The translations under genes were made by a program, and so were the position numbers. A DNA stretch of 64,000 bases, from positions 1-64,000 of the forward strand of contig CAIQIQ010000038.1 of NCBI GenBank assembly GCA_903871935.1. Direction: 5' to 3'. The DNA comes from an uncultured Phycisphaerales bacterium (lineage in GTDB: Bacteria > Planctomycetota > Phycisphaerae > Tepidisphaerales > Tepidisphaeraceae). Below the pieces are notes generated by a model. That model was not told the DNA's origin. It was given only the letters and a program-made list of their open reading frames with translations, and searched no databases. The first letter of the stretch is position 1; every line of letters begins with the position of its first letter. Below, in pieces: positions 1 to 64,000 of the stretch.

Positions 1-60
1 CTGCATTCCCTCGTCGTAGAGAGCCATCACACGCCTGCGGAAATCCAGCGAGTATGTCAT
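1..60 (-). CDS. IS630-family transposase, N-terminal fragment (runs off window)
   Basis: The minus-strand reading frame starts at ATG 60-58 and gives MTYSLDFRRRVMALYDEG before the window ends. This is the typical opening of IS630 transposases (the winged-helix DNA-binding segment that begins M-x-Y-S-x-D-(L/F)-R-x-R-V). A ribosome binding site AAGGAG lies ten bases upstream of the start on the minus strand. Only 20 residues are visible, so the catalytic DDE domain cannot be assessed and it is unknown whether the gene is intact. Confidence 0.65.
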   Translation of the reverse strand, partial: MTYSLDFRRRVMALYDEGMQ

Positions 61-138
61 TCGTATCGCGCTCCTTCTCGACACGAAGTTATACACTGCC
101 AGTTTGGCAGGCGCTAGGGTCATCTGCAAACCGCTCTA
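1..138 (-). mobile_element. IS630-family insertion sequence, right-hand part
   Basis: This is the promoter-proximal end of an IS630-type element, read on the minus strand and cut by the window edge. It contains the first 20 codons of a transposase. Outside those codons, about 78 bases precede a CTAG at 136-139, and IS630 elements typically insert at a TA dinucleotide, often within CTAG. I therefore place the boundary near 136-138; a second CTAG at 114-117 is the alternative. The left end and its inverted repeat lie outside the window, so the termini are not proven. Confidence 0.6.
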
Positions 139-1157
139 GTCCGCGCATCGGCGCAGCGCTGGCGGACGCTGGGGTGATCAGCTCAAGCGTGGGCTTTCTC
201 GTGTCCTTTGGACTGTTCTGGTCAATCTTTGAGTTTGCGACGATTGCCGCCAACTCGGTGTTTGGCGCGCTAATCAACGATGTGGTTCCGCACCGGCTCC
301 TGGGGCGTTTCTTCGGGTTGTTTCGCGCGCTCAGTCTTTTGGCCGGGATCATTTTCAACTACTGGCTGATGGGGAAGGCCGAAACGTGGTACGTGTGGAT
401 GCTCTGCGGTTTTGCGCTGCTCTATGCCGTGGGCTTCACACTGATGTGCCTGAAAGTAAAGGAGGGGCAATATCCGCCGCCAGAGACAATCAGACGGCCG
501 GGCATTATTGCTTCGGCGAAGGTGTATCTCTCAGAGAGTTTCACGATCCGCTATTACTGGTGGACCTTCGCTGCAATGGTCGTTTCCGAGATGGCGTTTT
601 CGCCGATCAACACGTATAGCCTGCAGTTTGCGCGGTCGCTGGGGATGAACATGGATTTCTATGGCAAGCTGATCGCGCTATCGTATGTCGTCTCACTGTG
701 CCTGGCGTTCTTCCTGGGATGGCTGGCCGACCGTTTCCATCCCCTGCGCGTGGGGATCGCATCGCTGGTGCTGTTTGCGGTATGCACTGCCTGGGGAACC
801 ATCTACGCGACGACACCGGGCAAGATGGGCATCGCCCTGGTGGCGCATGTGGTCATTTCGGGTACCTACTACACGACCACCGCGTCACTGAGCCAGCGGC
901 TCTTTCCCCGTCTGAAATTCGCGCAATACGCGTCGGCCCGCGGCATCCTCAGCGCGATCACCGGGATGGTCTTCACGCCGGTATTCGGCAAGATCATCGA
1001 ACTGACGGGCACGCAGTACCGGTACACCTATCTGATGAGCTGCATCCTCTGCTGCACCGCCATCGGGCTGCTGCTGGTCGTTCACTACCATTTCATGAAA
1101 CTCGGCGGGCCGATGGGCTATATTGCTCCGGAGCGCAACACGGGCGACGCGGCGTGA
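139..1157 (+). pseudogene. MFS transporter, 5' end removed by the IS630 insertion
   Basis: About 338 residues of a major facilitator protein remain, with at least eight hydrophobic segments and a central basic-to-PPP cytoplasmic loop (VKEGQYPPP). The first clearly MFS-like sequence starts within a membrane segment (SVGFLVSFGLFWSIFEFAT), where full-length relatives would already have several helices, so roughly the first 120 residues are missing. The open frame can be extended left to 54 only by reading IS sequence, and that extension does not look like a transporter. The remainder probably lies beyond the insertion, outside the window. The neighbouring hydrolase and sugar genes suggest it once imported a sugar or glycoside. 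The fused open frame could still make a truncated protein. Confidence 0.6.
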
Positions 1158-1221
1158 TGACCCCGACGGTCGCGGCGCGCTGCCCTCGCGTACCGCCGCC
1201 GGGCCATGTACGATTCCACGC

Positions 1222-3279
1222 ATGACACTTCAACAGTGGCTTGACGAACGCGGCGGGAGGATTCTGGACCAGAGGGACAGAGAGTTTGCCAGGATACGGA
1301 CCGCCAAACAGGTTGAGGCAATTCGACAGAGGATGCAAGAAATCGCGCAGCGGCGTCTGGGGCCGTGGGTCATGCGGCAAGTGGCCAGGTCATCCCAGCC
1401 GCGCGTGATCAAGAATGGTGAGATCCGCGGCGACGGGTTTGTCGTGGAGAAGTTCCTGTTCGAGGCAATGCCGGGAATGTGGGTGCCGGCCGTGTTGTGG
1501 AAGCCCGCCGACGCAGTGGGACGCCGCCCGACAATCGTGATGCCCGTGGGGCACTGGTGGGAGGGAAAGGCCCAGAGCATGTATCAGCGGCTTATGCGCG
1601 TACTGGCCCGACGGGGCATCATCTGTGTGAGTTTCGATGGCGCGGGTCAGGGCGAGCGCGTAGAGCCCTACTCACCGGCCGTCGCAGAGGGCATGAGGGA
1701 TAACCGGGCAATCTGGGAGGTCACGCCGACGGATAAACGCTGGGAGCCCCTGCCATGGGTGTGGAACGATGCCCCCTGCCACGGCTGGTTCGGATGCAGC
1801 AATGTCACCAGCCTGCACAGCGTCCTGGGTGATCCGGCCTACCTGCTCGGGATTTCGCCCGCCGGCTATTCCGCCATCGCGGGCAAGCGACTGATTGATC
1901 TGCTAGTCGCTCGGCCGGATGTTGACCCGAGCCGCCTTGGCGGCTGCGGAGCCAGCGGCGGCGGCACCGACTTGCGGTATCTTCAGTCGGTGGACGACCG
2001 CCTGGCCGCGATTGCGCCCACAGGCATCATCAGCAGCATCCGGAATATCCACGGAGGAGATGCGGATCAGAGCTTGCCGGGGATCGTAGCCGACGGTGCC
2101 TCACATTCGGATTTGCTGATCTGTCACGCCCCGCGGCCGATGCTGCTGGTGTCGTCCACGGAAGACAAGCATGACGTAAAGAAGGTCGCCGATTTCTATC
2201 GCCCGATCTGGAAGGCGGCCGGGGTGGAAGGCAATATCGAATGGGGCATCGGCGAAGGCGAACATGGATTCCCCAAGCCCAGTCGAAAGATCATCGCGGA
2301 GTTCCTGCTGCGACACCTGGCCGGCGATTCGCGTCCCGTGCAGGCGAATGAGGATCGCGAGGAGGAAAAAGTATTCGAGGAGAGTGAACTTTGGGCGACG
2401 CCCTCGGGCAATGTGAGCCAGGAAGATCCTCGATGGACCATCGCCTCAATCCTGGGCAAGCGAACGGCGGAACTGCGTCGCGGACGCCGGCCATTGCGTG
2501 GCAAGCTGCTGCGTGCGGCCGTGCTGGCAACACTGCGGGAATCGGAACGGAGCGTCGGCAAGAAGCCCACTGGTGTGACAACCAGTGCCAAGGAGATTCG
2601 CTGGATGAGCGAGGGTGTCCCGGTACGCCTCGCGGGGAAAAAGGGCGACCAACTGATTCTGCTCACCGAGGCCGGTATTGATGGGGCCGGGAAAACCGCT
2701 CTTGGCCGGATGCTGAGTGAAATGGGATCCGATTTCGTACCCATTGACGTGCGTGGCTGCGGGATCAGTTCGGCCGGGCCGCGCATTCAGCAGGGGCAAC
2801 TTCTGCGCTGGCTGTTGACAGGAACCGACTCGAACCTGGCGAGACATGCGTTGCACCAGGAACGCACGCTGCTGGGGATGCGAGCGGTGGACCTGCTTCA
2901 GGCGGCGACGGTGCTCGGTGGGCGCGTGACCGTGGCGGCCGAGGGAGCGATCGGGTTTGCCGCGATACTGGCGGCATTCCTGAAGCCACAGGCATTTGAT
3001 CGTGTAATCCTGTACCGCGCGCCGCTGAGTTGGGAATCGCTGATGGAAATCGGAGGCCGCGCGCACAACTTTGCGCATTATCTGCCGGGCGTGCTGGAAC
3101 TGTTCGACATTCCGGATCTGGTCCGCGCGATGCCACGGGGAATGGTGACGTGGATCAATCCGACGGATGTGAGCGGAAGCCTGGTGGATGTTCGCGAACG
3201 CGCCAAGCCGAGGCGGTCGAGCGCAGTTATCGAACAAACGCCCGCCGCGCAGGCGCTTCGGCAACTGCTGGCGGTGTGA
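1222..3279 (+). CDS. Large alpha/beta-hydrolase, acetylxylan-esterase-like
   Basis: A 685-residue protein. Residues about 70-360 form an alpha/beta-hydrolase domain of the acetylxylan esterase/dienelactone hydrolase type: a GASGG nucleophile elbow (Ser245), an acidic residue in TED (Asp315) and a GEHGF histidine (His348). Residues about 430-685 look like a second, degenerate hydrolase-like half without a clear nucleophile motif. I chose ATG 1222 because upstream codons in the same frame overlap the transporter and are not protein-like. There is no obvious signal peptide, so deacylation of imported glycans in the cytoplasm is the likely role (inference). It lies 64 bases downstream of the transporter remnant, so the IS may affect its transcription. 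Substrate is unknown. Confidence 0.75.
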   Translation: MTLQQWLDERGGRILDQRDREFARIRTAKQVEAIRQRMQEIAQRRLGPWVMRQVARSSQPRVIKNGEIRGDGFVVEKFLFEAMPGMWVPAVLWKPADAVGRRPTIVMPVGHWWEGKAQSMYQRLMRVLARRGIICVSFDGAGQGERVEPYSPAVAEGMRDNRAIWEVTPTDKRWEPLPWVWNDAPCHGWFGCSNVTSLHSVLGDPAYLLGISPAGYSAIAGKRLIDLLVARPDVDPSRLGGCGASGGGTDLRYLQSVDDRLAAIAPTGIISSIRNIHGGDADQSLPGIVADGASHSDLLICHAPRPMLLVSSTEDKHDVKKVADFYRPIWKAAGVEGNIEWGIGEGEHGFPKPSRKIIAEFLLRHLAGDSRPVQANEDREEEKVFEESELWATPSGNVSQEDPRWTIASILGKRTAELRRGRRPLRGKLLRAAVLATLRESERSVGKKPTGVTTSAKEIRWMSEGVPVRLAGKKGDQLILLTEAGIDGAGKTALGRMLSEMGSDFVPIDVRGCGISSAGPRIQQGQLLRWLLTGTDSNLARHALHQERTLLGMRAVDLLQAATVLGGRVTVAAEGAIGFAAILAAFLKPQAFDRVILYRAPLSWESLMEIGGRAHNFAHYLPGVLELFDIPDLVRAMPRGMVTWINPTDVSGSLVDVRERAKPRRSSAVIEQTPAAQALRQLLAV

Positions 3280-3297
3280 TGGCCGATATGGTGAGCA

Positions 3298-4185
3298 TCA
3301 GACCGTAGCACACTCGCGCGCGTACTGGATGCCCAGGGCAATCTGGTCCAGTCGCTTGGGAAAGAAGCCGACGGCAACGGCATCCGTCGGACGGATGTGC
3401 TCGTAGGCAAAACGATAGGCTGCGCGCACATCCTCCTGCGTCGCACACTTGCGCGTGGCGGCCAGGATCTTGAAGGCCAGAACGGGCTTACTGGCGACGG
3501 CGATCGTGCGGCACATGGCATCGCGGTCGGCGTCATCGTAGATCTCGCCGCCGTAGTCCGCCGAAGCGGCGCGGTTGACGATCGCCGATTGCCGAATGCG
3601 CCCCTTGCCCGGGTCATAGAAGCAGCACATGAGGAAGTCGACATCCCACTGCTTCTGCTGGGCATAGTCGATGATCTCAGGCTTGTGCGAACAGAGCCCC
3701 ACGGCGACACCACAGTCGCGCATGCACTTGAGGTAATCGGCCGTCTTGTCGATCTTGCCCTCCATCCAGAAGCGATCGGTCTGGGTACCGTGATGGTAGA
3801 TGGCGTCAGCGCCGGCGGCCGCGCACACGCGGATATTGCGGAAGATATCGTGCATCTCGCTGGCGGTCTGGCAGATGACGTTCATAGTGCCGCCGGCACG
3901 GCGGTACAGTTCAAGGTAGCCCAGGCGAGTGTAGTCGCCGCGCACCACGACGGTCTTGATCCCGAGAGACTCGGCGTGCCGATACATGGCAACCACGTTC
4001 TCTGCCGTGAAGTAGGCGGACATCTCGGCATTCATTGCATCCGATGCGTGGCTGTTGCCGCAGACCGGGTTGTGGCCCACCATCAGGCGCGATACGCGGA
4101 CGTGACCGAAGGCGACAGTGTCCGTCGGCCCGGGCACCGGCTGATGCGAGCTTATCTTCGATGCGGGGGCAGTCTGGGTACTCAC
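3298..4185 (-). CDS. Uncharacterised TIM-barrel-like protein (paralogue of the protein at 44668-45510)
   Basis: A 295-residue protein. I use GTG 4185 because GGAG sits six bases upstream; the frame stays open further but is low quality there. It shares a spaced series of motifs with the gene at 44668-45510: VxRLxxGxNP near the N-terminus, a xxHGxxTD segment, VGxxxHxPE, a CC-containing strand, KPxxAxKI and a C-terminal xVGxxxxxxD. The alternating strand/helix pattern suggests a TIM barrel resembling aldo-keto reductases or xylose-isomerase-like proteins, but I do not recognise a characterised family. It is the last gene of the operon with the deacetylase, NagB-like, epimerase and dehydrogenase genes, so a role late in sugar breakdown is likely. 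Confidence 0.75.
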   Translation of the reverse strand: MSTQTAPASKISSHQPVPGPTDTVAFGHVRVSRLMVGHNPVCGNSHASDAMNAEMSAYFTAENVVAMYRHAESLGIKTVVVRGDYTRLGYLELYRRAGGTMNVICQTASEMHDIFRNIRVCAAAGADAIYHHGTQTDRFWMEGKIDKTADYLKCMRDCGVAVGLCSHKPEIIDYAQQKQWDVDFLMCCFYDPGKGRIRQSAIVNRAASADYGGEIYDDADRDAMCRTIAVASKPVLAFKILAATRKCATQEDVRAAYRFAYEHIRPTDAVAVGFFPKRLDQIALGIQYARECATV

Positions 4186-4288
4186 GTAAAACTCCGTTCG
4201 ATGCAACGACGCGCAGCCAGGGAACATCCCCGGCGTTGGACGGCAATCTACCATCCGCCGTTGTGGTGGCAAATGCCCGCTAGCGGGC

Positions 4289-5326
4289 TCATCCGGCGGC
4301 GGAAGGACGAGGCGCCGGCACGCGCACCACCTTGCCGGTGCGTACGCTCTTTGTCGCCGCTTCGACAATCGTGACCGCCCTGGCGGCGTCCTCGATCGTC
4401 ACGGTCGTGGGCCGCGTGCCAGTCTCAATGCATTTGAGGAAGTACTCGATCTCGTACTGATATCCCATACCGGGACGCAGCTCCGGATGGTGCGGCGGCT
4501 TGTCATTCTCACAGATGGTCAGCGGGAGCTTCTCACCGATCACGTAGGTGGCCGTCGCCCGTTCAAAGTTGATCGTGTACTGCATGGTGAACAGGAAGGT
4601 CTTGGACATGCTCCAGCCGCCCTCGGCCACCACCAGGGGCACATCGTCGTACTCGTAGTGGGCGACGACATGGTCAATGCCGGCGGTGTAGTGGCTGTAG
4701 CCGCGGGCGAAGACGCTGCGCGGCATGCCAAAGAGATACTGGATGAAGTCCACATCGTGGATGTGCAAGTCGAGGATGGCTCCGCCGCAGGCATCCGGGT
4801 CGAAGTAGAGCGGGGTCTTGGGGATTACGCACAGCCGGCGGAAGATGGCGGAGCGCACCTTGCCGTAGCGGCCATCGCGGATGGCTTCTTTGAGCCAATC
4901 CCACCCCGGCCAGAAGCGCATGCACAACGCGACCATGGCGACGGTCTTGGCCTTCTTCGCGGCGGCAACGTACTGCCTGGCCGACTTGGAATCCCGCGCC
5001 ATGGGCTTTTCGCTAAGCACGTGCTTGCCCTTTTTCAAAGCAGCGATCGCGTATGGCACGTGCAGCGGCGTGGGCAGGCAAATGTCCACGGCCTGCACAT
5101 CGGGGTCATCAATCAGTTTCATCCCCTCGTCGTACTGGCGTGCCGAGGCGTAGTCGAACCCACCCTGCGCCTGGCCTTCGATGTTCCCGGCCATGCGTTC
5201 ACTGCCGTTGAGGCGCCCGGGAATCTTATCGCTGATCGCGACCACCCTGGCGTTGGATAGCTTCTGGTACACATCAAGGTGTGTGAGGCCGATGAATCCA
5301 AGGCCGATAAGGCCGACGTTAACCAT
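4289..5326 (-). CDS. Gfo/Idh/MocA-family sugar dehydrogenase
   Basis: A 345-residue NAD(P)-dependent oxidoreductase. The N-terminus has the Rossmann signature GLIGLGFIG, followed about 95 residues later by the family motif SEKPMARD, whose lysine is the usual catalytic residue. The C-terminal half contains the HIHDVDF-type segment of the substrate domain. ATG 5326 is chosen because AGAGG lies just upstream; earlier codons are not homologous. The family oxidises or epimerises sugars and inositols through a keto intermediate. It sits 17 bases after the epimerase gene and 103 bases before the TIM-barrel-like gene. Substrate cannot be read from sequence. Confidence 0.88.
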   Translation of the reverse strand: MVNVGLIGLGFIGLTHLDVYQKLSNARVVAISDKIPGRLNGSERMAGNIEGQAQGGFDYASARQYDEGMKLIDDPDVQAVDICLPTPLHVPYAIAALKKGKHVLSEKPMARDSKSARQYVAAAKKAKTVAMVALCMRFWPGWDWLKEAIRDGRYGKVRSAIFRRLCVIPKTPLYFDPDACGGAILDLHIHDVDFIQYLFGMPRSVFARGYSHYTAGIDHVVAHYEYDDVPLVVAEGGWSMSKTFLFTMQYTINFERATATYVIGEKLPLTICENDKPPHHPELRPGMGYQYEIEYFLKCIETGTRPTTVTIEDAARAVTIVEAATKSVRTGKVVRVPAPRPSAAG

Positions 5327-5343
5327 GGTGAACCTCTTTGGGT

Positions 5344-6183
5344 CTAAAGCGCCAGAATCCTGTCCATCGCCACACTCGTCCGCTGCAGCACGCCGGGATC
5401 CCATGGGATCATCTCGGCGGTCATCGTGCGGTCGTACCCAATGGCTCGCAGAGCCGCGATGGTTTGCTGCCACGGCACATCCCCTGCAAGCAGATCGCAG
5501 AAACCATTGAGGTTGCCGATGGCGTTTTTGTAGTCTTTCACGTGAATGCGCTTGATGCGTTTGCCAAGCAGTTCAATCCAGTGTGGCGCATGCTGGTGAT
5601 AGCCCAGGCCATTGCCGATGTCGAAATAGATGACGGCTTTGGTACTTTTGAAGGAATCGACGAAGTCGCGGAATTCCAGGGGCGAATAGAACAGGCCGTT
5701 CCACACGTTTTCGATGCCCAGTTCAACGTTGACCTTCTCCGCGGTATCGAGCAGTTCCTTCGCGGCCTCGCGGGCGCGCTCGAGGGCGCGGTCATAGCGA
5801 ATGATGACGTCTGGCGTGATGGGGCTTTTCACGATACCTGGTACGTACAGCATGGTCTGACATTCCAGCCAGGCGGCGCGCTGGAGTGCCGCCTTGTGGA
5901 TATCGATGGAACGCCGACGCGTGGCCGGATCATCACTGGTTGGGTTCACACCCCAAGTGAGTCCGGCGGCCAGTGTCTCGACCTTTACGCCGGATTCGTC
6001 GATCATTTTCCGGTACTTCTGGCAGTCGGCCTGCGATGTGCTGGTGGATAGCACACCATCGGTGCCGATGCACAATTCCAGGCCCTGGTAGCCGGCATCC
6101 TTTGCAGTTCTCAAGGCATCGGCGATGGGATGTGTGCCGGCGAGGCCATCTTTCATCGACCAGTAGCTGATAGATTTGATCAT
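5344..6183 (-). CDS. Sugar phosphate isomerase/epimerase (xylose-isomerase-like TIM barrel)
   Basis: A 279-residue protein of the AP-endonuclease-2/xylose-isomerase-like TIM-barrel family. It begins with KSISYWSMK, carries the strand-end GLELCIG with a glutamate, a central LGIENVWNG, and the late metal-site segments YFDIGN and RIHVKDYK. ATG 6183 is preferred over the GTG nine bases upstream because AGGAG then has eight-base spacing. Members isomerise or epimerise keto sugars, inosose or tagatose/psicose-type substrates using a divalent metal. The gene is between the NagB-like and dehydrogenase genes of the same operon. Confidence 0.87.
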   Translation of the reverse strand: MIKSISYWSMKDGLAGTHPIADALRTAKDAGYQGLELCIGTDGVLSTSTSQADCQKYRKMIDESGVKVETLAAGLTWGVNPTSDDPATRRRSIDIHKAALQRAAWLECQTMLYVPGIVKSPITPDVIIRYDRALERAREAAKELLDTAEKVNVELGIENVWNGLFYSPLEFRDFVDSFKSTKAVIYFDIGNGLGYHQHAPHWIELLGKRIKRIHVKDYKNAIGNLNGFCDLLAGDVPWQQTIAALRAIGYDRTMTAEMIPWDPGVLQRTSVAMDRILAL

Positions 6184-6210
6184 GTGATTCACTCCTGTGG
6201 AGCAGACAGG

Positions 6211-7140
6211 TCAGTGCATTTCGGCTTCGACTTTGCCAATTCCCGGGCGGTAGTAATTGAACTGAACGTTGGGATGGTCGGCCAGCAGCGACATGGGACA
6301 CGAGCTGTCGGGGATCTTCTTGGAGATCATCAGGGCTGTCAGGCGCTGGCCAAAGGGATTGTCGTGCATGCCAGCGTGCCAGATAGAGACTTTTTCGGCT
6401 TTCCACGTTTCGAGGGGTCCGACGGTGGCCGCCTGCGTGGGCACACCGGCGACATACCCGCCGCCGCTGGTGCGGGCGTTCTGGATGACGGTCATCGGGT
6501 GCAGGTCCGTCACCCGCGCCTTGAGCTTGCGAAACTCCTGCGGGCTGGGCGGGGCATCCTTGTACTTGCCGATGCGCCGCGGCGGGTCGTTGAACGCCCA
6601 GTGCTTCACCTCGCCCTGCCCTCCCTGCATGACCAGACAGCGCACCTGGTCATAGCTTCGCGTATATGCATCCAAGTCGCCGGTGGGGAAATGAAGCTGC
6701 GCAGTGAGCATCCTCAGCTTCTTGTCGATGCGATGGAAGCACAGGTCCATGTCAGCCTTGGCAAACGACAGCGGGTGACTGACCGGGACGGGTTTGCCCT
6801 CTTCCACCCACTCATCCATCCCCCAGAAGTGGGCGCTGCGCACGTCAAGTTCCAAGGCATTCACGATGCGCGCCACCAGCGGCAACTGCTCGGTGGGCCC
6901 GATCGGCCCGCAGATTCCCGCGGGATTATCGGGCGTGGACTGCCGCCAGGCCTGGATGTATTCCAGCGCCTCGGCCAGATAAAAGTCTTCCAGCGTCTCG
7001 TAGAACACGACCTTGAAGCCTGGACGCGAAAGCTGGAGAAGGTCTTTCTCCTTCAATCTCGCGGCATCGGCAAGCAACTTGGGGTCCAACGTTGTGTAAT
7101 CCCACCAATCGGGGGCGACTTTACTGATCGGGCGAGCCAT
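6211..7140 (-). CDS. Divergent glucosamine-6-phosphate deaminase-like protein (NagB family)
   Basis: A 309-residue protein of the NagB/sugar isomerase fold. GMDEW (residues 107-111) matches the MDEY motif of NagB, and [14 protein letters not shown] (173-186) matches the active-site loop GG.G.DGHIAFNEP. By my alignment His180 is kept, but the catalytic aspartate of that loop is Val178 and the following glutamate is Asp185. The protein is also longer than NagB at its N-terminus (about 35 residues before the fold) and late loops. ATG 7140 has GAAGGAG upstream. Adjacent to a PIG-L deacetylase, it probably acts on a deacetylated amino sugar, but the changed residue makes the classical reaction uncertain. 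Confidence 0.78.
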
Positions 7141-7159
7141 GGTGCGCGGATCTCCTTCT

Positions 7160-7924
7160 TTAGATGACGGCTCCCCCCTGCTTCCGGGTTCCAAATAGTT
7201 CCTGGAGCAGGTCGCTGTGCGGATAGGCGTGCCCGCGGTGCTGGACGAACCCCTCGGCATAGTCCGCACCGATGAGTTGCCCGCGGTGCCGGCCATGGCG
7301 TTTCATGGCCTCGAGGTACTCATCCATCCCATGATGCGCCCGCAGCCACTCGCGCTGGCTGGCGTGACACGCGAGCATTTCGGCCTTGCGGTCGATGACG
7401 CTGGAGACATCCACCAGCGTCGTCGGCGTCACGGGATTGCCCAGTGCATCTCGCCCGTCCATCGGGTCGCAGTAATAGAAATGTGGCACGACGGAGTCGG
7501 GAGAGCGCGGCATCTGCGATACGTTGGGCGCTCCATACAGGAACGTCGCCGCCCTCGCTACCAGCGAGCACTGCTCGTGGTCCATCATGTAGTCTTTGGG
7601 CGCGTGCGAAAACACAAGGTTTGGCGTAATGCACCGGAACAGGTCATAGGCTTTCTGGATCGTAGTTCTGTCATACACGACCAGTCCGTCGCGCTCGTTG
7701 AGGCAGTGGTAGGTGCCGTCTACCAGGCTGGCACTCTTGGCGGCCTCTTTGGTCCGGAGTGAGGAGATATCGAAGGCATTCTGAGTCATCGACCCGCAGT
7801 CGCCGGGCGTGCAGGTGGCGATGTGCACCTGCCAGCCGCGGCCGGCGAGTTGGATGAGGGTTCCAGCGCACAGGATCTCGGCGTCATCCGGGTGGGCCAT
7901 GAAGGCCAAGGCAACCTTGTTCAT
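7160..7924 (-). CDS. PIG-L/LmbE-family zinc deacetylase
   Basis: A 254-residue protein with the family's metal motif AHPDDAE (residues 10-16) near the N-terminus and MMDHEQ further on, where the third zinc ligand lies. The family removes N-acetyl groups from GlcNAc conjugates. It is the first gene of the minus-strand operon, 19 bases ahead of the NagB-like gene, so N-acetyl-sugar deacetylation before deamination is the simplest reading. AAAGAGACC precedes the ATG. In Bacteroidetes, PIG-L and NagB-like domains are found fused in one protein, which supports the functional link. Confidence 0.88.
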
Positions 7925-8058
7925 GCGTGGTCTCTTTCAGACATTGGTGCCCTGAATAGGGCCGATCAATGGTGGCGCTGCCTTTGCACTTTGTCAATTG
8001 GATATCGCTCGCTCAAGCCGAGATTTCACTGGCTAAACCGACACGGTCGAATATCATC

Positions 8059-8079
8059 ACCAACATCGCCAGCGTTGGT
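8059..8079. promoter_or_regulatory. Inverted repeat between divergent sugar operons, possible operator
   Basis: ACCAAC (8059-8064) and GTTGGT (8074-8079) form a perfect six-base inverted repeat with a nine-base spacer. It lies in the 231-base divergent region between the deacetylase operon (start 7924) and the secreted glycoside hydrolase (start 8156), which is where a shared repressor would bind. No regulator gene is adjacent. A match of this size can occur by chance. Nothing else stands out in this intergenic stretch. Confidence 0.3.
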
Positions 8080-8155
8080 CGTTAGTAAACGGCCATCCAT
8101 GAAGTCCCGGTCACGGGGCTCGGCGGATATCCAGGCATACCAACGGGAGCGGTTT

Positions 8156-10258
8156 ATGGTGCGAAGCATCTTCGTTCTGGCCGGCATCCTCCTCACAGGA
8201 GTGGCAACCACTATGGCAGATCAGAATCTCCTGACACTGGGCAATGGACTGGATGCCGCCAACGTAACCAGCCGCAACGGCGCCAAGCTGAGCGTCGAGC
8301 AAGGGGTTCTGCGCATCACGACGGCAGCTCCCTCGGATGAACCGGGCTTCACGCTGAAGCCGACACAAGGCAAATGGGATCTGTCGGACCAGCTTTACGT
8401 CGCCGTAGACGTCCGCAATACCGACCAGCGGCCGGTCACGGTGCGCTGCCGACTGATGAGTCCGAGAAAGACGGCAGGACAATTCGACACTGCCGGCCAA
8501 CATATCTCCCTTGCGCCCGGCCAGAGCGGCACGATCAAGGTTTGGATCCCGCGCGGCACGCCGGAGTGGTCAAAGGTGCAGCTCTTTGGCATGCGCGGCT
8601 ATCCGTGGGGCATGTCGCTGGATTACAAGGACAGCGCTGGATTTGCCAGGAACGTGACGGGGCTGCAGGTGTTCCAGCTTTCCGTTAAGGGATCGCAGAC
8701 GTTTGACGTCACGGCCATTCGAGCGGCCGGTGAGCCGGTCAAGCCCACCCAACTGCTGGCCGACCCGGACCAGTTCTTCCCCTTCATCGACGAGTTCGGG
8801 CAGTACATCCATGCTGACTGGCCGGGCAAGACGCATTCGGTGGCTGAGCTTGCTGAGCACAAGTCGGCCGAGGAGAAGGACCTTGCGGCGCATGCCAGCC
8901 CGGCAGGCTGGGATCAGTACGGCGGCTGGAAGGATGGTCCAGCGCTCAAGGCCACCGGTTTCTTCTACGCTGCCAAGCATGATGGCAAGTGGTGGCTGGT
9001 CGATCCGGATGGCCGGCTATTCTTCTCCAACGGCATGGATTGCGTCACGACCAGTGAGGGCACGACGCGGATCACCGACCGGCAAAGGTGGTTCAAAGAT
9101 ATGCCGGCGGAGGATTCGCAGTTCAAGGACTGCTACCGCGATACAGGCAGCGGGTTAGATGGCTACTACAAGGGCAAGACGTCGCGCTGCTTCGATTTCG
9201 GCCGGGCAAATCTGATGCGGAAGTACGGTACGGATTGGCAGCAGGCCTTCGCCGATCTGGCGCACCGGCGATTACGGAGTTGGGGCATCAACACGATCGC
9301 CAACTGGTCTTCGCCTGCCATCTATATGCAGAAGAAGACACCCTACACCGCCAACGTCAACTTCCGCAGCAAGCAGCTTTCGGGCAGTGAGGGCTACTGG
9401 GGCAAGTTCCGTGATGTCTTCGATCCGGACTTCGCCGCCCAGGTGAAGGCGGCGATGGCCAGGCAGGCCGACACGATCAACGACCCGTGGTGCATTGGAT
9501 ACTTTGTCGACAACGAGATCTCCTGGGGCGATGACGATGTGAGCCTGGCGGCGGCGGCGTTGGCCTCGCCGGCCGATCAGGCGGCGAAGAAAGCCTTCAT
9601 CGACGACCTCAAGAGCAAATACGGCGAGGTGGAAAAGCTCAACGCCGCCTGGGGCACGAGTCACGCATCGTGGGATGATGTTCTTAAGGGTACCACACAG
9701 CCGGATGCGAAGAAGGCCCACGATGACCTGGCCGCGTTCCACATCAAGACGGCCGAGATGTACTTCAGCACCATCCGCGATGCGGTGAAGGCGGCCGCCC
9801 CGAATCACATGTACCTCGGTTGCCGCTTCGCCTGGGCCAACCTGCCGGCCGTGCAGGTGGCGGCGAAGTACTGCGATGTGGTCAGCTTCAACATCTACCG
9901 GCGCGATGTGGTCAATTACGACTACTCCAACGTGGCTGATGTGCCCATGATCATCGGCGAATTCCATTTTGGCGCGCTGGATCGCGGCATGTTCCATACC
10001 GGCCTGGTGCAGACGGAGAATCAGGCCCAGCGGGCCGAGGCATATCGGCATTACGTGCAAAGCGTGCTGAGTGATCCGCACTACGTCGGTTGCCACTGGT
10101 TCAAGTACATGGATGAGCCCACCACCGGCCGGCCACACGATGAGGAGAACTACCAGATCGGATTCCTGGATATCGTTGACACACCTTATCCTGAAACCAT
10201 TGACGCCAGCCGACAGGTCGGCGCGGAGATGTACGAGTATCGGATGAAGGCGAAATAG
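8156..10258 (+). CDS. Secreted glycoside hydrolase, GH50 (beta-agarase)-like
   Basis: A 700-residue protein starting at ATG 8156 with GGGAG six bases upstream. Residues 1-21 are a signal peptide ending TTMA. Residues about 25-190 form a beta-rich carbohydrate-binding-like domain, then a (beta/alpha)8 catalytic domain. DNEISWG supplies the likely acid/base Glu454 and GEFHFG the likely nucleophile Glu602; WFKYMDEPTTGR near the end is also typical of GH50-type agarases. Substrate is likely an agar-like or other galactan, but GH50-like proteins of this phylum are mostly uncharacterised. It is transcribed away from the amino-sugar operon and ends only seven bases from the convergent GH42-like gene. 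Confidence 0.8.
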   Translation: MVRSIFVLAGILLTGVATTMADQNLLTLGNGLDAANVTSRNGAKLSVEQGVLRITTAAPSDEPGFTLKPTQGKWDLSDQLYVAVDVRNTDQRPVTVRCRLMSPRKTAGQFDTAGQHISLAPGQSGTIKVWIPRGTPEWSKVQLFGMRGYPWGMSLDYKDSAGFARNVTGLQVFQLSVKGSQTFDVTAIRAAGEPVKPTQLLADPDQFFPFIDEFGQYIHADWPGKTHSVAELAEHKSAEEKDLAAHASPAGWDQYGGWKDGPALKATGFFYAAKHDGKWWLVDPDGRLFFSNGMDCVTTSEGTTRITDRQRWFKDMPAEDSQFKDCYRDTGSGLDGYYKGKTSRCFDFGRANLMRKYGTDWQQAFADLAHRRLRSWGINTIANWSSPAIYMQKKTPYTANVNFRSKQLSGSEGYWGKFRDVFDPDFAAQVKAAMARQADTINDPWCIGYFVDNEISWGDDDVSLAAAALASPADQAAKKAFIDDLKSKYGEVEKLNAAWGTSHASWDDVLKGTTQPDAKKAHDDLAAFHIKTAEMYFSTIRDAVKAAAPNHMYLGCRFAWANLPAVQVAAKYCDVVSFNIYRRDVVNYDYSNVADVPMIIGEFHFGALDRGMFHTGLVQTENQAQRAEAYRHYVQSVLSDPHYVGCHWFKYMDEPTTGRPHDEENYQIGFLDIVDTPYPETIDASRQVGAEMYEYRMKAK

Positions 10259-10265
10259 GCGACGC

Positions 10266-12542
10266 CTACACCAGCCCCATGATCGCAGTTCGATAGCGCT
10301 GGACGTTAACCGTGACTTCTCGCGCTCTTCGGGCAATCACCGTCGGCTTGGGCGTAAGCAAATCCAGCACATCACACTGGCGCGGCAACCGAATCGTCCG
10401 TGGGCCGGTGGTGTAACTGGCCGTGAGGCCGATCATGCGGCTGTTGGCGAAGAACAGGTCCTCGGTCTCGTTGTAGATGTGCACCTTCGCGAGCCGGGCG
10501 ACTTCGCGGATGAACCGCCCCGGCAACAGCGTCGTTCCCGAGTAGATCGAGGTCCAGGTGCCGAACTCCCGGATGGCCAGGCCGGGATGAAGCTCCACGG
10601 AGGCGAGGGGCGCGGCGTTGGCCTTGGGATGGCCGGCTTCGACAATGTCGCCGGCATATTCGGCTCCGGTATAACCCAGGACCGTGGCTTCGGGGTCATC
10701 TACGGCGAAGAGCGGTGCACAACTGGTGACGGGGGGAAACAACGGCCGCTCGGGTGAGGCAAGTCGGCCGGAGAGTAGTTGGCGGGCACATTGGCCAAAG
10801 GCGTAACCATCGGGCAGCGCGCGTTGCAGTGGATGCATACCGTCAGCCACGTAGACAGTCGGGCAGCAGCGGTGGTCATGCACGCGGAAGCGCAGGCCCG
10901 TCAGGGCATGCATGTTCCGCACCGACAATGGCCGCTTGGGCGAGGATGGATTGGCGAATCCCGCGCCCCAACTCCAGAGGATGGTGGCGCCATCGCGCTT
11001 CAGAGATTCCAGAGACTTGCGTGCGGCCGCATCCGGAGCGGCGGCGAAAGCCACGATGAATAGCTTGTACTGGCGACGCGGGAATCCAGGCTGCAACAGG
11101 TCGTCGGTGCAATAGCCATCCCAGGGCGCACCGATGCGATCCAGTTCCTGGATCATCTGGCGATGGCCCAGGTTCTTACAGATCCGGCCGTTGCTGGTCA
11201 TGTACGGCGCGGACTGGCGATCCCAAATGACGGCAATCTGGGCGCACGGTTTGCCCTTGTGGCTCAGGTTCCATTCATCCAGCCATAAAAGCCGGCGGAA
11301 GGTCTCGTGCATGCGCGGGTGCTGATACCATTGCCACTGGAAATCCCACCACCAGCCGTGGCAACCGGCCGTGATATCCTGAACGCCCTGGCGCAGCAGG
11401 ATGTGGCAGAAGTCCTCGACGCTGTGGGTATCGCCGGCCCAAACCTGAATGGCATCGTTGCGTGCTGGTGGGCGCTGATCCTCTTCAGCGATGAAGGCTT
11501 TATGACGAACCCGCAACCCGCCGGTGAACGTGTGCAGGGGCTGGGCATCCTTGGGCGAGCGGCACTCGTATGGCGGCGGCCCGGCGAAGAAATCGACGCA
11601 GGGCGATTCGCGCACGGGCAGATTGCCTTCATACAGTGAACTGGGGTCGTCAATGATGGGTTCATTGAAGAAGCCGGCCAGAAGATTCGGCGCCAGCCGT
11701 TTCATCTCCGTCGGCCCGGCCAGCACGGCCGCCGAGTGGAATTCGACGAAGAATTCATGTGCATCCACATAACTCTGGCGAATCTGCGGACTGTAGAAAT
11801 CGCCGATGGCGAGGATTTGGCCTGCTTTTCCTTTGACCAGCCCAGGCGAAGTTGCTGAGTGCTCGGGCGATGGTGGCTGCGCCGATTCGAAGGTCACCCG
11901 CGGCTGCTGCCAGGCCTGGCGCAGAGCTGCGTCTGTCTTGTATTTGCGCTTCAGGAATTTCCGGAACTCGACGATATAGACCGGAGTGCCTTCGGCAAAC
12001 ACCCAGCGCGGATCCATGCGATAGCAATACCATTCCTGCGCCCCGCCACCCTCGAACAACATCCCGATGATTCGGTCTTTGCGCGGCAGATTCTGCACGA
12101 TCTCCACATGCCGACGGGTGTATTCGCGCATCTGCTCTCGGACCAGGGGGCTTACCAAGGCGTAGCGCATCCCCTCCTGGCGGAAGCCGCGCTGCGGCGG
12201 GTGCAGATCCAGAAGACGGCCCTTCTCATCCTGGCACATGTGGTCGGGATGCTGCTGGGCCCACTCTCGGCTGACCACAAAGTAATGGCCGAAGATCAGG
12301 TAATGATCCTTGCCCAGATCCAGGATTCGGTTCAATTGATTCTCAACACGGGCGCGATGGACATCCCAAGGGTCATCGGGGTCTTGGAGGATGGTGCAGA
12401 CGATCAGCTTGTGGCCATCGTCCACGAATCGCTTGATGTAGTCATACTCGGTGTGCAGCCGGTTGCGATAGAGAAACAGCGGCAGGACCTTGCCATCCAC
12501 CACCATCCTCATTGCGCCGTTGACGTTCTTAATGCTGGCCAT
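10266..12542 (-). CDS. GH42-like glycoside hydrolase, cytoplasmic
   Basis: A 758-residue protein without a signal peptide. The N-terminal 450 residues look like a (beta/alpha)8 glycosidase barrel, with FEGGGAQEWYC at the expected acid/base strand and KAFIAEEDQR as a candidate nucleophile strand. Residues about 470-640 resemble the trimerisation/glutamine-amidotransferase-like domain of GH42 beta-galactosidases, followed by a small beta domain. AGGGAAG precedes ATG 12542. The acid/base motif departs from canonical GH42 (usually NE), so this may be a new subfamily. It probably trims oligosaccharides released by the secreted enzyme next to it. Confidence 0.65.
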   Translation of the reverse strand: MASIKNVNGAMRMVVDGKVLPLFLYRNRLHTEYDYIKRFVDDGHKLIVCTILQDPDDPWDVHRARVENQLNRILDLGKDHYLIFGHYFVVSREWAQQHPDHMCQDEKGRLLDLHPPQRGFRQEGMRYALVSPLVREQMREYTRRHVEIVQNLPRKDRIIGMLFEGGGAQEWYCYRMDPRWVFAEGTPVYIVEFRKFLKRKYKTDAALRQAWQQPRVTFESAQPPSPEHSATSPGLVKGKAGQILAIGDFYSPQIRQSYVDAHEFFVEFHSAAVLAGPTEMKRLAPNLLAGFFNEPIIDDPSSLYEGNLPVRESPCVDFFAGPPPYECRSPKDAQPLHTFTGGLRVRHKAFIAEEDQRPPARNDAIQVWAGDTHSVEDFCHILLRQGVQDITAGCHGWWWDFQWQWYQHPRMHETFRRLLWLDEWNLSHKGKPCAQIAVIWDRQSAPYMTSNGRICKNLGHRQMIQELDRIGAPWDGYCTDDLLQPGFPRRQYKLFIVAFAAAPDAAARKSLESLKRDGATILWSWGAGFANPSSPKRPLSVRNMHALTGLRFRVHDHRCCPTVYVADGMHPLQRALPDGYAFGQCARQLLSGRLASPERPLFPPVTSCAPLFAVDDPEATVLGYTGAEYAGDIVEAGHPKANAAPLASVELHPGLAIREFGTWTSIYSGTTLLPGRFIREVARLAKVHIYNETEDLFFANSRMIGLTASYTTGPRTIRLPRQCDVLDLLTPKPTVIARRAREVTVNVQRYRTAIMGLV

Positions 12543-12626
12543 CGTTGTCTTCCCTTCGTGCCATGCGTGAGTTAGAGGTCTATCTGAGACTTTCTACCGG
12601 GCTTTGTACCACACCCGCCGGCTATG

Positions 12627-14768
12627 TCATCGTATGTTGATGCTCCCGTATTTCATGTTCTGAGCGGCCTCAAGCACCATGACGATGATCCAGCTTGTAT
12701 CCCATGGGTTGTATCCGCCATCCCAGGCCTTCTGGTCCAGAGTGTCGCCCGTGTAGCCGAACCTTCTGAAATGCTCCTGGAACTTTTCCGGATACGTCGA
12801 TATTCGTGGACAGAAGCCCCACCGCGTGTGGATGAACTGTTCTCCCTGGCGCCCCGGCTTGTCAAAGAACCAGTCGCCCTTCCCCTTTGATATCCCGTGC
12901 GAAAATGCTTCGAAGATGATCTTCCCCATTTTCTCGAAGAGCGCATCGTTCGTCCTCTTGCCGTATTCAAACATTTCGATCGCGGGAAAGAACACGTCCA
13001 GGTGCTGATTTTCTACGGAAACCGCCGGCCATCCGGTGCTCTTAAAACCGTGTTTGGCGCAAATGCTATCTTCCTTGAACGTCAAGTCCCAGAAGTACAC
13101 CCAGGTCAGGAGCCAGTCGCCGGAAACGTCCGCCCAATCTTTGTACTTTTGTTTCTCTGTAATGTAGTAGAGGTCCGCCGCCGCGATGAAGAAGGGAACC
13201 GCCGCTTCCTTGTCTTCGCAGCCCGAGTCGAGCGTTGCCTTGGAGAAGGGCGTATCGAACTTGTCGCCTCCCGTTTTCCAGTATATCTCCAGCATCCTCT
13301 GGGCAGACAGGAGATACTTCTGATCCCCCGTGACCTTGTACGCCCCCAGTATCGCGCAAATGCAGGCAGAGCCCGCGGAACTGATCTCGTCCGAGGCCGA
13401 GGTCCCGTCAGCGAACCACATATACGGAGGAATCTCTTCCTTGAGCAGGTGCGCCTGATCGGCAAAGAAATCGGCCGCATCGCGAAGAGCGGATATCCAT
13501 TCGGCCGGCACCGGCTGGTTTCTCCCCTTGAACAGAAGAATCAGTTTGGAGAGATTCCAGAACGTCTCGCCCAGCGCTCTCGAGGAGAACCGATCTTCCT
13601 TGAAATACTCCTCGCCCATCCATTTCGCTTTATCCAGAAAGTACCTGTTGTAGTGAAGGCCCTTCGTCTTCGTCTTACTAGACTTAAGGAAGAACTCGAC
13701 GCACTTCCTCGCGTGTTCGACCATTTCTCTCTTTCCGGACTCAAAACCTTCCCGCGCCGAGCAATACGCCATCTTGAACGACTGGCCGGTCCAGCCCCAA
13801 AGGAAATACGGAGGCCGAAGATAGATATTGTCCGGTGCAACGCACAGGAACCCGGCAACCTTTCCGTCGTCATACCACCTTTCATTCAGCGCCTCGGTCT
13901 TGAGGGACACCATCTCATCAACCGAAAGAACGGGCGAAGACTTCGGTTTGAAAAGCTCGAACCCCGTGCGAACGATGTCGCGGAATCCGTGGCCTTCGTG
14001 CGTGGGAACATCGAACCTGATCACGAACGACTTTGTGATTACATCGCCTGCAGCCAACTCCAGGTAGCCGCTCTCGACATGGGCACTAGTGTTCTTGTGC
14101 CCGTAATTCTCATCCTTTGTACCGTTAAACGACACAGAGCCTGAGGCCGCCATGAGTTCGATGCCATGGCTTCCGGCTCTGTGCACGCCCAGGGACCACT
14201 GCGTCGCTCCATGCTCCGGCATGGTAAAGAGGGAAACATACCTGCTGCCCTCGTTCTCCTTCCATTCGACATGAGCGCAGGGTATGGGGTATCTGCTCTC
14301 CTCGGCCACATACGAAGCCCCTGCCTTTCCGGAAAAATGCGGAGCGACCTTTTCCGGATCCATCGAAGGGTTATCGTTGTAGATGCTCATCGGAAGCGTG
14401 ACTTTCTCGCCTGTCATCTGGTGGTCGATGACAAAGGCCACACCGGCATCTTTCATATCTGTGAGCGCTGTCCATGCGCAATCGACATGGAGCGCATCGT
14501 CCCTGAGAGACATCCTGGCGCGCACTTCAAACCTGTCGCTTCTTCCCAAAACATTCAAGACGCCTTCTGAAGCTTCGTGTCCTGCTTCTATGAGATCCAG
14601 CGGCCTGTAATCCCACGGCCGCGATAGAGAGACCCGCATCAGGCTCGAAAATTTCAGCTCCAGCTTCATCTCGCTGCTGATAAGTGCCAGCAGCACATCT
14701 CCTTGCACGGAACTGGCCTCCATGGACATCTTCCATTCCGCGTTCTCGATACGGCTGCGCACTGCCAT
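12627..14768 (-). CDS. Unassigned protein, N-terminal beta domain plus alpha/alpha-toroid, low GC
   Basis: A 713-residue protein I do not recognise. Residues 1-260 are beta-rich, like a lyase or glycosidase support domain. Residues about 300-700 contain repeated helical hairpins with motifs such as FLWGWTGQSFKMAY and GYNPWDTSWII, resembling six-hairpin alpha/alpha-toroid glycosidases and polysaccharide lyases. There is no signal peptide. Three lines I counted average about 49 percent GC, against about 63 percent in the flanking GH42-like gene, and codon choice (AAA, TTC, GAA, TCG) differs, which suggests horizontal acquisition. AGGA lies before ATG 14768. It sits 84 bases after the GH42-like start on the same strand. 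Confidence 0.7.
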   Translation of the reverse strand: MAVRSRIENAEWKMSMEASSVQGDVLLALISSEMKLELKFSSLMRVSLSRPWDYRPLDLIEAGHEASEGVLNVLGRSDRFEVRARMSLRDDALHVDCAWTALTDMKDAGVAFVIDHQMTGEKVTLPMSIYNDNPSMDPEKVAPHFSGKAGASYVAEESRYPIPCAHVEWKENEGSRYVSLFTMPEHGATQWSLGVHRAGSHGIELMAASGSVSFNGTKDENYGHKNTSAHVESGYLELAAGDVITKSFVIRFDVPTHEGHGFRDIVRTGFELFKPKSSPVLSVDEMVSLKTEALNERWYDDGKVAGFLCVAPDNIYLRPPYFLWGWTGQSFKMAYCSAREGFESGKREMVEHARKCVEFFLKSSKTKTKGLHYNRYFLDKAKWMGEEYFKEDRFSSRALGETFWNLSKLILLFKGRNQPVPAEWISALRDAADFFADQAHLLKEEIPPYMWFADGTSASDEISSAGSACICAILGAYKVTGDQKYLLSAQRMLEIYWKTGGDKFDTPFSKATLDSGCEDKEAAVPFFIAAADLYYITEKQKYKDWADVSGDWLLTWVYFWDLTFKEDSICAKHGFKSTGWPAVSVENQHLDVFFPAIEMFEYGKRTNDALFEKMGKIIFEAFSHGISKGKGDWFFDKPGRQGEQFIHTRWGFCPRISTYPEKFQEHFRRFGYTGDTLDQKAWDGGYNPWDTSWIIVMVLEAAQNMKYGSINIR

Positions 14769-14851
14769 ACGTTCCTGCCTCTCTCACCCGGATTGAAGCC
14801 CATCTGACACGTAATGCTTTATTCGGGAAAGTCTATATTATTGGAAACCCC

Positions 14852-16033
14852 ATGACTTCCAAAGAACGAGTTCTAGCCACTATTCGTGGAGAGCCTGTGG
14901 ATCGGATCCCCGTCCACCATCTCCAGTTTTCCGGCGATGCTGCTCACAAGATCGTCGGGCGGGAATGCCTTGTCGGCGGCGCCTTCCTGCAATGGAAAGC
15001 CATGCATGCCCTGTGGAACGGCCCTGACGCCTATGCCGAGTATCGGCAACGATGCGAAGAGGATGCGGTGGCCGTGGCCCGGGCCTGCGGGCATGATATT
15101 GTGCGCCTGCAGTACTGGGCATGGAACGGCGGCCGGCCAACACGAAAGATCGACGACTACAACTTCCTCTTTGGCGATGAAAACGGCCAGTGGACGCATT
15201 ACACCTATGACCCGATGCTGGAACTGCTGTTAGCTAAGCAGGGCCATGGCCGAGGGGGCGTCGCCACATCGGTCGGTGCGGTTGTAGCCGGTGAACCTGA
15301 TGAAGCGGTCTTGCGCCAAGAGGTCGAGAAGGAAGAGGCACTGGCGGCTTCCTATGTCGCTCCCGAGGGCATTATCGACACCATGAAAGCCCAGATCGCG
15401 CGCTATCCCGATCTGCTGGTCAAGTCGGGCGGCGATACCGTCTATGTAGACATGGACTCATCGGCCGATCTGCTGTCGATTGCCCTCTGGCCGGACCTGA
15501 TTGCCCGCAGGTACATGGCTCGCGCCAGTCGCATCGCCAAGGACATTCCGCGGCTTGCGCGCTCGGGTATGCAGGTGAACTTCACCGGCTGGGACTTCTG
15601 CTCCAATCAAGGCCCGGTCATCTCGCCCGAATCCTTCCGCGAGGTTCTCACCCCGGCACTCAAGCTGATCGTCGACACCTGCCATGCCAACGGCATGTAC
15701 TACTTCTACAGCGGGGATGGGAACTTCTGGGTCGTGGCCGACGAATTCTTCAATGCTGCCGGCGTCGACGGCTACTTTGAGGTCGATCGCAGCGCCAGCA
15801 TGGAACTGCGGCCGCTTCGGCAGAAGTTCCCAAAGACAACGTTCATCGGCAATATCCGCGTCCAGGTGCTGCATTTGGGCACCAAGGAAGATGTGAAGCG
15901 TGAAGTCATGGATTGCCTGGAAGCGGCTCACGATCTGGGCGGAATCATCGTCGGAGCATCAAACATGATCATGCCCGGCACACCCCCCGACAACATTCAC
16001 ACCATGCTTGATGTAATAGAGAAGAACCGATAA
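14852..16033 (+). CDS. Uroporphyrinogen-decarboxylase-like protein, sugar-cluster type
   Basis: A 393-residue protein of the URO-D/corrinoid-methyltransferase TIM-barrel superfamily. It opens with the typical SKERVLATIRGEPVDRIPV and contains YVDMDSSADLLSIALWPDLIARRY and the FTGWDFCSNQGPVISPESFREVLTP segment seen in these paralogues. Nothing else nearby belongs to haem synthesis, so decarboxylation of uroporphyrinogen is unlikely. Its place ahead of a Gfo/Idh/MocA dehydrogenase and an isochorismatase-fold hydrolase points to sugar metabolism or methyl transfer. ATG 14852 has only a weak GGAAA upstream. Function is unknown. Confidence 0.82.
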   Translation: MTSKERVLATIRGEPVDRIPVHHLQFSGDAAHKIVGRECLVGGAFLQWKAMHALWNGPDAYAEYRQRCEEDAVAVARACGHDIVRLQYWAWNGGRPTRKIDDYNFLFGDENGQWTHYTYDPMLELLLAKQGHGRGGVATSVGAVVAGEPDEAVLRQEVEKEEALAASYVAPEGIIDTMKAQIARYPDLLVKSGGDTVYVDMDSSADLLSIALWPDLIARRYMARASRIAKDIPRLARSGMQVNFTGWDFCSNQGPVISPESFREVLTPALKLIVDTCHANGMYYFYSGDGNFWVVADEFFNAAGVDGYFEVDRSASMELRPLRQKFPKTTFIGNIRVQVLHLGTKEDVKREVMDCLEAAHDLGGIIVGASNMIMPGTPPDNIHTMLDVIEKNR

Positions 16034-16057
16034 GAGCCGCACTTCGGCAGAAAAGGT

Positions 16058-17305
16058 ATGATTGTGACCAAGAAGAAATATGTGCTGGTGGGCACCGGTG
16101 GCCGCGGAGTGGGCATGTTTGCCCGTCCTCTGCTGACGACTCACGCGGCGAACGCCGACCTGGTGGGCGTGTTCGACCCCAACCCCAAGCGTATGGAAGG
16201 CGCCCAAGCCTGGCTGGGGCGGCAGCTTCTCGCCTTCAATGACTTCGACAAGATGCTCGCCGACACCCAGCCGGATTGCGTGGTGGTGGCTTCACGCGAC
16301 TGCACCCACGCCGACTATGTCGTGCGCGGCCTCAAGGCCGGCAAACGCATTTACGTCGAGAAGCCCCTGTGTACCACGGCCAAGCAGTGCCGTGAGATCC
16401 TGGCGGCCGCTCGCGAAAGCAAGAACCTCTGCCTGGTCACGCACAACATGCGCTACGACCTGGCCTGCATCAGTATCCGCTCGATCGTGCAGCAGGAACG
16501 CATCGGCAGGTTGCTGTTCGTGCAGTTGCATGAAACTCTGGACCGCAGCCACGGCGCCGACTACTTCCGCCGCTGGCACCGTAACCTGGCCAATTCCGGC
16601 GGGTTGCAGATCCACAAAGCTAGCCACCACTTTGACATGCTCAACTGGTGGATCGGCTCCAAGCCGGCCACGGTCCGTGCACAGGGCGGCCTGCACGTCT
16701 ATGGCAAGAACAATCCCTATCGCGGCCGATGCTGCCGCGACTGCCAACACACCAAGCATTGCCCGTTCTTCGTCGACTACAGCAAGATCGACGTCTACAA
16801 GAAGCTCTACTTCGACGCCGAGGCGGTGGACGGCTACCTGCGCGATGGCTGCGTGTTCGATCCTTCCATCGATATACAGGATCAACTTTCCGTTCATATC
16901 CGTTACGAGAACGGCGTGGATGTGAACTATTCGCTCTTGGCGCACGCGGCGTACGAGGGAATGAACGTCACCATGGACGGCACATTGGGGCGGATGGAGC
17001 ACTCCTCCTCGTACATCCCCACCGAGATGGCGGCCTATGGCCTGATCGCCGGTGAAAAACAGCGCGTCATCGTGCCGGGATACCCGGTGCTGGATGTGCC
17101 GATCAACCGCGGCGATGGCGATCACGGCGGCGCTGATCCTTCCCTGCGTGCCGATTTCTTTGACCGCGACTGGTCGCTGGCGCCCAACAGCCAGATGGCC
17201 AGCGTCGACCAGGCCGTCCAGGCCGTTCTGATTGGCGTGGCCATCACCAAGTCCATCCAGACGGGCGGCACGGTGAATGTCCAGGATTTACTGAACCACG
17301 ATTGA
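16058..17305 (+). CDS. Gfo/Idh/MocA-family oxidoreductase with cysteine cluster
   Basis: A 415-residue protein with an N-terminal Rossmann domain (VLVGTGGRGVG), the EKP motif (YVEKPLCTT, Lys102) and the HKASHHFDMLNWW segment of the substrate domain. Residues 225-235 carry CCRDCQHTKHC, a cysteine cluster also seen in longer members of this family and likely to bind a metal. Start is uncertain: ATG 16058 has AAAGG almost touching it, while GTG 16064 would have normal spacing. The gene is 24 bases after the URO-D-like gene and 12 bases before the isochorismatase-fold gene, so the three are probably one transcript. Confidence 0.85.
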   Translation: MIVTKKKYVLVGTGGRGVGMFARPLLTTHAANADLVGVFDPNPKRMEGAQAWLGRQLLAFNDFDKMLADTQPDCVVVASRDCTHADYVVRGLKAGKRIYVEKPLCTTAKQCREILAAARESKNLCLVTHNMRYDLACISIRSIVQQERIGRLLFVQLHETLDRSHGADYFRRWHRNLANSGGLQIHKASHHFDMLNWWIGSKPATVRAQGGLHVYGKNNPYRGRCCRDCQHTKHCPFFVDYSKIDVYKKLYFDAEAVDGYLRDGCVFDPSIDIQDQLSVHIRYENGVDVNYSLLAHAAYEGMNVTMDGTLGRMEHSSSYIPTEMAAYGLIAGEKQRVIVPGYPVLDVPINRGDGDHGGADPSLRADFFDRDWSLAPNSQMASVDQAVQAVLIGVAITKSIQTGGTVNVQDLLNHD

Positions 17306-17317
17306 GGTCGTACAAAC

Positions 17318-18073
17318 ATGGCACAGACTCTGACGTTATCGTTGCGCAGCCAGAAACAGGTACAGGATGCCGGCGGGCGGAACATCTGGCAGGAAGTAAT
17401 CCAGCCGCTGACGCTGCCCGCCGACCAGGTCGCAATCCTGATCTGCGACATGTGGGATGCGCATACCCAGGAAGGCGCGGCCAAGCGCGTAGACGCCATG
17501 GCCCCGCGGATGAACAAGGTCGTGGCGGCGGCCCGCACCAAGGGCGTGCATATTCTGCACGGCCCCAATGACTGCATGGACTTTTACACCGATCATCCGG
17601 CCCGCCAGCGCATGCAGGAGATCCCTGTCTGGCAGCCGCCCAGCCCACTGCCGCACGATGAGCCGGCATGGCCGCTTCCCCAGGAGAGCCAGCAGACCGA
17701 CACGCCGACGCTGGACCGCAAGCACAATCGCGTCCCCTGGACGCGTCAGCACGTGGCCATCGAGATCGACCCCTCCCGCGACGGCATCGCCGTCAGCGGC
17801 TCGGAGATCTACAGCTACATGCAGCATCACGGCATCAAGCAGTACATCATCATGGGCGTGCATACGAACATGTGCATCATGCACCGAACCTTCGCCATCA
17901 AGCAGATGGTGAAATGGGGTGTGCCCACCGCATTGGTGCGCGACATGACCGATGCTATCTATGATCCGTTCAAGCCGCCCTACATCTCGCACGATGAGGG
18001 CACCCGGATAATCGTCGGGTACATCGAGAAATTCTGGTGCCCGACCATCGACAGCAGCGAGCTAGCCAAGTAG
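17318..18073 (+). CDS. Isochorismatase-fold cysteine hydrolase
   Basis: A 251-residue cysteine hydrolase. Asp44 in AILICDMWDAHT and Cys186 in GVHTNMCIMHRTF occupy the catalytic positions of the isochorismatase/nicotinamidase fold, and the C-terminal DMTDAIYDP fits the family. There is a long segment between (about residues 85-150). The family hydrolyses amides such as nicotinamide, carbamoylsarcosine or peroxyureidoacrylate. In this cassette an amide-bearing sugar derivative is possible but unproven. Its last 12 bases overlap tail to tail with the next, opposite-strand gene. Confidence 0.83.
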   Translation: MAQTLTLSLRSQKQVQDAGGRNIWQEVIQPLTLPADQVAILICDMWDAHTQEGAAKRVDAMAPRMNKVVAAARTKGVHILHGPNDCMDFYTDHPARQRMQEIPVWQPPSPLPHDEPAWPLPQESQQTDTPTLDRKHNRVPWTRQHVAIEIDPSRDGIAVSGSEIYSYMQHHGIKQYIIMGVHTNMCIMHRTFAIKQMVKWGVPTALVRDMTDAIYDPFKPPYISHDEGTRIIVGYIEKFWCPTIDSSELAK

Positions 18074-18853
18074 CGACTTGGCATAGGCAATATCTTCGGC
18101 GACGAGGCGATTGACCGAGGCCTCGTCGCTGTACTCGGCCGTGAGGCACAGCACGCCGCTGTAGTTGCGCTTCTTGAGTTCGGCGGCACAGCGTATCCAG
18201 GGAGCTTTGCCCTGCCGGCCGGTTGTCCAGTAGTACTGCCACGTTGACACTTCGGCATCGGGACCATTGGTTCTTTGCCAGAAGGCGTTCTTCCAGTTGA
18301 CCATGGCCAGGTATGGCCAGGCGATATCCGCGGCGATCTCCGGATCCTCGCCGTTGAGAGCACAGTGGCAGACATCCCAGACGATGCCGACCTGGCGCGG
18401 CGTAAAGTGCCTGGCGATCTCGCGGCAGCCGGCAACGTGCGGGACAAAATCATCACAGTGATTCTGCAGACCAATCGTCACGCCATGGCGATCCAGCGCG
18501 CCGGTCAAGGCCTGGTACTTGCGGATGATCCGCTGCTCACACTCGCTGTAGCTCTGGTCGTAAGGTGTGTGCTCGCACACGCGGATGATGGGAATGCCGC
18601 ACTGCCCGCAGGCGGCGATGGTCCGCTCATCCGTTGAGCCGGCGATGCTGCAGATCTTCAAACCGTGATCGGCGAGGATTCGCACGGCCTCGGGCAGGCC
18701 CTTTTCGATGGTGTCAGGCTCAACCTGGAACTTGGGGCGGACGGGCAACTCAACGCCATCGAAACCCAATGCCTTGATATGCCGGGCAAGTTCCGGCAGC
18801 GGGGTCTTCCATGCCTTGGTGAATACCGACAGTGTCATCTTCTGATTCATCAT
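18062..18853 (-). CDS. Sugar phosphate isomerase/epimerase (TIM barrel)
   Basis: A 263-residue xylose-isomerase-like TIM barrel. It begins with LSVFTKAWKTPL, has GFDGVELPVRP with the first-strand glutamate, GLQNHCDD in the middle and VGIVWDVCHCALNGED plus YLAMVNWKNA at the metal site. ATG 18853 overlaps the stop of the MBL-fold gene by ATGA, so translation is probably coupled. It is a second epimerase in the locus, divergent from the one at 5344-6183. It likely acts with the MBL-fold hydrolase on a sugar acid or lactone. Confidence 0.85.
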   Translation of the reverse strand: MMNQKMTLSVFTKAWKTPLPELARHIKALGFDGVELPVRPKFQVEPDTIEKGLPEAVRILADHGLKICSIAGSTDERTIAACGQCGIPIIRVCEHTPYDQSYSECEQRIIRKYQALTGALDRHGVTIGLQNHCDDFVPHVAGCREIARHFTPRQVGIVWDVCHCALNGEDPEIAADIAWPYLAMVNWKNAFWQRTNGPDAEVSTWQYYWTTGRQGKAPWIRCAAELKKRNYSGVLCLTAEYSDEASVNRLVAEDIAYAKSLLG

Positions 18854-19653
18854 TTGCCTTTCTCGACAGGGATCGTGAATGTCTCGCCCTGCATCAGCTT
18901 GTGGTAGCGCTGGCGCAACTCCTGCGGCAGCCGCTCGCGCAGTTCATCGGGATATCCCCGCGTCCAGAAGGAGTTCCTATCGGTTACCTCATAGGTTCCG
19001 AAGTGCTGGGGGAAAATGTACCGCGGGTTCAGGCGCTCGGCCAGGATGGCCGAGCGGTCGATATACATGTTGTGCACCGTGGGCGAGATGAACAGCACAT
19101 CGATGTCGCGCAAGGCCAGGTGTTCTTCCGTGAGCACGGAGTCGCCGGGCTGCAAAACGCGCATGCCAGGCAGATTGAAAATGTAGCCGCAGCTCTGGGC
19201 GATGGAGGTAACAAAATCCGGCTCGCGGGTGAGCACCGTAAAGTCCTGGTTGCCATGGATGGCGTGGAGCGGCTCGACGCGAAGGCCCAGAACCTCCAGC
19301 GGGCGGAGCGGTTCGGCAACGACAATGCGATTGCTCGCGATCCCGGCCTCCTCCAGATGCTTCAGGCACGTGCGCGGCACGACAAATGTGCAGTTGCCGC
19401 CGGCCGCAAGTGTGCGAAGCGTGGGCAGGTTGCAGTGATCGCCATGGTGGTGGGTGACGAATGCCAAATCGAGAAGGGGCGCCAATTCCTCGGCCGTGAC
19501 CGGAGGAGGCGCGAGCTTCTCGGCGGAGACCAGATCCAGGTCAGTCGCGATGAGTAACGGTTTCGTCTTGATGAGCCACCCGCCATTGCCGACCCACCAC
19601 AGGCCGATCCCGCATTCATGCGATCGAATTGCCTCCAGACATGGAGAAGTCAT
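18850..19653 (-). CDS. MBL-fold hydrolase, UlaG-like
   Basis: A 267-residue metallo-beta-lactamase-fold protein with THHHGDH (His68, His69, His70, Asp72, His73) and later HAIHGNQDF, LQPGDSVL and FPQHFGTYEV, the spaced zinc ligands of the UlaG group. UlaG opens L-ascorbate-6-phosphate lactone, so a sugar-lactone hydrolase is a reasonable guess. AAGGGA lies upstream of ATG 19653. Its stop overlaps the start of the epimerase gene by four bases, forming a two-gene unit. Confidence 0.82.
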   Translation of the reverse strand: MTSPCLEAIRSHECGIGLWWVGNGGWLIKTKPLLIATDLDLVSAEKLAPPPVTAEELAPLLDLAFVTHHHGDHCNLPTLRTLAAGGNCTFVVPRTCLKHLEEAGIASNRIVVAEPLRPLEVLGLRVEPLHAIHGNQDFTVLTREPDFVTSIAQSCGYIFNLPGMRVLQPGDSVLTEEHLALRDIDVLFISPTVHNMYIDRSAILAERLNPRYIFPQHFGTYEVTDRNSFWTRGYPDELRERLPQELRQRYHKLMQGETFTIPVEKGK

Positions 19654-19709
19654 ATAGCTTTTCCCTTATTGAATCACCGCAAGCATACCCGATCCAAACC
19701 GCTGCTGTC

Positions 19710-21188
19710 TCATCCTCGCCCCGACATGGCAGCAGCACGGCCATAGGCCGCCTTCGATTCTTCCATACGACCCAGATCGCGCAGCACGTTGCCCAGGGTG
19801 GTGTGATAAGCCGGGTCCATCGGATTGGCAGCGATGGCCTGGCCGAGCAGACTGAGGGCATCCTGGGGTTGGCCGGCCTGCCAGGCCAGTGTGCCCAGGC
19901 CGTGCAGTCCGCCGGCGTGACGAGGATTGCTCTGCAGAATCTGACGATAGAGGAGTTCCGCCTGGCCAAAATCTCCTGTCTGGCAAAGCCGGCCGGCCAG
20001 TTCCACTGCGCGTTGATGATGCCAGGCGACGCCTCCGGTTCGCGCAGATGCAGTCGCCTCTGCGCCGCCGGGGGCGGCTTGCAGTACCTTGAACAATTCC
20101 TGCATGACTTCGGCCATGGCGCCCTGCCAATCGCCCTGCTGCTTTTGCCGGAAAAGCCGCATGGTTGGATACCAGTCGCTGCTCTCGCCAGAAAGCAGCC
20201 AGCGCCAATCGGGCACCGAGCACAGTACGGTCCATACCGGCCTGCCCATCGCTCCGGCAAGATGCACCACCGAGGTATCGGTGGAAATAATCAGATCCAG
20301 GTTGGACATCAAAGCGGCCGTATCGGAGAAATCCTGGATATGTTCCGTGAAGTCCAGCAGCATCATGTTGCGCGGTGAATTGAGCACCTCGGCGGCCGAT
20401 TCGCCAATTTGCAGAGAGTAGAAACTCACGCCTGGGACCCTGGCAAGCGGTGCGAACGCGGCCAGCGAGGCCGAACGGCGTCCGTTCCACTTGTAGCCGG
20501 GATTGCCCTGCCAGTTGATGCCAACTTTCAGGGGACTCGTATCGGCGGCGAGACGCTGTTTCCACTGCTCAACCTTTTGCGCGTCGGGTTTGAGGTAAGG
20601 CAGCGCTGCGGGAATCGTCTGCAACGATGTGCCGAAGATTTGCGGCAGACTCAGTAGCGGCAGATGCACATCAAATGGTGGCGTCGCGGCATCACTGGCG
20701 ATGACCTGTGACAAACCGGGCATTCCCTGAAACAGGCTGACGGTCTCGCTACGACATTCCAGGATGACTCGGCCAACCTTGGGCGTCACCATCGGCAGAT
20801 AGCGGATGAACTGAATCGCATCGCCCAAGCCCTGCTCCGCATGTAAAAGCAGCGTCTTGCCGACACCGTTGGCACCATCCCAGAGCGGCTGGGCGCACTT
20901 CCGTAGCGGCGAGGGGAAATTGGGGCATTGCCAGCGCCATTCGAATTCCTGGAATCCCTCTACCAGCCGCCCGGCCAGCAGGAGGGCGAAACCACGGTTA
21001 AAGTGAGCGAACGCATTGGCCGGCTGCAGTTGGATTGCCTTGTCATAACAGGCAATGGCTGGATCGATCTGGCCGCGATCCAGCAGGCGGTTGCCCAGGT
21101 CATTCAGGACGCTCATATCCTGGAGGTTGCCGGATGTGCAATAGCGCTGGGCTTGATCCAACAGATCCTGGACGGCCAAATCACTCAT
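19710..21188 (-). CDS. TPR-flanked glycosyltransferase
   Basis: A 492-residue protein with TPR repeats at the N-terminus (about residues 20-90), a central GT-B-type domain (about 100-370) and two or three TPRs at the C-terminus (about 390-485). The central part has LLLHAEQGLGDAIQFIRY and SNLDLIISTDTSVVHLAGAMGRPVW, the heptosyltransferase/GT9- or GT41-like donor-site pattern. Start ATG 21188 has GAGG six bases upstream. It probably glycosylates a protein or cell-surface polymer. It is not obviously part of the catabolic island. Confidence 0.8.
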   Translation of the reverse strand: MSDLAVQDLLDQAQRYCTSGNLQDMSVLNDLGNRLLDRGQIDPAIACYDKAIQLQPANAFAHFNRGFALLLAGRLVEGFQEFEWRWQCPNFPSPLRKCAQPLWDGANGVGKTLLLHAEQGLGDAIQFIRYLPMVTPKVGRVILECRSETVSLFQGMPGLSQVIASDAATPPFDVHLPLLSLPQIFGTSLQTIPAALPYLKPDAQKVEQWKQRLAADTSPLKVGINWQGNPGYKWNGRRSASLAAFAPLARVPGVSFYSLQIGESAAEVLNSPRNMMLLDFTEHIQDFSDTAALMSNLDLIISTDTSVVHLAGAMGRPVWTVLCSVPDWRWLLSGESSDWYPTMRLFRQKQQGDWQGAMAEVMQELFKVLQAAPGGAEATASARTGGVAWHHQRAVELAGRLCQTGDFGQAELLYRQILQSNPRHAGGLHGLGTLAWQAGQPQDALSLLGQAIAANPMDPAYHTTLGNVLRDLGRMEESKAAYGRAAAMSGRG

Positions 21189-21996
21189 ATCACGCCTCGA
21201 CGAAAGAGGTGCGGATTGAACATCACCGATTCTTCAACCGACCGCAATGTAATGGGCCAACCCAGCAGCCACAAGCGGGCTTGCCAGTCACGGCGATTGC
21301 ATTGGTCAAAAGAGGGCACGGCGTGCTGCCGGGCATATGCCTCGGACGGCCGGAGGATGTGGATAAGTGAGCAGGTGCGCAGGTTCTCGGAAGGATACCC
21401 CCGTATCGCTATGTGTGGTGTTGGCAAGGAGTTAGGTGACGATCGGGGGAGGAGGTGCGCAAGTTCGGTGCACTTGTGGATAAGTCCTGCTGGAATGACC
21501 CCCGGCGCACCGGGATTTCGCTCTGCTGAACAATGACCAGATCCCAATGGCCAATGAATGACCCAAGCACCAAGGACCAAGGTGCTCAGGTTCGCGTGCG
21601 CAGTTGGCGGGCATCGGTGATCCTGATTACTGACGGTGACAAAGGTGCTCAGGATCGATTGCGCATCTCAGGAAGCAAGTCCCACTTGTCGGGTAGGGAT
21701 TCGCATTCGGTTGTCAAATAGCATGGCCGGGGTACGGCCGGGGCACCAGGAAAGATGCGCCTCTACCCTACGGGATGGTTTGCAAGATTCGATAAATGGA
21801 GATTGAGGATTGGCAAGGGTTTACGAACGGCGAGAAAAATTCGCATTATTTTAGGCGAGCCGAGGCATGTGGATTGCTGGCGGAGCGACGGTTTCACCGC
21901 AAAGGAACGGTGCGTCTGCGATTGCTGAATGGATGGCAGTATGGGTCATTCTCCCCCCGTGACGTATGTAGCGTGGGCTGCTACAATACTGGTGTC
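21189..21996. other. Gene-poor stretch with degenerate short repeats
   Basis: I see no convincing gene in these 808 bases. Short repeated pieces are present: GTGGATAAGT at about 21358 and 21475, AGGTGCGCA(G/A)GTTC at about 21374 and 21454, and AAGGTGCTCAGG at about 21579 and 21642. GCATGGCCGGGGTACGGCCGGGG near 21721 is a short internal duplication. An open frame upstream of 21997 is in phase with the antitoxin but is not protein-like. The stretch may be decayed mobile or toxin-antitoxin DNA. Confidence 0.4.
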
Positions 21997-22245
21997 ATGC
22001 GAGTCGATCTGACATTGCAGTTTCCAGGGGCATTGGCCGAACAGGCCCAGGCTCAAGGTCTGCTGACTCCCGCCGCCATTGAGGCGATGGTGCTGGCCGA
22101 ACTGCGCCGCAGGCAGGTCGAAGTGGTGTTCTCGCGGATCGACGAGCTTCGCGCCGCCAACGGGCCGGGGCCGGATCTCGATACGGTTGTGGAGGATGTC
22201 CACACACTGCGCAAGGCCAACCGCGATGCGCAGAATCGTCGCTGA
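21997..22245 (+). CDS. Antitoxin of a PIN-type toxin-antitoxin pair
   Basis: An 82-residue protein, MRVDLTLQFPG..., with a short beta strand then a helix-rich region and a charged C-terminus. It overlaps the PIN toxin gene by 20 bases, the classic antitoxin-first arrangement of type II modules. I do not see a named DNA-binding fold, and identification rests on size, order and overlap. ATG 21997 is chosen because the in-frame extension upstream looks non-coding. Confidence 0.65.
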   Translation: MRVDLTLQFPGALAEQAQAQGLLTPAAIEAMVLAELRRRQVEVVFSRIDELRAANGPGPDLDTVVEDVHTLRKANRDAQNRR

Positions 22246-22654
22246 TACAAACGTGGTCGTCTCCGGGCTTCTGTGGACTGGCGTTCCACAACAGGTGTTG
22301 GATTCGGGGCGTTTTGGGGTAGTAAAGATCGTTACCTGCCAGCGATTGCTGGACGAACTGAGTAACACGCTTCGCCTGCCTAAGCTCCAGAAGGCCGTTA
22401 CGCGAACGGGGCTGACGATCGATGCGCTGGTTCATGCCTACAGCCTGATTGCCGACGTGGTGGAATTGGGCGATGTTCCGCCGGTGATTGCCGCCGATCC
22501 CGACGATGATGTTGTGCTGGCGTGTGCTGTGGCTGGAAATGCCAGCGACATCGTCTCCGGGGATCACCACTTGCTATCGCTGGGAAGCCATGCGGGCATT
22601 TCGATCCAGCCGCCGGCACCGTTCCTGTTGCAGTTGCAGCGTCTACGGAACTGA
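22226..22654 (+). CDS. PIN-domain RNase toxin (COG1569-type)
   Basis: A 142-residue PIN-domain protein. The acidic metal-binding residues are visible: Asp7 (VADTNVVVSG), Glu44 (LLDEL), Asp95 in DPDDDVVLACA and Asp113 in SGDHHLL. The arrangement matches the putative-toxin PIN family that cleaves RNA. It follows its antitoxin with a 20-base overlap. ATG 22226 gives the full-length domain; an ORF extending further left is just the antitoxin read in another frame. Confidence 0.82.
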   Translation: MRRIVADTNVVVSGLLWTGVPQQVLDSGRFGVVKIVTCQRLLDELSNTLRLPKLQKAVTRTGLTIDALVHAYSLIADVVELGDVPPVIAADPDDDVVLACAVAGNASDIVSGDHHLLSLGSHAGISIQPPAPFLLQLQRLRN

Positions 22655-22917
22655 TCGAGCGCCGGAGATACGAGCGGAGACTGTCGATCTGGGCATGGAC
22701 CCGGAACGGATATGAGCCCGTTGGCCGCACTTTTGGCGACTTGGCGGTTGTCTGGAATGGAACCGCCAGGACGCTAGGGAGCTAGGAATGCCGGGTGGGG
22801 CGCGAGGAATTGGATCGCATGGCGCGTTCCGGGGAGTCTGCGAATCCAGACCCGTTGTCCGCCACCGCGATGCGGTTGCGCATCCGCTTGGCCTGAGCGT
22901 TAGGATACCGTAGGCTG

Positions 22918-24390
22918 ATGCGTGGCATGCTGAGCTTTTTCATTCACCACTTCTGGATACCGCTGCTGCTGACTGCAGCCGTGACGCTGCTTGCCCCGTG
23001 GGGGCTGCGGTTTGCGAGACGTTGTCGGCGGCGCACAGGCACTGATCCATACTGCTCGCAATGCGAGTACAACCTCACTGGCCTGCCGGTATCCACCACC
23101 CGTTGCCCCGAGTGCGGGCATGAAATCCGCCAGCCGGGCGGGACGGTGATCGGCCAATCTCAGCCGTATCGTCTGCGAATGGTGTTATTACTGGCGATGT
23201 CCGTCGCTGTTCTTGCCCTTACGGTGCGGCTCTGGCGGCATGACATCGCCACCTGCGATTTCTATCGCCTCCGCACGGAGGCGTCTCTTGTGGAACAACT
23301 GATCACGCCCGGCGGCCGGGTGGATTCATACGCCTGGCGGGAGATGGATCGACGGTTGAGAGAGGGGAGTCTTGCCGCGAGGAACATACAGAAACTGATT
23401 GCCTCCGAGCTATCGGCCGGGGACCTGTTCATCCAATACCGTGACAACTTCATGGAGGCGTGCCTGTACCGGGACGCCCTCGACGATGGGCTCGCAGAAA
23501 AAGTGTTGTTGGGCAGGCTGGCGGCAGGCCGCACGATCATGCCGACGCCAAGGCCTTTCACACGGCGATTCTGGAGGAATGCCGCGCAGGGAATCCTCGG
23601 TAATCCCAAGGGAAACTGGAACAGCCAGCAGATCGACTATGTGCTGCGATGTGCCAATCTGGATCTGGTATCGCGTGATCGTTGGCAGGAGTTTCACAGG
23701 GCGAGGCTGCTGTCGCGGCTCTCGGTGGTGTCGCGCAAAGCCGTGGCACCGGGCGAGTTCTGGCCCGTGTGGATCGATAACGGCACCTGGGATCTGAGTC
23801 CCATGACGATCACGGTTCAGCGCGTTACGGTTGCCGGGCGGCCCTGCACATGCAGCGCCCGCGTTGAGAACAGCCCGACAGGCGCGAGCATCAACTGGGG
23901 AACCGTTGACGCGAGCGCTTTAGCCAGCGATTCGCCTACCCCTGGCGACTACACGGCGACCTTCGATCTCCATATCGAGCATCCGCAACTGGTCTTCAAC
24001 CACGCATACGAGTGTCGCGTGAAGATTCTCAGCCCAGGCGAAACGGGCGTGACAGCTGTCAGAGATGAGGCAACGAGATCACAGATAATCGGCCAGACCA
24101 AGCTCTGGCTACAGCCCACAGCGTCCGGGCATCTTTTCTACTGCTCGACAACCGGCCTATCCGTGGCGTTGGCCGGCACGTTCTGCGCCCAGACGCCTGC
24201 CGGTCCGGTGCCATTCGGAGGTGCGATCTGTTTGCATGGGACAAACACGTGGAGCAGTGGCCCGATCAAGGCGGCCCCTCCGTTCCGCGTGACCTATGAG
24301 CCAGATCGCGATGCCGCCCTCCGCGATCCAGGGGTTGACTCGTATTACGCGCTGCCGATTGACTTTGGCATCATCGCCATCCGGCCGTAG
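22918..24390 (+). CDS. Planctomycete membrane protein with CPEC zinc ribbon
   Basis: A 490-residue protein. There is a hydrophobic helix at residues about 8-30, then CSQC...CPEC (Cys46, Cys49, Cys63, Cys66) around YNLTGLP, a treble-clef-like zinc ribbon common in Phycisphaerae and related planctomycetes. A second membrane helix lies at about 87-105, followed by a long presumably extracytoplasmic domain with no motif I know. No Shine-Dalgarno precedes ATG 22918. Function is unknown. The 263 bases before it hold nothing I can name. Confidence 0.7.
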   Translation: MRGMLSFFIHHFWIPLLLTAAVTLLAPWGLRFARRCRRRTGTDPYCSQCEYNLTGLPVSTTRCPECGHEIRQPGGTVIGQSQPYRLRMVLLLAMSVAVLALTVRLWRHDIATCDFYRLRTEASLVEQLITPGGRVDSYAWREMDRRLREGSLAARNIQKLIASELSAGDLFIQYRDNFMEACLYRDALDDGLAEKVLLGRLAAGRTIMPTPRPFTRRFWRNAAQGILGNPKGNWNSQQIDYVLRCANLDLVSRDRWQEFHRARLLSRLSVVSRKAVAPGEFWPVWIDNGTWDLSPMTITVQRVTVAGRPCTCSARVENSPTGASINWGTVDASALASDSPTPGDYTATFDLHIEHPQLVFNHAYECRVKILSPGETGVTAVRDEATRSQIIGQTKLWLQPTASGHLFYCSTTGLSVALAGTFCAQTPAGPVPFGGAICLHGTNTWSSGPIKAAPPFRVTYEPDRDAALRDPGVDSYYALPIDFGIIAIRP

Positions 24391-24572
24391 TGCAGGCCAT
24401 GGCCGTGTTCTGGTCCGCATGGATCGCGCCGTTCGGACATAAACACTTATCGGAAATAGCGATATGGATATGTATTACACGCGGTGAAATCACGACATAA
24501 ACTAACCACATGCTTTCGAGGCTCCTGGCACAGCGGCTGATTCAGGTCAACTGGGCGAGAAAGCGTCAGAGA

Positions 24573-25319
24573 TCATCGGTACGCAGCACCTATTGGGGTG
24601 GGGGCGCCAACGATCCCTGCTTCAAATTCGACAACGATACCTAACACGCTGGTGAGGTTTAGCACGGTGTGCGAATAGGACCTGGGAACATAAACAATAT
24701 CCGTGCTTTGTTGTGTTAGCTCCACGACTTCCACCGCCGCCCGCAAGCCCGCATATTCTTTAGCGTACCATTCCTGGACGGTGTGATCGGAGGGATAGAG
24801 CTGGTAGTACTTCTGCTGGTAGAGTGATCCGAGTTTGCCGGGGGCGGCATCGAATAGCAGCCACTTCTTTTCGCCAGTGACCAGGAAATTGAGCGCATCG
24901 CCATGTTCATGGGGAAGTGCTCCGGTATTTGCAGGCCCAGAGAAGAAGATGTGCCGCGGTACCTGCTTCCGGTCGAAAAACTTGTTGGGGAAAGTGAACT
25001 CGTCGAGGAACACACAGTCTTCGGTACGTGTAAAGGTGTAGTTGCTCTCGGATTTGGTATCGAAGAAATCACTGTATGTCGTAGTGTTCTTTGATCGAAC
25101 GGGACGACCATCCTGGTCGTGGGTGTATTTGCAGACCACGCCACCGTACTTGGTTTTGATGTATTCGGGAGACCACATCGCCAGTTTCTGAAATTCAGAA
25201 ACGCCCCCCTTAATCAATAACGGCGTTCGCGAATTGACGTGTTTTCTAAAGAGCGCGGGTGTTAGCAGCGCATTCTCTATAGTCATATTGCTGTTCGCCA
25301 AAGTCGTATTGGTGCTCAT
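24573..25319 (-). CDS. JmjC/cupin-8-like dioxygenase
   Basis: A 248-residue protein. His139-Gly-Asp141 and His217 (SYSHTVLN) form the HxD...H iron-binding triad of JmjC-type 2-oxoglutarate dioxygenases, and KKWLLFD follows the first histidines as in cupin-8 hydroxylases. It would hydroxylate a protein or small molecule. GC is about 47 percent in the line I counted, well below the neighbours, suggesting transfer. The ATG at 25319 lacks a clear ribosome binding site; ATG 25286 is an alternative. It stands alone next to the thiC riboswitch region. Confidence 0.72.
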   Translation of the reverse strand: MSTNTTLANSNMTIENALLTPALFRKHVNSRTPLLIKGGVSEFQKLAMWSPEYIKTKYGGVVCKYTHDQDGRPVRSKNTTTYSDFFDTKSESNYTFTRTEDCVFLDEFTFPNKFFDRKQVPRHIFFSGPANTGALPHEHGDALNFLVTGEKKWLLFDAAPGKLGSLYQQKYYQLYPSDHTVQEWYAKEYAGLRAAVEVVELTQQSTDIVYVPRSYSHTVLNLTSVLGIVVEFEAGIVGAPTPIGAAYR

Positions 25320-25506
25320 ATCGAATGATAGGCCAGCTCCCGGGGAGGCCACCAGGAGGGGTCATGGCCCACGTATGATTCGTGCGAAGGATGTGTTAGG
25401 GCAGTTACGCCAATCAAGAGGCAAAGGTCGACCTTTTGGGCTGACCCTTTGGGCATTGCGGGCCAACAGGGGTGCGCCTACACTTGCCTATTGTAGTTTG
25501 CTATTG

Positions 25507-25592
25507 GCCAGGGGTGGTCGGGCGACGAAGTGTCTGCCTGCCCTGAGAATAAACCCTTAGAACCTGACCTGGTTAAGACCAGCGTAGGGAGG
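25507..25592 (+). promoter_or_regulatory. TPP (THI-box) riboswitch upstream of thiC
   Basis: The conserved aptamer blocks are present: AGGGGTG (25510), CCCTGAGA (25541), AACCTGACCTGG (25561) and ACCAGCGTAGGGA (25579-25590). Spacing fits a thiamine pyrophosphate aptamer with a short P3. The aptamer's 3' strand, GTAGGGAGG, contains the thiC ribosome binding site six bases before the GTG start, so binding of TPP probably blocks translation initiation. No separate expression platform or terminator is visible. Confidence 0.93.
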
Positions 25593-25597
25593 CGTTT

Positions 25598-27286
25598 GTG
25601 ACGACTCTTCCATATATCCTGCCGCCGCTTGCCGGCAATGCAGCATCATCGAAGCCGAGTACCAATCCGGGGAGTTTTGCCAATCCGGCACGGCTGGGAA
25701 CGCCATATGCGTTTTCTTCGCCTGATACGCCGGGGATGCCAGCCCCATCAGACATTACGGCGATGAACTTCGCTTCCGGTCGGGATGGCGATGGCAAGAC
25801 GCAGCTTGAGTGTGCCCGGGCGGGGGTGATCACACCCCAGATGCGGCGGATTGCCCAGCGTGAACCGCACCTGACGGCCGAGCAGGTGCGCGTGGAGGTG
25901 GCGGCCGGGCGGATGATCGTGACGGCAAACAAGGCCCATCTGGCGCACCAGCTTGATCCGTGCGCCATCGGCCGGGCTGCTAAGACAAAGATCAACGCCA
26001 ACATGGGTGCTTCGCCGGTCTCGTCTTCCATTGATGAAGAGGTGGAGAAGCTCAAATGGGCCATGCGCTGGGGCGCAGATACGGTGATGGACCTGTCCAC
26101 CGGCGGCGACCTGAACCGTTGCCGCGAGGCGATCATCCAGAACTCGTCGGCGGCGATCGGAACCGTGCCCATCTATTCGATGATCATCGGCAAGTCGATC
26201 GAAGACCTGACCTATGGCGACATCCTGAAGGAACTGGAGAATCAGGCCAAACAGGGAGTGGATTACTTCACGGTCCATGCCGGCGTTCTGCGCGAGCACC
26301 TGCCCTATGTGAAGAATCGGATCATCGGCATCGTTTCGCGCGGCGGGTCGCTGCTGGCAAAGTGGATGATTCATCATGGCAAGCAGAACCCGATGTATGA
26401 CATCTTCGATGATATCTGCGACATCATGCGCGAGTACGATGTCGCGTTCTCGCTGGGCGATGGACTACGGCCGGGCGGATTGGCCGATGCCTCCGATGAA
26501 GCACAACTGCGCGAACTGGCAACGCTGGGCGAGTTGACGGTACGGGCCTGGGAAAAGGGCGTCCAGGTGATGGTCGAAGGGCCGGGACACGTGCCGTTTG
26601 ATCAGATTGAGTACAACATGAAGCTGCAGCGGCGGCTGTGTCATGGCGCGCCGTTCTATGTGCTGGGGCCACTGGTGACGGATATCTTCCCGGGATACGA
26701 CCACATCACCTCGTGCATCGGGGCGACTGCGGCGGCGTATCACGGGGCGGCGATGCTGTGCTATGTCACGCCCAAGGAGCATCTGGGTCTGCCCAAGAAG
26801 GATGATGTGAAGCAGGGATGCATTGCCTACAAGATCGCCGCGCATGCGGCGGATGTGGCGCTGGGGATTCCCGGCACGCGCGACCGCGATGATGAGTTGA
26901 CCAGGGCGCGGGCAGCGCTGAACTGGGAGCGGCATTTTGAGCTGTCGTTCGATCCGGATCTGGCACGGGCATATCACGATGAGGATCTGGGGGTGGATAC
27001 GGACTTCTGTGCCATGTGCGGACATGACTGGTGCGCTGTGCGGATCAGCAAGGAGATCCAGGAGTTTGCCAGCGGCAAGGATGCGGCTGCCCAACCGGCG
27101 AAGAAGGCGATGCCGTCGCCGGGTGTGAGCGGTGATGGCAAAGAGGTGCTGCGACAGCGAGCGGTGCTGAGCGAGGCGGAGATTCGCCGGCTGGCGCATA
27201 AGGGAGAGAAGGCACCGTGCCATAGCGATCAGGTGGCGGATCCTCAGGAAGCCAAGCGCGTGCAGTTGCAGGTGCTGAAGGGTTAG
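25598..27286 (+). CDS. thiC: Phosphomethylpyrimidine synthase ThiC
   Basis: A 562-residue radical-SAM enzyme that converts aminoimidazole ribotide to HMP phosphate for thiamine synthesis. Conserved segments include [39 protein letters not shown] and [12 protein letters not shown]. The C-terminal CAMCGHDWC (Cys471, Cys474, Cys479) is the CX2CX4C motif that binds the 4Fe-4S cluster. GTG 25598 has GGGAGG six bases upstream and lies at the end of the TPP riboswitch. After residue about 490 there is a low-complexity tail. It ends six bases from convergent glpK. Confidence 0.97.
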
Positions 27287-27292
27287 TCTCTA

Positions 27293-28813
27293 TTACGGCT
27301 TTTCCCATCCTTTGGCTCGCTCGACCGCGTTGTGCCAGCGGGCGAACAAACGGTCTCGTTCAGATTTGCCTATCTGCGGATCGTAGCGTCGTCCCACCCG
27401 CCAATTCGTTGCGATCTCTTTCTGATCGGCCCAGAATCCCGTGGCTAAGCCGGCGAGGTAGGCCGCGCCCAACGCCGTGGTTTCCGATATCTTGGGCACC
27501 TCGACGGGGACGCCGAGGATGTCGGCCTGGAACTGCATGAGGAACGAGTTGCCCACCGCGCCGCCATCAGCGCGGAGTTCGGTCAGGGCGATCCCCGAGT
27601 CTGCCCGCATGGCTTCGACGACATCGCGGGTCTGGTAGCACGCCGCTTCCAAGGCGGCACGGGCGAAGTGGGCGCGGGTGGTGCCGCGGGTAATGCCCAC
27701 GATCAGGCCGCGGGCGTATGGATCCCAGTGTGGCGCCCCCAGGCCCACGAGGGCGGGGACAAAGTAGACACCTTCATTTGAGGGGATGCTCCTTGCGAGG
27801 GCTTCGGTCTCGGCGGCGGTGTCGATGATCTTCAGGCCGTCACGGAGCCACTGAACGGCCGCCCCGGTGATGAAGATCGAGCCTTCCAGTGCGTACTCGA
27901 CGGGCTGATCACCGATGCCCCAGGCGATGGTGGTCAGGAGGTTGTGTTTGCTGGATACCGCGTTGCGGCCAGTGTTCATCAGCAGGAACGAGCCGGTGCC
28001 ATAGGTGTTTTTGGCGAGGCCTGGGGAGTAGCAGGCCTGGCCGAAAAGAGCAGCCTGCTGGTCGCCGGCGATGCCGGCCACTGGGATGGATCGGGCGCCC
28101 AGGATTGCGGGATCGGTGTGGCCGAAGATGCAAGAGGAAGGCATGACCTGTGGGAGCACGGCGGCGGGGATGTTCAGGGCTTTGAGCAGTTGGTCATCCC
28201 ACTGCAGCGTGTGGATGTTGTAGAGGAGCGTGCGTGAGGCGTTGGAGTAGTCGGTGGCGTGCACCCCGCAGCGCGGACCGCGCGGGCCGCCGGTGAGGTT
28301 CCAGAGGAGCCAGGAATCGATGGTGCCGAAGGCGATTTCGCCGCGTTCGGCTCTGGCACGCAGACCAGGTGTGTTGTCCAGCAGCCACTGCAGTTTTGTT
28401 GCGGAGAAGTAGGCGTCTATGACCAGGCCGGTCTTGGCGCGGATGGTGTCGGCAAGGCCCTGGCTGCGAAGATCATCGCAGATGCCAGCGGTGCGGCGGT
28501 CCTGCCAGACGATGGCGTTTGCGACCGGTTGGCCGGTCTTGCGATCCCAGAGGACAGTGGTTTCGCGCTGGTTGGTGATACCGATGGCGTGCACCTGGTC
28601 GGCGCTAATGGCCGCCCTGCCGAGGGCATCGCGCATGACCTGCAGGGTGACGCTCCAGATCTCTTGGGCGTCATGCTCAACCCAGCCCGGTTTCGGGTAG
28701 TGCTGCGTGAACTCCTGCTGGGCCTGGCCACGGATGGAGCCGGCCTTGTCGAAGAGGATGACGCGGGTGCTGGTGGTTCCCTGATCGATCGAGAGTATGA
28801 ATGTTTCGGCCAT
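27293..28813 (-). CDS. glpK: Glycerol kinase
   Basis: A 506-residue FGGY-family kinase: ATP-dependent phosphorylation of glycerol to glycerol 3-phosphate. It begins [18 protein letters not shown] (phosphate-1), and has [20 protein letters not shown], the catalytic-domain [25 protein letters not shown] and the C-terminal [18 protein letters not shown] signature. Length is standard. GAGG lies seven bases before ATG 28813; upstream codons are not part of the gene. No glpF or glpD is adjacent. The start is 60 bases from a divergent lipoprotein gene, so promoters must share that space. Confidence 0.96.
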
Positions 28814-28872
28814 GTGTGTGCCTCGCCGGATGCCTAATATGGATAAGCATAACAGACTCAACCAAAGAGGTG

Positions 28873-29157
28873 ATGATGAACATGCGAATGATGCTGATTG
28901 CGGGTGCGATGGCGCTGGCGGCCGGGTGTGCTGAAAACTCGGAGTCAACGACGCAGAAGATCACCATGGAGCAGACTCCGGTGGCGGTCAAGCACGGGAT
29001 CGAGAAGGCGTATCCGGGTGGGAAGGTAAAGGAGATCGAGAAGGAGACGTATAAGGATACGGGCGTCGTGCACTATGAGGTGGAACTGGTGACGGCGAAG
29101 GGGGAAAAGGTTGAGTTTGAGTTGGCGGAGGATGGGGAAGTGCTGAAGAAGGATTGA
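28873..29157 (+). CDS. Small lipoprotein with PepSY-like domain
   Basis: A 94-residue protein. [18 protein letters not shown] forms a lipoprotein signal with lipobox LAAGC. The mature part ([17 protein letters not shown], then [19 protein letters not shown]) has the beta-rich pattern of PepSY-like inhibitor domains. It is likely anchored in the inner or outer membrane. Start could be ATG 28873, 28876 or 28882; AGAGG best fits 28876. It is divergent from glpK. Function is unknown. Confidence 0.7.
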
Positions 29158-29186
29158 GGGTGCTGCCCGGGCGGCATGTGAACTGG

Positions 29187-29927
29187 TCAAAATCCAAGCA
29201 TCTTGCCGTGGAAGTCGAGGGCTTCGCGGATGTGCAGGTCCCAGTAGTCCCAGGTGTGGGCACCGGGGAACTCGCGATAGGTGTGGTCGATCTTCATCTT
29301 CTTGAGTTCGGCGACGTATTTGCGGTTCTGGTCGATGAGGGAATCGTCGACACCGCAGTCGATGAGGATCTTGGGGAGCCGGCCGGCCTTCTTGGCCCGG
29401 CGGGCAAGTTCAATCAGGTCGTGGTCGGTCTTGCGGGGGTCCCTGCCGAAGGTGCGGATGCGGTCAGCATCCTTGGCCGGGTTGAGTTTCATTGAGGCGC
29501 CCAGCACGCTGCCGGAGTGACTATTGACGCTGGCATACATGTCCGGCCGGCCCAACGCGAGGCGCAGTGCGCCATAGCCACCCATGGAGAGCCCACCGAC
29601 GCAGCGGCCAGCGCGGGTGGTCTTGGCGGGGAAGGTGCGCTCGACCATGTCGACAAGGTCCTTGGTCATGTAGTCGAAGTAGGCCGGGCCCTGGTTGTTG
29701 TTGGTGTATCGGCCGCGGAAACCATCGGGCATGACGACGATGACCGGGCGGTTGGCGACGTACACCTCGATGCGGGTGCGACGTTGCCAGATGGAGTAGT
29801 CATCGGACATGCCGTGGAGCAGGTAGAAGACGGGGAATGGACCGTGGCCGGAGTTGGGAAGAATGACGTTGGTCTGAACAGCTTTCCCGATGGAGTTGGC
29901 GAACCACTCAATGGAGCAGAATGACAT
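29187..29927 (-). CDS. Esterase-D-like alpha/beta-hydrolase
   Basis: A 246-residue alpha/beta-hydrolase of the esterase D/putative esterase family. YLLHGMSDD is the oxyanion strand, GLSMGGYGAL carries the nucleophile serine, CGVDDSLID the acid and GAHTWDYWD the histidine. No signal peptide is evident, so it is probably cytoplasmic. ATG 29927 gives the family's usual N-terminus; there is no strong ribosome binding site. It ends 29 bases from the convergent lipoprotein gene. Substrate is unknown. Confidence 0.85.
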   Translation of the reverse strand: MSFCSIEWFANSIGKAVQTNVILPNSGHGPFPVFYLLHGMSDDYSIWQRRTRIEVYVANRPVIVVMPDGFRGRYTNNNQGPAYFDYMTKDLVDMVERTFPAKTTRAGRCVGGLSMGGYGALRLALGRPDMYASVNSHSGSVLGASMKLNPAKDADRIRTFGRDPRKTDHDLIELARRAKKAGRLPKILIDCGVDDSLIDQNRKYVAELKKMKIDHTYREFPGAHTWDYWDLHIREALDFHGKMLGF

Positions 29928-30088
29928 GGGGGAAAGGTACCATCGGTGAGGCTGGACGGGAAGCGGGCGAGCCAGTGTGCGGGGGGCTTTCGACAGGTAG
30001 CGTGTCTGGAAGGCAGACATGGGCGGGTCCGGTCGAGATCGATCGTCCTAGATCTGCGCAATATTGGGCCCAGCGTGAATACGATACG

Positions 30089-30283
30089 CTATTCCGCGGG
30101 TGGAACTGGCACTGACAAATTGCGGCAGATGGAGCGAGCCAGATGTTTCTTGATCTCGTTGTGTCTGGGAATGGCTTCCTTGCGCCCGGTCTGCGGGTTG
30201 GCCCAGATGGAATGACTGCCACCTTCGCGAACGCTCACGCAGCCATGCTCGTGAAGGTGGGCAAGCAGTGCCCGGCGCTTCAT
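30089..30283 (-). CDS. hicA: HicA-type mRNA interferase toxin
   Basis: A 64-residue protein of the double-stranded-RNA-binding-like HicA family. His24 in REGGSHSIW is the catalytic histidine of the family, and ANPQTGRKEAIPRHNEIKKHLARSICRNL matches the rest of the fold. It overlaps the upstream hicB by four bases (ATGA) on the minus strand. The order (antitoxin first) is the less common one for hicAB modules but does occur. Confidence 0.88.
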   Translation of the reverse strand: MKRRALLAHLHEHGCVSVREGGSHSIWANPQTGRKEAIPRHNEIKKHLARSICRNLSVPVPPAE

Positions 30284-30498
30284 GCCAGCACCAGTTCGGT
30301 CGTCTCGGCCTGGGGATCGAGGCGGAACACTTCTTGGCGCTCGGTGTCCAACAACAGTTCAATGGCTTGCTTGAGGTTGTCGAGGCATTCCGCTTTCGTC
30401 TCGCCCTGACCGTTGGCGCCGGGAACTTCCAGACAGGTCGCCCAGAAGCCCCCTTCGTCGGGCTCGCCATGATGAACAATGGCTGTGAGTGTTCTCAT
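30280..30498 (-). CDS. hicB: HicB-like antitoxin
   Basis: A 72-residue HicB N-terminal domain: MRTLTAIVHHGEPDEGGFW then CLEVPGANGQGETKAECLDNLKQAIELLL, the RNase-H-like fold that masks HicA. The ATG at 30498 is preferred; the longer frame up to 30582 is not homologous. There is no C-terminal DNA-binding domain, so autorepression would need another mechanism. It lies directly upstream of hicA with a four-base overlap. Confidence 0.85.
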   Translation of the reverse strand: MRTLTAIVHHGEPDEGGFWATCLEVPGANGQGETKAECLDNLKQAIELLLDTERQEVFRLDPQAETTELVLA

Positions 30499-30622
30499 GC
30501 CGGAATTGTAGCCGTTCTGGTAGGCAGTGAGAAGCTTGCTTGATCGGCAGTGCTGAGGATGTAGATGGCTTTGGCAGCGCACCTCAATCGCGTACGGCTC
30601 TTCTCCACCGCGTTGATTTACC

Positions 30623-32647
30623 TTACTTCATCCCCAGCCGCGTGACGCGGTACTGGATGGCCATGGCGTCGGTGAGGGTTTCGACGATAGCGCTGTGGCC
30701 GGGGGTGCCGGGGGGCATGGGCTGGGCGCTGGTGAAGTCGAAGGTGGGGCTGCTGGTGGCCATCTGTGAGACGTGCTGCCACATGCCGTAGCGATGGCCA
30801 TCATAGAAGCCGTCAGCGCCCAGATAGACGCCCGCCCAGAGATAAACGGTGCGCTGACTCAGCCGTCTATCCCAGAGCGGCGCGCCGAGCTCAAACTGCC
30901 GGCCGTCGCGAACGCCCAGCAGGTCCAGCACCGACGGACCGAGGTCGATATGGCTGGTGGTGTAGTTCAGGATATCGGGCTGCGCGAGGACCTGGGGAGC
31001 ATAGAGAAGAAACGGGACGCGGAATGAGTAGTCGGAGATGATGCCGCCGGCGAAGTCGGGATCCTCGCGGCGGGTGCGTACGCCATGGTCGCCGCAGACC
31101 ATGATGATCGTGTGCTCGAGCCGGCCGGCCTGGCGCAGTTGCTCGATGATCTCACCGAGCCACTGGTCCTGCAGTGCGATAACCGCAGCGCCCCGCTCGA
31201 CGACGGTGTGGGGCTTGCCATCCACAATCACGTCAGGCCAGGGGGCGTGGCCGATCTGGGGAAAGAACAGCGCTGCATAGCGCTGGTCATGGGCGATCCA
31301 GCCGGCGATGTCATGCTTCAATTTGTCCAATGCCGAGTGGTCCAGTTCGACCTTTGTTTGCCAGGAGAGCTGATCATGCGCTTCGCCAAGCGTGGGCCTG
31401 GCATCGCCATATTGAGTCGAGGCCATGCCCTCGCATTGGTTGAGCAGTTCATCTTCAGCGCTGTCGGTATAGGGTTTGTAGGCGGCGGTGGTGTAGCCGA
31501 TCGCGGAGAGGGAATGCAGGAATCCCGGGACATGATGGCCGGCCCCCTCGCCGTTGAAGAACGCCACCTCGGTGGGATACCAGCTCGTGGTAAGCGCAAG
31601 CACTGCCCAGCGGGTGTAAGGATAGGCGCTCACGTGCTGCGCGGCCACGAAGGAGTGTTGCCGCAGCAGGCGCATGTTCGGCGTCTGCGCCATCGATCCG
31701 GTAACGTCGAGGCAGCGCTGCGGGGCGGTCTCCATGACCAGGCAGATGACGTCGCTGCCGGCGGCGGCGCCGAAGTATTCGGGCTGGGGCTTGGGGTTTG
31801 GGGTGTGGGAGATGGCTCGCCATTTCTCCATCAGCGGCCCGGAGGCCAGGTCCGCATAGCGTGTGAGGTCGACATCCGTGGTGCCCAGGACGGCTCGGGC
31901 ACATAGGAAGACAATATCGCGATGGTATACGGTGGAGACGATGGGAACGGCCCAGGCGATGCCGGTGGTGAGGAGCAGCAGTAACCAGAGGCCCCCGCCG
32001 ATTCGTTGGATCAGCCAGCGCCGGCGGGAAAACCGGCCGGCCCAGTTGACGCAGAACGCCAGCAGGCCGAGCGCCGCGCAGGCGGCGACTACCTTGGTGA
32101 TGATCCGACCACTGCCATACTCCCTGGCGTCATCCGGGTGCATCAGTCCCCATTGCACGGCGTCGCGCCAGAGCTGCCAGTTCTGGAAGTGGCCGACGAC
32201 CCAGTGGCCATGCATCTGCACGATCAGCAGGGCGATGGTGAGCACAGCGACGCCGGCCGCAAGCCATATGCGCCAGCGCGGCCGCAACCAGAAGAGCAAG
32301 ACAAGCAATACGGCCGGAGCCACGATCGTGCCGGTGAGCAGGTCCCAGCGGAAGAAGCTCAGGCGTTCCGGGAATGAGAAGAGGTAAGCGCGCGAGTCGG
32401 AGTTGGCGATCTCGATCCTGCCCTGGTACCGGCCGACGCAACGGAACCCCTCGTGATCCAGGAGCTGCCACTTGGTGTAGAGGGCAGCCGCCAGAGCTGG
32501 CAGCCAAATGACGAACAGGGGCAGAGAGATGCTGGTGAGGTAGCGCAGCGACGAGCGCACGGGTATCGCGCTGTGCTGAGCGCCATGGCTTGAAGGCGTG
32601 CGGAGCGGCAGAGGAGAGGCCCGACGATCTGACATACGGAGGATCAT
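30623..32647 (-). CDS. Membrane sulfatase/phosphotransferase-like enzyme
   Basis: A 674-residue protein with four or five N-terminal membrane helices (to about residue 230) and a C-terminal alkaline-phosphatase-superfamily domain. DVICLVMETAPQRCLD holds the first metal acid, SAYPYTRWAV a candidate nucleophile threonine and IIMVCGDHGVR the late DHG metal motif, as in LTA synthase and phosphoethanolamine transferases. It is likely an envelope polymer modifier. Start is uncertain between ATG 32647 and ATG 32635. It is 97 bases downstream of the DUF6311-like gene on the same strand. Confidence 0.78.
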   Translation of the reverse strand: MILRMSDRRASPLPLRTPSSHGAQHSAIPVRSSLRYLTSISLPLFVIWLPALAAALYTKWQLLDHEGFRCVGRYQGRIEIANSDSRAYLFSFPERLSFFRWDLLTGTIVAPAVLLVLLFWLRPRWRIWLAAGVAVLTIALLIVQMHGHWVVGHFQNWQLWRDAVQWGLMHPDDAREYGSGRIITKVVAACAALGLLAFCVNWAGRFSRRRWLIQRIGGGLWLLLLLTTGIAWAVPIVSTVYHRDIVFLCARAVLGTTDVDLTRYADLASGPLMEKWRAISHTPNPKPQPEYFGAAAGSDVICLVMETAPQRCLDVTGSMAQTPNMRLLRQHSFVAAQHVSAYPYTRWAVLALTTSWYPTEVAFFNGEGAGHHVPGFLHSLSAIGYTTAAYKPYTDSAEDELLNQCEGMASTQYGDARPTLGEAHDQLSWQTKVELDHSALDKLKHDIAGWIAHDQRYAALFFPQIGHAPWPDVIVDGKPHTVVERGAAVIALQDQWLGEIIEQLRQAGRLEHTIIMVCGDHGVRTRREDPDFAGGIISDYSFRVPFLLYAPQVLAQPDILNYTTSHIDLGPSVLDLLGVRDGRQFELGAPLWDRRLSQRTVYLWAGVYLGADGFYDGHRYGMWQHVSQMATSSPTFDFTSAQPMPPGTPGHSAIVETLTDAMAIQYRVTRLGMK

Positions 32648-32744
32648 CCCTGTTGTGGCCGCTGCGGGTCAACGGCGAAAACGGGGGCATCTATGCCGCA
32701 CAATGTCTAGCACGCGCCAATGCCGATGAGGCTGCTGTGACTGC

Positions 32745-34439
32745 TTACTCTCTGCCCGGAGCGACGAAGATGCTGTAGCCGTCGATCTGGTGGATGCTCT
32801 GTTGAGACACGAGGCGGCGGGCCTCGTCGGTGGTCAGGATATAGATTGTGTTGGGGAAGTAGAGGCCAGCCTGCAGGTCGGTGAGGGTCTGGCGGTTGGA
32901 GGCTTCCTTGTTGTTCCAGTTCATGCGGGCGAAGTAGCCGTGGTTGATGGCCATGCCGTGGTCGGCGGCGAAAAAGGCGAGGGGATGCCAGTCGGTGTCG
33001 GGGCTATCTGAGGGAACGAGAATGATCTGGCGATAGTGCGATGCGGCGGTGGCCCAGAAGGGATCGGAGAGTTGGCGGATGGGCGGTTGGGCGGTGTGAA
33101 AATGCCGGAGGGTGCTCTGCAACATGGGGGTGAGGTCAAGGATTTGGAGCAGGAGGACGGCCGCCAGAAGGTGGGTAAGAGTGCGTGTGGTGAGGTGGGA
33201 AGCGAGGGTGGCAAGCAGGAGAATGGGAAGGACGTAAACGGCCGGCCAGGACATGCGGCCGGTGGCGCGAAGGACTTCGCCGATGCCATCCCAGTAGTTG
33301 GGTAGAGCAAGGAGTTGTGTGGAGCCGTAGGTGATTATGGGGGAGATGGCGAAGAGGAGGAGGAGGGAGCAGATAAGCAGTAGTGGAGTCCATGTCACCG
33401 ATGCCGTTGCCCCCCCTGCCGTGGGCGCGGGCGTAGTCTTTGTGGGGCGGCGCAACCAGATGACGAGCAGCGTGACGGCGACCATCGCCAGAATACCGAG
33501 GCCGAGGTAGGCGGCGCCCTCGATCTGGCCGGCGCGAGCCAGGGCAAAAGCGGGAAGGAAGAGGGAGTAACCGCGCGAGTCGATGGGGCTGAGAAGGTTC
33601 ATCGAATAGGCACCGGCGGAATTGGCCGTGCGGGTATCGGAGAAGCCGAGGCAGAAGTAGCCGGCGAACCACATGGCGAGAAGAAGCGCTGAGAGGACGA
33701 TGAGGGCCTCAATGCTGCCGGAGCGGAGTACTCGACGGTTGGCACGGTATCGTCGCAGCAGATCGGCGGACCAGATGGCGAGGACGAGGACGGCGAGGTA
33801 GAGGTGGATGAGGACGGCGAGGCAGGCGAGAAGCACCCAGATCACCCTGGGTCGGGGTATGGATTGGGCGGGCAAGAAGTAGAGATACAGCGCCCACAGG
33901 ATGGTCCACTGCCCGGCGAGGGCGTAGTGGCCGTCGAGACGCTTGAGAAATATGAAAGGGATCGTAAAGAGGCCGGCCGCCAGTATCTGGGGCAGCAGAC
34001 GATGCAAGATGCGGCCGCAGAGCAGCATGGCGAAGACGCCCTGCAGGATGAAGCAGAGCAGCAGCCAGAGGCCGGTGTATTGGAAGGGTTCGCCTAGCCA
34101 GGGCGAGAGCGGCTTGAATAGCAGCGCCAGCAGTGGGATCGAGTCGCTGTAGACAATCGAACTGCCGCTGGAAAGCCCATAGTTTGGGTTCAGGCCCAGA
34201 GGAAGATGCCACTGGTCATGGCGGAAGAATGACCAGCCGAGGTAGTGGGTCGTCGGGTCGGGCGAATCCAGCAGCCAGGTGATAGAGGAGGGAACGACGA
34301 TCTGGAAACCCGCTAACCACGCAAAAAGCAGCAGACCCAGCAGCGCGCCGATAGCGGCCGGGGTGACAACCTGACGGGCGCGGACAAGCAAGGGCAGCTC
34401 GGCAGCTACTGAGGTTGGCGTGTTGTCGTCTTGTGTCAT
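32745..34439 (-). CDS. DUF6311-like polytopic membrane protein
   Basis: A 564-residue protein with about ten membrane helices and a C-terminal soluble domain (about residues 440-564). The first loop contains SITWLLDSPDPTTHYLGWSF and QWHLPLGLNPNYG, a pattern I associate with the DUF6311 family and with GT-C-like glycosyltransferases. GGAAG is six bases before ATG 34439. It likely acts with the adjacent sulfatase-like enzyme in building or decorating a cell-surface polymer. This is inferred from position only. Confidence 0.7.
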   Translation of the reverse strand: MTQDDNTPTSVAAELPLLVRARQVVTPAAIGALLGLLLFAWLAGFQIVVPSSITWLLDSPDPTTHYLGWSFFRHDQWHLPLGLNPNYGLSSGSSIVYSDSIPLLALLFKPLSPWLGEPFQYTGLWLLLCFILQGVFAMLLCGRILHRLLPQILAAGLFTIPFIFLKRLDGHYALAGQWTILWALYLYFLPAQSIPRPRVIWVLLACLAVLIHLYLAVLVLAIWSADLLRRYRANRRVLRSGSIEALIVLSALLLAMWFAGYFCLGFSDTRTANSAGAYSMNLLSPIDSRGYSLFLPAFALARAGQIEGAAYLGLGILAMVAVTLLVIWLRRPTKTTPAPTAGGATASVTWTPLLLICSLLLLFAISPIITYGSTQLLALPNYWDGIGEVLRATGRMSWPAVYVLPILLLATLASHLTTRTLTHLLAAVLLLQILDLTPMLQSTLRHFHTAQPPIRQLSDPFWATAASHYRQIILVPSDSPDTDWHPLAFFAADHGMAINHGYFARMNWNNKEASNRQTLTDLQAGLYFPNTIYILTTDEARRLVSQQSIHQIDGYSIFVAPGRE

Positions 34440-34473
34440 GCCAAACTTCCAACGATTTGCCTGAGCATATCGC

Positions 34474-34501
34474 TTGCCTGTACAGGTGCTTCATCTATAT
34501 T
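34474..34501 (+). promoter_or_regulatory. Possible sigma-70-type promoter upstream of the EF-G2-like gene
   Basis: TTGCCT (34474-34479) and TATATT (34496-34501) are separated by 16 bases in the 235-base divergent region 34440-34674. Transcription would leave a leader of about 170 bases, which includes the perfect hairpin GGCCCGC-tgtt-GCGGGCC (34543-34560). This hairpin has no T-run, so it is not an obvious terminator. The match is moderate and unproven. Confidence 0.35.
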
Positions 34502-34674
34502 TACACTACTTTTAACGATAAGGCGCGGCGCATCCCTGTCATGGCCCGCTGTTGCGGGCCTGAAGGCGCACCGTCAGGAGCGTTGAGTGAAGGTCATATC
34601 CAGATCCGTGGCGTTGTCTGCTCAACGGCCATCCTTCCTTTGCCTCCAAGAATTTATTGTTTGAGGAGTGACGC

Positions 34675-36741
34675 ATGCCCAGTTACACAACGGCGGACAT
34701 TCGCAACATTGTCCTTACAGGCCATGGTGGGGCCGGCAAGACCACCTTGGCGGACATGATGCTTTTCGCGGCCGGCGCGGTGAATCGCAAGGGCTCAGTG
34801 ACCGATGGGTCGAGCTTCAGCGACTACGAAAAGGAGGAGAAAGATCATGTGCACTCGATCTACTCCTCCCTTTTGCATCTGGATGCAGAAGGGAAACGGA
34901 TTAACTTTCTCGATTCGCCCGGCTCGCCCGATCTGATCGGGCAGGCGCTGCAGGTGCTGCCGGCCGTCGAGACGATGGTGATTGTGGTCAATGCCGTGGC
35001 GGGCATTGAAGTGGTGACCCGCCGCATGATGGAAGCCGCCAAACATGCGGGGATGGCGCGGGCGATCGTGATCAACAAGATCGATTTGCCCGAGGTCGAC
35101 CTGGAAGCACTGGTCGATCGCATCCAGAAGACTTTTGGACCGGAATGCCTGCCGTTTAATCTTCCGGCAAATGGCGGCAAAGAGCTTGTGGATGTGCTCA
35201 AGAATAAGGATGGGGCAACCGACTTTGGCTCGGCCGCCGATGCCCATTCAGCGGTGATGGATTCGATCGTCGAGATGGACGAGGCCATCATGGAGAAGTA
35301 CCTCGGCGGCGAAGAGCCGGACGACGCCTCGATGCATGCCGCTTTGGAAAAGGCGATGGTCGAGGGTCATATCTGCCCGATCATGTTTGCCGATGCCAAG
35401 AGCGGCGTGGGCGTCAAGGAACTGATCAAGGTAATCTGCAATCACTTCCCCTCACCGGTGGAGGCCAAGCCGTGGCCTATGATCACGACCGAGGGTGAGC
35501 CCAAGGCATTTGAATACAAGGATGATGCGACCAAGCCGCTGCTGGCGCACATCTTCAAGGTGACTACCGATCCGTTCATCGGCAAGCTGGCGATGTTCCG
35601 GGTGCATCTGGGCAAGGCCACCGGCATGACCCAGGCCTCGGTTGGCGGCAGCAAGAAGACCGTGAAGCTCGGGCATATCTTCCATCTCCAGGGCAAGGAG
35701 CATCAGGAAGCGACGGAATTGATCGCCGGCGATATTGGCGCGGTGGCGAAACTGGAAGAACTGCGCACCGGCGACATCATTCGCGATGATCCCAAGGCCG
35801 TTGCGCTCAAACCTCAGGCCGTGCTGTATCCAACGCCGATGTACGGCCTTGCCATCACTCCCAAGGCCCGTGGCGACGAGCAGAAGATCTCCGTGCAGCT
35901 TCAGAAGCTGGCGGAGGAAGACCCGACGTTCAAGTGGCAGACCGACCGGCAGACCCATGAGGTCGTCATCAACGGCCTGGGCGAACTGCACCTGCGCATG
36001 GCATTGGAGCGGATGAAGAACCGCAGCCTGCAGGTGGATACCCATCCGCCGAAGATCGCATATCGCGAGACCATTCAGCTCAAGGCCGATGGCCATCACC
36101 GTCACCGGAAGCAGACCGGCGGGTCGGGCCAGTTTGGTGAAGTATTCCTGCGCATCGAGCCGCTTCCTGAGGACAGCGCGGCTCGCAAGTCTAAAGGTGG
36201 GAGCGGCATCGAGATTGTCAACGAAGTGTTCGGCGGCACGATTCCAGGGCAGTTCATCCCGGCAGTTGAGAAGGGCATCCATGATCTGATGGAACAGGGC
36301 CCGGTCGCCGGCTACCCGGTCCAGGATGTCCTCGTGGCGATCACCGATGGCAAACACCATCCGGTGGATTCGAAGGAAGTGGCGTTCCGGACGGCGGGGA
36401 AGATGGCGTTCAAGGATGCCATGTTGAAGGCGAAGGCCGTGCTGCTTGAGCCGATCGTTAACATGGAAGTCACAGTGCCCGAAGACAAGATGGGCGCGAT
36501 TACCGGCGATCTGTCGGGCAAACGCGGCCGCATCCAGGGCACCGATGTTCTGCCTGGCGGCATGGCGGTTGTGAAGGCACAGGCGCCGCTGTCAGAAGTA
36601 ATGCAGTACCAGTCACAGCTTAAGAGTGTGACCGGCGGACAAGGTTCGTTCGTGATGGAGTTCAGCCATTACGAACCGGCGCCCCCGCAGGTACAGCAGG
36701 CGGTTGCAGCGCAGTACAAGCCCAAACCCGAAGAGGAATAG
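34675..36741 (+). CDS. EF-G-like translational GTPase, EF-G2 type
   Basis: A 688-residue protein with all five EF-G domains. The P-loop is GHGGAGKT (16-23) and NKID is the G4 motif. The switch I RGITI stretch of EF-G is replaced by DHVHSIY, and DxPGH of switch II is DSPGSPD, so the catalytic histidine is missing. Mycobacterial EF-G2, which lacks ribosome-dependent GTPase activity, has the same kind of changes. Domain IV (GHHRHRKQTGGSGQFGEVFL) is present. GAGGAG is six bases before ATG 34675. It is an EF-G paralogue, probably with a non-canonical ribosomal or stress role. Confidence 0.88.
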   Translation: MPSYTTADIRNIVLTGHGGAGKTTLADMMLFAAGAVNRKGSVTDGSSFSDYEKEEKDHVHSIYSSLLHLDAEGKRINFLDSPGSPDLIGQALQVLPAVETMVIVVNAVAGIEVVTRRMMEAAKHAGMARAIVINKIDLPEVDLEALVDRIQKTFGPECLPFNLPANGGKELVDVLKNKDGATDFGSAADAHSAVMDSIVEMDEAIMEKYLGGEEPDDASMHAALEKAMVEGHICPIMFADAKSGVGVKELIKVICNHFPSPVEAKPWPMITTEGEPKAFEYKDDATKPLLAHIFKVTTDPFIGKLAMFRVHLGKATGMTQASVGGSKKTVKLGHIFHLQGKEHQEATELIAGDIGAVAKLEELRTGDIIRDDPKAVALKPQAVLYPTPMYGLAITPKARGDEQKISVQLQKLAEEDPTFKWQTDRQTHEVVINGLGELHLRMALERMKNRSLQVDTHPPKIAYRETIQLKADGHHRHRKQTGGSGQFGEVFLRIEPLPEDSAARKSKGGSGIEIVNEVFGGTIPGQFIPAVEKGIHDLMEQGPVAGYPVQDVLVAITDGKHHPVDSKEVAFRTAGKMAFKDAMLKAKAVLLEPIVNMEVTVPEDKMGAITGDLSGKRGRIQGTDVLPGGMAVVKAQAPLSEVMQYQSQLKSVTGGQGSFVMEFSHYEPAPPQVQQAVAAQYKPKPEEE

Positions 36742-36757
36742 CCAAGAGCGCAAAAAC

Positions 36758-36797
36758 AGGGCCGGCCGGGCGAAACACAACCCGGCCGGCCCTCTTT
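36758..36797. terminator. Strong bidirectional rho-independent terminator
   Basis: AGGGCCGGCCGGG (36758-36770) and its exact complement (36781-36793) form a perfect 13-base stem with a ten-base loop, followed by CTTT on the plus strand and preceded by CAAAAA, which gives a T-run on the minus strand. It sits between the convergent EF-G2-like gene (ends 36741) and the S53 protease (ends 36861), so it can stop both. Confidence 0.9.
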
Positions 36798-36860
36798 AAT
36801 GGCTATCGCCAGCAATGGTCGCGAGCGTGGATTCCGGTCCGGCTCACAACCGTTGCGTAT

Positions 36861-38741
36861 TCAGTCCTCATCCGGACCCATCGGATGAATCATCGTATCC
36901 GGCGGGAGTGCACCTGCCATCTGCGCTGTCCGGCGCTTATTAAAGACATGTGCCACATAGATCGCGATCAGAATGCCATCCGCCGTCAGGGTCAATGCGG
37001 TGATGCGCTTGGCGACGCTGTGACCTTGGGCGACGTCGGGTGAAAGCACAGCGCCAAGCATGGCAGACTCGTGCGCCAGATCGGCGATGCCATCGGTCGC
37101 CATCGCCGCCAGGGCGTTGGTGTGGATGAACGGGGCGAACGCCTGAGTGACCACTTCGCTCGCAACGGCGACGGCCGGCGTTTCGGCAGACACGGCCGTG
37201 ACGATGGCCCGGACCGCTTGTGGAGCAGCGGCCTCGGCAACCGTTATGGCGCTGCCGGAAGATAGTGCACCGCCAGACAGTTGATCGACAGCGAACCATG
37301 ATGTTGCCGAAGTTGCGCCCAGTACATCGGCTTGCCCCAGCAGCACATTGGCCACGCTCTGGGTAATGGTTACAGACGCTGTGTGGTCAAATAGCGCGGT
37401 GTTCGAGAACACCGTCTGAGCTTGCGCAACCGTTGCCTGAGCCGCAAGCGCCAAAGGTGTGGCAGCCACAGTCTGATGAACCACCGCGGGCTTGGCCGCG
37501 CCATTAGTTATGGGCGTGGCAGGTGTGACGGCGACGGTTGCCGTCTTGGGCGTGCCAACCAGCGCTGCCACCACCTGGACCGCCTTTGGCGTTCCAAGGC
37601 CGGTAACGCCGTCATATCCCGCATGAGCTCTCATGAAGTATGACGATGCGCCCGTGGTGATGTCGTTGAAGACGGAGGTGTAGGCGGCGTAGCCCGCCGT
37701 GCCTGGCGCACTGTACAGGGCGTAGAGCATGGGCAAAGTCCCGGTTGCCCCATCGAGCACAGCCTTGCCGGCGGCGACGCGAAGCTGGTTTGCGATCGCA
37801 ATCAGCGATGCCCATTGCGGCGAGCCGGCACTGGTGCCGCCGACAACTGACCAGCCGACATATCCTTGATAGGGGACGGAATCGTAGATGGCATAGCCCG
37901 TGGCGTTGTAGGCCACATCGGGGCTTGTCCGGGCACCGGTGCTCTGGGCATTGAGCTGATAGGTTGGCTCCGGCACAACCTGGCTAACGCCTCCAGTGCT
38001 GTAGCTCCAACCGGTTTCGGAGCCGTAAGCGCCTGTACTGGTCAGACGAAGAACGGATCCGCCAACCGACAACACATTGGGAGACGTCGCCGGCCAGGAC
38101 GGGCCGTACCAGGAACCCGAGTCGCCCGACGCCGCTACAAAGCTGACGCCCGTATGCCCGGCCGGTGTGGTGAAGTAGCTGTCGTAGGCCTGCTGTCCAT
38201 AGAACTCGCTGCCGCCCCAACTCATGGAAACCACTGAGACGCCGGCGGCATGCCGGGCATAGTCAACGGCCGTCATAAGATCGCTGATGCTGGCGGAGTT
38301 GGCCTCGACAAGGAGGATCTTGGCCTGAGGCGCCATCGCGTGCGCCCATTCAAGGTCAAGGGCGATTTCCGTGGACCATCCTGCGTCGGCCGTAACCGCA
38401 CTGGCCGAACCGCCGGTCTGGTTCACAATCGTCAGGTTGGGATCGGTCAAGCCGAACTGCTGGTCGAACACATGCAGGTCGGCCGCGGCATTGGGATCGC
38501 GATAGGCATCGACGATGGCGATGGTTTGTCCGCTGCCATTGCCCGTAAGCTGGTTGAAGCCATACGCCTGGCTGATTTGCGCCGGCGTGTAGCCGGAGAC
38601 ATAGCTTGTTGTCGACGGCGTAAGCGTCAACAACGGCTGCATGACGGTGCCGGACAGTAATCGCCGCTCTTCCAGCACTTCGGTCGTGCGCCTGGCGTCG
38701 CGGGACAATTTGCGTGAAGTGCGATTCGAAATCTTCTTCAT
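36861..38741 (-). CDS. Membrane-anchored S53 (sedolisin/kumamolisin) peptidase
   Basis: A 626-residue protein starting at ATG 38741 with AAGGAG upstream. Residues 20-31 include EVLEERRLLSG, the planctomycete N-terminal export-type motif. The S53 catalytic domain spans about 45-400: Glu125 and Asp129 in STEIALDLEW, Asp207 (ASGDSG) and Ser304 (GGTSAGS), with FNDIT...GYDGVTGLGTP at the calcium site. There is almost no propeptide, unlike most sedolisins. A long Ala/Thr/Val-rich stretch follows, then a membrane helix near 590-612 and a short acidic tail. It would be an acid-type serine-carboxyl protease held at the membrane. Confidence 0.85.
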   Translation of the reverse strand: MKKISNRTSRKLSRDARRTTEVLEERRLLSGTVMQPLLTLTPSTTSYVSGYTPAQISQAYGFNQLTGNGSGQTIAIVDAYRDPNAAADLHVFDQQFGLTDPNLTIVNQTGGSASAVTADAGWSTEIALDLEWAHAMAPQAKILLVEANSASISDLMTAVDYARHAAGVSVVSMSWGGSEFYGQQAYDSYFTTPAGHTGVSFVAASGDSGSWYGPSWPATSPNVLSVGGSVLRLTSTGAYGSETGWSYSTGGVSQVVPEPTYQLNAQSTGARTSPDVAYNATGYAIYDSVPYQGYVGWSVVGGTSAGSPQWASLIAIANQLRVAAGKAVLDGATGTLPMLYALYSAPGTAGYAAYTSVFNDITTGASSYFMRAHAGYDGVTGLGTPKAVQVVAALVGTPKTATVAVTPATPITNGAAKPAVVHQTVAATPLALAAQATVAQAQTVFSNTALFDHTASVTITQSVANVLLGQADVLGATSATSWFAVDQLSGGALSSGSAITVAEAAAPQAVRAIVTAVSAETPAVAVASEVVTQAFAPFIHTNALAAMATDGIADLAHESAMLGAVLSPDVAQGHSVAKRITALTLTADGILIAIYVAHVFNKRRTAQMAGALPPDTMIHPMGPDED

Positions 38742-38774
38742 CGTTGTCTCCTTAGGGAACATGATAGGCATCGT

Positions 38775-39296
38775 CTAGTTCGGTTGGCTTACCGATTGCG
38801 TTGATATAACCGACGACTTCGGCAGCCAATCCATGGCATCGGCCGGCTTACGGTCCAGCCTGCTTGCCAGAATCTCTCGATAACGTTGCTTCTGTGCGTC
38901 GGAGAGGATTCGTTCTGTCTGTTTCACCGCTTCATCAAACAGGGCATCGCGCTGTGTTTTGAGTTTTGCGAGATTCTCGACATAGCCCTTCTGGATCGTC
39001 GCGAATTCCGCCTTCTGCTCACGATTGAGCAGGGCATACACGGCATCATCGCGGGCTCTATCGAGGCTCTGGGCATCGGCAAATGCGTTATCGGCCTTCT
39101 CGCGCACGCTCTCCCAGATGTTCTTCATCTCGGTAATCTGCCCATCGGAGAGTTGCAGTTCTTCCGCCAGCGGCGTCCGGGCCGGCCGCGGCACCGGCGA
39201 TGCCGCGGGCATCCGCTGCAGCGCCAGACCGGTAACCAGGCCAGCACTGAGCGCCAGGATGACAACCAGAATGAGGGCTACAGTGGTTTTTCCCAC
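38775..39296 (-). CDS. Spy/CnrX-like periplasmic sensor protein
   Basis: A 173-residue protein with a membrane anchor at residues 4-28 and a helical periplasmic part. LSDGQITEMKNIW and LLNREQKAEFATI are LTxxQ-type motifs of Spy/CpxP/CnrX chaperone-sensor proteins. GTG 39296 has GGAG eight bases upstream and overlaps the anti-sigma gene by 19 bases. As the third gene of a sigma/anti-sigma operon it probably senses envelope stress or a metal. It has few His/Cys/Met residues, which argues against strong metal binding. Confidence 0.75.
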   Translation of the reverse strand: MGKTTVALILVVILALSAGLVTGLALQRMPAASPVPRPARTPLAEELQLSDGQITEMKNIWESVREKADNAFADAQSLDRARDDAVYALLNREQKAEFATIQKGYVENLAKLKTQRDALFDEAVKQTERILSDAQKQRYREILASRLDRKPADAMDWLPKSSVISTQSVSQPN

Positions 39297-39814
39297 GGCT
39301 TGCGCTCCGATGGAACATGGTTTCGCAGCATCCAGTCGACGGCGACCGCATATCTAAGTGAGTAAGGTGACATATCTCCCGGAATCCCCGGCCGGGGCTC
39401 GGTATGCAGTGTGGATGCCAAGCGCTCCCAGTCGGGCGCTACCGCCACGGCTGCGCCGACCGAATCTACCTGAGCCGCAGTACGCTCCAGGTCAACCAGC
39501 CAGGCAGTGGCAATGATGAGCACCGAGGCGGCCATCGCCCCCAGAAATGCCGCCGTCCGCCGCAACGAGGCGCTGGCATCGGCCTTTCCAATCGACATGC
39601 GTACGGTCGACTGGATCCTCCACAACTCGATCGGCAGCACACCAAGCGCTTCAGCATCGTCGGTAATTGCCATCGAGAGAGCTTTCATCTCGTCCAACTC
39701 GCCTTGGCACTGCCGGCAAATGGCGACATGGCCGCGGACATCATCGGCCGTGGCCACGTCTATCTCGCCATCGTGGTATGCACTTAGGATTTGCGTTGTC
39801 GGGCAGAGCGTCAT
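39278..39814 (-). CDS. Anti-sigma factor with zf-HC2 zinc motif
   Basis: A 178-residue protein. The N-terminus has the anti-sigma zinc-finger residues HxxxCxxC: His29 in DVRGHVAICRQC with Cys33 and Cys36, and a membrane helix at about 86-106. The periplasmic part follows. It overlaps the sigma gene by four bases (ATGA) and the sensor-like gene by 19 bases. It would hold the ECF sigma factor at the membrane until a signal arrives. Confidence 0.85.
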   Translation of the reverse strand: MTLCPTTQILSAYHDGEIDVATADDVRGHVAICRQCQGELDEMKALSMAITDDAEALGVLPIELWRIQSTVRMSIGKADASASLRRTAAFLGAMAASVLIIATAWLVDLERTAAQVDSVGAAVAVAPDWERLASTLHTEPRPGIPGDMSPYSLRYAVAVDWMLRNHVPSERKPWEKPL

Positions 39815-40356
39815 TGCCTCACTCCATCGTCCGGCCGATACGCGGCCAGCTTTCCCCTCAGTATCATCCGCGCCCGGTGCAGCCGTGATTGCACGGTTCC
39901 ACAGGGCACCTCCATCACCTCGGCGATCTCCTCATAGGAGAAGCCTTCCATCTCCCGCAGAACGACCACCTCGCGAAACTCATCCGGCAGCGACCGGATG
40001 GCGTCAATCAGATCCAACCTGCGGTCACCGGCCGACAGTTCGCCGCGATCCGCCTGGCCATCTCCCAACGTTACGTTCCTGCTATCGCGCTTCCGCTTCC
40101 GCCAGGCTCGCGATGACCGCCGGATCAGGATCGCCGTCAGCCATGTTCTGAACGACGACCGGCCGGCAAATTGCCGAATCCCTTCATAGGCCGCCAGGAA
40201 CGTTTCCTGACAAAGATCCTCGGCATCCGGCCGGCTGCCACAGAGCGACAGAGCCACTCGAAACAGCCGTGGAGTGTGCCGGCCGACCAGAAGGTCGAAG
40301 GCGGCATGGTCACCGTCCGCCGCGGCCCGACACAGATCCAGGTCGCTAGGCCCCAC
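39811..40356 (-). CDS. ECF (sigma-70 family) RNA polymerase sigma factor
   Basis: A 181-residue RpoE-type sigma factor. Region 2 carries LFRVALSLCGSRPDAEDLCQETFLAAY and region 4 has LPDEFREVVVLREMEGFSYEEIAEVMEVP and GTVQSRLHRAR. The start is GTG 40356 with GGAG upstream. Three genes follow in one overlapping unit, then the S53 protease 33 bases further on. The 236 bases upstream (40357-40592) contain no gene and no promoter I can identify with confidence. Confidence 0.92.
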   Translation of the reverse strand: MGPSDLDLCRAAADGDHAAFDLLVGRHTPRLFRVALSLCGSRPDAEDLCQETFLAAYEGIRQFAGRSSFRTWLTAILIRRSSRAWRKRKRDSRNVTLGDGQADRGELSAGDRRLDLIDAIRSLPDEFREVVVLREMEGFSYEEIAEVMEVPCGTVQSRLHRARMILRGKLAAYRPDDGVRQ

Positions 40357-40592
40357 CTCAGCATCTCCGGCCGTTGAAACTCTCCCCGTACCATGGTGTT
40401 TCCATGACAGTAGTGCCAGCCAGAGCCGTGTTTTGTTCCCGAAGAAATCTCTACAATTCTCGCGCGGGTATGGGAAGCCTTACACTTGCCCCTGGCGAGC
40501 TCTACTATAAAGAAGCGAGCACGACCTCATTGCGTGATGCCCGATTCAACGATAGTTGCCTGCGAATACTGCGGTTACGACGTTCATGCCCT

Positions 40593-41777
40593 CTAGCGGG
40601 TCTTCTGCCATTCGTCGATGAATACCCGCACGTTCTCCCAGGTTCGTGGGGCATCAACGGTCAGATTATCCACCGGCGAAAGAATGAAACTATCCGGTCC
40701 CAGGGTGGCAATGGCCTGGCGGATGGCGGATCGCACCTCAGCTTCGCTGCCCATCTCCACCGTTATCGCGCCGGAAACGCCTCCCCATAGACAGACCTTG
40801 CCTGCGAGCGTCTTTCGCATCAAGGGCATATCCGTGTGCGTGCCCTGAATGGGGTCAATGGCCACCAATGCATCAATGCCCGCTTCTGCATAACAGTCCA
40901 ACATGGGCACGGTGCCGCTGGTGCAGATATAGGCGAACTTCGCTCCATACTGATGGGCCAGATCCGCTTCGGCCTTGAGGATCGGCAGCATGTATTGCCG
41001 GTAGAAGGCAGGTGTAACGAAATCGCACCCTTCATACCAGGCGCGGCGGAAATAGAGATCAACCTTGCTCTCAAGCACAACCTTCATGCGCGCCATATTC
41101 CACTGGTGAATGCGCTGCAATAAGGCTTCCATGAACTCCGGATTCTCCATCGCGGCGGCCATTGGCGGCTCCATGCCCATCAGCCAGTTACACATATCCC
41201 AGCCGACGCCCCAGCCTCCGGAGAGCAGAATCTGATGCTGGTTGCAGAACGCGGCAGCTTCCCTGGCTTCCTGACGGAACGCGGAGATATCCTCAGAATT
41301 GGGCGGCACAAGCAGGTATTCCAAGGCCGCCAGATCATCGGGTTGCGTGACCAGAAACTTGGTTGAGCGGGGTACCTGGTAATCGTCAAGAAAAGGGATG
41401 TGATTGCCATGAGGCCAATCGTCGGAAAGTGCCACCACCGACGTTAAGGAACCGGCCGGCGTCTGATATTCCTTGTGCAACATCACCTGGCCATCGGGCA
41501 GCGTCTCGCGCCTTTCCACCGTGCGCACGGCGGAACTGATACGCACCGGCAAGCCGCGCAGGTCCGGATGATCCGGCCGGGTATGCCGCGGCGCGGTAGG
41601 AATAAAGAGCATGGAATCGAGGCCCATCTCCAGCTCGGCCAACGCAATCTTGTAGCGGTCTTCGTTGTGCCTCTTGCGCAAGGCGGTAAAACTCATGAAA
41701 CAGCAGGGAATGTGGTCGACCTGCTGTTTGCTCAGCGCGCCCAGCATCCGCTCCCGAGAAGTCATCGTCTTTGCCAT
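40593..41777 (-). CDS. Uroporphyrinogen-decarboxylase-like protein, second copy
   Basis: A 394-residue URO-D-superfamily TIM barrel. It starts TSRERMLGALSKQQVDHIP, has RRAWYEGCDFVTPAFYRQYMLP and KAEADLAHQYGAKFAYICTSGT, and ends CLWGGVSGAITVEMGS with SPVDNLTVDAPRTWENVRVF. It is distantly related to the protein at 14852-16033 and is not a haem-pathway enzyme by context. It is 25 bases downstream of the SGNH hydrolase on the same strand. Function is unknown. Confidence 0.82.
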   Translation of the reverse strand: MAKTMTSRERMLGALSKQQVDHIPCCFMSFTALRKRHNEDRYKIALAELEMGLDSMLFIPTAPRHTRPDHPDLRGLPVRISSAVRTVERRETLPDGQVMLHKEYQTPAGSLTSVVALSDDWPHGNHIPFLDDYQVPRSTKFLVTQPDDLAALEYLLVPPNSEDISAFRQEAREAAAFCNQHQILLSGGWGVGWDMCNWLMGMEPPMAAAMENPEFMEALLQRIHQWNMARMKVVLESKVDLYFRRAWYEGCDFVTPAFYRQYMLPILKAEADLAHQYGAKFAYICTSGTVPMLDCYAEAGIDALVAIDPIQGTHTDMPLMRKTLAGKVCLWGGVSGAITVEMGSEAEVRSAIRQAIATLGPDSFILSPVDNLTVDAPRTWENVRVFIDEWQKTR

Positions 41778-41802
41778 AGGGTCGTCCAGAGCTCAGGAAT
41801 AT

Positions 41803-43089
41803 TTACTGCGCAGCCTCGATCTGGATCGTGTGAGCAACCGGGGTAACCTGGGTGGCCAGTTCCGCAGCGAGTTTGCCATCGCGTTTGATCAGGGCAGTCT
41901 TCACCCCGTCATAGGCATCGCCCTCCAGGTTGGCTTCTTTCATGGCATCTTTCACCATTTTCGTATTGGCCATATAGGTCTTATACAGGAGGGTCTCGTA
42001 TGCCTGTTTCCGACTGACGGCCTGGCGGATCTTTTCGAATTGCGCGGAGAAGGGATTCTTAAGGAAGTCCGCGGCGAGGTTCACGCCGTTGGCCAATTCC
42101 TCGGAAGTATAGACCTTGCTGGTCTCTCCCCAGGTGACTTTGAACTTACCCGCCGGGGCATTGGTGACGACAAGCTTGAGGCGATTCAGATCCTCATTGA
42201 AAGGAAAAAACTCGATGATGCCGCTGGTCGCGTTGGGGTCGGAGGGGTTGCCCCAGAAGCAGAATGGGTAGCGGGAGCTCTCCAGGGCAACGGTTCCCTT
42301 GGCCGCGGAGATGACCTTATGCCCATCGGTGGCCGTGGCCTTGCCCGATGCCAAATCAACGGTGATGGTGCCGATATCACCGTCACAGCCCATGGCCTTA
42401 AGGAATGCATACGCCATGACAAGCTGGCCGTTGCTTGCGGGATGCACGCCATCGCCGCCGGCGACGGTGTAATCCGGTCCATACTTGGCCTTGGCCTTAA
42501 CCATGACATCCATCATGACATCATGGACATTGGCAAACGGAAAGCCGTTCTCTTTCGCCACGTCGCGGGCGACATCGCGCAGAGTGGCCAGGGTCTTGTT
42601 GTAGACTTCTGCACCGTTGGTCCCGCGGCTAAAGCTGACGCTGTCCACAACCCCGGGCGAACCGACGACGACGATGCGGACGCCGTTATCCTTGAATGTG
42701 GCGATAAGGCGCTTCATGCCATCGCGATATTTGTTGAGAATCTGATCAGTGATGGCGCGGTAGCCACCATCGTTCATGCCGAAACAAGTGGTGACGATGG
42801 TCGGGTGGATGGAGAGGATGTCTTTTTCCGAGCCGCGGTTGAAGATCCAGACCACGTCATCGCCACTCCAGCCGAATTGGGCAGTGCGCACCGGGCCGGC
42901 GGCGCGGCACATGAGCAGATAGGCCTCGATGTCCACCGAGTAGTCCTTCTGCTCAGTGATGGAGTCGCCGCACACGGCAACCAGATCATCACTCTTGAGG
43001 ATGTCAGCGGCGAATGATTGGGCCGCGCCAACGGCGATAGCGGCAGCGGCAGCAAGACCGACGAAACAACGATTGAGCCCTGTGAACAT
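41803..43089 (-). CDS. Secreted SGNH/GDSL hydrolase
   Basis: A 428-residue protein starting at ATG 43089 with AAGGAG upstream. Residues 1-27 form a signal peptide ending SFA. The SGNH blocks are visible: VCGDSITEQ (Ser43), GMND (Asn106) and GGDGVHPAS (Asp213, His216). The C-terminal 170 residues are an additional domain common in planctomycete GDSL proteins. It is likely a periplasmic carbohydrate esterase. It precedes the URO-D-like gene as a probable operon. Confidence 0.83.
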   Translation of the reverse strand: MFTGLNRCFVGLAAAAAIAVGAAQSFAADILKSDDLVAVCGDSITEQKDYSVDIEAYLLMCRAAGPVRTAQFGWSGDDVVWIFNRGSEKDILSIHPTIVTTCFGMNDGGYRAITDQILNKYRDGMKRLIATFKDNGVRIVVVGSPGVVDSVSFSRGTNGAEVYNKTLATLRDVARDVAKENGFPFANVHDVMMDVMVKAKAKYGPDYTVAGGDGVHPASNGQLVMAYAFLKAMGCDGDIGTITVDLASGKATATDGHKVISAAKGTVALESSRYPFCFWGNPSDPNATSGIIEFFPFNEDLNRLKLVVTNAPAGKFKVTWGETSKVYTSEELANGVNLAADFLKNPFSAQFEKIRQAVSRKQAYETLLYKTYMANTKMVKDAMKEANLEGDAYDGVKTALIKRDGKLAAELATQVTPVAHTIQIEAAQ

Positions 43090-43182
43090 GTAGCTTCTCT
43101 CCTTGGTTGATGTACTGATGATACAGGCGTGGTGTTGCCGGGCAACCAAAGAGGCAAGCCGAGGAGGCCCAACTCTGCGCTA

Positions 43183-43986
43183 TCAGGATGGTGACAAGCC
43201 CCCTGCCAACTCCACCTTGATCCCTCGCATCGCCATGAACATGGGGATCTCTTTGCGTGCGGTGTTTTCGGCCGGCGCTCGGGGGCCCGAATCAGACACC
43301 TTGTGGCTTGCCCACTCCTCGATGGCGTCGATCAGCATCCCCGCTTTGCGGTATGCTTTCACATAATCCTCAATTGGCTTGTGAAACGTCCAGGTATACG
43401 TGCCATCCTTCACCCCGGGGTTCGAGATAATCGGGTTCTTACGCGGAATGAGATAGCGATCTACGCGCCGATACTGCACTTTGTTCGCTTCGTCCCAGCC
43501 CCAGCTTGTCTCCTTGGCGCCGCGAAAGCATGGGTGCATCATCACGATGACGAATCTTCCCCCCGCCTTAAGCCGCCGGGCGACGGTATCGAAGACTCCC
43601 TGGATGGGGTGAATGTTCTGGATCGCCAGTACACACGCGGCCGCATCAAATGCCGCCATCGGCAGCGAATCCAGATTCCGGGCATCGCCCACCTCATACC
43701 GGATCCCCACATCACTGCGCTGCCGCGCTGCATCGATCAGTTCGCCCGCCGCATCGATGCCAGTGACTTCCGCCCCGCCCTGCTGGAGCAGCCGGCAAAG
43801 CACGCCCTGCCCGCAAGCGACATCCAGCACCGCCCTGCCGCGCACTTCGCCCAGCAACTTCATCACCCCAGGCAACACCACCTGGCGATGAAACTCGCTG
43901 CCCTCCCCGCCAACAAGCTGGTCATACCAGCCGGCCACCCGGCCCCAGTCGGTGGGCATCTCGCGATGTGGATGACGCACAGTCAT
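43183..43986 (-). CDS. Class I SAM-dependent methyltransferase
   Basis: A 267-residue methyltransferase. Motif I is VLDVACGQGVLCRLL, motif II GIDAAGELIDAAR, then YEVGDARNLDSLP and RLKAGGRFVIVMMHP. The start may be ATG 43986 or ATG 43959 (MPTDWGRVAGWYDQL); the latter is the usual N-terminus for this type and leaves more space behind the terminator hairpin at 43998-44037. Substrate is unknown. Confidence 0.83.
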   Translation of the reverse strand: MTVRHPHREMPTDWGRVAGWYDQLVGGEGSEFHRQVVLPGVMKLLGEVRGRAVLDVACGQGVLCRLLQQGGAEVTGIDAAGELIDAARQRSDVGIRYEVGDARNLDSLPMAAFDAAACVLAIQNIHPIQGVFDTVARRLKAGGRFVIVMMHPCFRGAKETSWGWDEANKVQYRRVDRYLIPRKNPIISNPGVKDGTYTWTFHKPIEDYVKAYRKAGMLIDAIEEWASHKVSDSGPRAPAENTARKEIPMFMAMRGIKVELAGGLSPS

Positions 43987-43997
43987 ATAACAGAACC

Positions 43998-44037
43998 AAG
44001 GATGAAGGAACCCGGTACTCCGGGGGCCTTCATCCTT
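43998..44037. terminator. Stem-loop terminator after ndk
   Basis: AAGGATGAAGG (43998-44008) pairs exactly with CCTTCATCCTT (44027-44037), with an inner CCCGG/CCGGG pairing. On the plus strand it ends in TTTT; on the minus strand, the direction of ndk, it is followed by GGTTCTG. It lies 11 bases upstream of the first possible start of the methyltransferase on the same strand, so it probably terminates ndk transcripts. Confidence 0.7.
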
Positions 44038-44042
44038 TTGCC

Positions 44043-44513
44043 TTACTCCGGGCTTCCCTTGCTCATGTCATAGACCCAGCTTTGCATCGTCGGGGTCCAA
44101 TCGACCAGTTCTCCGCTCTTGAAGAACAACCCCAGTTCGCGCTGGGCCGACTCGGGTGAATCGGAACCGTGAATCAGATTAAACGCACTGGAGACACCAT
44201 AGTCGCCGCGGATGGTGCCGGCCTCGGCCTTGAAGCCGAACGTTGCCCCCATCATCTTGCGACTAATCTCGATCGCGCCCTTGCCCTCAAAGGCGACCAC
44301 CACCACCGGCGAGGAGGTCATAAAGCGCACCAGCCCATCATAGAATGGCTTGCCCTTATGCGGGGCATAGTGGGTCTCGGCCAGTTCCCGCGGGATTTTC
44401 ATGAACTTCATCCCGGCAATCTGCAGGCCCTTCTTCTCAAACCGCGAAAGAATCTCGCCACAAAGCCCGCGCTGAACCGCATCAGGCTTAAAGATGATCA
44501 GTGTGCGTTCCAT
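44043..44513 (-). CDS. ndk: Nucleoside diphosphate kinase
   Basis: A 156-residue Ndk: transfers the gamma phosphate from ATP to NDPs. It opens ERTLIIFKPDAVQRGL and carries the active-site block NLIHGSDSPESAQREL, with the catalytic histidine in HGSDS. Length is typical. AAGGAG lies about 14 bases upstream of ATG 44513, slightly far. A stem-loop terminator follows it. Confidence 0.96.
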   Translation of the reverse strand: MERTLIIFKPDAVQRGLCGEILSRFEKKGLQIAGMKFMKIPRELAETHYAPHKGKPFYDGLVRFMTSSPVVVVAFEGKGAIEISRKMMGATFGFKAEAGTIRGDYGVSSAFNLIHGSDSPESAQRELGLFFKSGELVDWTPTMQSWVYDMSKGSPE

Positions 44514-44667
44514 AGTCTTGAATGTATCTCCTTGCCCCTGTTTCGGGGGGAGCGACTATATCCCCACGGCGCGATTATGGCTATCGCCCGGCTTCCCGTA
44601 CGGCAATACATGCTCGATGCTGAACAACGAGATGTACCGGCACGTACGCTCTGGTACAATGGCCTAT

Positions 44668-45510
44668 ATGACTCAAAACCTCCCAAGCGTGAACTTCTGT
44701 GGAATGGATGTCACCCGGCTGATCATCGGCGCCAACCCCTTTGGCGGCTTTAGCCACCAGAACGAAAAACGCGACGCCGAGATGGTGAAATACCACACGG
44801 TTGAGCGCATCCTCGAAACCTGGGCTCGCGCCGAGGCGGCCGGCATCAACACCATGATCACCAACAACGAGTCGCCACATGTTGTTGAGGCGGTGCGAAA
44901 GTACTTCGCCGGCGGCGGCAAGCTTCAGTGGATCGCCCAGGTGAACTGCCGCGAGCCTGCCCAGATGCCCCGAATGATCGAGGAAGTGGTGGAGATCGGC
45001 TGCAGTGCCATGTACTTCCACGGCGCCCTCACCGACCGAGCCTACGCGGCCAAAGATGCCGCCTCGATCCGCGACTGGTGCAAGCGCGCCAGGTCCCTGG
45101 GTGTGCCCGTCGGTGTCGCCGGCCATGCGCCCGAAGCGCATCTGTGGGTGGATTCGCTGAATGTGACGGACTTCCACACGGTCTGCTGCTTCAACTGCGG
45201 CAGCCTGCACGATGGCAAGGGTGAGAGGTTCCAGCTCAAGGACATCTCCCGCGCCATGGAAGCGATCCGGAAGATCCAGAAGCCCTGTATCGCCTACAAG
45301 ATCATGGGCTCCGGCCGCCTGGATGCCAGGATGGCCTTCGAATACGCCTTCGAGCAGATCAAACCCGGCGATGTGGTCAATGTCGGCATGCACCGCGGCG
45401 ACCGCGATGACATGGTCGAGGTCAACGCATCGATGGTGCGAGAGATCCTGGGCGCGAGGGGCGCGGGCGTGGAAACGCCTGAGCTCGCCGGGGCTGCTTC
45501 CGCCCGATAA
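44668..45510 (+). CDS. Uncharacterised TIM-barrel-like protein (paralogue of 3298-4185)
   Basis: A 280-residue protein, starting at ATG 44668 (ATG 44659 also possible; no clear ribosome binding site). It begins NFCGMDVTRLIIGANPFGGF, and shares with 3298-4185 the spaced motifs GxNP, FHGALTD, VGVAGHAPE, VCCFN, KPCIAYKIMGSGR and VVNVGMHRGDRDDM. The start resembles aldo-keto reductase or URO-D-like barrels, but I know of no characterised member. It precedes ddl by 34 bases on the same strand. Confidence 0.75.
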   Translation: MTQNLPSVNFCGMDVTRLIIGANPFGGFSHQNEKRDAEMVKYHTVERILETWARAEAAGINTMITNNESPHVVEAVRKYFAGGGKLQWIAQVNCREPAQMPRMIEEVVEIGCSAMYFHGALTDRAYAAKDAASIRDWCKRARSLGVPVGVAGHAPEAHLWVDSLNVTDFHTVCCFNCGSLHDGKGERFQLKDISRAMEAIRKIQKPCIAYKIMGSGRLDARMAFEYAFEQIKPGDVVNVGMHRGDRDDMVEVNASMVREILGARGAGVETPELAGAASAR

Positions 45511-45544
45511 AGTCGATATACTGCCGCCCTGACTTCCAGCAAGG

Positions 45545-46699
45545 ATGAACATGGAAAAGATTCGCGTGGCGGTTCTCTACGGCGGGCGCTCGGGTGAACA
45601 CGAGGTCTCGCTCATGTCGGCGGCGTCGGTTCTGCAGAACCTCGACAAGTCGAGGTTTGATGTTGTACCCATCGCGATCGACAAAGGCGGCCGGTGGCTG
45701 CTGAATGATCTGAGCCTGATCGAACAGGGCGCAAAGGCGTTGCCGGTATTCAAGGATTCCCCCGCGGTTGTGTTGCCGCCTTTCCCCGCCAGCGGGACGG
45801 CCTCCCTGGCGCCCCTGGACGCGGGCAAGACGCTCAAGGGCCCGGCGAAGATCGACGTTATCTTCCCCGTTATGCACGGCCCACTGTGCGAGGATGGCAC
45901 CATCCAAGGCCTTCTGGAACTGGCGGATGTGGCGTATGTCGGGTGCGGCGTGATGGCCAGCGCTGTGGGCATGGACAAGGATGTGAGCAAGCGACTGGCG
46001 CGCGATGCGGGGATCCTGGTGGTGCCGTGGATCACGCTGCAGCGCGGAACATACTCTCGCAACCCGCAGGCGCTGCACGATAATGTGGCGAAGCACCTTG
46101 GCTATCCCTGTTTTGTGAAGCCGGCCAATATGGGTTCGAGCGTGGGCGTGGTGAAGGTGAAGACCGTGGAGGAACTGCCCGCCGCCCTCAAGACCGCGTT
46201 TGCCTATGACACCAAGGTACTGATCGAGAAAGCGATCAACTGCCGCGAGGTTGAAGTGGCGGTGCTCGAGCAGATTGAGGACGGTGTTGCGCCAATAGCG
46301 AGCATTGCCGGAGAGGTGATCCCGCACGGAGACCACGAGTTCTACTCGTACGAGGCGAAATACCTCGATGAGAACGGGGCAGCGCTGAAGATTCCAGCCG
46401 GGCTTTCGCCTGCGGAGCAGGATGCGGTTCGCCGCGTCGCCACCGATGCGTTTATGGCATTGGGGTGTGAAGGGCTCACTCGGGTGGACTTTCTCCTGGA
46501 CAAGGACACGCACCAGTTCTACTTCAATGAAGTAAACACCATGCCCGGCTTCACCTCGATCAGCATGTACCCCAAGCTGATGGCCGCCAGCGGCGTGCCC
46601 TATGCGCAACTGCTGACTCACCTGATCGAGCTGGCGCTGAAACGGCATCGCCAGAAGCAGGCCCTGCAGCGCGATTATTCGGCGGAGCTCGGGAAGTAA
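45545..46699 (+). CDS. ddl: D-alanine--D-alanine ligase
   Basis: A 384-residue (382 if ATG 45551 is used, which has AAGG at good spacing) ATP-grasp ligase joining two D-alanines for peptidoglycan. [17 protein letters not shown] and [19 protein letters not shown] are N-terminal signatures, [10 protein letters not shown] and [19 protein letters not shown] the ATP-grasp metal and substrate loops. No other cell-wall genes are adjacent. It ends three bases from convergent pckG. Its presence supports a peptidoglycan-bearing cell. Confidence 0.96.
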
Positions 46700-46702
46700 C
46701 TT

Positions 46703-48496
46703 TCACAGCCGGCTGATCAGCAGCTCGCGCTGGAAGAGCATTTCCTTAGGCATATCCCCGCCGAGTTTCAGGAACAGCTCCTGCTGGCTCAGCAGTTCGC
46801 TCTTCACGTCCTCGGCGTTGATGCTCTGCAGCTCACGCATCGCCTGCTCGTCCATCGGCAGGCCATCAAGGTTGATGTCTTCCGGACGCGGCATCCAACC
46901 CAACGGGGTTTCCATGGCATAGGCCTGGCCCTTGCAGCGGTTCAGGATCCACTCCAGTACGCGCATGTTCTCGCCGAAGCCGGGCCACATGAACTTGCCC
47001 TGGTCATTCTTGCGGAACCAGTTCACGCAGAACACGCGCGGCGGATCGGTCAGCTTCTTGCGCATCTTGAACCAGTGCACCAGATAGTCGCGGATGTTGT
47101 AGCCAATGAACGGCAGCATCGCCATCGGATCGCGTCGCACCACGCCCACCTGCCCCGTCGCGGCGGCCGTTGTCTCTGATCCGAGCACGGCGCCGACGTA
47201 CACGCCATGCATCCAGTTGAACGCCTGGTAGACCAGCGGAATCGTCTTGGAGCGCCGGCCGCCGAAGATCAGTGCCGAGATCGGCACGCCGGCCGGGTCA
47301 TCGGCGGCCGCGTCCAGCACCGGGTTGTTGAACATCGGGGCGGTAAAGCGGCTGTTCGGATGGGCAGCTTTCTTGCTGGTGCCGGGCGTCCACTCTGTGC
47401 CATCCCAAGCGATGCACTTCGCCGGTGCCACCCAGTCGCTGTCTTCCCACCAGATGTCGTACGAGCCATCGTCCATCGTCACCAGGCCCACGTTCGTGAA
47501 GATCGTGTCCTTTCGGATCGATTTCACCGCATTGGGGTTGCTCTTGGAGTTCGTGCCCGGCACGACGCCGAAATAGCCGGCCTCGGGGTTGATCGCACGC
47601 AGCCGGCCATTCTTCTTATCCGCCCACATCCAAGCGATATCGTCGCCGATCGTGGTGACCTTCCAGCCTTTGTCTGTGTATGCCTTGGGCGGAATGAGCA
47701 TGGCAAAATTCGTCTTGCCGCATGCCGACGGGAAGGCGGCCGCCACGTACTGTTTCTCGCCCAACGGGTTCTCAACTCCCATCAGCAGCATATGCTCGGC
47801 CATCCAGCCTTCCTTCTGACCAAGGAAGCTGGCGATACGCAGTGCCAGGCATTTCTTACCGAGCAGGGCGTTGCCACCGTAGCCGGAACCGAAGCTCCAG
47901 ATGCGGTTGTCGTAGGGGAAGTGGCAGATGTACCTGCGCTCGGGATTGACATCGCCGACCGAGTGCAGACACTCGGTGAACTTCTCGCCATCGCCAAGCT
48001 GCTTCCACGCAACATCGCCCATGCGGGTCATGATGCCCATGGAAACGGCGACATAAAGCGAGTCGGTGATCTCGACGCCCACCTGGGCGAAGGGCGAACC
48101 AATCGGGCCCATCACGAAAGGCACGACATACATCGTCCGTCCCTTCATGCAGCCGCTGAACAGCGTCTGCAGCTTGGCGTAGGCCTCTTTGTCGTTCCAG
48201 TAGTTGTTGGTGGGGCCGGCGACGTCCTCGTCCGGGCCACAGATGAACGTGAGGTGCTCAACGCGGGCGACATCGTTGGCGTTGGATCGGTGATAGTAGC
48301 AGCCTGGCCATTTCTTTTCATTGAGTTTGAGGAAGACACCCGCTTTGCAGCCTTCATCCAAGAACGTTTGTTTCTCAGTTTTGGAGCCGTTGCAGACGTA
48401 AAGATGGTCAGGTTGACACAACTCAATGCACTGCTCGACCCAGCGGCGCACGTTGGTGTTGGGGATCGACGCCAAAGCAGCCTGATGCTGACTCAT
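46703..48496 (-). CDS. pckG: Phosphoenolpyruvate carboxykinase (GTP)
   Basis: A 597-residue GTP-type PEPCK: oxaloacetate plus GTP to PEP, GDP and CO2. The kinase-1 loop is FPSACGKTN (residues 255-263), and YHRSNANDVARVE, FVMGPIGSP, GDDIAWMW and the FGENMRVLEWI block fit. AGAGGATACC precedes ATG 48496. It links gluconeogenesis to the TCA cycle and would serve growth on glycan-derived acids. The 283 bases upstream hold no gene I can see. Confidence 0.96.
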   Translation of the reverse strand: MSQHQAALASIPNTNVRRWVEQCIELCQPDHLYVCNGSKTEKQTFLDEGCKAGVFLKLNEKKWPGCYYHRSNANDVARVEHLTFICGPDEDVAGPTNNYWNDKEAYAKLQTLFSGCMKGRTMYVVPFVMGPIGSPFAQVGVEITDSLYVAVSMGIMTRMGDVAWKQLGDGEKFTECLHSVGDVNPERRYICHFPYDNRIWSFGSGYGGNALLGKKCLALRIASFLGQKEGWMAEHMLLMGVENPLGEKQYVAAAFPSACGKTNFAMLIPPKAYTDKGWKVTTIGDDIAWMWADKKNGRLRAINPEAGYFGVVPGTNSKSNPNAVKSIRKDTIFTNVGLVTMDDGSYDIWWEDSDWVAPAKCIAWDGTEWTPGTSKKAAHPNSRFTAPMFNNPVLDAAADDPAGVPISALIFGGRRSKTIPLVYQAFNWMHGVYVGAVLGSETTAAATGQVGVVRRDPMAMLPFIGYNIRDYLVHWFKMRKKLTDPPRVFCVNWFRKNDQGKFMWPGFGENMRVLEWILNRCKGQAYAMETPLGWMPRPEDINLDGLPMDEQAMRELQSINAEDVKSELLSQQELFLKLGGDMPKEMLFQRELLISRL

Positions 48497-48779
48497 GGTA
48501 TCCTCTCAAAACTGTAGACTCAGACCTTCTTCACCAGCCCAGAGGCCACGCCCTCCGGACTATCGCCAGATGACACACGGTTAACCGGGATCGGCCACTC
48601 CGCCATGGCTCACACAGCATAGCCTGCGCAGGGAATGACCGGCGACTTAGTGACGTTTTTCACAACATAGCGAGCAAGTCCATCCGATGCAAGTTCGTCG
48701 TTTATGGCGCCTTGTGTCGGCTTCGCAACGGACTAAAATGTTCGCTGGTCCAAGGTCCCTGTTTCAGAGAGGAATAGCT

Positions 48780-49124
48780 ATGTCGCGCACCCTGTTGATC
48801 GTTTGTACTGCCCTGCTTGTCTCGTTTGCCACCCTGGCCTTCGCCGCCGATGCCGCGGCCGGACAGGGCAAGACCGGCACCGTTGCATCTGTCGATGCCA
48901 AAGCCAGCACCTTTGTGCTGACCCTTCCGGCTCGCCCGCTGACCTTCAAGGTCGACAGCAAGACCGAGATCACTCTCGATGGTAAAGCTTCAACCTTTGA
49001 AGCCGCCATCAAGGTTGACCGCAAAGCGACAGTGACGTACTCCAAGGTAGGCGAGGACCGCTTGGCTTCCAAGGTCGAAGTTAAGACCGCCACGGAAAAG
49101 AAGAGCAAGCCCAGCGAGAAGTAA
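48780..49124 (+). CDS. Small secreted protein, unknown function
   Basis: A 114-residue protein with a signal peptide (MSRTLLIVCTALLVSFATLAF, cleavage near AFA/AD) and a lysine-rich beta-strand region (TGTVASVDAKASTFVL, FKVDSKTEITLDGKA). Such DUF5666-like or OB-like repeats occur in small periplasmic proteins. AGAGG is eight bases before ATG 48780. Function is unknown. Confidence 0.6.
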   Translation: MSRTLLIVCTALLVSFATLAFAADAAAGQGKTGTVASVDAKASTFVLTLPARPLTFKVDSKTEITLDGKASTFEAAIKVDRKATVTYSKVGEDRLASKVEVKTATEKKSKPSEK

Positions 49125-49268
49125 GTACAGAAGCCCTCTGCCAGGGGATTCGGCCGCCAAGGTATCGAACTGCTGTCCATGGCGCGATATGGCCAAGCCA
49201 TGGTTTGGTTGCCGTTGCTCCGCTTGCCCGGTGGCTTTATCGCGCGCTCTGGCGCAGACTATTAGGCC

Positions 49269-49778
49269 ATGCAAACCGCGAACTTGCCGATGCGCGTTGG
49301 CCACGGTTTTGATCTCCACCAGCTTCGCTCTGGCGGCCAGCTTGTGCTTGCCGGGGTCGAAGTCTCAAACCTGATGGGCCCTGTCGCCCACTCCGACGGC
49401 GATGTGATCCTGCACGCCACCGTTGATGCCCTGCTGGGAGCGATTGCCGCCGGCGATATTGGCGAGCACTTCCCCAATACCGATCCACAGTGGAAGGGCG
49501 CGAAGTCATCGCTGTTCGTTGACCGCGCCTTAAAGCTGGTGCGAGCCGCCGGTTATGTCGTCGGCAACATCGACGTACTGGTTCTGGCCGAGCGGCCGAA
49601 ACTCAAAGACCTCAAGCCGCAGATGCGCGCGAACCTGGCCGGGCTTCTGGCCGTGGACGCCACACAGGTGAACATTAAAGCCGGTACCAACGAAGGCTGC
49701 GACGCCATCGGCCGCGGCGAAGCCATCGCCGCCCATGCCACCGTCCTGCTGATTCAGGGATCAAGGCCTTCAGTTTGA
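49269..49778 (+). CDS. ispF: 2-C-methyl-D-erythritol 2,4-cyclodiphosphate synthase
   Basis: A 169-residue IspF (162 if ATG 49290, [12 protein letters not shown], is the true start, which fits the family better). Metal ligands are Asp15, His17 and His49 in DLH and [27 protein letters not shown] is the CDP-binding end. It forms the cyclic diphosphate of the non-mevalonate isoprenoid route. It is followed 33 bases later by the aldolase gene. ispD is not adjacent. Confidence 0.94.
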
Positions 49779-49811
49779 TCGTGCGTGCACCGGTGGTATC
49801 GTGCCCTCACC

Positions 49812-50840
49812 ATGCCGATAGACCTACGCAGCGATACCATCACCCAACCCACACCGGCCATGCGCGAGGCGATGGCCAGCGCGGAAGTGGGCGATGACGT
49901 GTTTGGCGACGATCCAACCGTGGCGCGGCTGGAAGCTCGCGTGGCGGAAATCCTCGGCAAGGAAGCCGCCCTCTTCACACCCTCAGGCACCATGGCCAAC
50001 CAATTGGCGCTGCGTGCCCAAACGCACGCGGGCGATGAGATTCTCATCGATGCCAACGCCCACATTTACTACTACGAATCGGGCGCTCCCGCCGCCCTGG
50101 CCGGTGTGATGTGCCGCTGCCTGCCGGGTGTGCGCGGCATCTTCAGCGCTGCGGATGTCGAGTCAGCCCTGCGGCCGTCGGATCAGCACTTCCCGCCAAC
50201 AAAGCTCGTATGTCTGGAGAATACGCACAATCGCGGCGGCGGCAGCATCTGGCCGATCGACCGCATCCGCGAGATCGCAGAACTGTGCCGCCGGCACGAC
50301 CTGCGCGTCCACCTCGACGGCGCCCGCCTGTGGAACGCCTCTGTCGCCACGGGCATCTCGGAGCGCGACTACGCAGCGCACTTCGACTCGGTAAGTGTGT
50401 GTTTCTCCAAAGGCTTGGGTGCACCGGTCGGTTCAGCGCTATGCGGGACCCGGGAGACCATTGCGCGCGCCCGGCGCTTCCGCAAGATGTACGGAGGCGG
50501 CATGCGGCAGGCGGGCATTATCGCCGCCGGCGCTCTCTATGCCCTGGAGCATCACCGCCAGCGGCTCTCCGAAGACCACGCCAACGCCCGCGCATTGGCC
50601 CAGGGTTTGAGCCGGCTGCCCGGCGTTGAACTGGATCCTGACTCGGTGCAGACGAACATGCTGTTCATCCGCGTACCCAAATTTCCGGCCGCCACTCTCG
50701 TGCGCTCCCTCGACGAGGCCGGCGTGCGCGTCCTGGCCGTCGGCCCCGATACGATCCGCGCGGTCACCAGCCTGATGGTCTTGCCCGCGGACATCCCCGC
50801 GGCCGTGAAGATATTCGAAAGTGTCCTGAAGCGAGCGTGA
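49812..50840 (+). CDS. ltaE: Low-specificity L-threonine aldolase
   Basis: A 342-residue PLP-dependent aldolase splitting threonine to glycine and acetaldehyde. [19 protein letters not shown] opens the family, [13 protein letters not shown] binds the cofactor phosphate, [10 protein letters not shown] the pyridine and Lys200 in [12 protein letters not shown] forms the Schiff base. ATG 49812 lacks a clear ribosome binding site but matches the family start. It ends four bases from the convergent DinB gene. Confidence 0.93.
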
Positions 50841-50844
50841 AGCA

Positions 50845-51333
50845 TCAGAACAGAACCGGCTTGCCCAGCTTCCGCCGGATCACCTGCATCTGCCCCATAT
50901 GCATCGCCAAATGGCCCGGGCCGAGCATGGCCAGGCTGGCGACCGTCGGGCAGAACTCGCGCATGTGTTCCGGGCCCGGAGCATCCAGCTCCTTCTGGCT
51001 TAACCCTTTCACCCACGCAACCGTGCCTTTGCGTTGCTGCTCATAGGTCGCCAGCAGATCGCTCTTTTTCGGGAAGGCGGCCGGATCGTCCACCTTGGCC
51101 GTCTCTTTGGTGAATTTCGCCTCAAACCCCGGCGGCAGCGCCGGCATCTTCGCTCCGGCGGCCATGTTCATCTGCCGCTCGGAAACGATTAGGTGTCCAA
51201 GCTGCCAGGCGGTGTGATTGGCATTAGGCAGCGGACGCACCAGAAGGTCGGCGTCGCTGAAGTCGGCCAACGTCATCTTCAACATGCCGATGTTCTGTTC
51301 CAATGCCGCCGCCAGATGTTCCTGCATCGTCAT
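50845..51333 (-). CDS. DinB-like four-helix protein
   Basis: A 162-residue DinB/YfiT-type protein of four helices. NHTAWQLGHLIVSE and GHLAMHMGQMQVIRRKLG supply the conserved histidines of the metal site. Such proteins include thiol-S-transferases (bacillithiol, mycothiol) and unknowns. ATG 51333 overlaps the Rieske gene stop by four bases, so the two are likely co-translated. Confidence 0.85.
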   Translation of the reverse strand: MTMQEHLAAALEQNIGMLKMTLADFSDADLLVRPLPNANHTAWQLGHLIVSERQMNMAAGAKMPALPPGFEAKFTKETAKVDDPAAFPKKSDLLATYEQQRKGTVAWVKGLSQKELDAPGPEHMREFCPTVASLAMLGPGHLAMHMGQMQVIRRKLGKPVLF

Positions 51334-51677
51334 AATGGAGTGCTCCTCGATTCCGTGGTGACCTGCAGATCGGCCTGGACGATGGCGTCCGCGCCTTCGC
51401 CGACAATCTGCGTTGGGTATATCCTGATCTTAGCTCGGCCGCCGCCTTGCATGCAGCCGGTCTCGACATTGAACGACCAATAGTGCCATGGGCAGGTGAC
51501 AAAGCCTTCTTCAAGGATTCCGCCCGAAAGCGAACCCCCCGCGTGCGGGCAGGTGTCATCGAACACATGGACCTTGCCATCTTTGAGGAAGATGGCGATG
51601 TTGTTGTCGTCCACGCTCACAAAACGACCTTCACCTTCGCTCAGATCCGATACCTTGCAGAGATCAACCCACGCCAT
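51330..51677 (-). CDS. Rieske 2Fe-2S ferredoxin-like protein
   Basis: A 115-residue single-domain Rieske protein. CPHAGG (Cys43, His45) and CPWHYW (Cys62, His65) bind the 2Fe-2S cluster; the rest of the fold (DLCKVSDLSEGEGRFVSV and FNVETGCMQGG) is standard for soluble Rieske ferredoxins such as NirD or BphF. AAGG lies nine bases before ATG 51677. It is in one operon with the DinB-like gene. Confidence 0.93.
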   Translation of the reverse strand: MAWVDLCKVSDLSEGEGRFVSVDDNNIAIFLKDGKVHVFDDTCPHAGGSLSGGILEEGFVTCPWHYWSFNVETGCMQGGGRAKIRIYPTQIVGEGADAIVQADLQVTTESRSTPL

Positions 51678-51735
51678 GTGTTCCAGCCTTCTCCTAAGCT
51701 CAGCGATGCCAGACGGACACGAACATTGTAGGCAT

Positions 51736-52008
51736 TAGGCCCTGTCTGAGAAACCCATGGCCCCACGACGGCTTGGAATCGCCTCAGATGCAAGAAGTAT
51801 CGGCGAGAGCTGGGTCGGTAGACCCTTCGAGCCGGTGCGCCGCCGCAGGTGAGGCGATTCCAAGCCGCCCGCAGGGTGGGTCGGAAAGGGCCTGTCTGCT
51901 TCGTTGCCGCTCCTCGCCGTAGTATTCAAATACTGCTTCGTCGCGTCGCCTCGCATCCAGGCCCTTTCCGGCCCATCGTGGGGCCCTGGGTTTCTCAGAC
52001 AGGGCCTA
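51736..52008. mobile_element. MITE-like element with 34-base inverted ends and TA duplication
   Basis: A 273-base stretch flanked by TA on both sides (51736-51737, 52007-52008). The ends are 34-base inverted repeats with about two mismatches, starting GGCCCTGTCTGAGAAACCCA. Inside, CGGCTTGGAATCGCCTCA is repeated inverted about 80 bases later, and GGGCCTG...CAGGCCC encloses the hairpin AGTATTCAAATACT. It has no transposase. TA duplication is typical of IS630/Tc1-mariner-mobilised MITEs. It ends 57 bases before ilvN. Confidence 0.8.
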
Positions 52009-52065
52009 GCCCGGCAAACGGTATCGCACTTGCCACTTTGGCGTGCAGGCCTAAACTTGCTGGCC

Positions 52066-52635
52066 ATGCGACATGTGATATCAGCACTGGTGATCAATGA
52101 GCCCGGCGTTCTGGCCAATGTGGCGGGGATGTTCGCCGCTCGGGGATTCAATATCGACTCGCTGGTGGTAGGCAGAACCGAGAATCCGGAGCTTTCGCGG
52201 ATGACCATTGTCGTCGTCGGCGATGACAACACGCTGGAGCAGGTGCGCAAGCAGCTTGGCAAGCTGGTGCCGGTGGTCAAAGTCCGTGATTTCAAGGATG
52301 TCTCGTATGTCGAACGCGACATGGTGCTGGTCACCATCGCCGCCGAAGCCGCCAAGCGCAATGAAGTCGTCGAGATCGTAAACCTCTTTCGCGGCCATGT
52401 CGTCGATGTCTCGCGCAACAGCCTGATGGTGCAACTTGCCGGCGCTGAAGAGAAGGTCGAGGCGATGCTGGAACTGCTCAAGCCCTATGGCATCAAGGAG
52501 ATGGCGCGCACGGGCGTGATCGCAATGGCGCGGGGGCAGCAGCTTGCCAAGGATGAAGGCGACACCAAGGATGCCCCCAGGGGCCGAAAACGCAGCAAAG
52601 ACGCGCCCGCAGCGCAGGCGCTGCCGCCGTCGTAA
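52066..52635 (+). CDS. ilvN: Acetolactate synthase small (regulatory) subunit
   Basis: A 189-residue regulatory subunit of acetohydroxyacid synthase. The N-terminal ACT domain reads HVISALVINEPGVLANVAGMFAARGFNIDSL, with ERDMVLVTIAA beginning the second domain. It binds valine for feedback control of the large subunit, which is not adjacent. A lysine-rich tail of about 25 residues extends beyond the usual end. There is no ribosome binding site at ATG 52066. The promoter region is occupied by the MITE. Confidence 0.93.
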   Translation: MRHVISALVINEPGVLANVAGMFAARGFNIDSLVVGRTENPELSRMTIVVVGDDNTLEQVRKQLGKLVPVVKVRDFKDVSYVERDMVLVTIAAEAAKRNEVVEIVNLFRGHVVDVSRNSLMVQLAGAEEKVEAMLELLKPYGIKEMARTGVIAMARGQQLAKDEGDTKDAPRGRKRSKDAPAAQALPPS

Positions 52636-52665
52636 GGCGGGGCTTGCTTCACAGCGGGCACTCAT

Positions 52666-54333
52666 CTACCCCAGCGGTTCAGGGATCGGCGTCTCCATGG
52701 GCCTGCGCCAGAGCAGGTGCATCCGCCAATGGTCGTCGTCGCTCTGCGGATAGTCGGTGCGGAAGTGAGAACCGCGTGATTCGGTGCGCGTGAACGCGGC
52801 CGTGGTGAGCAGCGTTGCCACCGTCAACAGATTCTGCAATTCCAGCCCGGCAATGGCCGCCGCCCCGGTCGTCGCGGGGTCGAATACCTTGTCCATCACG
52901 TACCGGCTCCAGAAGGTGATGATCTCGCGGGTCTCCATCAGGCGATCGGCTTGCCGTTCGATCCCGACATTGCGCCACATCAGACTGCGCAGTGAGCTCT
53001 TCACATCGGTGATGTCCAGTTCCGTCCGCGTCGACTCAGGAATCTTGTGCTCGAGGTTCTGGGGAAACTTTACGCTGTTCTGCAAAGCTTCGCGTGCGGC
53101 ATCCTCGCCGGCGCGCTTGCCGTAGGCCAGTCCTTCCAGCAGCGAATTTGAGCCCAGCCGGTTCGCGCCATGCAGCCCGGTGCAGGAGGCCTCGCCCACG
53201 GCATACAAGCCTGGAATGCTGCTGCGCCCCATGTCGTCCACGTCCACTCCGCCCATCATGTAGTGGGCCGCCGGGTGAATCGGGATCAGATCCTTCGCGA
53301 GATCGATGTCGAACTGGTCAACGAGCTTGGTCAGCGTGGGGAAGCGGGTGCGGAACTTCTCGGTCGGCAAGTGCCGCACATCAATGAAGACGTGCGAGTA
53401 ATTCGTCTTGCGGATCTGCGCGACAATCGCCCGCGAAACGACATCACGCGGCGCCAGTTCCGCCATCGGGTGGTAATCCGGCATGAAGCGATGTCCCGTG
53501 CGATCCACGAGGTACGCCCCCTCGCCGCGCACCGCCTCGGTGATCAGCGTTCGGTTGGAGCCGGCCACGTACAGTGTGGTCGGATGGAACTGCATCATCT
53601 CCATATCCTGCAGCGTTGCCCCGGCGCGCCAGGCGATCGCGTGTCCGTCGGCCGTTGCGATACGGGGATTGGATGTCTCACGATAGAGGACTCCCGCGCC
53701 GCCTGTCGCCAGGATCACGCGCTTGGCCCAGACGATCTGGATCTTTTCATCCAACACCGCAATCGCACCCAGACAGCGCCCTTCATCGGTGAGCAGATCC
53801 AGTACGAAACTGTTTTCCGCGATGCGGATGGCATCGCGCATCTTGGCGCAGCGAATCAGCGTCTGGGCGATCTCTTTGCCGGTGGCGTCGCCATGAGCGT
53901 GGACAATTCGAGGGTAGGAGTGGCCACCCTCAAGGCCAAAGGCCAGTTCATGAGCTTTGGTGGGATCACGGTCAAACTCCGCGCCCCACGCCAGCAGTTC
54001 CAGCACGCGCTGCGATCCCTCACGCACCACCAACTCAACGGCTTTCCGGTCACACAGCCCTGCGCCAACTCGAAGCGTATCTTCGATGTGCGACTCATGG
54101 CTGTCCGGCGGGTTCAGCGCCGCCGCCACGCCGCCCTGGGCATACCAGGTGTTTGATTCCTCGATCACATCCTTGGTAACCACCAACACATCCGCACCCG
54201 CATCCGCTGCGGCAATTGCCGCCCGCAGCCCTGCCACCCCCCCGCCGATGACCAGCACATCGGTCACCTGCTGGGTAAGCCGGGCAGCCTTGAAACCGAC
54301 GAGATAGCGACGCTGTGTGATGGCCTCAAACAT
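52666..54333 (-). CDS. nadB: L-aspartate oxidase
   Basis: A 555-residue FAD enzyme that makes iminoaspartate in de novo NAD synthesis. VLVIGGGVAGLRAAI (GxGxxG at residues 30-35) binds FAD; NTWYAQGGVAAAL, HPTTLY and IPIHPAAHYMMGGV are the family's substrate and flavin motifs, and GLHGANRLGSNSLLEGL the succinate-dehydrogenase-type signature. ATG 54333 fits the family; the frame stays open upstream through the terminator, which is not coding. Confidence 0.95.
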   Translation of the reverse strand: MFEAITQRRYLVGFKAARLTQQVTDVLVIGGGVAGLRAAIAAADAGADVLVVTKDVIEESNTWYAQGGVAAALNPPDSHESHIEDTLRVGAGLCDRKAVELVVREGSQRVLELLAWGAEFDRDPTKAHELAFGLEGGHSYPRIVHAHGDATGKEIAQTLIRCAKMRDAIRIAENSFVLDLLTDEGRCLGAIAVLDEKIQIVWAKRVILATGGAGVLYRETSNPRIATADGHAIAWRAGATLQDMEMMQFHPTTLYVAGSNRTLITEAVRGEGAYLVDRTGHRFMPDYHPMAELAPRDVVSRAIVAQIRKTNYSHVFIDVRHLPTEKFRTRFPTLTKLVDQFDIDLAKDLIPIHPAAHYMMGGVDVDDMGRSSIPGLYAVGEASCTGLHGANRLGSNSLLEGLAYGKRAGEDAAREALQNSVKFPQNLEHKIPESTRTELDITDVKSSLRSLMWRNVGIERQADRLMETREIITFWSRYVMDKVFDPATTGAAAIAGLELQNLLTVATLLTTAAFTRTESRGSHFRTDYPQSDDDHWRMHLLWRRPMETPIPEPLG

Positions 54334-54403
54334 GGGATTGTCGATTGTCAGTCCAGCGGGGCGATTTGCAATAGCCGCGCCCGATTCTGCCCCGCCTACC
54401 AAT

Positions 54404-54446
54404 AAAAGGGGTCGGGAGTCTTTTTTAAAGACTCCCGACCCCTTTT
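54404..54446. terminator. Perfect 20-base stem-loop, bidirectional terminator
   Basis: AAAAGGGGTCGGGAGTCTTT (54404-54423) and its exact complement (54427-54446) with a three-base loop. Both flanks carry A/T runs, so it can terminate in either direction. It sits between the ABC permease end and nadB start on the minus strand. The sequence looks like a repeated planctomycete extragenic element, not a gene-specific terminator. Confidence 0.85.
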
Positions 54447-54451
54447 TTGTA

Positions 54452-56110
54452 TTAGCGTCGCTTTGCAGGGACGGACAAGAGGACCACCACGAGCCAGGGC
54501 ACAACAATGCTTGCCATCATCAGCAGCGATGCCTCGATCATGGGGTCATAGCGCGCCATGTGCACCCAGGTCATCAGCATGGGTGTCAGTACCTGCGGGT
54601 TGGAGGGTTGCAACAGCACCGTCGCCGGGACCTCAGTAAGCGATAACGCCCCGGCAAGCAGCGCGCCCGCCAGCAGCATCGGCCATGCAACCGGCCACAC
54701 GATGTGCATTGCGGTGCGCAAGGGCCCAGCACCGTCCACGGCAGCCATGGAGCGCAGCTCTTCCCACCCCTTGCCCCACGTTCCCCAGGCGCCGATCAGC
54801 GCCAGCCAGCCAAACCGCCCCAGGTACAACAATACCGTGACGGGAAAGGCGTCGTATACCCACTCCAGGCCTGGCCGGTTCCACAGGCGGATCGCGGCGA
54901 TCGCCAGGAACTGGCCGCCCACCAGAAAGGACAAGCCCGCCAGCACCAGCCCGCCGCGAATCCAACGCGCTGACATCGATAGTGCCAGTATCAGGCACGC
55001 CACCACGACGATCCCCGCCACCATCGCCGCGCCACCCAGCTCCGGTGCGAACTCAGTCCAGATTGTCGATGGAGAGAGCGGCCGGCGCAAACTCACCACC
55101 AGCGACCACACCGGCACCAGCAGCATCACCAGCATCACCACCACTGCCACGATATCCGCCCATAGTGGAGCATTCATCGCCCGCGGCCACTGGGCCAACG
55201 CAACCTGGTCAGTCGCGCTCGTCCGCACTCCCAACCATGCCGCCACTGCCGCAAGCGCGAGCGTCACCACGATCAGCGGCAATCCCGTTGCCACCGCGGC
55301 CGCTGCCCGGCTTGCCTGATCCGATGTCATCTGACCGCCCAACGGCACGGTCATCGGATTTGCCAGCCCGCTGAATGCACCGGTCTCAAAGACCATGCGC
55401 ACCTCGGTGGCGATCACGCTGATTCCCGTCGGCTCATAGACGGCAAACTCCTGCGTCGCCAGCAGTGTCACCACCGCCAGCGAGGCCGCCGCCGGTGCAA
55501 CTAACTGCCGCAAAGTAATCCGCCACAGCGCCCCGTCGACGGCCGCCTGCTGCTGCACACCCACATCCATCCGCGCCAGATTCAACCCGACCAGGATCGC
55601 CGGGATCGGCCATAGCCAGCCTGCCAGCGTCCAGGTACAGCGGGTCACATCCCAGAAGCCGGCCGGATCGAACACCACGCCAATTGCCGCGAACTGCTCC
55701 CTCCCGAGGCGCACAAACTGCGACCAGCCATAGGCATACGCCAGCGATGGCATCAGCAGCCCCGCGGGCAGCACCACCCACAACAGCCGCCGCAGCCACC
55801 ACGGCCCGCGGCCAAGCACCAGCGCCGCCGGCATCGCCATCGCCGTAGCCAGAACCGCCACCGATATCCCGTAGAGGAGCGTTCGCGCAAGCATCGCCAG
55901 GCGAAACGAAGAGATGCTCAGCTCTGCCCGCACCTGTTCACTGCCCACGAGAGTAAACAGGAGCCAGCCCAAAGGAAGCACACACGCCCCCCCCAGCAAC
56001 AGCGCGGCCGGCATCGCAATCGCCATGCCTGCAGGATCAAGGAATCGGGACTTCTTCATTGGCACGGTGTAAGCGTACTCGCGAACCGGACCAAGCTGAA
56101 GCACAAACAT
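54452..56110 (-). CDS. Double-length ABC transporter permease, AfuB-like
   Basis: A 552-residue protein with two permease halves, about twelve helices. The EAA-like loops are visible as QQAAVDGALWRITLRQLVAPAA and RSMAAVDGAGPLRTAMHIVWPVAWP. The double structure resembles AfuB/FbpB iron-type permeases. No ATPase or binding protein is adjacent. The ATG at 56110 follows the previous gene's TAA directly (TAAATG), so translation is coupled; ATG 56059 (MKKSRFLDPAG) is an alternative start. Confidence 0.78.
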   Translation of the reverse strand: MFVLQLGPVREYAYTVPMKKSRFLDPAGMAIAMPAALLLGGACVLPLGWLLFTLVGSEQVRAELSISSFRLAMLARTLLYGISVAVLATAMAMPAALVLGRGPWWLRRLLWVVLPAGLLMPSLAYAYGWSQFVRLGREQFAAIGVVFDPAGFWDVTRCTWTLAGWLWPIPAILVGLNLARMDVGVQQQAAVDGALWRITLRQLVAPAAASLAVVTLLATQEFAVYEPTGISVIATEVRMVFETGAFSGLANPMTVPLGGQMTSDQASRAAAAVATGLPLIVVTLALAAVAAWLGVRTSATDQVALAQWPRAMNAPLWADIVAVVVMLVMLLVPVWSLVVSLRRPLSPSTIWTEFAPELGGAAMVAGIVVVACLILALSMSARWIRGGLVLAGLSFLVGGQFLAIAAIRLWNRPGLEWVYDAFPVTVLLYLGRFGWLALIGAWGTWGKGWEELRSMAAVDGAGPLRTAMHIVWPVAWPMLLAGALLAGALSLTEVPATVLLQPSNPQVLTPMLMTWVHMARYDPMIEASLLMMASIVVPWLVVVLLSVPAKRR

Positions 56111-58261
56111 TTACGCTGCCCGTGTCGCACTGCACCAGCGGGCAAACCACATCTCCACGCCCATCAGCACCAGCGCCGCCAACATCAGTGGCAGCCATAT
56201 CTCCCGGCCGACTCGCTGTCGGCCCACCGCTGCCGCCATCGCTTCGCTCTGGGGGTCTAGCACATCCATACTCAGCAAGCTTTGCCAGCCCGCCAGATCG
56301 TTCGCTGCAAACGGCGTCAGATCCGCTTCCTCTGCCGGCCGCTGCACCACAAATGTCCATTGGCTATCTTTGCCCGCCGTTTTCAACTTCAATACATACC
56401 GCCCGGACACCTGTGTCTTTCCATACCGCAATTCGGTCGACAGCACTGACGGCCGGACCTCCATCGCATCCTGCTTGCCATCCGGCGGGATGATCTTCGG
56501 GGCTTGATCTTCGGCGACTTGCTCCAGATTCAGCACAATCGGTTCGCCCTGGTGGATGTTCAGTTCCGGCAACTGCGAGCTCGCCAGATACCGCGCCAGC
56601 GACTGCATCAGGGGCAAGTACGAGCCCGAAAGCGGCAACGTCGTCCAGTCGGCATCGATCGACGTCGTCAGCAACAACACTCGGCCGCGCCCGGCCGGCT
56701 GCTCGATCAGCAGCGGCTCGCCACTTTTCATCGTGATCAGATTCCGCGCTGCGGATGTCGCCCCATCCACCGGCACATGCCGGTCGATGCTCACGCTGGG
56801 TATCGGATCAGGTCGGCCGCGCAGAAACCGGAACACCGGATGATTGATCTCTACGCCGATGACCGCCTGCGATGCTGTACCGCGCGCCGACATCGAATCC
56901 CCCAGCCGTACCGGCATAATCCCGCTGCCATCGCGATAGAGCAGTTGGTTGTAGTTCTCCGACTGCACCATGTTCCCCATGCTGATCAGCAGTCCCCCGC
57001 CGCTGTACACATACTGCTCCAGATCATGTGCCTGGGCTTCGGTCAGGCTCGATACGTTCGCCAGCACCACGATCGGGAACTTACGCGGATCCGGCCGCTG
57101 CCATTTCGCCACCGTAATCACCGTCACCTTTGTCGGATCCGGCCCCTGCTCCCCGCTTGAGGCCCAAGGCGCCAATGCCAGCCGCAGGAAGTCCGATTCT
57201 TTCCGGAACAGCCCCTCACGCTCATCACCGCTGATCACCAGCGCTTCCAGCGGCGGAACCACCAGTACCGCCAGTTCGCGCTGGTCATCGCCTGTCAGCG
57301 AGCGCATTCCGATCTTCGCCGTCAACACCGGACAACCAGGCTCATCGAAAGAGACCGTTGTCCGCACCACCGCCGACGCATCGGCCGGCAGTGTCACCGT
57401 CGTCTTGTACAGTTCCCGCGGTCCATCGCTCACCGTCACCGGCACATCGCCCTGCGCGTCAGCGCCATAGTTGCGGATGTGCACCTCCAGTTCGATCGGC
57501 TGCTTTGCCACGGCCGGCAGGCCAAAGGCCACCATCGACTCAATCGCCACATTTGCCCGTTCCTCCCCGCCGACCGGGATACAAAAGAGCTTGGGGGTCA
57601 CCGCAGCGCCCGCCCAGCGCCGGCGCCACGCGGTGGCAAACGCCTCGTTCACCTGGCTCCAGTTCAGAAGCTGCCGATCGGTGATGAGATACAGTTCGCG
57701 GTTCAACTCTTCGGCATGCTCCATCACACTCGCCGCTTCGGCCAGGGCCAAAGCGATGTCATCCTTGCCATCGCCGGGTGTAAGCAGCGCCACCGATTGT
57801 GCCGCCTGCTGCAGGTCACTACTGAACACCGGGACATCGTGCGCCCTGCCGGCCGGCACCACCGCCACGCGATCTCCGCGCTGAAGTTGGGCAATGACGG
57901 AGATGGCCGCTTTCCGGGCCAGATCCATTCGTGATCGCCCGTTCCCCTCCACGGCCATGGACGCCGAAGCATCGATCAGGATCACGACATCGACATGCCC
58001 GCCCGGCGACAGGCTCCGCAACAAGCCATTGAATACCGGCCGGGCCATCGCCATGGCGATTAGAGACACGATCGCCATCCGCATTGCCAGCAGGATCCAC
58101 TGCTTCAAGCGCGTACTCTGGCGCTGGCGCTGCTCGGTATTCGCCAGAAACATCATCGCGCCCCAGTCGACGCTCTTATAGCGAGCCCGCGACAGCAGGT
58201 GCAACACCAGCGGCACCGCCGCCCCGGCCAGACCGGTAAGCATGATGATGTTCAGGAACAT
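56111..58261 (-). CDS. BatA-type membrane protein with von Willebrand A domain
   Basis: A 716-residue protein. The N-terminal helix and HLLSRARYKSVDWGAM are the BatA (aerotolerance) signature, a second helix lies at about 58-76, and the VWA domain starts at VVILIDASASM with the MIDAS residues Asp97, Ser99 and Ser101. A glutamine-amidotransferase-like domain (ISMGNMVQSENYNQLLYR) and a C-terminal helix follow. It binds metal and likely partner proteins at the membrane. It is directly upstream of the permease. Confidence 0.85.
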   Translation of the reverse strand: MFLNIIMLTGLAGAAVPLVLHLLSRARYKSVDWGAMMFLANTEQRQRQSTRLKQWILLAMRMAIVSLIAMAMARPVFNGLLRSLSPGGHVDVVILIDASASMAVEGNGRSRMDLARKAAISVIAQLQRGDRVAVVPAGRAHDVPVFSSDLQQAAQSVALLTPGDGKDDIALALAEAASVMEHAEELNRELYLITDRQLLNWSQVNEAFATAWRRRWAGAAVTPKLFCIPVGGEERANVAIESMVAFGLPAVAKQPIELEVHIRNYGADAQGDVPVTVSDGPRELYKTTVTLPADASAVVRTTVSFDEPGCPVLTAKIGMRSLTGDDQRELAVLVVPPLEALVISGDEREGLFRKESDFLRLALAPWASSGEQGPDPTKVTVITVAKWQRPDPRKFPIVVLANVSSLTEAQAHDLEQYVYSGGGLLISMGNMVQSENYNQLLYRDGSGIMPVRLGDSMSARGTASQAVIGVEINHPVFRFLRGRPDPIPSVSIDRHVPVDGATSAARNLITMKSGEPLLIEQPAGRGRVLLLTTSIDADWTTLPLSGSYLPLMQSLARYLASSQLPELNIHQGEPIVLNLEQVAEDQAPKIIPPDGKQDAMEVRPSVLSTELRYGKTQVSGRYVLKLKTAGKDSQWTFVVQRPAEEADLTPFAANDLAGWQSLLSMDVLDPQSEAMAAAVGRQRVGREIWLPLMLAALVLMGVEMWFARWCSATRAA

Positions 58262-58303
58262 GAATGTACGTGTACTACCACGGCCGGTCCGATAAGTTGA
58301 GCC

Positions 58304-59935
58304 TCACCGTACTCGCGGGGTCCGGCCCATTCCGACATCGCCTCGCGCCGGCATCCCATCGTCGCGCCGATAGTTCACCCCCAGCCGATCCAGCCGATCC
58401 ATGTGCTTGCTCAGCCTGCCACTGAAATCCTCCCACTTCCGCTCGCCAGTGGTCCACGCCACCTCAGCCATCGCGCAGGCCCGCGGAAACGTCATATACG
58501 TCAGCTTATCCCACGACCAGATGTACTCACCCCATAGCTGCGCCTCACACCCCAACACGTTCTTCGCCTGCTCGGCGCTGACCCCATCCGGCACCGGCTC
58601 CAACTCATACACCTTCTGCGTTGTAAGCGAGGCGCCAATCACCTCGAACTCCGGTTTCGCCGGCGTATTTTCCTGCCCATAGTCAAAATAGAGATGACTC
58701 GTCGGCGCCATCACCACCTGATTGCCCCGATCCAGCGCATGCCGTGCCCACTTCCAGTCGCGCCAGACCATCATCGTCGCCGTCGGCGAGAGTCCACCCT
58801 CCTGGATCTCATCCCACCCGATCAGCCGCTTCCCACGGGCGTGCAGCATCTCCTCCACCCGGCGGACAAACCACGCCTGCAGTTCATGCTCATCTTTCAG
58901 CCCGTTGCTCTGCATCACATCCTGCGCCACCGCCGACTTCTGCCACTGCGTCTTGGGCGCCTCATCGCCGCCGATATGCACATACTCGCCCGGAAACAGC
59001 GGCAGCAGTTCATCGAACACATGCCCAATGAACTCAAATGTCTTGGCGGTGGGGTTGAGTGTGTTCTCATGCACACTCCAATGCGGGGAAACGGCCGACA
59101 CCGTCAACCCCGGCACATCCTGGTTGCCCAGTTCCGGATACGCCGCGATCGCCGCCGTAGAGTGGCCGGGCATCTCGATTTCCGGCACCACCGTAATGAA
59201 CCGCTCTCCCGCATACGCGACAATCCGTTTCAGGTCCTCCTGCGTATAGAACCCGCCATAGGGAATCCCATCGCCGCTCTTGCGATCCCCCATCTTGGGC
59301 GATTCCGCTCGCCACGCTCCCACTTCCGTCAGTTTCGGATATCGCTTGACCTCCACCCGCCACCCCTGGTCTTCGGTCAGGTGCATGTGAAACGTGTTCA
59401 ACTTGTGCAGCGCCATCAGATCCAGCAGGCGAAGAATCTCCTCAACACTGAAGAAATGCCTCCCCACATCAAGCTGCAATCCCCGCCACGCAAACCGCGG
59501 CCAATCCTCGACCACCCCCGCCGGCACGCTCCACGCGCTGCCTCCCGCACTCTGGGCAAGTTGTGCCAAGGTCTGCACGCCATTGAAAAGCCCATGCCCC
59601 GTCCGCGCTGCAATCTCCACCCGCCGTTCGTTCACACTGAGCCGATACCCCTCGCGTTGGCTCAACTCCCCGCCATCGTTCTTCATCCCTGCATCAAGCT
59701 TCAGCACCACCCCATCCCCCTCGCGACCATCCACACCGGCCAGTTGCATGCCGGTTAGCCGCTTGATTCCTGCCACCAGGTGCTGGGCAACTGCCTGGGC
59801 CTCGTTACCTCCCAGCGCATGCACCGCCATCCGCGGCTGCAGTGCAAATGGCGCAGTTCCACTCAAGGACACCCGCACTGGACGGGGAATCACGTTCACC
59901 TGGCCATGCCGCTCTGCACTCATACTCATACTCAT
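58304..59935 (-). CDS. Beta-N-acetylhexosaminidase (GH20)
   Basis: A 543-residue GH20 hexosaminidase. The catalytic Asp324-Glu325 pair is in HIGGDEAPK; HMHLTEDQGWRVE, EIEMPGHS and CEAQLWGEYI complete the active site, with an N-terminal support domain to about residue 145. It has no clear signal peptide, so it may act in the cytoplasm. Three ATGs repeat at the start; 59929 has the best ribosome binding site spacing. It fits the amino-sugar theme of the window. Confidence 0.93.
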   Translation of the reverse strand: MSMSMSAERHGQVNVIPRPVRVSLSGTAPFALQPRMAVHALGGNEAQAVAQHLVAGIKRLTGMQLAGVDGREGDGVVLKLDAGMKNDGGELSQREGYRLSVNERRVEIAARTGHGLFNGVQTLAQLAQSAGGSAWSVPAGVVEDWPRFAWRGLQLDVGRHFFSVEEILRLLDLMALHKLNTFHMHLTEDQGWRVEVKRYPKLTEVGAWRAESPKMGDRKSGDGIPYGGFYTQEDLKRIVAYAGERFITVVPEIEMPGHSTAAIAAYPELGNQDVPGLTVSAVSPHWSVHENTLNPTAKTFEFIGHVFDELLPLFPGEYVHIGGDEAPKTQWQKSAVAQDVMQSNGLKDEHELQAWFVRRVEEMLHARGKRLIGWDEIQEGGLSPTATMMVWRDWKWARHALDRGNQVVMAPTSHLYFDYGQENTPAKPEFEVIGASLTTQKVYELEPVPDGVSAEQAKNVLGCEAQLWGEYIWSWDKLTYMTFPRACAMAEVAWTTGERKWEDFSGRLSKHMDRLDRLGVNYRRDDGMPARGDVGMGRTPRVR

Positions 59936-59957
59936 ACTCCCAACGTATTATGTATCC

Positions 59958-60371
59958 CTAGACCAACTGTTCCTCACTCGGAAACACGATCAACATCAGC
60001 GCCGTCGCCACCGCTGGCACCCACATCGCTGGCGTAAGTCTCCCGGTAATCAGGATCGAAACACTCGCAAAGAAAGATGGGCCTTCGCAGCACGCTAGAA
60101 ACAGAATCGTCCCCTTCGCCAGCCCCTGCATCGGGTGCATCTCGCGCTTGCCCCGCTCGAGACTCATCCTCCGCAGAAATCCCCCGATCGGCATCATCGC
60201 CGCCGCCAGTGCCAACGCAATGTACGGCAGCATCTCCGATCCCTTGCCAGTCAGTTGCCCGCGCTGCGCCACCGCCACAACAAAGAATATCCCCTGCCCG
60301 AGAATCAGTGCAAGCCAGATAATCCGAAGGGTGAAGATCGCCCTCCGCGGATCTGTCGGCATCTCTTGCAT
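59958..60371 (-). CDS. Small polytopic membrane protein, unknown
   Basis: A 137-residue protein with four predicted membrane helices (about 14-33, 45-64, 82-100 and 110-128). MSLERGKREMHP is a charged loop. GGAG is four bases before ATG 60371. It has no recognised domain. It lies 22 bases before the GH20 gene on the same strand. Confidence 0.65.
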   Translation of the reverse strand: MQEMPTDPRRAIFTLRIIWLALILGQGIFFVVAVAQRGQLTGKGSEMLPYIALALAAAMMPIGGFLRRMSLERGKREMHPMQGLAKGTILFLACCEGPSFFASVSILITGRLTPAMWVPAVATALMLIVFPSEEQLV

Positions 60372-60460
60372 GACTCTCCATCCCGTCGCTCAGCGACAAA
60401 GCAGATATCCTCCCCTCATCCGTTCGAATCGGCAAGCGATCCCGCATCGGCAAAGGCCGC

Positions 60461-61459
60461 CTATTCCGGCAGGGCGCCCCGGAAGAAGCCCAGCCAGTTG
60501 CCTTGGAGGAATCTGCGGATGTCGGCATCGCTGAAGCCCGCACGGGCGGCGGCATCGCCGATGCGGGGCAGGTCGGCCGCGGTCGTGATCTCTTCGGGCA
60601 CATCATTCCGTCCGAGCCCACCATCAAAATCAGTACCCAGACCAATGTGATCGGCATCGCCCAGCACATTGCAGATGTGCTTCACATGGGCCATCACATC
60701 CGCCAACGTTGCCCTGCGTCGTTGCCGCTCGGCCGCGGGAATGAGGAAGCGATCAAAGAAGTTGATGCCGACAACCCCGCCGCGCTGCGCGATGGCCCGG
60801 ATCATGCCATCGCTAATCTGGCGATCGGTGTTAATCAGCGCACGGCAGTTGCTGTGCGATGCCATGATCGGCCCACTACTTAGTTCCACCAGATCCCAGA
60901 ATGATGCCTCGGAAAGGTGCGAGATGTCGTGGATCATGCCGACGTTGTCGAGTTCACGCACCAGTTCCCGACCGATGGGCGTAAGCCCGCCCGGGGCGCC
61001 CGTGCCGCCGGCATAGCGCGTCCGCCGCCAGGCCATGCCGACAATGCGCACGCCTTGCGTAAACCACCAGCCGGCGTCAGCGGGGCGCTGGATCGGATCA
61101 GCGTTTTCCATCAGGATGATGGTGTGCAGCGAATGTCCCGGATCGGACTCGACTGGAAGGCCGGATCTGCGGCGAACGAGGTGCAGCCGGCCGGCCTGTT
61201 CCTGCTGGTTGTACCAGCGGATCTGCCCCGCGGCGTGCTGGTGGGCGGCCGCCGGGTCATCGACACCATTGCGCCGATAGACTTCCGGACCGGTAAACAG
61301 CGTTCCGCAAATCAACCCCACCCCGCCCACCCGCAGGTCAGGGAACCCGACTACGTTCGGCCCATGTTTCCCCGGCGGTTGCTCAAGGGCGGGAAGAGTC
61401 AGGTCGCGCCCCTCCAGCGCCATATCCGACAGATCCAGATGCGTATCAACAATCAGCAT
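60461..61459 (-). CDS. M19-family membrane-dipeptidase-like protein
   Basis: A 332-residue amidohydrolase-fold dipeptidase. His7 and Asp9 (DTHLDLS), MENAD, IHDISHLSE and MASHSNCRAL supply the two-zinc site, and GLGTDFDGG the substrate pocket. It would cleave dipeptides, possibly D-amino-acid-containing ones. No signal peptide is seen. It lies 27 bases downstream of the AraC regulator on the same strand, so it may be under its control. Confidence 0.9.
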   Translation of the reverse strand: MLIVDTHLDLSDMALEGRDLTLPALEQPPGKHGPNVVGFPDLRVGGVGLICGTLFTGPEVYRRNGVDDPAAAHQHAAGQIRWYNQQEQAGRLHLVRRRSGLPVESDPGHSLHTIILMENADPIQRPADAGWWFTQGVRIVGMAWRRTRYAGGTGAPGGLTPIGRELVRELDNVGMIHDISHLSEASFWDLVELSSGPIMASHSNCRALINTDRQISDGMIRAIAQRGGVVGINFFDRFLIPAAERQRRRATLADVMAHVKHICNVLGDADHIGLGTDFDGGLGRNDVPEEITTAADLPRIGDAAARAGFSDADIRRFLQGNWLGFFRGALPE

Positions 61460-61486
61460 GCCCGGAACGGTACGAAGTCCAAGGCG

Positions 61487-62527
61487 TCACGGCAACTGGG
61501 GAGGGATGGATGCGGAATCCGGGCGCAGGACCCCTCTCCGGTAGGCTCCGGGGGCAACTCCATGAACACGTTTGAATGCCTTGCTGAATGCCGCCTCGGA
61601 CGCATAGCCAATCTTCAGCGCGATCTCCTTGATGGCCATCTGGTTCTCGCAAAGCATGTCCGTTGCACGGTTCATCCGCCTGCGGGTCAGGTACTGCAGC
61701 GGAGGCTCACCCACAAGGCTGGCGAAGCGCGCTGCAAACGCCGAGCGCGACATCGCCACGGTGTCTGCCAGTGATGCCACCGTCCATGCCACCTCGGGAT
61801 GATGGTGAATGCTACCCAGCGCCGGCCCGATCTCCGGGTCCAGCATCGCCTGCAGCCAGTTGCCGTTCCCGTCAGGGAGCGTGCGCACATATGCCCGCAC
61901 CGCCTGGATGAAGAGAATCTGGGCCAGGTGGTTGATCACCGTCTGCGATCCGGGACCGTATTCATCCATCTCGTATGCCATGAAACGCACCGTATCCTCA
62001 AGCCAGGGAGCAATGCGCCCATCTTCCGCTCGCAGATGCAGCACCGGCGGAAGCGAAGAGACAAGCCGGCTATCCTGGCGATCCTGGAAGAAGAATGCCC
62101 CGCCCATCAGCGATGTCACCGCGCCGCCGCCCCCAACCATGAGGCCCTTGTGCTGGCGCACGCGCTCAAACGGATGGACTTTCCAGAGCGGCCGGACGGC
62201 GCTCGTCGGCCCGTCGCGCAGCACATGCCCCGGCGCATGAAGCAAGACGATGAGGTCGCCGCCGGCAAGCGTCAACGGATCGCTCTTTCCATCGATCTCA
62301 AGGATGCAGTTCCCCCGGGTAATCGCGTAGAAGCACCCCGACGGATGCGGTGGCTTCCTGCCGCGCAGGGGCTCGGGAATCTCCTCGATTGGCGGCCCAA
62401 CGTGCGCAGGCATCTCCTCCGGACCGGCCGGGAAACGGACCCCCCAAGGAGCGCTTAGCTCACTCTTCCCAAACACAAAGCTCTGGAACCGAGCAGTCTC
62501 CAACACGTCACTGAGCAAGTCGAACAT
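61487..62527 (-). CDS. AraC-family transcription regulator
   Basis: A 346-residue regulator. Residues about 1-200 are a cupin-type sensor domain (SGCFYAITRGNCILEIDG, LAGGDLIVLLHAPGH). The C-terminal 100 residues carry the two helix-turn-helices: WTVASLADTVAMSRSAFAARF and IKEIALKIGYASEAAFSKAFKR. ATG 62527 fits the family; upstream codons overlap the regulatory repeats. It is divergent from the adaptor gene at 62760. Confidence 0.93.
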   Translation of the reverse strand: MFDLLSDVLETARFQSFVFGKSELSAPWGVRFPAGPEEMPAHVGPPIEEIPEPLRGRKPPHPSGCFYAITRGNCILEIDGKSDPLTLAGGDLIVLLHAPGHVLRDGPTSAVRPLWKVHPFERVRQHKGLMVGGGGAVTSLMGGAFFFQDRQDSRLVSSLPPVLHLRAEDGRIAPWLEDTVRFMAYEMDEYGPGSQTVINHLAQILFIQAVRAYVRTLPDGNGNWLQAMLDPEIGPALGSIHHHPEVAWTVASLADTVAMSRSAFAARFASLVGEPPLQYLTRRRMNRATDMLCENQMAIKEIALKIGYASEAAFSKAFKRVHGVAPGAYRRGVLRPDSASIPPQLP

Positions 62528-62556
62528 ATCCTTAGTATACCATAGTCGCCGACAAT

Positions 62557-62642
62557 TTGGACTATTAATCGATATTATTGGCATCTTAATGTCCAAGCAT
62601 CCAGTTTATCAGAGTCTTGGAACTACATCTGGACGGTTGGAC
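62557..62642. promoter_or_regulatory. Cluster of TTGGAC repeats between AraC regulator and adaptor gene
   Basis: TTGGAC occurs at 62557 and 62637, CTGGAC at 62629, TTGGAA at 62617, and the reverse GTCCAA at 62591. The pair at 62557 and 62591 extends to an imperfect inverted repeat (TTGGACTATTAA / TTAATGTCCAA). The region lies between divergent promoters, the expected place for AraC binding sites. Unproven. Confidence 0.45.
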
Positions 62643-62759
62643 AAGTAACGGCGACGACCGGGCAAAGAAGTCGGACGCATTGGAGAGTATGTACTAACAG
62701 AGCGGCACATGCGGGCGAGGGAACTCGCCAGAAGGACCGCGAACGACAGGAGAACAACT

Positions 62760-64000
62760 GTGAGAAAGCGTTCATGGACTCTGATCGCCTTGGGAATCAT
62801 CGCCGCCGCTGTGGGTACCTATGCAGCGGTCGGCCGGTCGGCCAACACCAACAGTTCCACGCCGGCCGACGCCACCGTGGCGACGGTTCGTCGTGGCGAC
62901 ATCACCAAGTCGGTTGCCAGCACGGGAAAGGTCATCTCGAATCTTGAGGTCGACATCAAGTGCCGCGCAAGCGGCGAGGTGACCAAGCTTCCCTTCGACA
63001 TCAGCGACCCCGTCACCAAGGGGCAGTTGCTTCTCGAACTCGACCCCGTCGACCAGGAACGCGATGTGAAGAGAGCGCAGGCTTCGGTGGACCAGTCCAA
63101 GGCGCGACTTGCCGAGGCGCAGAAGAACCTGGAACTGGCCGAGGCGGACGTCCCCACCGCACAGAAGCGAGCGGATGCGGCCATTCGCTCCGCTGAGATC
63201 AGATCACGCAGCGCCCAGGCCAAGGCACAGCGGCGGCAACAGCTCATCAAGGAGCAGTTGGGCTCCGCTGAGGATGCCGAGACCGCCGATGTGGAGGCCG
63301 CCAGTGCTGCTGCCGACCTCGAGACAGCACGCGTCCAGGCCGAGGAAATCCAGAGCAAGCGGCTGACCGTCGAACTGAGGCGACACGAGATCGCATTGGC
63401 TCAGGCCCAACTCGACGCCGACCAGATCGCCCTCGACACTTCCCGTCAGCAGTTGCTCTATACGCACGTGGAGGCGCCGATCAGCGGAGTCGTCTCCGCC
63501 CGCAATATCCAGATCGGAACCATCATCTCCTCCGGCATCACCAACATCGGTGGCGGCACCACGATCATGACGCTCTGCGATGTCTCGCGCCTGTTCGTCA
63601 TCGCATCAGTGGATGAGGCGGACATCGGGAAGATCCAGTTGGGCCAAGATGTCCTGATCACCGTGGATGCCTTTCCGAGCGAGCGATTCGGCGGCAAGGT
63701 CATCCGCATCGCAACCACAGGTGTGAATACGTCCAACGTCGTCACCTTTGAAGTGAAGATCGAGATCACCAGTGCCAACAAGCGGCTGCTTAAGCCGATG
63801 ATGACCGCGAACGTGCAGATCATCTGCGATCAGCGCAAGAGTGTGCTGGTGGTGCCCGAACAGTCGGTTACACGCAGCGACGGCAAAGCCGCGGTGACCA
63901 TCGCCGGAACTGGCACAGCACCCGGCGCGGAGCGTCCGGTTGTCCTGGGCCTGAGCGACAGCGAGAACGTCGAGGTACTGCAGGGGCTGCAGGAAGGTGA
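62760..64000 (+). CDS. HlyD/MacA-type efflux adaptor (runs off window)
   Basis: The first 413 residues of a periplasmic adaptor. GTG 62760 has AGGAG seven bases upstream. An N-terminal anchor helix (WTLIALGIIAAAVG) is followed by a lipoyl half-motif (RASGEVTKLPFDISDPVTKGQLL), a long alpha hairpin (about residues 100-225, Ala/Glu/Gln-rich coiled coil), the second lipoyl half (VEAPISGVVSARNIQIG) and a beta-barrel (VDEADIGKIQLGQDVLITVDAF). It would pair with an ABC or RND transporter encoded further right. Confidence 0.92.
   Translation, partial: MRKRSWTLIALGIIAAAVGTYAAVGRSANTNSSTPADATVATVRRGDITKSVASTGKVISNLEVDIKCRASGEVTKLPFDISDPVTKGQLLLELDPVDQERDVKRAQASVDQSKARLAEAQKNLELAEADVPTAQKRADAAIRSAEIRSRSAQAKAQRRQQLIKEQLGSAEDAETADVEAASAAADLETARVQAEEIQSKRLTVELRRHEIALAQAQLDADQIALDTSRQQLLYTHVEAPISGVVSARNIQIGTIISSGITNIGGGTTIMTLCDVSRLFVIASVDEADIGKIQLGQDVLITVDAFPSERFGGKVIRIATTGVNTSNVVTFEVKIEITSANKRLLKPMMTANVQIICDQRKSVLVVPEQSVTRSDGKAAVTIAGTGTAPGAERPVVLGLSDSENVEVLQGLQEG

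Follow-up and report, generated by a model that had tools for sequence, protein, structure and literature searches.

The locus lies within the window, by which we mean the whole stretch of 64,000 nucleotides from an uncultured Phycisphaerales bacterium that was analysed, and its ORF list gives five open reading frames that run on the minus strand from position 7924 down to 3298 (Table 1). The earlier note had placed a PIG-L/LmbE deacetylase beside a divergent NagB-like protein; both ORFs were confirmed as co-directional neighbours separated by 19 bp, and the epimerase, dehydrogenase and barrel neighbours that it listed were found as an AP_endonuc_2 ORF, a Gfo/Idh/MocA ORF and an ORF without a family match. 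Intergenic gaps among the first four ORFs, from the PIG-L gene to the dehydrogenase gene, range from 14 to 27 bp. A scan of positions 3000-8300 for promoters and terminators returned signals no more frequently than shuffled sequences did, and the operon limits are therefore drawn from spacing and direction alone.

Table 1 Genes of the PIG-L/NagB-like locus in the window.
Feature	Position	Strand	Basis
PIG-L/LmbE metal-dependent de-N-acetylase, 254 aa	7160..7924	-	PF02585, intact metal motif
NagB-fold protein, clade without GlcN6P phosphate loop, 309 aa	6211..7140	-	Profile, fold, tree
AP_endonuc_2 / xylose-isomerase-like TIM barrel (sugar epimerase/isomerase-like), accessory	5344..6183	-	PF01261 E=1e-36
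Gfo/Idh/MocA-family NAD(P)-dependent dehydrogenase, accessory	4289..5329	-	PF01408 E=3.7e-21
Co-directional protein without family match, module membership doubtful	~3298..4185	-	0 Pfam/NCBIfam matches

We set the start of the NagB-like protein at 7140 because its homologs share the same beginning (MxRPxSKVAP) and a Shine-Dalgarno-like AAGGAG precedes this position; an upstream ATG at 7296 was ruled out on the same two grounds. As a single query the protein yields no matches in Pfam, NCBIfam or the PDB (phmmer and profile scans), and a profile built from 36 orthologs reaches NagB in the PDB with E=1.4e-4. The NagB model TIGR00502 is matched weakly by 33 of these 36 orthologs (best E=3.4e-7, short of the equivalog cut-off of 236.9 bits) and is not matched by the window protein itself. 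The AlphaFold2 model (pLDDT 89) retrieves NagB in Foldseek with E about 1e-14 and aligns with B. subtilis NagB (2bkv) at a VIA Z of 25.5 (rmsd 2.2, 231 residues aligned) and with E. coli NagB (1dea) at 24.9, followed by 6-phosphogluconolactonase at Z 17-20. As modelled, the window protein thus has a NagB fold, with a well conserved segment, residues 1-41, lying outside the matched region. Judged by cut-off or by phosphate site (see below), it is not a member of NagB. No canonical NagB above the cut-off was found in the window's own genome (92% complete), and the few annotated members of the clade to which the protein belongs are labelled hypothetical or 6-phosphogluconolactonase.

The PIG-L protein matches PF02585 with E=3.5e-22 (79.7 bits, gathering cut-off 28.2) and carries an intact metal motif, H11-P-D-D14-x-E16 and D115-H116, of which H11, D13, D14, E16, D115 and H116 are invariant in 34/34 partner PIG-Ls. 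Family and motif point to what is probably a sugar deacetylase. Solved Dac structures are among its sequence relatives, and the named relatives with solved structures take unphosphorylated glycosides or oligosaccharides as substrates. The best NCBIfam match is BshB1 (104.8 bits), which would place the enzyme in bacillithiol/mycothiol-type thiol synthesis and make its neighbour incidental. We regard this reading as scarcely credible and rejected the bacillithiol role: the window protein shares the PIG-L family and metal motif of BshB1 and MshB but falls below the cut-offs of both (182.5 for BshB1), no BshC over cut-off was found in its own genome or in nine relatives (ten genomes searched, controls positive), and the neighbouring gene is conserved and hence not incidental.

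Orthologs of the NagB-like protein are remarkably similar to one another, with 70-83% identity across many phyla. Their contigs are labelled Planctomycetota, Chloroflexota, Verrucomicrobiota, Kiritimatiellota, Lentisphaerae, Bacteroidota (Rhodohalobacter), Poribacteria and others, with the proviso that labels of metagenome-assembled genomes can err, and two of the loci are from cultured strains: L095 of Rhodohalobacter sulfatireducens, which has the pair, and L049 of Lacipirellula limnantheis, in which the NagB-like gene has no PIG-L next to it. Of at least 588 matches the best 80 were taken as named loci, so that adjacency rates hold for close orthologs, and 71 of them have enough flank to be scored; a PIG-L gene was counted as adjacent if it shared the strand of the NagB-like gene and lay at most 2.5 kb upstream of it or about one gene downstream. 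By this definition a PIG-L adjoins the NagB-like gene in 42/71 of these best-matching loci, mostly directly upstream, and is not adjacent in the other 29 (41%). The 627 kb of flank around the same loci contain four other PIG-L hits, three of which (L032, L060 and L073) are no more than 4 kb away on the strand of the NagB-like gene and could be part of its operon, and the contrast is for this reason if anything understated. In the genomes of relatives the pair is adjacent in 15 of 20; G020 and G073 carry a 63-66% identical PIG-L elsewhere, unlinked. The unlinked PIG-L of G020 adjoins homologs of two genes that are located after the NagB-like gene in G099 and G073, which again links the two proteins.

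Co-occurrence gives a second measure of the association. Across 101 related genomes, 30 carry both genes, 3 and 3 carry only one and 65 carry neither (agreement in 95), that is, the PIG-L subfamily and the NagB-like protein are found together 30/33 times in either direction at limits of our own choosing (E<=1e-20 and E<=1e-3, respectively); the Fisher p of 6e-19 is uncorrected for shared ancestry. In one of the exceptions, G002, the NagB-like gene lies at a contig end. The coupling of PIG-L and NagB-like genes, which the earlier note had expected to recur in related genomes, is real and far beyond chance. No paper linking PIG-L/LmbE with NagB was found among the open-access papers searched.

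Several genomes retain the deacetylase with a different partner. Ten of them (G004, G008, G010, G013, G018, G023, G024, G025, G078 and G083) lack the window-type NagB-like protein, and in all ten a PIG-L 60-66% identical to that of the window is directly followed by another NagB-like paralog of about 320 aa, which matches the window family at about 40 bits. In a tree of 56 rows these paralogs form a separate tight branch within the same deep clade as the window family. There and in a second tree of 59 rows, both unrooted and with several long branches, that clade stands apart (100/100 and 100/99, respectively) from other NagB-likes, from 6-phosphogluconolactonase and from both canonical NagB and the NagB-PIG-L fusion. 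A third paralog group (L122-L124) adjoins a third type of PIG-L, and a fourth (L133, L135 and L137) adjoins a NagA-type deacetylase that scores over the nagA cut-off; at L207 the swapped-in paralog lies beside a 52% homolog of the window's AP_endonuc_2 barrel. The clade is therefore tied to two unrelated deacetylase families. Two kinds of NagB-like protein for one deacetylase, together with two unrelated deacetylase families for one clade, are hard to explain without a common pathway.

Other loci of the clade show further arrangements. At L131-L133, L135 and L137 the NagB-like paralogs are repeatedly found near a class III aminotransferase (cluster c108) and NagA-type genes (cluster c419). L103 (G021:C259, 2380-7250) encodes a PIG-L, a NagB-like protein, an SDR-like protein, a second NagB-like protein of another type and a NagA-like protein, so that two kinds of deacetylase and NagB-like pair stand next to each other. 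A Vibrio nigripulchritudo plasmid (NZ_AP027051.1; L194, 5827-6723) encodes a distant clade member, annotated hypothetical, in a cluster with a nucleoside hydrolase, adenosylhomocysteinase, adenosine deaminase, ribokinase and CNT transporter and with no deacetylase; in view of this nucleoside-breakdown setting, amino sugars need not be the substrates of every clade member. On a Haloarcula pelagica plasmid (NZ_CP126162.1; L195, 4910-6735) two divergent clade members lie head to head, next to genes for GlpR, an aldolase and sugar transport; one of the two is annotated 6-phosphogluconolactonase, a name that its motifs do not support.

The equivalents of E. coli Asp72, Glu73 and His143 are invariant in 79/79 NagB-like orthologs, and that of R158 is kept in all orthologs aligned. 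The fold is shared with the effector domains of SorC, CggR and LsrR (Z about 10 for the AlphaFold2 model), as would be expected if the protein were a non-catalytic sugar sensor resembling SorC/DeoR effector domains; the invariant catalytic residues, the far closer match to NagB (Z 25) and the lack of a DNA-binding domain make a sensor highly improbable. Around the active site, the position of Glu148 is occupied by Asp, that of Asp141 by Val, Ile or Thr, and that of G142 by an invariant Lys. The fused NagB-PIG-L family is likewise without Asp141, and loss of this residue alone therefore need not mean lost function; taken together, the changes at D141 and G142 may indicate shifted chemistry.

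The phosphate site has changed more extensively. In S. mutans NagB, the phosphate contacts are Lys194, Thr38, Ser37, Arg127 through water, and Arg159 near the lid (PMC8369159). Numbering from His130=His143, together with the alignment, equates these with E. coli K208, T44, G43, N140 and R172. The loop L-x-T-G-(G/S)-T-P is cut by at least two residues (to PVGP, PNP or GPIGP) in every aligned clade member, and in the window family it reads GPIGP with the T44 and G43 positions deleted. The Lys at position 208 is lost clade-wide; the corresponding residue of the window protein is Asp260 in one alignment and Gly264 in another, with Arg266 close by. Position 140 is Glu or Asp, once Trp, in the window family, and Arg in the swapped-in paralogs. 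Only the R172 equivalent, kept in 78/79, is left as a phosphate contact in the window family. By alignment, then, the clade retains the catalytic Asp72 and His143 with most phosphate contacts gone.

One might suppose that the same two steps operate on phosphorylated sugars and that the NagB-like protein has rebuilt its phosphate site, for which Arg223, Arg266 and Lys179 could serve. The retained R172 equivalent is compatible with this, as are K179, R209 and R266, basic residues that are invariant or nearly so, as is the related paralog group beside NagA, whose known substrates are phosphates. We nevertheless consider it unlikely, given that the whole clade has a deletion at two loop contacts and no phosphate Lys, and that the named PIG-L relatives with solved structures use unphosphorylated glycosides or oligosaccharides. 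A PfkB kinase gene in the pair's operon would fit late phosphorylation, although an early step is still compatible with it. Because most phosphate contacts are gone, the NagB-like protein probably takes an unphosphorylated sugar, and we expect that it probably works like NagB on this phosphate-free substrate. This loss agrees with the earlier suggestion of a route for free or unusual amino sugars, and deacetylation before deamination, the order proposed with it, fits both enzyme families.

With moderate confidence, we propose that the pair constitutes a conserved two-enzyme catabolic module in which a probably unphosphorylated amino sugar is deacetylated, then deaminated, and phosphorylated last. 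The PIG-L enzyme, as its family and intact metal motif suggest, would take the acetyl group off an N-acetylated amino sugar or off a glycoside of one. The NagB-like enzyme would then open the freed 2-amino-aldose, with GlcN, GalN or another amino sugar as candidate substrates, and its fold and kept catalytic residues suggest NagB-type chemistry that would yield a 2-ketose and ammonia: deprotonation of C2 by Asp109 (E. coli Asp72), an aldose-to-ketose shift and loss of ammonia. The ketose would be phosphorylated by a PfkB kinase where one is present, as some relatives suggest, or by housekeeping kinases. In the best 80 of at least 588 matches, PfkB genes lie on the same strand in the operon in 9 loci versus 1 elsewhere, with L089 and L112 among the loci where one adjoins the pair; they are absent from most loci, including the window's operon. 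Within the same 80 matches a mannitol dehydrogenase gene is near the pair in 5 loci and a DUF4432 gene in 6 (examples are the operons at L080, L081, L089 and L099), which would fit handling of a ketohexose.

The remaining window genes are less closely associated with the pair. The AP_endonuc_2 protein has homologs in the same cluster at L090 (57%), L073 (41%) and L060 (40%), and Gfo/Idh homologs recur in the same few loci (54% identical at L090). The window Gfo/Idh protein is below the cut-off of every named NCBIfam equivalog, and the nearest named models, all far below cut-off, include inositol and sugar 3-dehydrogenases. As the earlier note had it, the epimerase, dehydrogenase and barrel genes lie beside the pair, here all on one strand, but most loci with the pair lack them; we rejected them as part of the module core for most loci and kept them as accessory, and the epimerase and dehydrogenase may prepare a particular glycoside. 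A single-sequence AlphaFold2 model of the fifth ORF product was unusable (pLDDT 38), and homologs of this protein are present in 11/61 genomes with no tie to the pair; its family has five copies in the window's genome, one of them at 44686-45441(+).

These neighbours are also an argument for a different role of the NagB-like protein, as an enzyme that isomerizes or cleaves some other sugar (e.g., a 3-keto-sugar, an aminocyclitol or a nucleoside-derived sugar) that the deacetylase prepares and that undergoes no C2 deamination. The altered D141 and G142, the Gfo/Idh and AP_endonuc_2 neighbours in the window and at L060, L073 and L090, the IolC-type models nearest to PfkB (again below cut-off) and the distant clade member in a nucleoside-breakdown cluster would all be accommodated. 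The recurrent tie to two unrelated deacetylase families, however, points to the amino group, and the Gfo/Idh and AP_endonuc_2 genes are absent from most loci with the pair, which leaves this role rather improbable.

The two-enzyme module that we favour can be set against known systems. NagB deaminases are textbook sugar-phosphate enzymes, and in the NagK/NagA/NagB route phosphorylation comes first. The NagA-NagB pathway resembles the window pair in its deacetylation followed by deamination, in the NagB fold and in the kept Asp72 and His143; it differs in that the window deacetylase is a PIG-L rather than an amidohydrolase, and in that the window NagB-like protein lacks the phosphate loop and Lys208 and is below every NagB cut-off. 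The earlier remark that no NagA is evident is true of the operon but not quite of the genome, which has a NagA-like gene, below cut-off, elsewhere (G000:C44). Another parallel is the archaeal Dac route of Thermococcales, in which a PIG-L enzyme likewise acts first, deacetylating an unphosphorylated N-acetyl sugar, and the glucosamine is then handled by other enzymes.

The PRK02122/NF002557 fusion joins the same domain types (PF01182 and PF02585) in a single ORF of about 650 aa, and the earlier note took it as support for the link. Unlike the window protein, however, its NagB half keeps the phosphate loop and Lys208, and the fusion branches with canonical NagB in both trees (97/85 and 98/95). 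The window pair consists of separate ORFs from a different clade, and no PRK02122 fusion over 384 bits was found in the window's genome. In Planctomycetota the fusion was present in 9/15 genomes checked, and several relatives carry both the fusion and the separate pair. Phylogeny and motifs thus make it an analogy to the pair and not direct support. For the NagB of the F. johnsoniae chitin locus, expression failed in the authors' hands (PMC5127042).

The pair suggests amino-sugar use without prior phosphorylation, by way of an unnamed NagB-like family whose window member has no Pfam match. More tentatively, we suggest that a widespread, unnamed clade of the NagB superfamily no longer has the sugar-phosphate site and acts as a deaminase on free amino sugars released by PIG-L or NagA-type deacetylases, in a phosphate-last pathway that extends over Planctomycetota, Verrucomicrobiota, Chloroflexota and other phyla. 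If true, this would mean a further enzyme activity and another way for environmental bacteria to recover nitrogen and carbon from the sugars of chitin, mucin and peptidoglycan.

Elsewhere in the window, 50 kb from the pair, a GH20 beta-N-acetylhexosaminidase is encoded at 58304-59935(-) (PF00728, 390 bits). It scores highest among nine GH20 hits in the genome and might provide N-acetyl amino sugars. Two URO-D-like proteins also occur in a sugar-gene context, at 14855-16033(+) (PF01208) and at 40593-41777(-), the latter recognized by sequence only.
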